Of a stretch of 34,582 nucleotides of DNA, positions 1-34,582 are shown in pieces; the first letter of the stretch is position 1; each line of letters opens with the position of its first letter. Below the pieces are notes generated by a model. It saw only the letters and a program-made list of their open reading frames with translations, made no database searches and was not told the origin of the DNA. A program made the translations under genes and the position numbers. This DNA comes from Thermodesulfovibrio sp. (GTDB lineage: Bacteria > Nitrospirota > Thermodesulfovibrionia > UBA6902), in NCBI GenBank assembly GCA_026982355.1, contig JALSHG010000002.1, positions 1 to 34,582 of the forward strand, read 5' to 3'.

Positions 1-239
1 ATCAGGATCATCATGCCGTCGATCAGTTCCTCGGCGGGGAATATTCCCTCATCCATGCTTTTCCGGATACGGTACATGACCCCGATTCCCTCGGATTTGA
101 CCATGTGCGCGCCGATGACGGCTGTGAGTATTACTATAAGTATTGTATTGAAAGTGCCTATGAACGTGCCGATTTTTATTAAAAGCGCCAACTCTGCAAC
201 AGGCACTATGACGAACAGCAGAAATAATTTGAGCAACAT
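1..239 (-). CDS. fxsA: FxsA family membrane protein, 3' end outside window
   Basis: Reading the minus strand from an ATG at 239 gives 79 codons open to the window edge. The N-terminus is a hydrophobic segment with VPVAELALLIKIG, followed by a second hydrophobic stretch (NTILIVILTAVIGAHMV) and then EGIFPAEELIDGMMIL. This order (P-x-x-E-L in the first helix, T-x-x-x-G-A near the second, PAEELIDG after a short charged loop) is typical of the FxsA family of small cytoplasmic-membrane proteins, named after suppression of phage F exclusion. The cellular role is poorly defined. The C-terminal part is missing from the window. It diverges from the J-domain gene. No strong ribosome binding site is seen, only an A-rich AAAAGA next to the ATG. 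Confidence 0.8.
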   Translation of the reverse strand, partial: MLLKLFLLFVIVPVAELALLIKIGTFIGTFNTILIVILTAVIGAHMVKSEGIGVMYRIRKSMDEGIFPAEELIDGMMIL

Positions 240-366
240 TCTTTTAAACTATCATTGCGGGTATGAAAGTGTCAATCATGTTAAACCGCCGGAGTGGATT
301 ATATAACGGTCTTGTTATATAATTTTGCGAAAGGATGATTTCCAGCGATATCTTAAGGCAAGTCTT

Positions 367-1059
367 ATGAAAAACCGGCGCAACTACTACCGCATTCTTC
401 AGGTTCAGCCCGATGCACCTCCGGAGGTCATCAGGGCGAGCTACCGAACGCTCATGCGGGAATTGAAACAGCATCCCGATCTCGGGGGTGATCAGTGGAA
501 TGCCGGCATTCTCAATGAAGCATATGAGACCCTCGGTAATCCGGGGAGACGTGCGGAATACGACAAAAGGCTTTTTGAGACATATATCAAAAGACCATTT
601 CCTGAAAAAGCCCCTGAGAAGAAATCCGTCATGAGCCTTTTCTGTCCTTTCTGCAAAAGGCCCATGGCGAGACGCACGGAATCCGGCGAAGGCTGTCCTG
701 CATGCAGGGACCCACTGGAGCCTCACGGCGGCCATGAGACATTCAACCGGGCGCAACGGCGCTCCTCATGGCGGATCAGAAAGCCGGGAAAACTACTGTA
801 CTATTATTCACGGCCGGAGAAAGAACAAAGCGCGGAAATGATAGACATCTCCACCGGCGGAATCCGGTTTATGTGCGAGGAGATGCCGGGAGAGGAGTCC
901 ACCATCAGGCTGAGCAGCCCTTTATTGAGGGCCACTGCCAGAGTGACGAATTACCGGAAAAGTGAACTTCACGGTAAGATATATTATGCCGTGGGCGCCA
1001 GGTTTTTAAGCGTTGCCTTTACAAAAACAAAGGGATCGTTTATTTCCATCCTCGCCTGA
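367..1059 (+). CDS. J-domain / zinc-ribbon / PilZ fusion protein
   Basis: A 230-residue protein with three parts. Residues 5-70 form a DnaJ J-domain with the HPD tripeptide at 36-38, which in this family stimulates the Hsp70 DnaK. Residues 93-113 hold two CxxC pairs (C93/C96, C110/C113), a likely zinc ribbon. Residues 128-228 look like a PilZ domain: an RxxxR-type basic motif near 128-132 and DISTGG at 160-165 match the c-di-GMP-binding signature (RxxxR, then D/NxSxxG). The frame is open upstream to a TTG at 325, but a TATAAT at 318-323 makes the ATG at 367 the more likely start. An 11-codon leader frame (335-370) ends in an ATGA overlap with this ATG. The inferred role is a chaperone adaptor responding to c-di-GMP; client unknown. 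Confidence 0.8.
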   Translation: MKNRRNYYRILQVQPDAPPEVIRASYRTLMRELKQHPDLGGDQWNAGILNEAYETLGNPGRRAEYDKRLFETYIKRPFPEKAPEKKSVMSLFCPFCKRPMARRTESGEGCPACRDPLEPHGGHETFNRAQRRSSWRIRKPGKLLYYYSRPEKEQSAEMIDISTGGIRFMCEEMPGEESTIRLSSPLLRATARVTNYRKSELHGKIYYAVGARFLSVAFTKTKGSFISILA

Positions 1060-1132
1060 CCTCGCCCTTGCCGGGCCCGGGCCGATCAAATAATAAACCT
1101 TCTTTATAACCTAAAATAATATAAAAAGTCAC

Positions 1133-1160
1133 CTGTCAGAAATGACAGTATATTTTTTTT
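1133..1160 (+). terminator. Probable intrinsic terminator of the J-domain/PilZ gene
   Basis: A 6-bp stem CTGTCA/TGACAG with a GAAA loop (1133-1148) is followed by TATATTTTTTTT. It lies 74 bases after the stop of the upstream plus-strand gene. The stem is short, so efficiency may be modest. Confidence 0.5.
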
Positions 1161-1219
1161 CAACGGACTTGATAGAATTAAATCTTAGATTTTTCAATTC
1201 ATGTCTGCCGGTTCGGAAG

Positions 1220-1258
1220 AAAAAAAACGAAAGCAGGCCGAAACGGCATGCTTTCGTT
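1220..1258 (-). terminator. Minus-strand hairpin terminator downstream of the small RNA
   Basis: AACGAAAGCA (1226-1235) pairs perfectly with TGCTTTCGTT (1249-1258), with a nested GCCG/CGGC stem inside. On the minus strand the stem is followed by a run of seven to eight T. No minus-strand protein gene lies upstream, so it probably backs up the terminator of the small RNA at 1290-1442. Confidence 0.55.
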
Positions 1259-1289
1259 AAGTAATAGAGATAACCGCCGGGATTTAAAA

Positions 1290-1442
1290 GAAAAAAATAA
1301 AGGATGCTGACCCATATTTAGGGGACATGGCTGAAGTAAAAGGTTGGGCTCTCAGCATAGGCAGGGAAAACCTTTTTACTCAGGTGTCAGCATCCTTTAT
1401 GAGAAATATCTCCTGGAATCTGTCTGTTTATTAACTACCGTC
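1290..1442 (-). ncRNA. Candidate structured small RNA, about 150 nt
   Basis: On the minus strand a strong promoter (see 1449-1500) would start a transcript near 1442. The transcript folds into a three-way junction. A 15-bp closing stem (1297-1311 with 1386-1400) has no mismatch. A 14-bp stem with two single-base bulges pairs 1331-1345 with 1369-1383. A small hairpin CCAT/ATGG pairs 1312-1315 with 1327-1330. On the minus strand the closing stem is followed by TTTATTTTTTTC, so the whole fold can act as an intrinsic terminator. I could not match it to SRP RNA, tmRNA, RNase P or the riboswitch classes I know; a GCTGAGAG in the large loop recalls the TPP riboswitch, but the other conserved TPP segments are absent. 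There is no minus-strand gene downstream, so a trans-acting small RNA is more likely than a riboswitch. A divergent 6S RNA is not excluded. Confidence 0.55.
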
Positions 1443-1448
1443 TTATCT

Positions 1449-1500
1449 ATAATACTACTTATGAACGATTAATGCAATAGATGAAAAAAAATTTTTTTAC
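1449..1500 (-). promoter_or_regulatory. Strong promoter for the minus-strand small RNA
   Basis: On the minus strand TTGCAT (-35, 1472-1477) and TATTAT (-10, 1449-1454) are separated by exactly 17 bases. Directly upstream of the -35 lies an A-run/T-run stretch (1483-1498) resembling an UP element. Transcription would start near 1442. Confidence 0.55.
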
Positions 1501-1542
1501 TGATTTGCTTTTAATCGTCCCGGCCGCCCGTGCATCACAGGC

Positions 1543-1571
1543 CTTACATAAACCGGAAATTTAAGTATACT
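1543..1571 (+). promoter_or_regulatory. Possible promoter of the phosphatase gene
   Basis: CTTACA (1543-1548) and TATACT (1566-1571) with a 17-base spacer lie about 95 bases upstream of the start codon. Match to sigma-70 consensus is moderate. Confidence 0.35.
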
Positions 1572-1665
1572 AAAAACTGTAATTTTTTACAAGTACGCGG
1601 AAACTTTTTTTCAGTTTGCAGGTACAAGACATTACTTGACGGCATCCGCACGGAGGAACATGAAC

Positions 1666-2505
1666 ATGAACGCCAGCCGGAAGAACCTGATAATATTTAC
1701 AGATATGGACGGGACGCTTCTTGACACCGGGTACTCTTTCAAAAAGGCGCTGCCCGCCCTTAAACTGATCAAGGAAAAAGAGATACCCCTTGTATTGTGC
1801 TCCAGTAAAACACGGGCGGAAATCGAGCATTACAGGAGGCGGCTTGAAAACACCCATCCGTTTGTTTCCGAAAACGGCGGGGGTGTTTTTATCCCGAAAA
1901 ATTATTTCAGGCCGGGAATATTGAGCCGCGGCCCCGCCGGGTCGCGGCCGGGGGATTATATTGTCATAAGGCTCGGAACGGACTATGCCGGTTTGAGAAA
2001 GGCGCTCAGGGAGCTGCGTTCAGAGGGATTCGACATTACCGGGTTCGGCGATATGAGCATCGCGGAGATCGCGGCGCTGACGGGTCTGGAGATTTCAGAG
2101 GCGGCGATGGCGGCGCAGAGGGATTTCGATGAGCCGTTTAAGTTCGAGGGAGATGAAACGGCATTAAGAAAACTCCTGCAGCGAATCCGCTCCGGAGGAC
2201 TTGATTATACTAAGGGGGAACTGTTACATCTGACAGGTAACAACGACAAGGGCAGGGCGGTGGAGATACTGAAACAACTGTATACGCGTCAATACGGCGC
2301 GATCGTCACCGCCGCCCTCGGCGACAGCCCCAATGACATAGAGATGCTGAAAAAAGTCGATTACCCCATTGTCGTCAGGAAAAACGACGGGAGCTGTAGC
2401 CCGCAGGTTCTCAGAGAAGTTGAAGGCTGTATCAAAGCCGACGGCCCCGGGCCTGAGGGATGGAACAGTGCGGTGATGAAATTACTTGAAACCGTGCTCC
2501 TCTGA
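1666..2505 (+). CDS. Mannosyl-3-phosphoglycerate phosphatase-like HAD hydrolase
   Basis: About 279 residues, HAD superfamily type IIB. The N-terminus has [10 protein letters not shown] (nucleophile Asp plus general acid/base Asp), then [15 protein letters not shown] (motif II), a [10 protein letters not shown] segment typical of the mannosyl-3-phosphoglycerate phosphatase/YedP group, a KGRAVEIL lysine (motif III) and [12 protein letters not shown] (motif IV, Mg binding). The expected reaction is dephosphorylation of mannosyl-3-phosphoglycerate to mannosylglycerate, a compatible solute; the partner synthase is not in the window, so the substrate is an inference. GGAGG at 1652-1656 sits 9 bases before the ATG at 1666 and only 3 before one at 1660, so 1666 is preferred. 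The 3' end overlaps the convergent panB by 24 bases. Confidence 0.8.
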
Positions 2506-3282
2506 GGGGAATATTCCCCTTTCTATTTCCTCTTTATACGTTTTAACCGCCTCCAATGCATCTTTTCGTATATTTGCGTATTGCTTGACGAACCTGGGGA
2601 CAAACCTGTCGAAGAGGCCGATAACGTCATAAAGGACAAGCACCTGGCCGTCGCAGTGGACTCCGGCCCCTATGCCTATGGTTGGGATCGAGAGCTCTTC
2701 CGTGATCCTCCGCGCAAGGTCCATGGGGATGGCTTCCAGCAACAGGGCGAACGCGCCGGCGTCCTCAACAGCGTGAGCTTCCTCAACCAGTTTTTTCGCC
2801 GCTTCATCCGTCTTTCCCTGGACCTTGTATCCTCCCATCCTGTGGATGGACTGCGGTGTAAGGCCGATATGCGCCATTACGGGGATGTCCGATCTGGTCA
2901 TGGCCCGGATGTGTCCGGCGACTTCCGCGCCGCCTTCCATTTTGACGGCGGAGGCGCCTGCCTCCTTGAGGAACCTCCCGGCGTTCCTTACGGCATCGGA
3001 AATGCCCGTGTGGTAGGACATAAACGGCATGTCCCCTATCACCATTGCGTTTCTGACGGCCCTCGAAACTATCCTTGTATGGTAGATCATTTCATCCATG
3101 GTTACGGGCAGCGTGTTTTCCAGTCCCTGCACGACCATGCCGAGAGAATCCCCCACAAGAACGGCGTCTATTCCCGCCTCGTCCACGATACGCGCGAAGG
3201 GATAATCATATGCCGTAAGCATGGTGATCTTCCCCCCGTTTTTCTTCTTTGCCAGGAAATCCTGTATTGTAAAACCGGCCAT
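2482..3282 (-). CDS. panB: 3-methyl-2-oxobutanoate hydroxymethyltransferase
   Basis: 266 residues, usual PanB length. PanB transfers a hydroxymethyl group from 5,10-methylene-tetrahydrofolate to 2-oxoisovalerate, giving ketopantoate, the first committed step of pantothenate and CoA synthesis. Family motifs are present: [11 protein letters not shown] near 20-30, VGDSLGMV at 43-50 (Mg ligand Asp), KMEGG at 114-118, HIGLTPQS near 138 and the catalytic glutamate in LLEAIP (E183). It is the last gene after slyD, from which a 213-bp repeat separates it. The only ribosome binding site is TAAGG at 3291-3295, 8 bases before the ATG, and it belongs to the repeat end. The use of a folate cofactor fits the nearby folE-metV-metF genes. 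Confidence 0.95.
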
Positions 3283-3290
3283 ATTGTTTA

Positions 3291-3503
3291 CCTTACAGTG
3301 GCATAAAAATGCCGCCCGCGGGCAGGGGAGTCCGGCGGAAAAGCTTTATCCGCGATACCTTGGAGAGTATTCCGCACGGCTTATCGACATCCTCTGGAAT
3401 TTCACTCTCCGTCACGTCCTGCAATAAAGACATATTTCCGGTATCCCATCGCTTTATAAAGGTTTTACGGCGGACTCCCCTGCCGGCTTGTGCAACATTA
3501 AGG
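3291..3503 (-). repeat. Long dispersed repeat, copy 1 (slyD/panB junction)
   Basis: 213 bp from CCTTACAG to CATTAAGG. The two ends are imperfect inverted repeats: each begins CCTTA, then two or three variable bases, then TTGCA/GGCATAA, then a G/C-rich stretch with GCAGGGGAGTCCG. It fills almost all of the gap: one base separates it from the slyD stop codon and 8 bases from the panB start. Internal sequence matches the copies at 17114-17316 and 20762-20975. No convincing target-site duplication is visible. Confidence 0.85.
3293..3433 (-). CDS. Repeat-encoded small open frame, copy 1 (frameshifted)
   Basis: 46 codons beginning [15 protein letters not shown], then VDKPCGI. After that point a one-base deletion relative to the copies at 17246 and 20905 changes the frame, so the C-terminal half (arginine- and proline-rich) is unlike theirs. 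The stop codon TAA at 3293-3295 is part of the TAAGG that also serves as the likely ribosome binding site of panB, so translation of the two could be coupled. The start has only a weak GGA upstream. No family is recognised. The other strand is also open here, so coding status is uncertain. Confidence 0.3.
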
Positions 3504-3504
3504 T

Positions 3505-3933
3505 TTACCCTACTATCTCCACCAGTTGCAGATCAAAGATCAGCTCCTTGCCGGCCAGGGGATGATTCGCGTCCATCATAAAGCCGTTTTCGGTGCGGTC
3601 TACTACTGTTACGAAGAAAGAGCTGCCGTCCGGTTTATGCATCTGGACGGTCTGACCGATTTGAGGGTCAAAATCCGCCGGGGCGTTTTCCCTCCTGAAT
3701 TCAAAGACCTTTCTTTCATCACGCGGACCGTAGGCATCCTCAGGGGGGATTGTTATTGTCTTCGTCTCGTTTGCGGACATCCCGACGATCCCCCTTTCAA
3801 AGCCCGGGATCGCCGTTCCCTCGCCGATGGTAAACTCTATCGGGGCCGTCTTTACCGATGTCTCGACCACGTTTCCATTTGCGTCCTTTAAAGTGTAATG
3901 CACCTTCACCCTGTCTCCAGCCTTTGCCTGCAT
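3505..3933 (-). CDS. slyD: FKBP-type peptidyl-prolyl isomerase, SlyD-like
   Basis: 142 residues. The start KAGDRVKVHYTLKDANGNVVETS, the middle FTIGEGTAIPGFERGIVGM, and PPEDAYGPRD are the FKBP fold with the SlyD-type insert-in-flap region (residues about 66-125), ending DLQLVEIVG. These enzymes catalyse prolyl cis-trans isomerisation and act as cytosolic folding chaperones. The His-rich metal-binding tail of E. coli SlyD is absent, so it resembles the short SlyD forms. A strong ribosome binding site (GAGGAGGG, plus-strand 3939-3946) precedes the ATG. The TATAAT-type promoter at 3990-3998 starts a leader of about 50 bases. panB follows beyond a repeat copy. Confidence 0.9.
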   Translation of the reverse strand: MQAKAGDRVKVHYTLKDANGNVVETSVKTAPIEFTIGEGTAIPGFERGIVGMSANETKTITIPPEDAYGPRDERKVFEFRRENAPADFDPQIGQTVQMHKPDGSSFFVTVVDRTENGFMMDANHPLAGKELIFDLQLVEIVG

Positions 3934-3989
3934 TGATTCCCTCCTCGGTTAAATTTTTTACTACAGAAATTGTCCTTTCCAATCGCACA

Positions 3990-3998
3990 ATTATAACA
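3990..3998 (-). promoter_or_regulatory. Extended -10 promoter of slyD-panB
   Basis: Minus strand TGTTATAAT, a TGn extended -10 with a perfect TATAAT, about 50 bases before the slyD start. The -35 region is poor, as is common with extended -10 promoters. Confidence 0.5.
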
Positions 3999-4017
3999 CA
4001 TCGGCGTGGCAAATAAT

Positions 4018-4100
4018 CCGTGCGTTTGCATGAAAACACCAACCGTCCCCGCGAACTCTGCTCTCCTGCCCGCGGGCGGGATTTTTATGCCGCTGTAAGG
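4018..4100. repeat. Short palindromic repeat copy (lgt/slyD junction)
   Basis: The right end (plus strand) GGGATTTTTATGCCGCTGTAAGG is close to the reverse complement of the left end of copy 1. The left end GTTTGCATGAAAACACC resembles the left end of the copy at 32277. Both ends are therefore of the same type, which makes the copy palindromic and its orientation undefined. It begins within two bases of the lgt stop codon. Confidence 0.65.
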
Positions 4101-4101
4101 T

Positions 4102-4953
4102 TTAAGGATGAGACTGCCGCCGCCCTCTGCGCCTGAGAACAATAATGCCGGTTCCGGCCAGTATCATGAAAAGGCAGAGTATCTGGCCCATGCTCAGGAA
4201 CCCGAAAAACAGCCCGAGCTGGCTGTCCGGTTCGCGGACGAATTCTATGAAGAACCTCACGGTTCCGTATCCGATGATATACAGCGCGAGAAAAAACCCG
4301 CCGAAAAATTTCCGGTTGCGGATTTTCCAGAGGACGAGAAACAGGAAAATCCCCTCGAAAAACGCCTCGTACAACTGCGACGGATGCCTGAGCTGGTTGG
4401 TCCTGTCAAGCGGGAAATACATGCCCCACGGCACTGACGTGACGCGCCCGTACAATTCACCGTTGATGAAATTCCCTATTCTGCCGAATGTGTATCCAAG
4501 GGGGATTGACGGTATGAGAAAGTCCCCGAATCTCCAGAAGTTCACCTTGTACCTGTAACAGAACAACGCGGAAGCCGAGATCACGCCGATCAGCCCGCCG
4601 TGGTAAGACATCCCTGCAAGACCCGTGAAGTGAAAGCCTCCCGAAAAACTGAAGGGCAGGAATATTTCGAGCGGATGCGCAATATAATAATCAAGATTGT
4701 AAAAGACAACATAGCCGATCCGCGCCCCGAGCATGAGGCCGAGAACGGCCCATACAAAGTAATTGTCGACTATCTCCCTTGGATAATCATACTCTTTCTT
4801 TTTCAGCCTGTAGGCTGACAACAGGTATACAGCGGCAAAGGCGACAATATACATCAGCCCGTAGTAGCGTATCTGAAACTCCCCGATGCGGATAATGTAA
4901 GGTTTGATGTGTTCCGGCATGTGCTGCCAGAAGCTTATGAACTCATTTGCCAT
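4102..4953 (-). CDS. lgt: Prolipoprotein diacylglyceryl transferase
   Basis: 283 residues with about seven membrane segments. Lgt moves the diacylglyceryl group of phosphatidylglycerol to the lipobox cysteine of prolipoproteins at the inner membrane, the first step of lipoprotein maturation. Hallmarks: YYGLMYIVAF near 30-39, HGGLIG at 118-123, the Lgt signature GRIGNFINGELYGR at 157-170, RHPSQLYEA at 189-197, and a terminal RxR-rich cytosolic tail. The gene lies 10 bases after the small membrane-protein gene, at the end of the folE-metV-metF group. A short palindromic repeat follows its stop codon. Confidence 0.95.
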   Translation of the reverse strand: MANEFISFWQHMPEHIKPYIIRIGEFQIRYYGLMYIVAFAAVYLLSAYRLKKKEYDYPREIVDNYFVWAVLGLMLGARIGYVVFYNLDYYIAHPLEIFLPFSFSGGFHFTGLAGMSYHGGLIGVISASALFCYRYKVNFWRFGDFLIPSIPLGYTFGRIGNFINGELYGRVTSVPWGMYFPLDRTNQLRHPSQLYEAFFEGIFLFLVLWKIRNRKFFGGFFLALYIIGYGTVRFFIEFVREPDSQLGLFFGFLSMGQILCLFMILAGTGIIVLRRRGRRQSHP

Positions 4954-4963
4954 TTAAAACGCC

Positions 4964-5248
4964 CTATGCCGTTGGGTCCCTGAATATCACATGTTTGATA
5001 AAGCGGGAGATTTTTCGCACGGACCGCAGGAAAAAGACCGCGGAGACAGTAAAGATAAGGGCTGCCAGCGCCTTTTCGAAAATCTCCGTATTGCCCATAT
5101 GGAGAAACTGCCGGTTTACTATACTGACCGTACTTAATACGAACAATACAACAACGAAAGTGACCATGAAATGGAAAAGAGCGGCAACAACCATCATTGC
5201 ATAAAACCCGATGCGGCGAAGCATTTTTTTTGTTCCGGAGGCCGGCAT
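4964..5248 (-). CDS. Small two-helix membrane protein of unknown function
   Basis: 94 residues from the ATG at 5248, which lies 7 bases after the metF stop. A longer frame opens at 5344 inside metF, but that part has the composition of an out-of-frame gene and is rejected. Residues about 15-45 are strongly hydrophobic (FYAMMVVAALFHFMVTFVVV and onwards), and a second helix (ALAALIFTVSAVFFL) is followed by a basic tail (RSVRKISRFIKH). I recognise no family. Its position between metF and lgt, with 10 bases to lgt, suggests co-transcription only. Confidence 0.6.
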   Translation of the reverse strand: MPASGTKKMLRRIGFYAMMVVAALFHFMVTFVVVLFVLSTVSIVNRQFLHMGNTEIFEKALAALIFTVSAVFFLRSVRKISRFIKHVIFRDPTA

Positions 5249-5255
5249 GCTCAAC

Positions 5256-6137
5256 TCATAACAGCCCGGCCCTCTCCATGATGAGCGGCACCTTGTCTTC
5301 AGCGCCGATGGCCATGATATGAACGCCGTCACATATCTTTTCATCGCGCAACTGTTTAATGTGGCGCGCCGCGATATTTATTCCCGCGTCAAGGGCTTTT
5401 TCTTTTCCGGCGGCCTTCAGCTCCTCGATGAGACCGGGAGGCACCGTGATGCCGGGAACGAACTTGTTCATGTAATTCGCCATTCCGGCGCTCTTCAGGA
5501 GAACCAGCCCGGCGAGCACTTTAACGGAAAATTTCCTTGCATGTTTCATGAAGTCCCTGAACTTGTCAATATCATAAATCGCCTGGGTCTGGAAAAATTT
5601 CGCACCTGCGCTGACTTTCTTCTCGAACTTCATGAGCTGTGGTTCAATCGGATTTGCCTCGGGCGTCACCACGGCGCCCTGGAAGAAATCGGTCGCCCCT
5701 TTCATTTCATTGCCCATCATGTCCCTGCCGTTATTCAGTGAATCAACCACCCTGAGGAGCTGGACCGATTCAATGTCATATACGGCCTTTGCGCCCTTGT
5801 GGTCCCCTGCGTCAGGATGGTCGCCGGTCATGCACAGGACGTTTTTGATTCCCAGCACGCTTGCGCCGAGCAGGTCGGACTGAAGGCCGATGCGGTTGCG
5901 GTCCCTGCAGGTCACCTGAAGTATCGGCTCGTGCCCCATGTCCAGGAGTATCTTGCATATCGACAGGGAGTTTATCCTCATTACAGCGGACTGGTTGTCC
6001 GTTACATTGACGGCGTCAAGTTTGCCTTTAAGCATCTCGGCGTCATGGAGCATTTCTTTTATATCCGTGCCTTTTGGCGGGCCTATTTCTGCCGTAACCA
6101 CGAATTTGCCGGAATTAAGGGCATCTCTGAAATTCAC
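5256..6137 (-). CDS. metF: 5,10-methylenetetrahydrofolate reductase
   Basis: 293 residues, usual MetF length. MetF reduces methylene- to methyl-tetrahydrofolate with FAD. Visible features: VTAEIGPPKGTD near 14-25, NVTDNQSAVMR near 44-54, QVTCRDRNRIGLQSDLLGA near 74-92, the CMTGDHPDAGDH segment near 102-113, and KFFQTQAIYDIDKF in the barrel. It overlaps metV by 4 bases (ATGA), which implies translational coupling. The MetF-MetV arrangement is that of acetogens and other users of the Wood-Ljungdahl methyl branch, where MetV partners MetF and the electron donor is not simply NADH. In this window no other Wood-Ljungdahl gene is present, so the direction of use is inferred. Confidence 0.93.
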   Translation of the reverse strand: MNFRDALNSGKFVVTAEIGPPKGTDIKEMLHDAEMLKGKLDAVNVTDNQSAVMRINSLSICKILLDMGHEPILQVTCRDRNRIGLQSDLLGASVLGIKNVLCMTGDHPDAGDHKGAKAVYDIESVQLLRVVDSLNNGRDMMGNEMKGATDFFQGAVVTPEANPIEPQLMKFEKKVSAGAKFFQTQAIYDIDKFRDFMKHARKFSVKVLAGLVLLKSAGMANYMNKFVPGITVPPGLIEELKAAGKEKALDAGINIAARHIKQLRDEKICDGVHIMAIGAEDKVPLIMERAGLL

Positions 6138-6805
6138 TTTTCAACCTCCTCTTTTTTTTCACGTGCATTAAGGCTCATGGGTTTTTTGTGGGCCGACCAG
6201 TCCTTGGGCTCTGCTATTCGCTTCATATCTTCCAGTTGGTCGAGGCGCTTCAGCCTGTTGTATATTCTCACCCATGCACATTCAATATCGGCGCTGACCT
6301 CGCATTTCCCGTTATTCGTTCCACCGCAGGGACCGTTCAAAAGCCCTTTGGGACACGCGGTAACCGGGCATATCCCGCCTGTTTTATCGAGTATGCATTT
6401 ACCGCACAGGGAGCACCTCTCATCAAACATCTGTATCCTCGTCATGTTGCCGAGAAACAGGGAGTCGTTGGCAGGATAGACAGGTTTATCCTGAAACAGC
6501 TCGACCGCCGTCTGGGTGCCTGCGCCGCAGGACATCACCAGGATGCAATCGGTTTCCGCAAGCGCATCTTTGAACTGTTTCAGCTCGACCTTTGTGCCAA
6601 GCACCTGGCAGCCCGTCTTGCTGACAAAGGTGCCGGTCACCCTTTTGCCTTCAGCTTCAAGCATCTCCTTCATTGCCCGGAGTTCGGGCTCACCGCCTGT
6701 TCCGCAGAGCGTTGCACACTCGGAACAGCCCAGGAGAAAGAGACTGTTGCAGTTTTTGATATTCTCCATCAAGTCGTTATGCTCGCGTTTTTTTGTGATT
6801 ATCAT
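6134..6805 (-). CDS. metV: MetV-like iron-sulfur partner of MetF
   Basis: 223 residues matching the methylenetetrahydrofolate reductase C-terminal (zinc/iron-sulfur) family. Cysteines cluster at C27, C30, C34 (CSECATLCGTGG) and at C131, C134, C137, C146, C151, C160 and C168 (CSLCGKC, then CPVTACPKGLLNGPCGG). The GPCGG segment is diagnostic of MetV. In Moorella-type complexes MetV holds metal centres and links MetF to other redox proteins. A ribosome binding site AGGGAG sits 8 bases before the ATG. The gene is 32 bases after folE and overlaps metF by 4 bases. Confidence 0.88.
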   Translation of the reverse strand: MIITKKREHNDLMENIKNCNSLFLLGCSECATLCGTGGEPELRAMKEMLEAEGKRVTGTFVSKTGCQVLGTKVELKQFKDALAETDCILVMSCGAGTQTAVELFQDKPVYPANDSLFLGNMTRIQMFDERCSLCGKCILDKTGGICPVTACPKGLLNGPCGGTNNGKCEVSADIECAWVRIYNRLKRLDQLEDMKRIAEPKDWSAHKKPMSLNAREKKEEVEK

Positions 6806-6837
6806 TATAATTTCTCCCTGAAAATAAAATATGGTTG

Positions 6838-7401
6838 TTATTCGCTCTTTTTTATCAATTCAAGCAGTTCCACCCTTGTTGACTCCTGTGTGCGGAATAT
6901 CCCCCTGACCGCGGACGTCACTGTTCTGGCGTTGGGCTTTTTTATGCCCCTCATCGAGAGGCACAGGTGCTCCGCATCTATTATCACCATCGCCCCGCGC
7001 GGTTTCAGCTTTTCCATGATCATGTCAGCAAGCTGGGTGGTCAGGCGTTCCTGCACCTGCGGCCTTTTGGCGAATACCTCGACGGCTTGGGCAAGCTTGC
7101 TGAGACCGACGATCTTGCCACCCGCAGGAATATATGCAACATGGGCCTTTCCTATAAAGGGCAGCAGGTGGTGTTCGCAGACAGAGTAAAACGGTATGTC
7201 CTTCAGTAGTACCATTTCGTCATAGCTTTCGCCTTCAATCGGTTTCAGAATTTCCTCCGTCGGGGTCCTGAGACCGGAAAATATCTCTTCGTACAGGTCT
7301 GCAATGCGCCTCGGCGTGTCCTTCAGACCGGGCCTGTCAGGGTCTTCCCCGATGCCCTCAAGGATCATCCTTACACCTTTTCCGATTTTATCCTTATTCA
7401 T
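6838..7401 (-). CDS. folE: GTP cyclohydrolase I
   Basis: 187 residues. FolE converts GTP to 7,8-dihydroneopterin triphosphate, the entry to tetrahydrofolate synthesis. The zinc ligands are visible as C75 and H78 in [10 protein letters not shown] and C147 in [21 protein letters not shown] at 29-40 and [20 protein letters not shown] near 99-118 are classical family blocks. It heads the folE-metV-metF-lgt group, so pterin synthesis and the folate-dependent reductase are transcribed together. A TTGACA promoter lies about 70 bases upstream. Confidence 0.96.
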
Positions 7402-7472
7402 GCGGAGTTCAGCCGGTTATCCGTCATATGCCCGGATTTACGGTCTGCCGTCATTATTGAAAATGGTTAAAA

Positions 7473-7502
7473 AGTTTAACATTTGCGAACAACCGGTGTC
7501 AA
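7473..7502 (-). promoter_or_regulatory. Promoter of the folE-metV-metF-lgt group
   Basis: On the minus strand a perfect TTGACA (7497-7502) is followed after 18 bases by TAAACT (7473-7478). Transcription would start near 7466, leaving a leader of about 65 bases before folE. Confidence 0.55.
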
Positions 7503-7568
7503 AATGCAATGTTGACCCGGCAGGGCCGCTCCAGAGCTTTACAATTCTCGGGCATGGCACATATTTGA

Positions 7569-7655
7569 CCTTACAGTTGCATAGAATACCGGAGGCGGAG
7601 CAGAGGAGTCCGGAGATTTTTTAAGGCGGACTCTCCTGCCTATGTAGCATTAAGA
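7569..7655 (-). repeat. Short dispersed repeat (aminotransferase/folE junction)
   Basis: 87 bp from CCTTACAGTTGCATAG to GTAGCATTAAGA. It has the two ends of the long form but lacks the central 125 bp. GGAGTCCG (7605-7612) and CGGACTCTCC (7627-7636) form an internal stem. It lies 19 bases after the aminotransferase stop codon. Confidence 0.8.
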
Positions 7656-7674
7656 TTATAAGACCGTCAGTCAA

Positions 7675-8799
7675 TTAAGATATAACCTGCTTTAATATCT
7701 CCACAATTTTTCGTGCTTCCCGGTCTTTCAATCCAATCCAGAACGGCAATGATATTGTCATGTCGCCGATTTCCTCGGCAACGGGGAAATCCCCTCTTTT
7801 ATATCCGAAGTGTTTCCTGAAGTAAGTGAGCAAGTGTATTGCCCTGTAATTTACGGCAACCCCTATGCCGTTTTCGCCCAGTTTCCTGAGCGCATAATCC
7901 CTCTTATCCTTACCGACCCAGACTGTGAACATATGATAGGCGCTCTTTGATTCCCTCTCAATCCCGGGATATGTAATGCCGGGAACATTTTTCAATAGTT
8001 CGATATATTTATTGTAAAGTTTTTTTCTCTTGTCCCAGAGAATATCTATCCTTTCAAGCTGCGGCAGAAGCAGAGCCGCCTGTATGTTGTCCATATTGTA
8101 TTTCCATCCGAATTCAACCATGTCCCAGTGTTCATAGACCCCGGAATATCTGTCCGCCGCCTCCCTGGACATTCCGTGCTGGCGAAGAACCGTCACCTTT
8201 TCAGCGAGTTTCTTGTTGTTCGTGGCAAGCGCTCCCCCTTCGCCGGAAGTGATACTTTTAGTTGCATAAAAGCTGAAGCAAGCCGCATCGCCCAACATGC
8301 CGGGGCCTATGCCGTCGCGTTTTCCTTCAATGCAATGAGCGGAGTCCTCGATGATTTTCAGATTATATTTGTCCGCTATCGTCCTGATCTTTTCCATATC
8401 GCACATCTGGCCGTAAAGATGTACCGGAATAATCGCCCTGGTCCTTCCGGTAATGGCATTTTCTATTTTCTCGTGATCAATAAGTCCCGTATCCCGCCGG
8501 ACATCAACGAATACCGGCTTTGCACCGGCCTGCATGATCGCAGTTGCGGTGGCGATAAAGGTCAAGGGTGTGGTGATTACCTCGTCGCCGTTTCCGATAC
8601 CCAGCGCGAGCAGAGATAAATGCAGGGCAGCGGTACATGAGGTCAATCCCACGGCATGCTTCAGATCCAGATAGGCGGAAAAGTTTTTTTCGAACTCCGC
8701 AACATAGGAGCCGGTGGTCAGGAATATGCCGTCAAGGCATTCAAGCACCTTTTTTTTCTCTTCTTCGCCGATGTTGTGTCTGTAAAATTCAATCTTCAT
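7675..8799 (-). CDS. DegT/DnrJ/EryC1 family sugar aminotransferase
   Basis: 374 residues, PLP-dependent aminotransferase fold I. GLTSCTAALHLSL near 51-63 binds the cofactor phosphate, EDSAHCIEG near 151-159 carries the aspartate that pairs with the pyridine nitrogen, and FYATKSITSGEGG gives the Schiff-base lysine K181. These enzymes transfer an amino group, usually from glutamate, to a nucleotide-linked 4-keto or 3-keto sugar. The LegB/RmlB-like dehydratase three genes upstream would supply a 4-keto sugar. It closes the glycan operon: the methyltransferase is 36 bases upstream. The exact sugar cannot be told from sequence alone. Confidence 0.88.
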   Translation of the reverse strand: MKIEFYRHNIGEEEKKKVLECLDGIFLTTGSYVAEFEKNFSAYLDLKHAVGLTSCTAALHLSLLALGIGNGDEVITTPLTFIATATAIMQAGAKPVFVDVRRDTGLIDHEKIENAITGRTRAIIPVHLYGQMCDMEKIRTIADKYNLKIIEDSAHCIEGKRDGIGPGMLGDAACFSFYATKSITSGEGGALATNNKKLAEKVTVLRQHGMSREAADRYSGVYEHWDMVEFGWKYNMDNIQAALLLPQLERIDILWDKRKKLYNKYIELLKNVPGITYPGIERESKSAYHMFTVWVGKDKRDYALRKLGENGIGVAVNYRAIHLLTYFRKHFGYKRGDFPVAEEIGDMTISLPFWIGLKDREARKIVEILKQVIS

Positions 8800-8835
8800 G
8801 AACTGTTATAACAGGATGAGGGATAAAGGGTTACT

Positions 8836-9660
8836 TCATTTTTTTGCAACAACATAAAAACCGTTTGCGATCTTTCCGGCATACGGCAATTTTACCATAA
8901 AGACATCCAATATTTTTAATGGGGCCAATACAACCATCAACAACAGAAAGCAGATATCGTGGATTGTCCTGCTGCCGAAAGAAAAAAAGATCGCCAGCCA
9001 TTCCTGCAGTATCCAGAGCAGGCTGGATGTGGGACCCTGGGCTATTGATATCTCCACCTCATCAAAGCATGAAAAAAGCTCCTCTACTCCCTGTCCGGTC
9101 CATCGCTGAAAGTCATTCGGCGCGGCATGAAAGGGCTGCAAAAAAGGCAAAAAACAGAATATCTCTCCTCCTTGTCTGATGACCCGGTACATCTCTTTCA
9201 CTATTGCATGAGGATTTCTTACATGTTCAAGAAGCGAAATATTAATAACGAGATCCGCGGAATCATTCTCTACGGGGATATCCGATGCATCGGCAACTAT
9301 ATCGACTTCGTGAAATGCATAAACATCCATGTTAATTATGTCTTTTCGTCCCATATAGAATGCGGGACCGCTTCCGAGATTCAGTATTACACTTTCGGGG
9401 TCATGCCGGGACAATATCTCCTTAACCCTTTTACGCAGGGGTCCGTCATAGACAGGCATGAAAAGATCAAGCAGAAAATAATATATCTTTCCATGTTTTT
9501 TTAAAAAGTTTTGAATTTTTCCCTGAAGACCCGGGCCCGCGGTCTGCACCGGGAACCTGTTGCCGGGAAGAAAGCAGATTGCCCTGTTCTGAATACCGTG
9601 AGGTTTTATATCTTTTTTTAAAATACGTTCTATTTTCTTCGCTTTCCGTTTCTCATCCAT
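8836..9660 (-). CDS. SAM-dependent methyltransferase, class I, with C-terminal membrane segment
   Basis: 274 residues. ILNLGSGPAFYMG near 93-105 is the SAM-binding motif I, INMDVYAFHEVDIVADASDIP follows as motif II, and ISLLEHVRNPHAIVKEMYRVIRQGG is the typical post-motif region of the Methyltransf_11 type. Beyond residue 220 a hydrophobic stretch (DICFLLLMVVLAPLKILDVFMV) suggests membrane association, which would suit a lipid-linked glycan substrate. It starts 3 bases after the radical SAM gene and has no clear ribosome binding site of its own, so it is probably translationally coupled. Substrate unknown. Confidence 0.8.
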   Translation of the reverse strand: MDEKRKAKKIERILKKDIKPHGIQNRAICFLPGNRFPVQTAGPGLQGKIQNFLKKHGKIYYFLLDLFMPVYDGPLRKRVKEILSRHDPESVILNLGSGPAFYMGRKDIINMDVYAFHEVDIVADASDIPVENDSADLVINISLLEHVRNPHAIVKEMYRVIRQGGEIFCFLPFLQPFHAAPNDFQRWTGQGVEELFSCFDEVEISIAQGPTSSLLWILQEWLAIFFSFGSRTIHDICFLLLMVVLAPLKILDVFMVKLPYAGKIANGFYVVAKK

Positions 9661-9663
9661 TGT

Positions 9664-11133
9664 TTATTTGAGGTCACTTTTATCTGAAAAAAGATCATAT
9701 TTAATCGCTAACCACGCATTTTTTATGATATAGCACGGGTTTCTCGGATATGTGCCGGGAAATATCCTCGTGCTTTGCATGAACGTTTCGCTCAGGTTAT
9801 AGATCAAACGGTACAGGAATGTCAGGTTGAGCCTGATTAACAATTTCAACACCGGAATCATGAAATCCGGCAAAGAGCAGAAAAGTGTCGAGAGGTAGGT
9901 CAGGCGTAACTGTATGTTCTTCTCTTTTTCAGTATAAGAGTTAAGGGCAGATTTCATTGAGAATGTTGTATTGTAATCATAATCGCGATCAAGATATTTC
10001 CTGTTGATTGCAAACTCGGTCAACTCGGTTTTCGGAAACGGGGCAAAGATTCCGAATGAGGGGAATGCCGGTTTCAGCCTTTTGGCGAACAGGAAGGACT
10101 TGAAATCATCTTCAACAGTGGTGCCCGGAAGGCCCATCATGGTATTGGCATAAGTGTTCAGGCCGTATTTCCTGGCAACGGCGAATGATTTCATCAGAAG
10201 TTCATCAGGCATGTTTCTTTTCAATATTTCATTGCGGACGGTTGCGTTTCCGGATTCTATGGACATTCCGATTGACCGGCATCCGGCTGCGGAAAGAAGC
10301 TGAGCCACCTCTTCTGTCAGATTGTTGGCGCGGATCAGACAGTAAAACGGGATGCCGATTTCACGCGGGTATCTTTCGGCGAACTCCTCCAGCCACGCAT
10401 CCCTGCGGATTACAAACACGTCATCCGCAAACCGGATAAAGCGTACAACCGGATAATTTTTGACGACGTATTTTATCTCTTCGAGCAGGTGATCAACGGA
10501 GCGCCTGCGCACAATATTACGCCTGACCTCCCGAAACATCCTGTTGTAGGCATGATTGAAACAGTAAGTGCACCTGTACGGGCATCCTCTCTGTGTCAGG
10601 AATGAACGGATGCCCACGGCCTGAAGTTCGGGTGAGACACTGTAGAGCAAGTCTCTGTCGACAAATGGAAGGGAGTCCATATCGTCGATGACCTCCTTGG
10701 TCAACCCGCAACCGCCACGCGGGATGACGTTGGGTATCATCGAAAAGTCAGTTCCCGTCTCCACTCTCTCGATAATGCTCAGAATTGCATTGTCCCCTTC
10801 TCCGACACAAATGGCATCAAGGTCCATCTTCTGAAGGACTTCGTTGAAATAGGTCGGATGCGGTCCCCCCATGATTCTCGGAACCTCTTTCCCCGTCTTT
10901 TTCATCCATGAGCGCACAATCCCGTCCGCTTTCCGGAACAGCCGCTCATCAGGAGTCATGGTGCTGTATGCAACAACGTCGGGGTCAAAGGCATTCAGCG
11001 CATTAACAAGTGAATGGTCCTTTAATGACACGAGCATTGTCCTGTGGCCCTTTTCACGACAGACAGCGCTGAGCTGCATGACACCGAGCGGTTCCGAGAA
11101 ATATAGTTCGGAAATTACAAAGAGTATATTCAT
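9664..11133 (-). CDS. B12-binding-domain radical SAM protein (paralog A)
   Basis: 489 residues. Residues 1-125 have the fold of a cobalamin-binding domain (alternating strand and helix, GGPHPTYF near 89-96, CVGEGDN near 109-115), although the DxHxxG cobalamin-ligand motif is not seen, as in many BchE-like members. C184, C188 and C191 (GCPYRCTYC) bind the 4Fe-4S cluster that cleaves SAM. A C-terminal region from about 395 has hydrophobic helices. Members methylate or rearrange unactivated carbons, often on lipids, porphyrins or natural products. The gene sits between the dehydratase (19 bases) and a methyltransferase (3 bases), which points to a modified sugar or lipid carrier. Two paralogs lie at 22161 and 32581. 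Confidence 0.85.
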   Translation of the reverse strand: MNILFVISELYFSEPLGVMQLSAVCREKGHRTMLVSLKDHSLVNALNAFDPDVVAYSTMTPDERLFRKADGIVRSWMKKTGKEVPRIMGGPHPTYFNEVLQKMDLDAICVGEGDNAILSIIERVETGTDFSMIPNVIPRGGCGLTKEVIDDMDSLPFVDRDLLYSVSPELQAVGIRSFLTQRGCPYRCTYCFNHAYNRMFREVRRNIVRRRSVDHLLEEIKYVVKNYPVVRFIRFADDVFVIRRDAWLEEFAERYPREIGIPFYCLIRANNLTEEVAQLLSAAGCRSIGMSIESGNATVRNEILKRNMPDELLMKSFAVARKYGLNTYANTMMGLPGTTVEDDFKSFLFAKRLKPAFPSFGIFAPFPKTELTEFAINRKYLDRDYDYNTTFSMKSALNSYTEKEKNIQLRLTYLSTLFCSLPDFMIPVLKLLIRLNLTFLYRLIYNLSETFMQSTRIFPGTYPRNPCYIIKNAWLAIKYDLFSDKSDLK

Positions 11134-11152
11134 CGTCTTCGGGGTATAATAA

Positions 11153-12181
11153 TCAGTGCAGCTCTATTTCCCCGGATTTCGTCATTATCCTGATATGTTT
11201 CATCCATTCTATTTTGCGCCACCATTCCTCGTTGTTTTTATACCATTTAATGGTTTTTATCAGGCCTTCTTCAAAAGGCCGTCCGGGTTGAATGCCCAGA
11301 ACTTCTGCTGCCTTCTCTGTAGATGAAATATGATGCTGAACCTGTCCAGGGCGATCCCCTATAAAGGTTATCAGGCTCTCTTGCCTGCCGGTAATTTTCA
11401 AAATCATTTTTGCAATCGACAGTATATCAAGATCAAAGCCCGAGCCGATGTTAAAGACCTCTCCCTTTACCTTTTCAATGGGGGCGTTTATTATTATGTC
11501 GAGTCTTTTACAGGTGTCTTCAACGTACAGCCAGTCACGCCTTGCCGACCCGTCACCATGGACAGTTAACGGTTCATTTTTTAAAGCGCTGGTGATAAAC
11601 CTGGGGATGACTTTTTCAAGATGCTGGCGCGGACCGTATTGATTAAAAGGCCTGACAATAACCGCCGGGATGTTATATGTAGCCCAGTATGAGTAAACCA
11701 GCCTGTCGGCACCTGCCTTGGCGCTTGCATAGGGTGACATGGGATTCAGCGGGTGACCCTCGCTCATGGGTTTTGACAGAGCTGTTCCATAGACCTCGGA
11801 GGTTGATACATGAATAAATCTCTCGACGGTTTTATAGTTTTTGAGCACTGCGTTGGATACAGTCTGGGTGCCGATGACATCGGTCATATAAAATATCTTG
11901 TTGTCGAAAATAGACCGCGCCACATGGGATTCAGCGGCGAAATGTACCACGATGGCGGATCTCGATACAAGGTTGTTAACCAGTTCATCATTGGTTACAT
12001 TGCCGTACCAGAATTCGAATCGATCGGAATCCCTGATATGCTCGGGAAAATTATCCGGATTTCCCGCGTATGTCAATGCATCCAGGACTATAATCCTGTC
12101 ATCAGGATATTTATTAAACCAGTATTCGACAAAGTTGCTGCCTATGAATCCTGCCCCGCCTGTAACGAGTATGGTTCTCAT
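11153..12181 (-). CDS. NDP-sugar 4,6-dehydratase, LegB/RmlB-like
   Basis: 342 residues, extended short-chain dehydrogenase. TGGAGFIGSN at 7-16 binds NAD; Y151 and K155 (SPYASAKAG) are the catalytic pair; VRPFNQYGPRQ and RRDWLYVEDTC are sugar-nucleotide-binding blocks. RmlB enzymes have STDEVYG; here residues 126-132 read STSEVYG, the form I associate with LegB-type UDP-GlcNAc 4,6-dehydratases and relatives, so the glutamate is kept and the aspartate lost. The product would be a 4-keto-6-deoxy sugar for the nearby DegT aminotransferases. The ribosome binding site (GGAGAG) lies in a repeat fragment directly upstream. Confidence 0.85.
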   Translation of the reverse strand: MRTILVTGGAGFIGSNFVEYWFNKYPDDRIIVLDALTYAGNPDNFPEHIRDSDRFEFWYGNVTNDELVNNLVSRSAIVVHFAAESHVARSIFDNKIFYMTDVIGTQTVSNAVLKNYKTVERFIHVSTSEVYGTALSKPMSEGHPLNPMSPYASAKAGADRLVYSYWATYNIPAVIVRPFNQYGPRQHLEKVIPRFITSALKNEPLTVHGDGSARRDWLYVEDTCKRLDIIINAPIEKVKGEVFNIGSGFDLDILSIAKMILKITGRQESLITFIGDRPGQVQHHISSTEKAAEVLGIQPGRPFEEGLIKTIKWYKNNEEWWRKIEWMKHIRIMTKSGEIELH

Positions 12182-12214
12182 GTCTGCTCTCCTGCCGGCT
12201 TATACAACATTAAA
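12182..12214 (-). repeat. Repeat end fragment supplying a ribosome binding site
   Basis: The minus strand reads one repeat end only (TTTAATGTTGTATAAGCCGG, then CAGGAGAG). The AGGAG within it is about 8 bases before the ATG of the dehydratase gene. The rest of the element is missing. Confidence 0.7.
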
Positions 12215-12274
12215 GTAGATTCTAAAATTCTATAGAGTGCCGCTGGCAGTGATATGAGCCTGCCTGAAAAAATT

Positions 12275-13018
12275 TCATATTTTATCGGCATGTCTCACAC
12301 TTAATTTTTCAGGTTTTGAAATGCTCTTTTTCCCTGTCAGTATATCCCGGGAGTCCCTTCCATGATTGAAAAGCAAATCCACTATTGAAAGGTGGGAGAT
12401 GAAGCCATGCTTTTCAAGCCACAATTGATTGTAGTACGGATGATTGTAGTCATGCCACTGCACATTAATATTTTCTGAATGAAAAATCGATTCCCTAAGG
12501 TAATTCTTCGCTGCATTTCCGCTTAAATATGTTGTTGCATTGAGAGATTTACAAATTGACAGGAGCTTATCATCTCTTCTTCCAGTTGAGGGTATTTCAG
12601 AAGAAAAAATAATCATGGTATCGAGATCCAGGAATTCCCTTACTTTAAAAATAAAGGCCATATCGAGATCGATAAGAAATGTATATTTCCTGTTTAAGAC
12701 AGTCTCAACAATCTCTGCAATTTCTTCAAAATGGTTCGATTTCTTATAAAAACCAGATAAACTTTTCAAATGTTTTTTTTGCCATTGGATGGTATTGTCG
12801 ATCTCCACATCTTTGATCAGTTTGTTCCGGACACCTCTTGAATTAACCGGAACAGTTAATGTTAAAACGCCATCCGGTGTTTTGATTCTGTTTCTGTTAC
12901 GCCAATCCCGGATGGTATATTGTACATCATCAAAAATTACAAAGCAGTCCGCTTTATACATAAGATCAAAAAAGCCCAACCAGGGTAAATAGCCCGGCTG
13001 GAGTATGGCAACCTTCAC
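12275..13018 (-). CDS. WbqC family protein
   Basis: 247 residues. The start VAILQPGYLPWLGFFDLMYK, then DCFVIFDDVQYTIRDWRNRNRIK and LTVPVNSRG, are the conserved blocks of the WbqC family, found in O-antigen and other polysaccharide gene clusters. The biochemical function is not well established; an acyl- or amino-sugar-modifying role has been proposed for relatives. It overlaps the upstream methyltransferase gene by 4 bases (ATGA), so the two are likely translated together. It supports reading the region as a surface-glycan locus. Confidence 0.85.
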   Translation of the reverse strand: MKVAILQPGYLPWLGFFDLMYKADCFVIFDDVQYTIRDWRNRNRIKTPDGVLTLTVPVNSRGVRNKLIKDVEIDNTIQWQKKHLKSLSGFYKKSNHFEEIAEIVETVLNRKYTFLIDLDMAFIFKVREFLDLDTMIIFSSEIPSTGRRDDKLLSICKSLNATTYLSGNAAKNYLRESIFHSENINVQWHDYNHPYYNQLWLEKHGFISHLSIVDLLFNHGRDSRDILTGKKSISKPEKLSVRHADKI

Positions 13019-13659
13019 CTGAAAACTCCGACTGTTATTTTCCAGAGAGGATAACAGGAAATAATTGTTACTTTCCTGCTTAAATTTTTACAGATAAAAC
13101 CGAAAATGACATCAAGAGACGGATAAAACAAACGGGGGTCCTTGTAGTCAGGGGAGGGTGTCATTAAATTGAAAACCGTTCCTTTCTCGGAGAGGTTGAA
13201 CATTAATTCAATTATATGAAGAACGTTTTTCTCAAAAAGATGTTCATCGATATCTTCCTTCACATTAAAAATTCCGCTGCTTGTAACAAAATCAAACCTG
13301 CTTTGAAAACTGAATGATTTGAAGTCACCAATGTAGAGATTGTTTTTCAGTTCGGGAAATCTTGTTATTGCTGTTGTTATCATTTCATCAACCAGATCTA
13401 TCCCTGAATAGGTTATATCATGATGCAAATCTTTTTCTTTTAAAAATTCGAAAAAGGCTCCATATCCACAACCTACCTCAAAAATCGAGAAAGATTTCAA
13501 AGAAGGAAAATAGAAGTGTATTGTATCCATGATATGCTGAAAACCAAGCGATTGTGATTTTTTGTCTTTCCAGTCCACGCCTTTCGGAGTATCTCCAAAG
13601 TGCAGAAATTTATCCTTGTAGTAATCCTTATTGAATCTGTCTATATCTTTTTCGTCCAT
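13015..13659 (-). CDS. SAM-dependent methyltransferase, class I
   Basis: 214 residues. FEVGCGYGAFFEFL near 60-73 is the SAM-binding motif I, YSGIDLVDEMITTA is motif II, and FDFVTSSGIFNVK near 123-135 is the motif IV region. No membrane segment is seen. The stop overlaps the WbqC gene. The ribosome binding site AAGGTGAG is partly the end of the mini repeat at 13668-13715. The gene is more A/T-rich than the housekeeping genes around it, as is the WbqC gene, which hints at separate acquisition. Substrate unknown, probably a sugar. Confidence 0.75.
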   Translation of the reverse strand: MDEKDIDRFNKDYYKDKFLHFGDTPKGVDWKDKKSQSLGFQHIMDTIHFYFPSLKSFSIFEVGCGYGAFFEFLKEKDLHHDITYSGIDLVDEMITTAITRFPELKNNLYIGDFKSFSFQSRFDFVTSSGIFNVKEDIDEHLFEKNVLHIIELMFNLSEKGTVFNLMTPSPDYKDPRLFYPSLDVIFGFICKNLSRKVTIISCYPLWKITVGVFR

Positions 13660-13667
13660 TCATCTCA

Positions 13668-13715
13668 CCTTACAGTTGCATAAAAACATCTCTGCCGGCT
13701 TATGCAACATTAAGG
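13668..13715 (-). repeat. Minimal 48-bp repeat copy
   Basis: CCTTACAGTTGCATAA at one end and TTATGCAACATTAAGG at the other are inverted repeats differing only in the bases after CCTTA. The core between them is 16 bases. The minus-strand TAAGG end lies 8 bases before the methyltransferase ATG. A further partial end (ACCTTACAC) follows near 13731. Confidence 0.85.
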
Positions 13716-13783
13716 TTTAACCTTTACCTTACACGGGGGCGTTAACATATGACGGCAGACTTTTCCGGGATATACTCACGGTG

Positions 13784-14761
13784 TCAGATTTCTTCTTTAA
13801 CCATATACAGCGGTCTTTTCTGAACCTCGGTAAAGACTCTCCCGAGATATTCGCCTATGAGCCCCAGAAAGGCCAATTGAACTCCTCCGATGAATAATAT
13901 CGAGAGCATTATGGATGCCCACCCCGCTACATCAATTTCAAACACCAGTTTTTGTATTATAAACCATATTCCCAACATGAAAGAAACAACGGAGAAGAAC
14001 AGTCCGGTGATTCCGGCCAGTTGAAGCGGCAGGTATGAAAATGAAGTAACAGCGTTGAAGGTGAGTTTTATCAACTTCCAGAATGTGTATTTTGTTCTGC
14101 CGGCATACCTCGGTGCATGCTCAACCTGAACAGTGGTCTGATTGAAACCCGTCCAGGCGAACAGTCCGGCAAGGAACCTGTTTCTCTCTGTAATCTTCCT
14201 GAAATTGTTTACAAACCTCCTGCTCATAATCCTCAGCATTGACTGGTTTTCGGTTATATCGAGCCTCAGGAGGGTTTTGAACACTATCCAGAAGAGAATC
14301 GAGATGAATTTCCTGTAGGAATTATCCGACCTTGCCTGCCTGATCCCGCAGACGACATCATATCCATCCTTCAGTTTGCTGTATAATTTCGGGATTTCCT
14401 CCGGGGGATCCTGCAGGTCGCCGTCCATGAGCACAACCGCCTCGCCCTTTGCAGCGTCGATGCCCGCGGATACGGCTATATGCTGTCCGAAATTTCTTGA
14501 AAAACTTATACCGCGGACCTCGGGGCTTTGTTCATGGAGTTTTCTGATAAGAGCCCATGAATTGTCACTGCTTCCATCATCCACCATTATGATTTCATAA
14601 TCATTGGCGGAACGGCCTTCGTCAAGGCACAGTTTTCCCAGTACCGAGGTCAGCCTCCTGTAGAGCTCCGGTATGTTTTCCTCTTCATTATATATCGGGA
14701 TAACAACCGAGAAAAAGGGGTTCAACGTATTCATATTTTTTATTATTTTACAAGATACCAT
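13784..14761 (-). CDS. GtrB/DPM1-type family 2 glycosyltransferase with two C-terminal membrane helices
   Basis: 325 residues. The GT-A domain has VVIPIYNEEENI, IIMVDDGSSDNS, FSRNFGQHIAVSAGID and VLMDGDLQDPPEEIP (the DxD metal site as DGD), then RDxxxN-like variation and two long hydrophobic helices (about 233-260 and 272-298). This layout is that of GtrB/ArnC-like enzymes, which move a sugar from a nucleotide donor to polyprenyl phosphate at the inner membrane. The polyprenyl-P-sugar could feed the GT87 enzyme at 17351. An alternative start at residue 10 (14734) is possible. The spacing to the membrane/spermidine-synthase gene is 78 bases. Confidence 0.88.
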   Translation of the reverse strand: MVSCKIIKNMNTLNPFFSVVIPIYNEEENIPELYRRLTSVLGKLCLDEGRSANDYEIIMVDDGSSDNSWALIRKLHEQSPEVRGISFSRNFGQHIAVSAGIDAAKGEAVVLMDGDLQDPPEEIPKLYSKLKDGYDVVCGIRQARSDNSYRKFISILFWIVFKTLLRLDITENQSMLRIMSRRFVNNFRKITERNRFLAGLFAWTGFNQTTVQVEHAPRYAGRTKYTFWKLIKLTFNAVTSFSYLPLQLAGITGLFFSVVSFMLGIWFIIQKLVFEIDVAGWASIMLSILFIGGVQLAFLGLIGEYLGRVFTEVQKRPLYMVKEEI

Positions 14762-14839
14762 TTCTTAAGTCCAACAGAGTTCGGCATCTTGCCCTGTTAT
14801 GAAGGTGTTACGGTAAGCTTTTCTGCAACGTAAAGCATG

Positions 14840-17098
14840 TTACCGAAGTGATAATTTCTTCCCGCGCAATGCATTCCTCACCTGCAGGCCGAGATAGTAT
14901 TCACAGACGGGTTTCCAGTCCTGGTTTACCGGGTAAGATGCTGATATTTTCCTGATATGGTCCTGATCTCCAACAAAGGTGTCAGGCCCGTATTTTTCGG
15001 CGAGTTTGGCACGTACTCCGGGTGAAAAGCGTGCAGTGAGTTTTTCACTGCGTTCAGTATTTCTCCTGAAAGGCATATCTGATGCCAGCAGAAAGAAATC
15101 GTACATCCTTACCTGTTTAAAAACAGACAGAACTGTTTTGGGCATTACCCTGTGCTCTTCGGTATAAACCATAAATATGCCTCCCCTGTTGAGATGTTTT
15201 CTTGCAAGCAGAAAAAACTGGCGGGAATAAAGATTGTTGCTGTAGGATGTTGTCGTCAGGAGTGGGTCGATCAGTATGAGATCGTATTTCTGCGCGGTTC
15301 TCAATAAGAATCTTCTCCCGTCATCAATGATTAAATCGATTTTTTCATCGGAGAGCATTTCGCTGAAAAGCGGTATTTTTTCCAGATTTCTTATTAAAGT
15401 ACGGTTCAGCTCGACGAGGGTTACTTTCCGTACTTCATCCACTTTCAGTATGGCTTCAGCGATCGAGCCGGTACCGTAACCGATCAGCAAGATATTTTCC
15501 ATCTTTGGCGCAAAAGCCGCCGCCTCGATAGCCTCGTAGTAAAACCAGTAGCCCGGACGCCCGCCATGTGCTCGGCCGTTAATGTAGTTTTTTACGGTTT
15601 CATCTTTTTTGTAAGTCATTATGATGCCGTCCACGCCTTCCTCGAAATATTTTTCAAAACCCTTCCCCGGCGATGTGTGCATTGTCTCATAAAGCCGGCC
15701 CCTGCCCGGGAATAGTATTATTGAAGCCGCTGCTGCAACAAGAACGATCGCTGTCTTTACGACAGGCGGTCCGGAAACAAATATTCCGAACATAATACCG
15801 GTTAATGAGAAAACGAGAAGTGTAATCTCGGTTCCCAGATACGGCAATAACAGGAATCCTGTTGCAATCCCACCGAGGACGTTTCCGGTGATATTGAAGA
15901 AGTAGACCGTACCGACGGTTTTACCTTCTTTATTACGCTGTGACAGGGCCAGCAATGATATGAGGGGGAAGCTCGCACCCATAAGAACGGTGGGTATAAA
16001 TACAAATACTGCCGGCCACAGAAACACATCGAATATGGCATACATGCCTCTGAGAAACGAGCTTAGTGACTCAAAGGAAGGCATCAGGAAGCGCGGATGC
16101 AGTATGTTTGAAAAGGAAACCCGGGTAAAAATCTCAAGGGGGGTATACTTTGTCAGGTAATAGTATCCTGCGAATATGAAAATCACATAAATACCGATAG
16201 AAACCTGGATCAAGAAAAATATGTTTTTCCTGTTCATGATTTTATGCCTTTCCAGACAGCGGCCCATCAACAGGCTGCCAACGGCGATCCCCAGCAGGTA
16301 AACGGAAAGTATGCTGGAGAATGCATACGGCGATGCCTTGACCAGGATCCCGATAACCCTGAACCACGCAATCTCATAGCCGATGGCAAGGAAGCCTGTA
16401 ACAAAGACCAGCAGGTATGCAACGTTGCCAAAAATACTTTCACGGTTGCCTGGTAGCAGCTCATGCCCTGTTTCATGCACTGGATCGACTTCCGGATAGT
16501 ATTTTGCGAGAAAGATCAGTACGGCCAGGAGAAAATTTATGATGACGGCGACGTAGACAGCGGTATCCAGCCCGAAAAAGGAAATGACCGCGTAACTGGC
16601 AAATACAGCGCCGACAGCGGCCCCCAGAGTGTTCAGGAAATACAGTATGCTGACGGTCTTGAGAAAGTCACGTAGCAGGTTGTTGAATATTTTTGTAAGC
16701 AGTGGCAGGGTGATGCCCATTAATAGCGTCGGCAGGCTCAGGAATAAAAACATATAAAAAAATGACAGGATATAGCTGCTTCCGGCTGTGTAGCGCCCCA
16801 GGAAATCCAGGAAGGAGAGGCTGATTAATCCGAAAAAACCTATCAAAAGCTCTACTATAAAATACAGAAAAATTTTATTATTTATGCGTTCAGCCAGGAA
16901 TCCTCCGAACAATGAGCCTATTCCCATGCCGAACATGTATACACTCACTATAAGTGTGATCGAAACCGTCCCCACGCCGTAATGCACGGTCAGAAGTCGC
17001 TGCCATGACACCTGGTACATAAGGGCGGCAAAGCCTGAAAAAAAGAATATGAATGAAAACAGCGTCGTTAATTTCAAGTATGATTCTTTATGCATCAT
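14840..17098 (-). CDS. Polytopic membrane protein fused to a spermidine-synthase-like domain
   Basis: About 752 residues from the MMHKESYLK start at 17098. The first ~480 residues are a series of membrane helices of transporter type, with two similar halves (SGFAALMYQVSWQRLL near the start and TGFLAIGYEIAWFRVIG in the middle). The C-terminal ~250 residues are a Rossmann domain like polyamine aminopropyltransferases: ILLIGYGTGSIAEAI, VTLVELN, IDDGRRFL, and LILIDPLLTT followed by NNLYSRQFF. Proteins of this kind are annotated as fused MFS/spermidine synthase; the reaction is generally unknown and may be a SAM-dependent transfer on an envelope substrate. The frame is open back to 17218, but that extension is translated repeat sequence. 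Confidence 0.82.
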   Translation of the reverse strand: MMHKESYLKLTTLFSFIFFFSGFAALMYQVSWQRLLTVHYGVGTVSITLIVSVYMFGMGIGSLFGGFLAERINNKIFLYFIVELLIGFFGLISLSFLDFLGRYTAGSSYILSFFYMFLFLSLPTLLMGITLPLLTKIFNNLLRDFLKTVSILYFLNTLGAAVGAVFASYAVISFFGLDTAVYVAVIINFLLAVLIFLAKYYPEVDPVHETGHELLPGNRESIFGNVAYLLVFVTGFLAIGYEIAWFRVIGILVKASPYAFSSILSVYLLGIAVGSLLMGRCLERHKIMNRKNIFFLIQVSIGIYVIFIFAGYYYLTKYTPLEIFTRVSFSNILHPRFLMPSFESLSSFLRGMYAIFDVFLWPAVFVFIPTVLMGASFPLISLLALSQRNKEGKTVGTVYFFNITGNVLGGIATGFLLLPYLGTEITLLVFSLTGIMFGIFVSGPPVVKTAIVLVAAAASIILFPGRGRLYETMHTSPGKGFEKYFEEGVDGIIMTYKKDETVKNYINGRAHGGRPGYWFYYEAIEAAAFAPKMENILLIGYGTGSIAEAILKVDEVRKVTLVELNRTLIRNLEKIPLFSEMLSDEKIDLIIDDGRRFLLRTAQKYDLILIDPLLTTTSYSNNLYSRQFFLLARKHLNRGGIFMVYTEEHRVMPKTVLSVFKQVRMYDFFLLASDMPFRRNTERSEKLTARFSPGVRAKLAEKYGPDTFVGDQDHIRKISASYPVNQDWKPVCEYYLGLQVRNALRGKKLSLR

Positions 17099-17246
17099 GA
17101 TTTTCCGAGTCTGCCTTAATGTGGCATAAACGTGCAGAGGAGTCTGCCGGGAAAGCTTTATCTGCGATACCTTCAGGGCATATCCCGCACGGCATATCGA
17201 CATCCTTTGGAATTTCACTCTCCGTTACGTCCTGCAATAAAGACAT
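17088..17246 (-). CDS. Repeat-encoded small open frame, copy 2
   Basis: 52 codons beginning [15 protein letters not shown], then VDMPCGICPEGIADKAF. It runs through the repeat and stops 8 bases inside the next gene: its TAA follows the first ATGATGCA of the membrane/spermidine-synthase gene. Compared with the frame at 20905, the first 36 codons show nine synonymous and five amino-acid-changing codon differences. The ribosome binding site is weak. The frame on the opposite strand is open as well, with its wobble positions at the same bases, so the codon pattern does not tell the strand. Confidence 0.35.
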   Translation of the reverse strand: MSLLQDVTESEIPKDVDMPCGICPEGIADKAFPADSSARLCHIKADSENHDA

Positions 17247-17316
17247 ATTTCCGATATCCCATCGCTTTATAAAGGTTTTATGCCGGACTCTCCTGCCGGC
17301 TTATGCCACATTAAGG
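17114..17316 (-). repeat. Long dispersed repeat, copy 2 (GT87/membrane protein junction)
   Basis: 203 bp from CCTTAATGTGGCATAA to TTATGCCACATTAAGG; these terminal 16 bases are perfect inverted repeats of one another. The inner sequence matches copies 1 and 3 over its length, including the palindrome CTTTATAAAG. It lies 15 bases before the downstream ATG. Confidence 0.88.
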
Positions 17317-17350
17317 TAAATTCAGAATGACAAAGCATGGCAAGGTGGAT

Positions 17351-18607
17351 TTAATCGGCAACCGGTTTTCTTATCATGTAAAACAGTGTGCAGGCAATCA
17401 ATATAACATACAACACCGGAAGATTGCTCTTCAATAAAAACGGCTTGTAAACATATGAAAACAGCGTTGAAGAATAAAAAACGGATATTATGGTTATCAG
17501 CAGGATTGAGAGTAAGCGTTTCCGGGCACCCGAGTTTAATATATATACGTCATTGAGAAAGATGGCTACAGGACCGGCAAGAATCGATAATTTGTATTCA
17601 TGACTGTCGGACGGTATGAGAAGAGCGCCGATAGTGCACGCCAACAGGACATAGGGGTTTATCCCTCCCTCTTTCAGAGAATATGCCTTCATCATGACAA
17701 GCAACAGGCAGATGATGACAGAGATGAGCAGGACGGTCTGGACAAGCGCGGGGTTGGCGGTTATCCACAATGCCCATTCGGGCAGTTTATACTCTATGGT
17801 GGACAGATACGATATGAAACCCCTGATGGAGAAGTTGCCTTTCCATACAACATTCGGATTTACTGCGTAAGTCTTTATTGCATTGTAGAAAAGAACAAAA
17901 TAGTCTATGCCCAGAATGAAGAGGCAGGCAAAGGTAAACCCCAGTATTCCCGTTATCCTTTTGATATTGCCTTTCCAGTCCGACCAGTCTTTTATGAACA
18001 GTACAACAAAGATTCCCGGATACAGCTTTAACTGTATGGAAACGGAAAAGAGCAGATATGCGAGATAGCGCAGCCGGTGATGGTAATGGAACATGTATAC
18101 AGCAAGAAAACACAGGAACATGGCAAGAACATTGGACTGCCCCCTCTCCAGTTCAAACTGAAATCCGTACGAAAAAAGCCCCGTTACCAGTACCAGCATC
18201 AACACCGCAGAAAGCTTCCGGTCTTTACTTATCAGCACGGGGAATATTACCGTAATGAACAGGAAAGATATTATGTTCAGTATAGTTGCGATTACATAAG
18301 CATTATAGGGATCAATGTCAACCAGCGGTCTGTAAAGGATGCATTCAAGCGGTATGCACATGCCCTTCTTTAATTCGAGAGGCTCTTTAAGAACAAGGAC
18401 TGCCCTGCTCAAATCTATTAACCGTTCCAGGTCCGCGCCTATGGTATTCAATGCCGGTACGTATTCCCTGAACTGCATCCTGTGCTCCGGGCTGAAGAAT
18501 ACGGGGCGTATGAAGAAGAACATGTATGATATTAAAAAACCGAGCAGTATCCAGGGCAGGGGCCGCCGCCACGATATGCTGCCTTGCCTGTTATGGTCTT
18601 TAATCAT
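17351..18607 (-). CDS. GT87 (DUF2029) membrane glycosyltransferase
   Basis: 418 residues with about ten membrane helices. The conserved ELERGQSNVLAMFL near 153-166 and IQLKLYPGIFVVLF near 190-203 are hallmarks of the GT87/DUF2029 family of GT-C fold enzymes, which use polyprenyl-phosphate-linked sugars (mannose in the characterised mycobacterial members) on the outer face of the inner membrane. A DPM1-like and a GtrB-like enzyme in the same locus could make the lipid-linked donor. It starts 6 bases after the methyltransferase-GT2 fusion stop. The acceptor is unknown. Confidence 0.82.
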   Translation of the reverse strand: MIKDHNRQGSISWRRPLPWILLGFLISYMFFFIRPVFFSPEHRMQFREYVPALNTIGADLERLIDLSRAVLVLKEPLELKKGMCIPLECILYRPLVDIDPYNAYVIATILNIISFLFITVIFPVLISKDRKLSAVLMLVLVTGLFSYGFQFELERGQSNVLAMFLCFLAVYMFHYHHRLRYLAYLLFSVSIQLKLYPGIFVVLFIKDWSDWKGNIKRITGILGFTFACLFILGIDYFVLFYNAIKTYAVNPNVVWKGNFSIRGFISYLSTIEYKLPEWALWITANPALVQTVLLISVIICLLLVMMKAYSLKEGGINPYVLLACTIGALLIPSDSHEYKLSILAGPVAIFLNDVYILNSGARKRLLSILLITIISVFYSSTLFSYVYKPFLLKSNLPVLYVILIACTLFYMIRKPVAD

Positions 18608-18613
18608 TCCGGC

Positions 18614-20023
18614 CTAAATGAACTTGATTTTTTTCAGGGCGAAAAGCGTCATTTTGAGGAGAAGGACACCGTGCATGAATCGGCTGATCTGTGTTGTCCC
18701 GTATGCCCTCTCACGATAACGCACGGGAATCTCGACTATCTTCAGGTTGAGTTTGGCTGCGCCGAAGAGCAGGTCGAAATCCCCGAACGGATCAAAGTCG
18801 CCGAAGTATTCCCTGCCCTGCAGTATCTTCGTGTAGTCTTCCCTCCAGAGCACCTTGGTGCCGCAGAGGGTATCCCTGATCCGCTGTTCAAGGAGATAGG
18901 TGAACGCCCTGCTGAAAAACTTGTTCCCCAGCAGGTTCAGAAAGCGCATGGCCTCTTTTTCCATCTGGTAAACCAGCCTCGAGCCGTTGATGAATTCGCC
19001 TTTGCCCGAGACAATGGCATCGAAGAATTTCGGCAGGTCCTCGGGCGGCACGGTAAGGTCCGCATCCAGGATCATCAGCACATCATTTCCGGCATGAGCG
19101 AACCCTTTTCTGACCGCGTCTCCTTTACCTTTTCCGTCCTGTACGAGTACCTTTATATCCTTCCGGGGATACTTTTCCCTCATTCTCCTGCATTCCTCCA
19201 GCGTCCCGTCGCCGGAATGGCCTTCGACAAAGATAATCTCCGTATGTCTGCCCATTTCAGGTATCCTCAATACGGCATCCTCAATATTTCCCCTCTCATT
19301 ACGGCACGGCACTATGACCGAGCATGTTACATCCCCCGGTGATTTCCTCGGTCCCACGGGGCGCGCGATTATCACCTTGTTCAGAGAAAGCCTCCAGAAA
19401 AAAGGCATGTTCACGAGAAACCTGTTGAAGAAAGCGGACAGGAGGGGAATATGAACGGGCAGCAGAAACCGGTGTTCTTTCTTTATTACCTCAAAGTCGT
19501 TCAGGACGAGCAGGTTGGCGATGTCTTCAATGGGAAGCCAGTGCTGCAGCAGGTGTTTCATCCTGAGGCCGGCCGTCTCTGCGAATTTCAGGACAGGCTC
19601 CCAGAGATAGTTGTAATATACGATAATCACTCTTGTCTCCGGCCGGCAGACTTTATGCAGTTCCCTGAGGGCCAGTTGAATATCATCCACATGTCCGATG
19701 GTTTCGGCAAGAATCACATAATCGAATTTTTCTTTCACCTGAATGTCATCAAGGTCTCCGACTTCAAACTGAAGATCAGGGAAATTTTCCCTTGCGATCT
19801 CGATCATTTTAGGGCTTATGTCAATGCCGAGCCCCCTGGCAGGCCTCAGGGCCGCCAGCAGGCCGCCCGTGCCGCATCCGATCTCAAGCACGGATGACCC
19901 GGGGGGCACCAGAAACGAGAGATACTTTTCAAGCTCCCCGTGATAATATGCCCCCCTTTTTTTCCACTTGTCCCTTTCAGCGGCTACAGAATCGAAATAT
20001 TTTATTTTTTCAGCCTTTGTCAA
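18614..20023 (-). CDS. Fusion of a SAM methyltransferase and a family 2 glycosyltransferase
   Basis: 469 residues. Residues 1-215 are a class I methyltransferase (SVLEIGCGTGGLLAAL near 44-59, GLGIDISPKMIEIAREN, ILAETIGHVDDIQLALREL). Residues 235-469 are a GT2 domain (CSVIVPCRNERGNI, EIIFVEGHSGDGT, GKGKGDAVRKGF, LMILDADLTVPPEDLP with DAD as metal site). The second half resembles DPM1-type transferases without membrane helices. The start is TTG at 20023, with GAGG 8 bases upstream. It is 10 bases after the GT2 at 20034. A single chain suggests that the transferred sugar or its lipid carrier is also methylated. Which substrate, I cannot tell. Confidence 0.82.
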   Translation of the reverse strand: MTKAEKIKYFDSVAAERDKWKKRGAYYHGELEKYLSFLVPPGSSVLEIGCGTGGLLAALRPARGLGIDISPKMIEIARENFPDLQFEVGDLDDIQVKEKFDYVILAETIGHVDDIQLALRELHKVCRPETRVIIVYYNYLWEPVLKFAETAGLRMKHLLQHWLPIEDIANLLVLNDFEVIKKEHRFLLPVHIPLLSAFFNRFLVNMPFFWRLSLNKVIIARPVGPRKSPGDVTCSVIVPCRNERGNIEDAVLRIPEMGRHTEIIFVEGHSGDGTLEECRRMREKYPRKDIKVLVQDGKGKGDAVRKGFAHAGNDVLMILDADLTVPPEDLPKFFDAIVSGKGEFINGSRLVYQMEKEAMRFLNLLGNKFFSRAFTYLLEQRIRDTLCGTKVLWREDYTKILQGREYFGDFDPFGDFDLLFGAAKLNLKIVEIPVRYRERAYGTTQISRFMHGVLLLKMTLFALKKIKFI

Positions 20024-20033
20024 TCGCCTAACC

Positions 20034-20744
20034 TCACCAGCGGTCCCTTGAAAAGAATATCTTTAAAGCTGTCTTTGTATATTTGTAAAACACCTCGAAA
20101 AAATCCGTCTTGCTTTCTCCGGACCTGCGGCGCACGTAAAATGTCGGAACTTCCAGTATCCGGTATTGCCTCTTCTGCGCCTTGAGCAGGAGACGGATAA
20201 GGAAATCACCGTATCCGAAGAATATGGAATCCATGTCCAGTTCAATCAGCCTTTCCTTTCTCATCGACAGGAATCCGCTCAGTTTGTCTTTTATCCGTAT
20301 TCCCAGGAAAAATCTGAGCCATGTCGTGTATATCAGGCTCAGACAGTACCGCATCCTGTCCTCCATGCCTCCGCCGAATACAAAACGCGAGCCTATGACT
20401 ATGTCGTAATATTTAAGGAACTCGATCAGTTGTGGTATCACATAGGGGTCGTGATTGAAATCCGTATCCATTATAACCACCGTATCACCCCTTGATTGTT
20501 CTATACCGTATCTTATTGCGGTTGCGAGGCCGCGGTCCCCTTTTCTCACAAACAGCCGGACCTTGTTGCTGTCAAAATTGTTCCTGACGACGCCGGCTGT
20601 CCCGTCGGGGCTGTCGTCATCAACGACTATTACTTCATGGTCTATTTTTTCCCCGTTCAGTACATTGCTGATTGTGGTGATCAGCTCTACTATATTTCCT
20701 TCCTCATTATATGTAGGCAATATTATTGATGTTTGAGTTTTCAT
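20034..20744 (-). CDS. DPM1-like family 2 glycosyltransferase
   Basis: 236 residues. SIILPTYNEEGNIVELI near 6-22, VIVVDDDSPDGTAGVV near 39-54, LFVRKGDRGLATAIRYGIEQ and VVIMDTDFNHDP near 89-100 are the DPM1/polyprenol-phosphate mannosyltransferase signature, with DTD where most members have DAD. The protein has no C-terminal membrane helices, like soluble DPM1. Expected role: transfer of a hexose to polyprenyl phosphate on the cytosolic face of the inner membrane. It begins a run of three closely spaced genes (GT2, methyltransferase-GT2, GT87). Its start codon overlaps the stop of the repeat-encoded small frame. Confidence 0.88.
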   Translation of the reverse strand: MKTQTSIILPTYNEEGNIVELITTISNVLNGEKIDHEVIVVDDDSPDGTAGVVRNNFDSNKVRLFVRKGDRGLATAIRYGIEQSRGDTVVIMDTDFNHDPYVIPQLIEFLKYYDIVIGSRFVFGGGMEDRMRYCLSLIYTTWLRFFLGIRIKDKLSGFLSMRKERLIELDMDSIFFGYGDFLIRLLLKAQKRQYRILEVPTFYVRRRSGESKTDFFEVFYKYTKTALKIFFSRDRW

Positions 20745-20905
20745 TGTCTATATCCGGTTACCCTTACAGTTGCATAAAACCACCGCCTGCGGGCAGGGAA
20801 GTCCGGCGGAAAGGCTTTATCCGCGATTCCTTCAGGACATATTCCGCACGGCATATCGGCATCTTTTGGAATTTCGCTCTCCGTTAAGTCCTGCAACAGA
20901 AACAT
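20741..20905 (-). CDS. Repeat-encoded small open frame, copy 3
   Basis: 54 codons beginning MFLLQDLTESEIPKD, then ADMPCGICPEGIADKAF, ending in an arginine/aromatic tail. The stop TGA overlaps the ATG of the DPM1-like gene in an ATGA, the arrangement usual for translationally coupled genes. The GT gene itself has only a distant GGA upstream, so coupling would help its translation. Three cysteines or two conserved cysteines (PCGIC) are shared with copy 2. No known family is recognised. Confidence 0.38.
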   Translation of the reverse strand: MFLLQDLTESEIPKDADMPCGICPEGIADKAFPPDFPARRRWFYATVRVTGYRQ

Positions 20906-20975
20906 ATTTCCGATATCCAATCGCTTTATAAAGGTTTTCCGGCAGACTCCTATGCGCGTTTATGTCACATTAAGG
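20762..20975 (-). repeat. Long dispersed repeat, copy 3 (aminotransferase/GT2 junction)
   Basis: 214 bp from CCTTACAGTTGCATAA to TATGTCACATTAAGG, aligning along its length with copies 1 and 2. It follows the aminotransferase stop and terminator and ends 17 bases before the GT2 start codon. Confidence 0.88.
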
Positions 20976-20983
20976 TTGAACTC

Positions 20984-21008
20984 AAAAAAAAACCGGTCAG
21001 CGGTTTTT
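20984..21008 (-). terminator. Intrinsic terminator overlapping the aminotransferase stop codon
   Basis: On the minus strand AAAAACCG-CTGAC-CGGTTTTT is followed by four more T. The TGA stop of the aminotransferase gene lies in the loop. Read-through or a second promoter would be needed for the GT2 group downstream. Confidence 0.6.
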
Positions 21009-22097
21009 ATCCCTTACAGACGCAATAGCCGCACACACGGTCTTTATATCGCTGTCCGTCAGTTTCGTGGACGACGGGAGGTTAATGCCTTTACGCGACA
21101 ATTCATCCGCCACAGGATATTCCGCATCACTGCTGTACATCGGCAACCGGTGAAGAGGATAGAAGAAAGGACGGGTGTCAATTCCCATATCTTTCAGACG
21201 TGCCATCACTTCATCACGTGACAGTCCGAAATCATCCTCTATAAGTATGGAATACATCCAGTATACATTTTTGCACCTGTCTGCTTCGGGCGGCAGCGTA
21301 ATGCCGTCCATGTCGCGGAGCAGCGAATTATACAGTGCGGCATTTCTGCGTTTTATACCGATGAAATCGTCTGCCTGCTCCATCTGTGCCACACCTATGG
21401 CTGCCTGTATATTGGTCAGCCTGTAGTTATAGCCGGGCAGATCATGCCAGTATCTGCGGGTCTTGCTCATGGCGTGGTCGCGGAGCAGGCGAGCCTTTTC
21501 CGCAATGTCCGGACTGTCCGTGGTTATCATGCCGCCCTCGCCGGTTGTGATGAGCTTGTTGCCGTAGAAGCTGAACACCCCTGCATCCCCGATGCTTCCG
21601 ACGCGTTTCTTCCCGTATTCGGCTCCGTGCGCCTGGGCTGCATCTTCGATTACTTTCAGGTTGTGGCGTTCCGCTATCTTCATCACTGCATCCATATCAC
21701 ACGGATGCCCGTATAAGTGCACCACCATTATTGCACGGGACCGTTCCGTTATACACGCCTCTATCTTTTCAGGATCAATATTCCACGTTTTCTCATCGAC
21801 ATCGACAAACACGGGCCTGGCGCCGCAGTACAATACTGCATTGGCGGAGGCCACAAACGTAAGGTCCGGCATTATGACTTCGTCTCCCGCTTTTATATCC
21901 AGGGCCAGCAGCGCAAGATGCAAGGCGGCCGTCCCGCTGCTTGCCGAAACCGCACAGGAGGTGCCGCAGAAGCGGGCAAATACATCTTCAAAATTCCTGA
22001 CATATTTGCCTATGGAGGATATCCAGTTGGTCTTGATGCAATCCGTTACATATTCAAGTTCTTTACCGCTGAGGAATGGTTCGGAAACAGGTATCAT
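20997..22097 (-). CDS. DegT family sugar aminotransferase, perosamine-synthase-like
   Basis: 366 residues. VSASSGTAALHLALLAL near 50-66, EDAAQAHGAEY near 151-161 and FYGNKLITTGEGG with the Schiff-base lysine K181 define the family. The N-terminal VSEPFLSGKELEYV and NWISSIGKYV are the blocks common in GDP-perosamine synthases and related 4-aminotransferases. It would convert a 4-keto-6-deoxy sugar nucleotide to the 4-amino sugar. The ribosome binding site AAGGAAGA lies 5 bases before the ATG. It follows the radical SAM gene at 22161 by 63 bases. The donor 4,6-dehydratase may be the LegB/RmlB-like enzyme at 11153. Confidence 0.88.
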   Translation of the reverse strand: MIPVSEPFLSGKELEYVTDCIKTNWISSIGKYVRNFEDVFARFCGTSCAVSASSGTAALHLALLALDIKAGDEVIMPDLTFVASANAVLYCGARPVFVDVDEKTWNIDPEKIEACITERSRAIMVVHLYGHPCDMDAVMKIAERHNLKVIEDAAQAHGAEYGKKRVGSIGDAGVFSFYGNKLITTGEGGMITTDSPDIAEKARLLRDHAMSKTRRYWHDLPGYNYRLTNIQAAIGVAQMEQADDFIGIKRRNAALYNSLLRDMDGITLPPEADRCKNVYWMYSILIEDDFGLSRDEVMARLKDMGIDTRPFFYPLHRLPMYSSDAEYPVADELSRKGINLPSSTKLTDSDIKTVCAAIASVRDKNR

Positions 22098-22160
22098 TTA
22101 TTCTTCCTTTTTCATCATCACCCCTGAAACCGGGGCGCTGTTATGAAGACGTGAATGGAA

Positions 22161-23645
22161 TCAGGACCCCTGCACCGCCAGCTTGTCTCTCATCTTGTAG
22201 GCCCGCCACATCATCCGGAGCGTCACCTTGATCCCCTCAATACCGAGAAAGGGGAATGTTACGGGGATGGAAATCACATACAGTATCAGCGCCAGTTTCT
22301 CCTGCTCTCTTGCCATAAGCCACCTGATCACAGGCTTGATGAAAGACGGGGCCTTGTTGTAAACAGGAATAAACTTGGATAAAGTCGCGGCCAGCTTCTT
22401 GTGTGGATGCTTCAGTATACTGGCATGATGATACCCGCCTATACCTTCTTTCACCATGTGAATCTCTTCCTCACCGAGGTAACCGTTCTCCACCGAATAG
22501 TGATAAAGCTCTGTTTCGGGGAAGGGATAGAAAATGTATCCGGAGACCTGGTCGGGAGCTATCTTTTCCGCAAGGCTCAGGGTTTTCCACATGGACTCGG
22601 CCGACTCGCCGGGAAGGCCGAACAGCGTTGATGCCTGCAGTGATATCTTGTGTTCTTTGATTATTCTTCCCGCCGACAGTATTTCCTCATCCGACATCGG
22701 CCGTTTCAGTAAATCCCTCCGGATGTCCTCGTCGCCGGAGTCCACACCGAGAAATATCTGCATGCAGTTGGCGCTTTTCAGCATGGATATGACGCGCCTG
22801 TTTACAGTCCTCGGAAATACAAAGCAGTAGAAAGGAAGGTTTATCTCTTTCCTGTAGACTTCAGTGAATTCTTCAATCCACTGCATATCCGTTGTAAAGG
22901 TGTCGTCATGAAATGAGACATACTTGACATCGTACTTGTTCAACTGGAACTTCAGCTCCTCGATAACATTGGCGACGCTGCGTCTCCGGAGAAATTTCCC
23001 CTTTCCCCTGTTAAGCTTTCTCTGCAGGTGTATGTTGCAGAAGGTGCACTTGAAGGGACATCCTCTCCCCGTGATGATTTCCAGGTTGTCATAAAAACAG
23101 CCGTATTCATAAAAGAGTGTCTTGTCGGGAAAGGGAAGTTTGTCCAGGTCCTGTATCAGATTGCGGCGTTTATTTTTGATTATCCGGCCGTCCTTTTTGA
23201 ACCATATGTTTTGGGTGTCGTAAATATCCTCTCCCTTTTCCATCTTGTCGAGCAGTTCGGGAAGGGCCTCTTCACCTTCACCGATGCAGACCATGTCGAT
23301 ATTGTCATTCTGAAGGACGTATTCGGGAAGGGCCCATACGTGAGGCCCCCCGGCAATCACCGGCACGGACAGTTCTTTCTTCAGGGCCGGCAGCATCTCG
23401 TTGAAAAAGGGGTATAAATTCGTTGGAATCGAAAGCGCCAGGATATCCGGATTGAACCGTTTTGCTTTTTCTATCAGGTACTTGTTCTGATTGAGGCCCT
23501 TCATGAATTTAAGCCTGAGGAAAAGATTGTCGTCAAGCCCCGGATCGAATATGAGGTCGTACTGGTGCCCCCTCTCCTTCAGAGACGACATCAGATACTC
23601 GATGCCGAGGTGCTCAATCCCCCTGTAATAAAAAAGAACCTTCAT
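22161..23645 (-). CDS. B12-binding-domain radical SAM protein (paralog B)
   Basis: 494 residues. Residues 1-130 form a cobalamin-binding-type domain with GGPHVWALPEY near 99-109 and CIGEGEEALPELL near 120-132. C196, C200 and C203 (GCPFKCTFC) bind the 4Fe-4S cluster. The sequence after the cluster (FLRRRSVANVIEEL, then FHDDTFTTD and LPFYCF) is shared with the paralogs at 9664 and 32581, but the residue after the last cysteine is N rather than F. A C-terminal region with hydrophobic helices (LALILYVISIPVTFPFLGIE) may anchor it. A ribosome binding site GGGGG precedes the ATG. It heads the glycan operon behind a clear promoter. Confidence 0.86.
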   Translation of the reverse strand: MKVLFYYRGIEHLGIEYLMSSLKERGHQYDLIFDPGLDDNLFLRLKFMKGLNQNKYLIEKAKRFNPDILALSIPTNLYPFFNEMLPALKKELSVPVIAGGPHVWALPEYVLQNDNIDMVCIGEGEEALPELLDKMEKGEDIYDTQNIWFKKDGRIIKNKRRNLIQDLDKLPFPDKTLFYEYGCFYDNLEIITGRGCPFKCTFCNIHLQRKLNRGKGKFLRRRSVANVIEELKFQLNKYDVKYVSFHDDTFTTDMQWIEEFTEVYRKEINLPFYCFVFPRTVNRRVISMLKSANCMQIFLGVDSGDEDIRRDLLKRPMSDEEILSAGRIIKEHKISLQASTLFGLPGESAESMWKTLSLAEKIAPDQVSGYIFYPFPETELYHYSVENGYLGEEEIHMVKEGIGGYHHASILKHPHKKLAATLSKFIPVYNKAPSFIKPVIRWLMAREQEKLALILYVISIPVTFPFLGIEGIKVTLRMMWRAYKMRDKLAVQGS

Positions 23646-23972
23646 CTTACCCCCTGTTTTTGTTGAGAATGTTTTATTAACCTACTGATATGCAAGCTTA
23701 AACGGTAAATCATCCGTATTTTTGAGCCGGAATATGAGGAAATAATTTAATTATTATAACACTAAGAAACGGAACGTTACAAGGAATCGGGAATCATCGC
23801 CAGAACTACGTCAAGATAACAGGCAACCGGCTCAAGAAAATAAAGAAACAAAAGCAATTCAAAATTCAAAACTCAAGATTCAAAATTCTGAGTTCGTTCT
23901 TCACTCTGTGAACGGTTGGGATGGAACGGGAAGGTGGTTTGTATACAAAGTGCTGAAGGGGAAACGGGATTG
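23646..23972. other. 327-bp intergenic region between two minus-strand operons
   Basis: Holds the promoter of the radical SAM gene (23753-23782). From 23856 to 23900 there is an A/T-rich stretch in which ATTCAAAA-like units recur (AATTCAAAATTCAAAACTCA, then AGATTCAAAATTCTGAG). On the minus strand AACTCAGA can pair with TCTTGAGTT before a T-rich run, which could be a weak terminator of the tamB-omp85 operon. No coding region is supported. Confidence 0.6.
23753..23782 (-). promoter_or_regulatory. Promoter of the glycan operon
   Basis: On the minus strand TTGTAA (23777-23782) and a perfect TATAAT (23753-23758) are 18 bases apart. Transcription would start near 23746, giving a leader of about 100 bases before the radical SAM gene. 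Confidence 0.6.
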
Positions 23973-24680
23973 TTACACTATCCTGCCGTCGAGGTTGAAG
24001 ACCTGTCCGGTTATGCCGCTCGTGCCGGAAAGATGGCAGATAAACCGGGCGACCTGGTCAGGGTCCGAAAAGGTTTTTACGAGACTGTCGCGCAGCGCGG
24101 CCCGCCTTGCCTTTTCGCCCGCCGAGATTCCCATGCCGACCGGCATGTAGCCGGGCAGAACCGCGTTGACCATGATGTTGTATGCGCCCAGTTCTTTTGC
24201 AGCGCTCAGCGTCAGCCCCGCAATGGCCGCCTTTGAGGCGGAATATGCGGACAGCCCCTCCTTTCCCTTCATGCCGGCATAAGAGGAGATATTTATTATG
24301 TGCCCGCTTTTCCGTTCCATCATGCCGGGCGCAACGGCGCGTATAAAATTGAAGGCGCCTTTGAGGTTGGTGTCCAGCACTTCGTCGAAGTCTTTTTCAT
24401 CGGTCCTGATGAGCAGGGCCTCTTTTGTTATGCCCGCATTATTGACGAGCACGTCGATTCCGCCCCATTTTTCAATGACCTCACCGACAAGGGCGCCGAC
24501 CTCCCGGGAATCCCTGGCATCCGCCCTCACGACGAGTGATTCCCTTATGAGAGATGCGGTCTCTTCCGCTTCAGCGGCCCTTTCCCTGTAATGGACGGCA
24601 ACCCTGTGCCCCTCCCTGCCGAAGGCGAGGGCAGTGGCCCTCCCGAGTCCCCTTGATGAACCGGTTACAAGGCAGATCAT
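23973..24680 (-). CDS. Short-chain dehydrogenase/reductase, FabG-like
   Basis: 235 residues. TGSSRGLG at 6-13 binds NAD(P), NNAG at 80-83 follows, and the catalytic residues are S132 or S133 with Y146 and K150 (YSASK). The family includes 3-oxoacyl-ACP reductases. Two departures from FabG: the C-terminus ends in NLDGR rather than xxDGG, and PGYMPVGMG replaces the usual PGFI-T-M. A role in modifying a lipid or envelope substrate is possible, since it is the last gene of the tamB-omp85-surA-like group, 34 bases after the chaperone gene. Fatty-acid synthesis is not shown by the context. Confidence 0.8.
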   Translation of the reverse strand: MICLVTGSSRGLGRATALAFGREGHRVAVHYRERAAEAEETASLIRESLVVRADARDSREVGALVGEVIEKWGGIDVLVNNAGITKEALLIRTDEKDFDEVLDTNLKGAFNFIRAVAPGMMERKSGHIINISSYAGMKGKEGLSAYSASKAAIAGLTLSAAKELGAYNIMVNAVLPGYMPVGMGISAGEKARRAALRDSLVKTFSDPDQVARFICHLSGTSGITGQVFNLDGRIV

Positions 24681-24714
24681 TGTCCTGTCGCCACTCCTGC
24701 ATCATCCCCTTTGG

Positions 24715-25257
24715 TCACTGCCGGGCCGGGGGAGATTCGTGCAGCATCACGGTTATATCCGCTTTTTTTCTCAGTTCCCCTATGTATTCCCGCAGCCTGG
24801 CCTTCAGTTCCCGTTCCACAAGGTAATCCTCTATCTCGTCCTTTACCTCGTAGAAATCCCTGCCCGCGTACCGTTCCCTGTTGTTCATGTAGTATGACTC
24901 CACCTTTTCAAACGGGATATGGATGAGTATCTTTATCCTCTTGTTTATGTATTCATTTACTATCCTGTTGCTGTCGACAGTCGCTTCCCCCGGCTCGGGG
25001 GACAGGCCGAGTCTGAATCTCCGTGCCTCTTTCAAAAGCAGGAGCCTGTCTATCATGTCATTGAGCACTTCCTCCCTGGTCACGTCCCTGCCGGCTTTCA
25101 GTGCGGCCCGGTATTCGTCTTCGAGTTCGCTGAGCAGGATCACGTCGTCGTTTACCGTTGCAACCACCCTCTCCAGCAACTCCGCCAGGACGATGCCGGC
25201 GGACAACAGGTAAACCGCGGCAAGCAGGATGATGAATACTGTTCTCCCCTTCGTCAT
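24715..25257 (-). CDS. SurA N-terminal-domain-like periplasmic chaperone, no PPIase domain
   Basis: 180 residues with a signal peptide (MTKGRTVFIILLAAVYLLSA, cleavage probably near LAELL). The mature start VVATVNDDVILLSELEDEY is the SurA N-terminal motif (xxATVNxxxIxxSEL), followed by helical segments (DMIDRLLLLKEARR, VKDEIEDYLVERELKARLREYI) that form the SurA/parvulin chaperone lobe. No rotamase domain is present. SurA escorts outer-membrane proteins to the BAM complex, and this gene lies 1 base after the Omp85 gene, which fits that job. Compared with ~430 residues in E. coli SurA, it is a chaperone-only short form. Confidence 0.8.
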   Translation of the reverse strand: MTKGRTVFIILLAAVYLLSAGIVLAELLERVVATVNDDVILLSELEDEYRAALKAGRDVTREEVLNDMIDRLLLLKEARRFRLGLSPEPGEATVDSNRIVNEYINKRIKILIHIPFEKVESYYMNNRERYAGRDFYEVKDEIEDYLVERELKARLREYIGELRKKADITVMLHESPPARQ

Positions 25258-25258
25258 T

Positions 25259-28012
25259 CTAAAACGCCTGCCCGAGGCTGAAGTGAATCTCTCCGGAGCT
25301 CTCGCCTTCTTCCCTGTTGAGTTTGTATCCGTAATCTATTCTTACAGGGCCGACCGGTGTGCTGTATCTCAATCCTGTGCCGACGGTATATTTCATCCTT
25401 GTGTCCGTGTCCCCGGCCAGTGTCCATACATTTCCTGAATCCACGAATGTTACAATGCCGAATCCCTTGCCGATGGATATCCTGAATTCGCCGTTTACGA
25501 GCGAAAACATGTTTCCGCCGGTGGGATTGCCGTCCGCGCCCTTTGGACCGAGGCTGTCCTGACTGTATCCGCGCACGGTGGTCCTGCCGCCGAGGAAGAA
25601 CCTCTCTATCAGGGGGAGTTCCTGTGTGCCGCCGAAGCCGTATGCGGCGCCCCCCCTGAAGGAGACCGCAAACACCAGTCCTTTCCTCAGCTCAAAGAAC
25701 CATGAACTCTGGAACGTGGCCTTGACGAATTCCACCTCTGAAAAGAATGCCCCGGAAGCAAATTTCAGTATGACCCCCTGCAGGGAGCCCGAGGCGGGAT
25801 CAAACGGGTCGTCCCTTGTATCGTAGAACAGCGAAGGCGATATGCTGCCTATTCCGATGGTGCCGGTGTCCTCCCTGCTCAGTACCACGTCCGGTGCGAC
25901 GTCGGTGGTGTCGGTGAAAGAGTACTCGTAGTTCAGGCCAGCCTTCAACTGCCTGGTGAATTCCTTTTCGATGCCGGCAAGGAGGCTGAGCCGGTCGATC
26001 CTGTAACGCGTCTCCTCGGTGTCGGGATTGACCGCCCTTGTCTCTTCTTTTGTCAGGAACAGGTTGAACGGAATATCCTGCTTATTGAAGAGTCCCGGCT
26101 CCCTGAAGTTCAGCACGTATTTTTTCTTTACCGAACTCCCCTCCGCACGGAATCCTATCCGCCTGTTGTACCCCCCGAGATTATCGTATCTTATGTCAAG
26201 GGAGGCGCGCAGCTTTTCATAATCACCGTAGCCCACGCCGATCTCCACGGAGCCGGGGTTGCCCTCACTCAGAGAAACCACCAGGTCCTTGACGAGGACT
26301 CCGCGCGTCCTGATCCCCGGATCCGTCATGTCGATAGAGACCCTGTTGAACAGGCCGAGTTTGTACAGGCGCTGTCTGGTCTTTAGCACCTCTTCATGGT
26401 TGTACGGATCGCCTTCTTTTATCGTGAATTCCCTGCGTATCACCTCCGGCCTCGTCTTGCGGTTGCCGCGTATGATGATCTTTCCTATGACAGTGGGCCG
26501 GTTTTCGGTTATCGTGAAGTCAAGGACGGCATTGTCCCCATCGAACGTGCTTTCAACGTCAACGCGCGCATCGAGGTATCCGTGGCGGCTGTACAGCGAA
26601 AGCAGCCTGTATCTTGCGTCCCTGATGTCCGTCACATTGTAGGGGCTTCCCTCCCGGAGCCTCAGGGCCTTTTTTATCTCAAACCTGCTTATGCTGCTGT
26701 TGCCGTGTATCACGACCTCTCTGATTATGGTCCGCCTTCCCTCATGGATGGTGAATACGAGATCCAGTCCGGTTCCGTCTTCACTGAATTTCTTTTCGAT
26801 GGCGGTTACACCGGCCCTGAGGTAACCGAGCGCATTGTAGAAGTTGACCAGTGATTGCCTGCTGCCGCTTAAGAGGTTTTCATTGTACGGCTTGTTTTCC
26901 CTGAGGAGGACAACCCCCCTGAGCACACGGCCGGGAATGCCGTTGCCCCGAAAGGTGATCTTTCTCAGGATAACCCTTTTACCTTCATTAATGAAAAAAG
27001 TAACGGTAATCCTGTCCCCTGTCTTCTCCACCCCGGCGGCTACCGTGGCATAGTAATAGCCCCTGGAGAGATAGAGCCTTTTAATCCGGCCTGCCGCCTC
27101 TTCCACGAGTTCATCCGAGACCTCCCCGCTGTCCATGAAAGGCGTTTCCCTTTTCAGCTTTTTCGCGCTTATTGCGGAGTTGCCTTTGAAAGCCAGTTCG
27201 AGTTTCGGCCCCCTGTCCACGGGAATCCTCAGGACGCCGTCCCTGAATTCATACGGCCCGACGACGGGCCTCAGGTAACCCTGTTTTTTATAGTACTCTC
27301 TCAGTTTCCCGATGTCTTTATCGAGCACATCCCTGTCAAGGATGTCGCCTTCGGACAGCCTTAACCGGGCCGCGGCCACGGGAGGCGCGTCTATCTCCCT
27401 GACAACCAGCGGCCGGCCTTCTTTAATGTTCAGATGTATGATCACCCGGGACTGCTCCCCCGCCTCCGAGACTTTTATGTCCACCGCGGCATCGGGAAAC
27501 CCTTTTCTCCGGTAAAACCCGGCAAGGTCCGTCCGTGCCCTGCCGAGGAGTTCTTCACGGAAGTCTTCATCCTCCCTGAAAATAAAAGCATCTCTGATCT
27601 TTCCGGTCGATATATTCTCATTGCCTTTTATCACGATTTTTTCGACAACGGGTATCTCCTTCACGATATATTTGAGCCTGACCCCGTCTCCGTACGGCTC
27701 CGCCTGAACTTCTATGCCGGTGAAGATATCCTTTCTGAATGCCCTCCTGATGCCGGTTCCCAGTCTTTCCCTGTCAAGGATGTCGCCGGTGCGGAGTCCG
27801 GCCAGATCAAGGAATTCCTCCTTTTTTATCCGGGTGAGCCCCTGCACCTCGACGGCCCTGATCACCTTGTTGAACAACTCACCTCCGCCTCCCTTGCCGG
27901 GACCGCCTGGTGATGCGGCATAACCATGGGCAGGGAGCAGGGAATAAACACAGAGAAACACGGCGGCAAGGACAATGATCAACTTTTCCGTTACTTCCTG
28001 CAACATAGACAT
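25259..28012 (-). CDS. Omp85 family outer-membrane assembly protein with seven POTRA domains
   Basis: 917 residues from the ATG at 28012. Counting from the longest frame (start 28102, 30 residues earlier): signal peptide 31-61 ending at AHGYA, seven POTRA repeats at about 80-150, 151-228, 230-298, 299-376, 377-456, 458-534 and 536-612 (for example VEKIVIKGNENIS, ILRKITFRGNGIP, IREVVIHGNSSIS, IGKIIIRGNRKT), and a beta barrel to 947 with the ERFFLGGRTTVRGY block typical of the Omp85 lid loop. BamA has five POTRA domains and TamA three. The frame is open to an ATGA overlap with tamB, but that stretch is repeat sequence; the start inside the repeat (MSMLQEVTEK) puts a normal signal peptide at the N-terminus. 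Confidence 0.9.
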   Translation of the reverse strand: MSMLQEVTEKLIIVLAAVFLCVYSLLPAHGYAASPGGPGKGGGGELFNKVIRAVEVQGLTRIKKEEFLDLAGLRTGDILDRERLGTGIRRAFRKDIFTGIEVQAEPYGDGVRLKYIVKEIPVVEKIVIKGNENISTGKIRDAFIFREDEDFREELLGRARTDLAGFYRRKGFPDAAVDIKVSEAGEQSRVIIHLNIKEGRPLVVREIDAPPVAAARLRLSEGDILDRDVLDKDIGKLREYYKKQGYLRPVVGPYEFRDGVLRIPVDRGPKLELAFKGNSAISAKKLKRETPFMDSGEVSDELVEEAAGRIKRLYLSRGYYYATVAAGVEKTGDRITVTFFINEGKRVILRKITFRGNGIPGRVLRGVVLLRENKPYNENLLSGSRQSLVNFYNALGYLRAGVTAIEKKFSEDGTGLDLVFTIHEGRRTIIREVVIHGNSSISRFEIKKALRLREGSPYNVTDIRDARYRLLSLYSRHGYLDARVDVESTFDGDNAVLDFTITENRPTVIGKIIIRGNRKTRPEVIRREFTIKEGDPYNHEEVLKTRQRLYKLGLFNRVSIDMTDPGIRTRGVLVKDLVVSLSEGNPGSVEIGVGYGDYEKLRASLDIRYDNLGGYNRRIGFRAEGSSVKKKYVLNFREPGLFNKQDIPFNLFLTKEETRAVNPDTEETRYRIDRLSLLAGIEKEFTRQLKAGLNYEYSFTDTTDVAPDVVLSREDTGTIGIGSISPSLFYDTRDDPFDPASGSLQGVILKFASGAFFSEVEFVKATFQSSWFFELRKGLVFAVSFRGGAAYGFGGTQELPLIERFFLGGRTTVRGYSQDSLGPKGADGNPTGGNMFSLVNGEFRISIGKGFGIVTFVDSGNVWTLAGDTDTRMKYTVGTGLRYSTPVGPVRIDYGYKLNREEGESSGEIHFSLGQAF

Positions 28013-28082
28013 GTTTCCGATATCCAATCGCGTTATAAAGGTTTTACGCCTGACTCCGCAGCCGGCTTGTGCAACATTAAGG
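27988..28082 (-). repeat. Half copy of the long repeat fused to the Omp85 gene
   Basis: From the CATTAAGG end to about the first ten codons of the repeat-encoded frame, this aligns with copies 1-3; the distal half is missing. The homology ends where the Omp85 signal peptide begins. Its reading frame and start codon are the same as those of the small frames at 17246 and 20905. Confidence 0.85.
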
Positions 28083-28098
28083 TGAACAGACCGGTTTT

Positions 28099-31000
28099 TC
28101 ATCTGAATTCAAACCGGTATTTCAGGTCCGCCCCCACGCTGCCTATTTCATTCTTCGAGGCGCTGACCGATATATTCCTGCCGAGGCTGTACTTGAGCTT
28201 TATAACCGGCTCTTCGGTAGTTCCGATGGAGGTGGAATATATCACCGAAAGTTTATCATCGAGCAACTGTTTGCCCACGGTGATCTTCGGGCTGAATGCG
28301 CCGGTGGCCGTGGTATGGGGCTCGATTTCAAAGCGCTCAAGCCCGGCGATGTATTTGAAGTTCTCCGTCATCTCGCCCTGAATGTTTCCCGTGAGCAGGG
28401 ACGCTGCCTCGCTTGCCAGAAGGCCGCTTTCAAAGCCCTTCGCCTCTCTCTTGATCTGTCCGAAGGTGAGCAGCGAGAGTATGTCCTCCTCGGACAGCGG
28501 CGGGTCCGAAAACAGGGACAGGTCGAAACGGTCGATGGTGCCGTCCAGGCTCAGCTTTATATAATAGTCTCTTACAGAGGTCTCTGCAAGGAGGTGGAAG
28601 ACGGGGACGATGTGGTTTGCCTCGACGAATTCCACGCTGCTGCCCTCAAGCACCCTGAACTCGTTGCCCCTGAAATATATGCTCCCCCGGTCCGCCTCGA
28701 CAGTGCCTATAAGCCCGGGTTCCGCAACGGTACCCGTGAGACTGACGTCTATCTTCACGGGCGCCCTGGCGATATTATTGTCTATGAGTATATTGGACGG
28801 GCCCTGTATGCGGATGTTGAGCTCCGTTGCCGAGAGGAACGCGGGATACTCCGCCGGGGCCTCCGCGACCTGCTCCATGCCCGGCAGCCACGCCGCCGTG
28901 AACTCCACGTCTTTCCTGTACATCGCCCTCTTTATGTCTATGGTCCCTGTGAGGCTTGAGGCCTTTGCGGAAGCCTCGTAGAAAAGCCTTCCGTCGAATG
29001 AGGCGCTTACCCCTTCCACCGGCCTGACGGTGATTCCCCTGAGGACCGAGGAAACAAACAGCCTCTTCAGTGACCTCCCCTCAATGTATCCCGCACCGGA
29101 GAAGGTGACGGCGCCGCCGGCAAATGCGGTCTTCAGTGAGTCAAACACAAACCTGTCCTTCTTCAGGAATATCGTCCCGTTCACAGGGCCGATCTTGTAT
29201 ACGAAATCCTTCAGTGCGGCCGTTGCATCATTTATATTTATCTTTCCCGTAAGCTCGGGGTGGTCCCATGAACCCGCAATATCAATGTTGAAATCGCTGC
29301 GGCCTTTTAAGGAGGCCAGCCGGTCCGTCAACACCTTCAGGGGCGCTATGTCCATGTCCCCCGTGAGCTTCAGGGCGTATTTTTCGTTTATCCTTACACC
29401 GCCCGAGACGGACAAATCGGCGCCGCTGCCGCTCATTGAAAAGGACTTCACCCTGAATTCATCATCAACCAGTTCCAGGACAATGTCCCCGGTGTTGCGG
29501 AAATTGTACCCGTACAGGCTCAGTCCCGCGGATGCGAACTCCGAGTACACGGAGACTTTCCTTCCCCGTCCCTTCAGCCTGATGTCGCCCTCAAGCGAAA
29601 GCAGGAGGTCTTCGGGGACTTCATCGAGGAATTCGGTCAGCAGAAAATCGTAGCGGCCCTTTTTCAGTTTTATATCTGCGGACCACGGTATGCCGCCGGA
29701 CAGCGAAGCGGTTGCATCCGCGGTGATCAGCCCGCCTGCAAGCTCGCCTTCCGCATCGAGCCTGCGGCCACTGAGCCTTCCGGTTATCCTGCCTTTGTTC
29801 ATCTTTATCTTCCTGAAGGCTATTTCATCAATGTCAACAGAAAACCTCAGGTCGGGGTTGCCGATCGTCCCGCCGCCTTTCAAATCCATATTGAAAACGG
29901 CATCAACGGGATAATCGCCGGGGGGCAGGATATCCCGCAGATGAATGTTGTCCAGTGAAGCGGAGGCGTTGAGCCTGCCGCTGAAGGACAGATCGCCTGC
30001 GGCCGTGAGGCGTGATTCGTCCCTGTACGCGGTCAATGACCGGATTTTTATCTTTTCAGGCTCCAGGTCCGCTTTCACGGCAACCCTGTCCAGCCTGCGG
30101 CCGTAAACCGCGGCGTTTTCCACGGTCAAGTCAGCGGAGCCTGAATATTTTTTCGTGTCACCCTCGAAAGACAGGGTGCCGCTGACCGTGCCGGATACGG
30201 GCATGTCCCTGTACGCGGCCTTTACGAGCGGCTTCAGGCCGGCGCCCTGCAGTGCGGCCTTTGCGCTGAAGAAGGGATTGTTAAATGAAAAGAGCCCCGC
30301 AGCCTTCCTGAAACGGACATTCCCCGAGATATCACAGACCGCTTCCCCCTCCCTGACCTGCAGTTGCCGCACCGACAGCATGTTGATGCTGTATTTCAGG
30401 TCGGCAAAGGCGCTCTCGAATTCCACCCCCCGCACAGCGCCTGCGCCCGCTTCAAGCCTGCCGGATATCTCCGGGTCGTCCATGGGACCTTTCATCACGC
30501 CGCTGAATGATACCGGCGCGGCAATATCCCGATAATACGGAGCCGTCAGGTCCGAGACATCCCTGCTCTGCACGCGCAGGTTGAGGGCCAGCGTGTGCCG
30601 CCGGAAGTCTATTGTCCCGTCCATTGACAGGTCCGACAGTGATGTTGAAAGAAGCGTATCCTTCAGGGCAAGGACGTCCCCCCTCAATTCAAGGGATGCG
30701 TCGACAGTCCTCAACCTGCCGAGCACGTCACCCTTTTTGTTTACGGAAGTATTCAGATAATTTATATCCGCAGTGACCGACATGTCCCCGCCGCTTGCAT
30801 GATCCACCTGAAACGTCCCCCTGATCTTACCCCGGGGAAACGGCGAATCCCATTTTATAAACCTGAAAAACTCCGGGCTGTCCACACCGGAGACGGCTCC
30901 TGCAACGGAGAAATCACCGCGGGGTATCAGAATATACGCATCGCCCCGGATAACGCCGCCGTAGAGCCGCGCGGTAAACTCATTCAGGGCGAATTTCCTG

Positions 31001-32091
31001 TTCCCGTACCTTATCTTTCCCGCAAGGCTGTCGACCGCAAGTGTGTCGAACACGGCGTTGCGGAGCTTGACCGTCCCGCTGCCCCTCAGGCCGGGCAATG
31101 TCCCGGTGATCTTTCCGTCCACGGAGAGGGCGCCCCTGATATTCTCCTTCACCTGCAGGATTTCCATCAAAGTCTCAAGATAAAACCGGCCCTTTGTCTT
31201 CAGATCAAATGTAAACCGCGGCGGCCCGGAGCCCTCATCCCCGGCCAGGTCAACCGTTCCGTCAATGGACAACACACCGTCCCTCTCCTGCTTCAGCCCG
31301 AAGGCCCTGTTTAAAGTGAATGCGGATATCCTGGCCCTTGTGTGAAACCTGCCGTTTTTAATCCCCCCGTCCGGGGCAAGGAGCGCCTCGCCCTTTACGT
31401 GCAGGTCCGACCCTGAAGAGCGGACATTGATCTCCGTGACGCTGATGCGCCGGTTTTCAAGCCTGATTTTACCGTCAAGCCCGCCCGAGAGTCCGGAACC
31501 GCGGGGGAGTTTCAGCGCTGCATCCCTGAGCGACACATTGATTGTCGAAGATGTGTTGCTTGAGAGCATGTCCAGGAACAGGCCGCTTCCCGATATGCCG
31601 AATGAGCCCTTTGCATCAGTGAATTTTATACTGCCGTCGGTCAACTGCACGTTTTTCAGGCTCACCCCGTACCCGCCTTCACCGCCCCTGGATGAGGATT
31701 TCCTGATATTATCCATTATCCTGTTCACATCCTCTTCGCCGACGGTCAGGTCCGGTTCTTTCAGCATTAATTTCCTTATCCTTATCTCTTTTGAGAGCAG
31801 GCCGGTCAGGTCGATGTATGCGCGTGCCTTGGTGATCCAGAGGAGCCTGTTTCCGTTTTTGTCAAAGACCTTGAACCCCTTGGCCTGGAGGTAAAAGGGA
31901 AAGAGATTGATAACGGCCTTGTCGATGAGCACCCTCTCCCTTGTTGCGTTTTCAAAAACAGGAATAATAATCCTCTTTATTGAATTCGACAGGTACGGTC
32001 CCCTCAGGAGAAAGAATAAAATGCCGAAGGCAAAAGCGGCCAGGCTCAGAAATGCTGTTATTTTAGCTTTACGGGTTCTGACTTTTATCAA
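28099..32091 (-). CDS. tamB: TamB-like translocation and assembly module protein
   Basis: 1330 residues, similar in length to E. coli TamB. One N-terminal membrane anchor (about 10-30: ITAFLSLAAFAFGILFFLLRG) is followed by an AsmA-like N-terminal portion and a long beta-rich repetitive body of TamB/AsmA type that in the family forms a lipid-carrying groove spanning the periplasm. The C-terminal ~300 residues carry the DUF490/TamB block (GTVEADRGSIYFRGNEFRV, FSDPPLSEEDILSLLTFG, ITVGKQLLDDKLSV). It overlaps or abuts the Omp85 gene (ATGA), so the pair forms a TamA/TamB-like system. The start at 32091 is TTG without a near ribosome binding site; GGAAGGA (32115-32121) is placed 8 bases before an in-frame ATT at 32106. 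Confidence 0.88.
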   Translation of the reverse strand: MIKVRTRKAKITAFLSLAAFAFGILFFLLRGPYLSNSIKRIIIPVFENATRERVLIDKAVINLFPFYLQAKGFKVFDKNGNRLLWITKARAYIDLTGLLSKEIRIRKLMLKEPDLTVGEEDVNRIMDNIRKSSSRGGEGGYGVSLKNVQLTDGSIKFTDAKGSFGISGSGLFLDMLSSNTSSTINVSLRDAALKLPRGSGLSGGLDGKIRLENRRISVTEINVRSSGSDLHVKGEALLAPDGGIKNGRFHTRARISAFTLNRAFGLKQERDGVLSIDGTVDLAGDEGSGPPRFTFDLKTKGRFYLETLMEILQVKENIRGALSVDGKITGTLPGLRGSGTVKLRNAVFDTLAVDSLAGKIRYGNRKFALNEFTARLYGGVIRGDAYILIPRGDFSVAGAVSGVDSPEFFRFIKWDSPFPRGKIRGTFQVDHASGGDMSVTADINYLNTSVNKKGDVLGRLRTVDASLELRGDVLALKDTLLSTSLSDLSMDGTIDFRRHTLALNLRVQSRDVSDLTAPYYRDIAAPVSFSGVMKGPMDDPEISGRLEAGAGAVRGVEFESAFADLKYSINMLSVRQLQVREGEAVCDISGNVRFRKAAGLFSFNNPFFSAKAALQGAGLKPLVKAAYRDMPVSGTVSGTLSFEGDTKKYSGSADLTVENAAVYGRRLDRVAVKADLEPEKIKIRSLTAYRDESRLTAAGDLSFSGRLNASASLDNIHLRDILPPGDYPVDAVFNMDLKGGGTIGNPDLRFSVDIDEIAFRKIKMNKGRITGRLSGRRLDAEGELAGGLITADATASLSGGIPWSADIKLKKGRYDFLLTEFLDEVPEDLLLSLEGDIRLKGRGRKVSVYSEFASAGLSLYGYNFRNTGDIVLELVDDEFRVKSFSMSGSGADLSVSGGVRINEKYALKLTGDMDIAPLKVLTDRLASLKGRSDFNIDIAGSWDHPELTGKININDATAALKDFVYKIGPVNGTIFLKKDRFVFDSLKTAFAGGAVTFSGAGYIEGRSLKRLFVSSVLRGITVRPVEGVSASFDGRLFYEASAKASSLTGTIDIKRAMYRKDVEFTAAWLPGMEQVAEAPAEYPAFLSATELNIRIQGPSNILIDNNIARAPVKIDVSLTGTVAEPGLIGTVEADRGSIYFRGNEFRVLEGSSVEFVEANHIVPVFHLLAETSVRDYYIKLSLDGTIDRFDLSLFSDPPLSEEDILSLLTFGQIKREAKGFESGLLASEAASLLTGNIQGEMTENFKYIAGLERFEIEPHTTATGAFSPKITVGKQLLDDKLSVIYSTSIGTTEEPVIKLKYSLGRNISVSASKNEIGSVGADLKYRFEFR

Positions 32092-32154
32092 CGGCTTTTT
32101 GTTAATGGCGAATGTCCTTCCGCGTTACAGTCCATAATAATAATAAATAGTTGT

Positions 32155-32276
32155 TCACTTCTGCCGGCTTAAACCTGCGGTTGCATCAACCACCCCCGCA
32201 GGCGAGGGGGGAGAGCGTGATTGTAAAGGTTTTGTGCGGCAGGCCCCCTCCCCTGTTGCATGAACATCGATGTTTA
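32155..32276. repeat. Degenerate repeat copy upstream of tamB
   Basis: CTGCCGGCTTAAA and GGTTGCATCAACCACCCCCGC at the left, and CCCTCCCCTGTTGCATGAAC at the right, resemble repeat ends with a diverged centre. It lies next to the 88-bp copy at 32277. Confidence 0.5.
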
Positions 32277-32364
32277 CCTTACAGTTGCATGAAAACATCT
32301 CCCGCGGGCAGGGAAGTGCGGAGGTTTTAACCGGCCTCTCCTGCCCGCTCATGCAACATTAAGG
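32277..32364 (-). repeat. Short dispersed repeat between tamB and tRNA-Ala
   Basis: 88 bp from CCTTACAGTTGCATGA to TCATGCAACATTAAGG, of the same length class as the copy at 7569-7655. A further partial end, TTTATGCAACATCAATG, follows directly, so three repeat pieces lie in tandem here. Confidence 0.85.
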
Positions 32365-32385
32365 TTTATGCAACATCAATGTTCA

Positions 32386-32394
32386 TGCTATAAT
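32386..32394 (+). promoter_or_regulatory. Extended -10 promoter of tRNA-Ala
   Basis: TGCTATAAT, a TGn extended -10 with perfect TATAAT, lies 57 bases before the tRNA. The -35 region (TTATGC at 32366) is weak and lies in repeat-derived sequence. Confidence 0.5.
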
Positions 32395-32450
32395 ACCTAA
32401 ACTAAAAGATAGGCGTCAATTTAAAGAGGCCGGAGCAGGAGGATTTTTCA

Positions 32451-32526
32451 GGGCGGTTAGCTCAGTCGGGAGAGCGCCACGTTCGCAACGTGGAAGTCGG
32501 GGGTTCGAATCCCCTACCGTCCACCA
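32451..32526 (+). tRNA. tRNA-Ala (anticodon CGC)
   Basis: 76 bases including an encoded CCA. Acceptor GGGCGGT pairs with ACCGTCC and contains the G3-U70 wobble that identifies alanine tRNAs. The D arm is GCTC...GAGC, the anticodon arm is CCACG-TTCGCAA-CGTGG with CGC as anticodon, and the T arm is GGGGG-TTCGAAT-CCCCT (one G-T pair). The discriminator base is A. Confidence 0.97.
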
Positions 32527-32580
32527 TGAATCTCCGCTGCATACCTGCGGTCGTAACGATGGGATTGTGCCGGATAGCCC

Positions 32581-34026
32581 TCAGGCCTTTGATTTGAGGA
32601 TGACGTCGACAGCGCCGGATATCAGCTCCGTAAAAGACTGCCTCGCGGTCCGGGGATAGACCTTGACGTAGGAGGTGTAGCCCCTCCACAGCTTCCTGAT
32701 CACATTATAAAAATTATGTAACGGCAGCCTGACCATGAACTTGATGATATGAATGAGAAAGGGGAATTCCACGGCTATTGAAAACAGTTTGTGGAAGTTT
32801 TCTATCTCCCTCTTGTCCTTCAGGTTCAGGATGGACTTATCATGGTAGGTCGACAGGAACTCACCCGCCTTTTCCTCGTCGAGATAGCCGTTTGATACCG
32901 CGTAATCGTACAGCTCCGTCTTGGGATACGGGTAGACGAGGTACGCCCACGTGCCCGTGGAGCGGCATTTCACGTTCAGGTCCCACGTCTCCAGGGCCAT
33001 TTCAAAGGTCTCACCTGGGGAGCCGATCATGTTGTAGGTGAAGAAGGGCACCTTCCTGTCGTGCAGAATCCGCGCCGCCCTGAGGATGGCCTCTTTGCTC
33101 ATGTTTCTCTTCAGGACCTTGTTCCTGATGAAGTCGTTCCCCGCCTCCACGGCAAACGTGACATTGTAAAGCCCGGCCCTTTTCAGGTCGTCTATTATTT
33201 CCCCGGTCACATGGTTGGCCCTGAGCACACAGTAAAAAGGCAGGCCTATCTCTTTTGAATACTTTTCGGAAAATTCCTTCACCCAGTTCTTGTTCAGGGT
33301 GAATATCTCGTCCCTGAACAGGACATATTCGAGGGGATATTTCGCCCTGACCTGCTTGATCTCTTCGATAACATTATCAACGCTCCTGCGGCGGATGATG
33401 CTGTCTCCCTTCGCCAGCATCCTGTGGAGCTGGTGGTTGAAACAGTAAGTGCAGTTGTAGGGACAGCCGAAGGCGCTCATAAAGGAAAACGATTTTGTCT
33501 TCCTGTAGGAAGGGTACTTGTCGAATATGCTCCTGTCCGGGAAAGGCAGATCGTCAAGGGACCCGATCTGGCGGCCCACCGGGTTTTTGTATATCCTCCC
33601 GTCCTTTCTTATCCACCAGTTGGGTGTCCGGGTGATATCCTCTCCCTTCTGCAGTTTGTCGACGAGGCCTGGCACTGCCTCGAATCCCTCTCCGCGGCAT
33701 ATTGCGTCTATCTCTTCCTCTTCCTCTATCAGTTCAGGGGAGAATGTCGGATGGGGACCTCCGAACATGGAGAAAAAATCGAACTTTTTCTTCAGCCTTC
33801 TGTTTATCTCCACCATGGGAAGATGCAGGCCGGTGAAAGCGCTGTATGCTACGATATCAGGGGAAAACTCCCTGAAAACCCCTTCGGCTTCATCATAATC
33901 CACGGAAGTTACATCACACTGGTGCCCTGCCTTTTTCAGGACGGCAGACAGATACATTGTGCCAAAGGAGAGAAATCCACTGAATATCAGTGTCTTGTTT
34001 ATTTCGGTCACAAGTAAAACGCGCAA
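32581..34026 (-). CDS. B12-binding-domain radical SAM protein (paralog C)
   Basis: 481 residues. Cobalamin-binding-type domain at 1-125 (FSPDIVAYSAFTGLHLP, GGPHPTFSPELI near 89-100, CRGEGFEAVPGLVDKL near 110-125) without a DxHxxG motif. C188, C192 and C195 (GCPYNCTYC) form the radical SAM cluster site. RRRSVDNVIEEI, FRDEIFTLNKNW and IGLPFYCVLRANHVTGE match paralogs A and B. The start is TTG at 34026, supported by a perfect AGGAGGTG at 34031-34038. It is alone, converging on tRNA-Ala, outside the glycan locus. The substrate is unknown, though the similarity suggests related chemistry on a lipid or glycan. Confidence 0.86.
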   Translation of the reverse strand: MRVLLVTEINKTLIFSGFLSFGTMYLSAVLKKAGHQCDVTSVDYDEAEGVFREFSPDIVAYSAFTGLHLPMVEINRRLKKKFDFFSMFGGPHPTFSPELIEEEEEIDAICRGEGFEAVPGLVDKLQKGEDITRTPNWWIRKDGRIYKNPVGRQIGSLDDLPFPDRSIFDKYPSYRKTKSFSFMSAFGCPYNCTYCFNHQLHRMLAKGDSIIRRRSVDNVIEEIKQVRAKYPLEYVLFRDEIFTLNKNWVKEFSEKYSKEIGLPFYCVLRANHVTGEIIDDLKRAGLYNVTFAVEAGNDFIRNKVLKRNMSKEAILRAARILHDRKVPFFTYNMIGSPGETFEMALETWDLNVKCRSTGTWAYLVYPYPKTELYDYAVSNGYLDEEKAGEFLSTYHDKSILNLKDKREIENFHKLFSIAVEFPFLIHIIKFMVRLPLHNFYNVIRKLWRGYTSYVKVYPRTARQSFTELISGAVDVILKSKA

Positions 34027-34480
34027 TCAGCACCTCCTGTACGTTGAAACGGTTTTTCTTCTCTACTGAGCGATTTTATTAATTAATTCAGGATACCCTC
34101 AGGCAAAGCTCTCTGGGGAAAAAGGCAGTCACCCGGGCGCGTATCACCGCCGCTTCCATGGATTCCTTTACGGGACACGGACAGATTCCCCGCCGCCCGG
34201 AATGGCGGAACCGGGAATCGCTCAATTCAGGCTCCGATGCCTGAACTCTTGAGAACATGCATGTTTTTTCGTTTTTTATAGTTGAGTCTCTTGCAAGAGT
34301 CGTCTCACTGTCACCTGCAGCGGAGAGAGAGGTCTTTGTAACTCACCGCTGCCGAAAGATTTCCCCCTCCGGTCGAAATGACATATACAGACATTTTCAT
34401 ACTTTTGCAAGAGGCTCGGTTGTATTAATTTTAACAATAAATGCGGATTAACTACAACCATATTATAAAAAAAGGTAATG
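34027..34480. other. 454-bp intergenic region with hairpins and a MITE-like element
   Basis: No supported gene. Plus-strand hairpins: GATTCCC (34173-34179) with GGGAATC (34213-34219), a perfect TTCAGGC/GCCTGAA (34226-34245), and AACATGCATGTT (34254-34265) followed by TTTTCGTTTTTT, which looks like a plus-strand terminator although no plus gene precedes it. The MITE-like element at 34284-34417 follows. Confidence 0.5.
34284..34417. repeat. MITE-like element, 134 bp
   Basis: GAGTCTCTTGCAAGAGT (34284-34300) and ACTTTTGCAAGAGGCTC (34401-34417) are inverted repeats of 17 bases with two mismatches. Inside, the minus strand has GTCATTTCGACCGGAGGGGG, a sequence type I know from intergenic repeats in many Gram-negative genomes. 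There is no transposase inside. Target-site duplication is not clear. Confidence 0.55.
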
Positions 34481-34582
34481 TCAAGATTTCTGTGTAAATT
34501 CTTTTAAGGGTGTCATTCTCCATTTATCATTTAAGTGATTTAGTACAGCATAAACAATCCTCTCAATACTCTGAGAGTTGTT
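34481..34582 (-). CDS. C-terminal tail of an unidentified gene, 5' end outside window
   Basis: 33 codons open to the window edge and ending in TGA at 34481-34483. The peptide (IERIVYAVLNHLNDKWRMTP in its middle, then LKEFTQKS) is amphipathic and has ordinary protein composition. I do not recognise the family; a transposase or DNA-binding tail is possible but not shown. A hairpin CTCTCA/TGAGAG with outer AACAA/TTGTT at 34553-34582 overlaps it. Confidence 0.35.
   Translation of the reverse strand, partial: NNSQSIERIVYAVLNHLNDKWRMTPLKEFTQKS

Follow-up and report, generated by a model that had tools for sequence, protein, structure and literature searches.

A multi-copy family of probable structured small RNAs in UBA6902-type Nitrospirota with a C-rich motif complementary to transposase gene starts

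The locus and its features

The window analyzed here is a stretch of 34,582 nucleotides from Thermodesulfovibrio sp. (GenBank assembly GCA_026982355.1, contig JALSHG010000002.1, positions 1 to 34,582). The element under study is flanked by a gene for a DnaJ-PilZ protein (325-1059) and by a gene (about 1636-2505) whose product we take to be mannosyl-3-phosphoglycerate phosphatase-like. Both flanking genes lie on the plus strand, so the minus strand at the locus carries no gene; an earlier sequence-only reading had likewise seen none downstream on that strand. The window also contains a tRNA-Ala (CGC) gene at 32451-32526.

That reading had proposed an orphan minus-strand small RNA with a strong promoter and a three-way-junction fold. 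Its two main stems are present (Table 1): a mismatch-free 15-bp closing stem, P1, with 74 nt between its arms and TTTTTTTC following on the minus strand, and a bulged second stem, P2. The minus strand folds with −44.6 kcal/mol (z = −4.6), and 0 of 200 shuffles were as good; the plus-strand fold is less distinctive (z = −2.5). The earlier reading did not have a second inverted repeat, at 1226-1258, which runs into a stretch of T on its own strand and may act as a back-up terminator.

The −35-like and −10-like boxes have the 17-nt spacing claimed for them, and the segment that holds them is almost identical in the sister species G001. To call this promoter strong was an overstatement: the −10 box and the spacing are fair, but the −35 box matches at only three of six positions and the pair scores under the scan threshold. 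From these boxes, transcription is predicted to start near 1442, giving a transcript of ~155 nt with a core of ~105 nt.

TABLE 1 Features of the candidate small RNA locus, in window coordinates
Feature	Position	Strand	Basis
sRNA core	1296-1400	−	Covariance-model match, 107.7 bits
P1 closing stem, 5′ arm	1386-1400	−	Inverted-repeat search and covariation
P1 closing stem, 3′ arm	1297-1311	−	Inverted-repeat search and covariation
P2 stem, 5′ arm, bulged	1371-1382	−	Fold and covariation
P2 stem, 3′ arm	1332-1343	−	Fold and covariation
Large P2 loop, UUUUCCCUGCCUAUGCUGAGAGCCCAA	1344-1370	−	Missing in short subclass
Near-invariant motif CAGCCAUGUCCCCU, proposed seed, P2-P1 junction	1320-1333	−	Conservation and ensemble pairing
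U-tract after P1, terminator-like end, possible Hfq site	1290-1297	−	Sequence; family-wide T enrichment and G depletion
5′ leader of window copy	1401-1442	−	Differs between two sister species
−35-like box TTGCAT, 3/6 matches	1472-1477	−	Sequence; segment kept in G001
−10-like box TATTAT, 5/6 matches	1449-1454	−	Sequence; kept in G001; 17 nt from −35 box
Second terminator-like inverted repeat and T-run, possible back-up terminator	1218-1258	−	Sequence; kept in G001

Structure, distribution, and inheritance of the family

The element is not an orphan. A search with blastn against 100 relatives found it in most genomes of the window's GTDB family, and 32 copies were used to build a covariance model. 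The model identified 116 copies; 30 of the 37 genomes of the UBA6902-type Nitrospirota family have at least one, as does one genome elsewhere in the phylum. The 30 genomes hold 1 to 13 copies each, with one in the window's own genome (G000). The named contigs that contain the core are from metagenome-assembled genomes or bins, UBA6902 among them; nearly all carry the label Nitrospirota, and a few are given as "Deferribacteres" or simply "Bacterium". Within a sample of 396 genomes of the phylum, the single copy outside the family is a divergent one in G136, a member of another Nitrospirota family, where it lies near a response-regulator-like open reading frame (ORF) (L198:2480-2565); transfer, assembly contamination, and old inheritance are all possible readings of it. 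Rfam 15 gave nothing relevant at gathering or relaxed thresholds, in agreement with the earlier statement that no known class fits. The Rfam 6S RNA model had no match even at E values up to 5, and searches of collections of phage, plasmid, and viral sequences, at the sensitivity applied, did not find the element. It appears to represent an undescribed family of ~100-nt RNAs that, within the genomes searched, is all but restricted to one Nitrospirota family.

Both stems show the compensatory changes that the sequence-only reading had named as support for its fold. Across the 116 copies, 98% of P1 cells are paired, with changes on both sides in 11 of 12 pairs, and 86 to 90% of P2 cells are paired. 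Changes on both sides were seen in 23 of 25 pairs, and the covariation score was 0.270 against 0.134 for shuffled alignments (reached by 0 of 500), in an alignment that was fitted to the structure and so favors it. The signal was lost when the alignment was slid by one column. P1 was also part of the RNAalifold consensus of the unfitted alignment, where 7 of its 12 pairs show change in both arms. The strongly covarying homologues and the fold beyond shuffles establish the element as real. Its strand follows from the mismatches: 64 P1 cells are G-U and 7 are A-C, and because a G-U pair on the minus strand would be an A-C mismatch on the other, selection acts on the minus strand.

The composition of the 3′ end points to the same strand: in the 12 positions after P1, T is dominant and G is almost lacking. 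Four tandem arrays, with some 5 nt between successive copies, have a long T-run only at the last copy, as expected if each array is one transcript.

The most conserved part of the family is CAGCCAUGUCCCCU, which sits between P2 and P1. When ensembles were predicted for 100 copies, its UCCCC had mean unpaired probabilities of 0.75 at the U and 0.98 to 0.99 at the four C's. The CCAU that precedes UCCCC can pair with AUGG in 21 of the 100 copies, the window copy among them, and the 5′ side of this pairing is invariant. The small CCAT/ATGG hairpin described earlier therefore does form in the window copy but is a local feature; it was rejected as a conserved element, and the three-way junction falls with it. 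The target-binding site had likewise been placed wrongly, in the loop at 1346-1368: this large loop is wholly missing from a short subclass of 8 copies, all of which retain CAGCCAUGUCCCCU. The motif, and not the loop, is the candidate site, since it is near-constant across copies and its complement is enriched at translation starts.

The closest relative of a copy lies in another genome for 107 of the 116 copies and in the same genome for 9, which indicates old paralogues and not a spreading repeat. Copies track locus orthology; they are intergenic, and their orientation to neighboring genes is not fixed. Recurrent neighbors include PhoU and proteins that we take to be a 215-amino-acid (aa) regulator-like protein (similar to PAS/GAF sensor kinases), a rhodanese-like protein, AroE, and, by our reading of the sequence, a 104- to 115-aa Cys-rich protein. 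A Cys-rich protein of 103 to 115 aa (CWEFKKCGREPGG), with no Pfam match, adjoins the copies in L071, L068, L078, L179, and L195.

Sites resembling those of two regulators lie before some copies. FNR-like palindromes (ATGAT-N4-ATCAT) occur upstream of 13 copies and downstream of none (0.09 in shuffles); most stand some 45 nt ahead of P1. Direct repeats of Pho-box-like type occur upstream of 8 and downstream of 1 (0.12 in shuffles). All these counts take in orthologous loci, so that the independent cases are fewer.

Complementary sites at gene starts

Candidate targets were sought by pattern, as the complement of the motif, GGGGAC(AUGG), and the search led to RAYT transposase genes. GGGGAC or AGGGACATGG stands at the start of 31 of the 39 RAYT genes examined in RNA-bearing genomes, against 0 of 31 where the RNA is absent (p = 1.4e-12). 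The RAYT tree shows 11 changes of the motif; across 10 independent pairs, motif and RNA go together about 6 times and are never opposed. Judged from these sequence comparisons, the complementary start site has been gained several times independently in RAYT and is tied to the presence of the RNA. The one exception is a RAYT fragment with the GGGGACATGG site (L434) in a genome that is 78% complete (G046) and in which the RNA was undetected. In several genes the site is preserved though its AUG is not the start of the gene. Since the sites were found by searching for the complement, duplex energies give no independent support.

The GGGGACATGG site was considered as a transposon end and rejected. 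RAYT transposon ends are GGGGTCA and TGACCCC; they are separate from the site (L236, L242, L244, L246, L252, and others) and lie farther out. In RAYT genes with GGGGACATGG, the leader from the left end to the start codon is mostly longer than in those without it. Insertion of RAYT beside sRNA copies was also rejected, as P1 sequence was not found upstream of the sites.

Across whole genomes, AGGGGACATGG is clearly in excess only in company with the RNA: 20 RNA-rich genomes contain it 200 times and its reversed control 41 times, with 77 of the 200 within sRNA loci, whereas 16 genomes without the RNA contain 15 and 10. Many of the sites outside sRNA loci are at or upstream of the starts of genes for ORF6N, NTP_transf_8, DUF1016/YhcG, DUF6946, RadC, RecQ-like, and ComF-like proteins, or fall in short ORFs in the leaders of Lcl_C secreted-protein genes; others are inside ORFs, as chance matches would be. 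The 5′ leaders of Lcl_C-domain secreted-protein genes (L374, L379, L385, L386, L393, and L403) contain a short ORF, or a pair of them, beginning with AGGGGACATGG or GGGGACATGA; NRSQP is the common ending of some, and leader-peptide control of these genes is possible. Complementary sites in the ComF-like, RadC, and RecQ-like genes are found in L383, L365, L382, L367, and L368; the cases are too few for a competence regulon to be claimed.

Hfq is encoded in the window's genome (G000:C77, E = 3.4e-29) and in 31 of the 37 family genomes. Four genomes that are each at least 96% complete (G006, G011, G020, and G024) lack both a detectable Hfq and the RNA; the last three of them belong to one genus. 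This co-occurrence is suggestive only; the family RNAs are probably Hfq dependent.

Interpretation and alternatives

We consider it likely that the locus encodes a minus-strand sRNA of a sibling family whose members block translation initiation through a shared seed, probably with Hfq. P1 would join the ends of the RNA and, with the U-tract, make its 3′ end, P2 would hold the middle, and CAGCCAUGUCCCCU would be displayed between them with CCCC unpaired. Copy-specific promoters, some bearing FNR-like sites and others Pho-box-like ones, may feed several signals into the one common seed. The seed would pair with AGGGGACAUGG, where Shine-Dalgarno sequence and start codon coincide, in the mRNAs of RAYT transposases, of other accessory genes, and of the short leader ORFs of secreted Lcl_C proteins; the sense orientation of the sites and their overlap with Shine-Dalgarno and AUG point to a translational block. 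The family has what marks a sibling sRNA: several related copies in one genome, a conserved unpaired seed with complementary mRNA sites, and an intergenic position with a promoter-like start and a U-tract end, promoters and terminators here being sequence matches. Several observations count against this reading. It is not obviously expected that a transposase should retain a site for its own repression. In the window's own genome no RAYT gene was found, and the sole other exact AGGGGACATGG (C30) lacks a convincing gene start. The RAYT fragment in G046 has the site where the RNA was undetected. For Hfq, G010 has the protein and no copy, and G017 (78% complete) has copies while Hfq was not found in it.

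The copies could instead be DNA elements, REP- or MITE-like palindromes made or once mobilized by RAYT through its action on single-stranded DNA, GGGGACATGG then being a common recognition motif. They are indeed palindromic, intergenic, and multi-copy, GGGGACATGG also lies near RAYT gene starts, and recognition of single-stranded DNA could likewise yield strand-biased G-T pairs. We nevertheless hold this to be improbable. The recent within-genome spread expected of such elements was not seen (9 of 116), and neither was a link to a RAYT gene in the same genome: G000, G001, G004, G008, and G027 have copies while RAYT was not found in them, and G010 and G011 have RAYT and no copies. The RAYT ends occur with or without the GGGGACATGG site, the copies are old and follow orthologous loci, and promoter-like sites stand on one side with the T-run on the opposite side. 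A mobile palindrome was set aside on the inheritance pattern and the RAYT ends.

A little less credible still is a decoy RNA that titrates a protein, as CsrB does with CsrA; the C-rich motif would then be a protein site and not a seed. For a seed the motif has unusual length and constancy, and tandem arrays of copies occur, but a decoy does not predict sense-oriented complementary sites at translation starts only in RNA-bearing genomes, and the CsrA-type GGA of the family is buried in the paired P1 arm. That the element is merely a structured terminator or a cis-acting leader of adjacent transcripts seems very unlikely: neither neighbor nor orientation is fixed, the window copy is opposite in strand to both neighboring genes, and a terminator has no need of a 100-nt conserved structure with an invariant unpaired motif, even if 66 of 107 copies are downstream of a same-strand gene and many finish in a T-run.

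The sibling sRNA reading can be set beside known systems. The sRNAs RsaE, RoxS, and IsrR have an unpaired C-rich stretch able to pair with G-rich Shine-Dalgarno sequences, and the present family has the same. It differs from them (e.g., PMC6435200, PMC5419742, and PMC9410917) in having no Rfam match to those sRNAs, in a complementarity of 11 to 14 nt that includes the start codon, and in the position of the motif in an internal junction. The sibling sRNAs Qrr, OmrA/B, AbcR, csRNAs, and LhrC (PMC4211561 and PMC4132741) share with it several ~100-nt copies per genome, copy-specific promoters, and a common unpaired pairing stretch; the family is set apart by another phylum, no Rfam relation, copy numbers that reach 13, a tandem spacing of about 5 nt, and complementary sites in transposase and accessory genes. 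In art200/5′tnpA of IS200 (PMC12594629) and Asr9/Ssr9 of ISPpu9 (PMC8450116), a small RNA is also tied to the 5′ region of a transposase mRNA, but those RNAs are encoded in or beside the element, whereas the family RNAs are at unlinked, vertically inherited loci. REP/REPIN sequences with RAYT (PMC3116915 and PMC3733652) are likewise intergenic palindromic repeats in RAYT-holding genomes; unlike these 20- to 40-bp repeats, the family members are ~100 nt long, few in number, built of covarying stems, without within-genome spread, and present independently of RAYT. Sibling base-pairing sRNAs are a known kind; what appears new is this family, together with its association with mobile genes, as judged by Rfam 15 and open-access papers, which are part of the literature. 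In the same open-access portion, no described regulatory RNA was found for the phylum Nitrospirota.

With so many copies and orthologues, comparison places structure, strand, and seed on unusually firm ground. That transposase lineages gained a complementary start site repeatedly and independently, almost only alongside the RNA, is the kind of comparative signature of RNA-mRNA pairing that is rarely seen, and it opens to direct test the question of how a host and its resident transposases settle their regulation. As a tentative and broader possibility, which we would not yet call likely, the family may be a host-encoded, multi-copy RNA system that restrains mobile and newly acquired genes: an invariant seed would act against a standard start site, AGGGGACAUGG, repeatedly acquired by transposases and accessory genes in this lineage, and several environmental signals would jointly set the expression of those genes.
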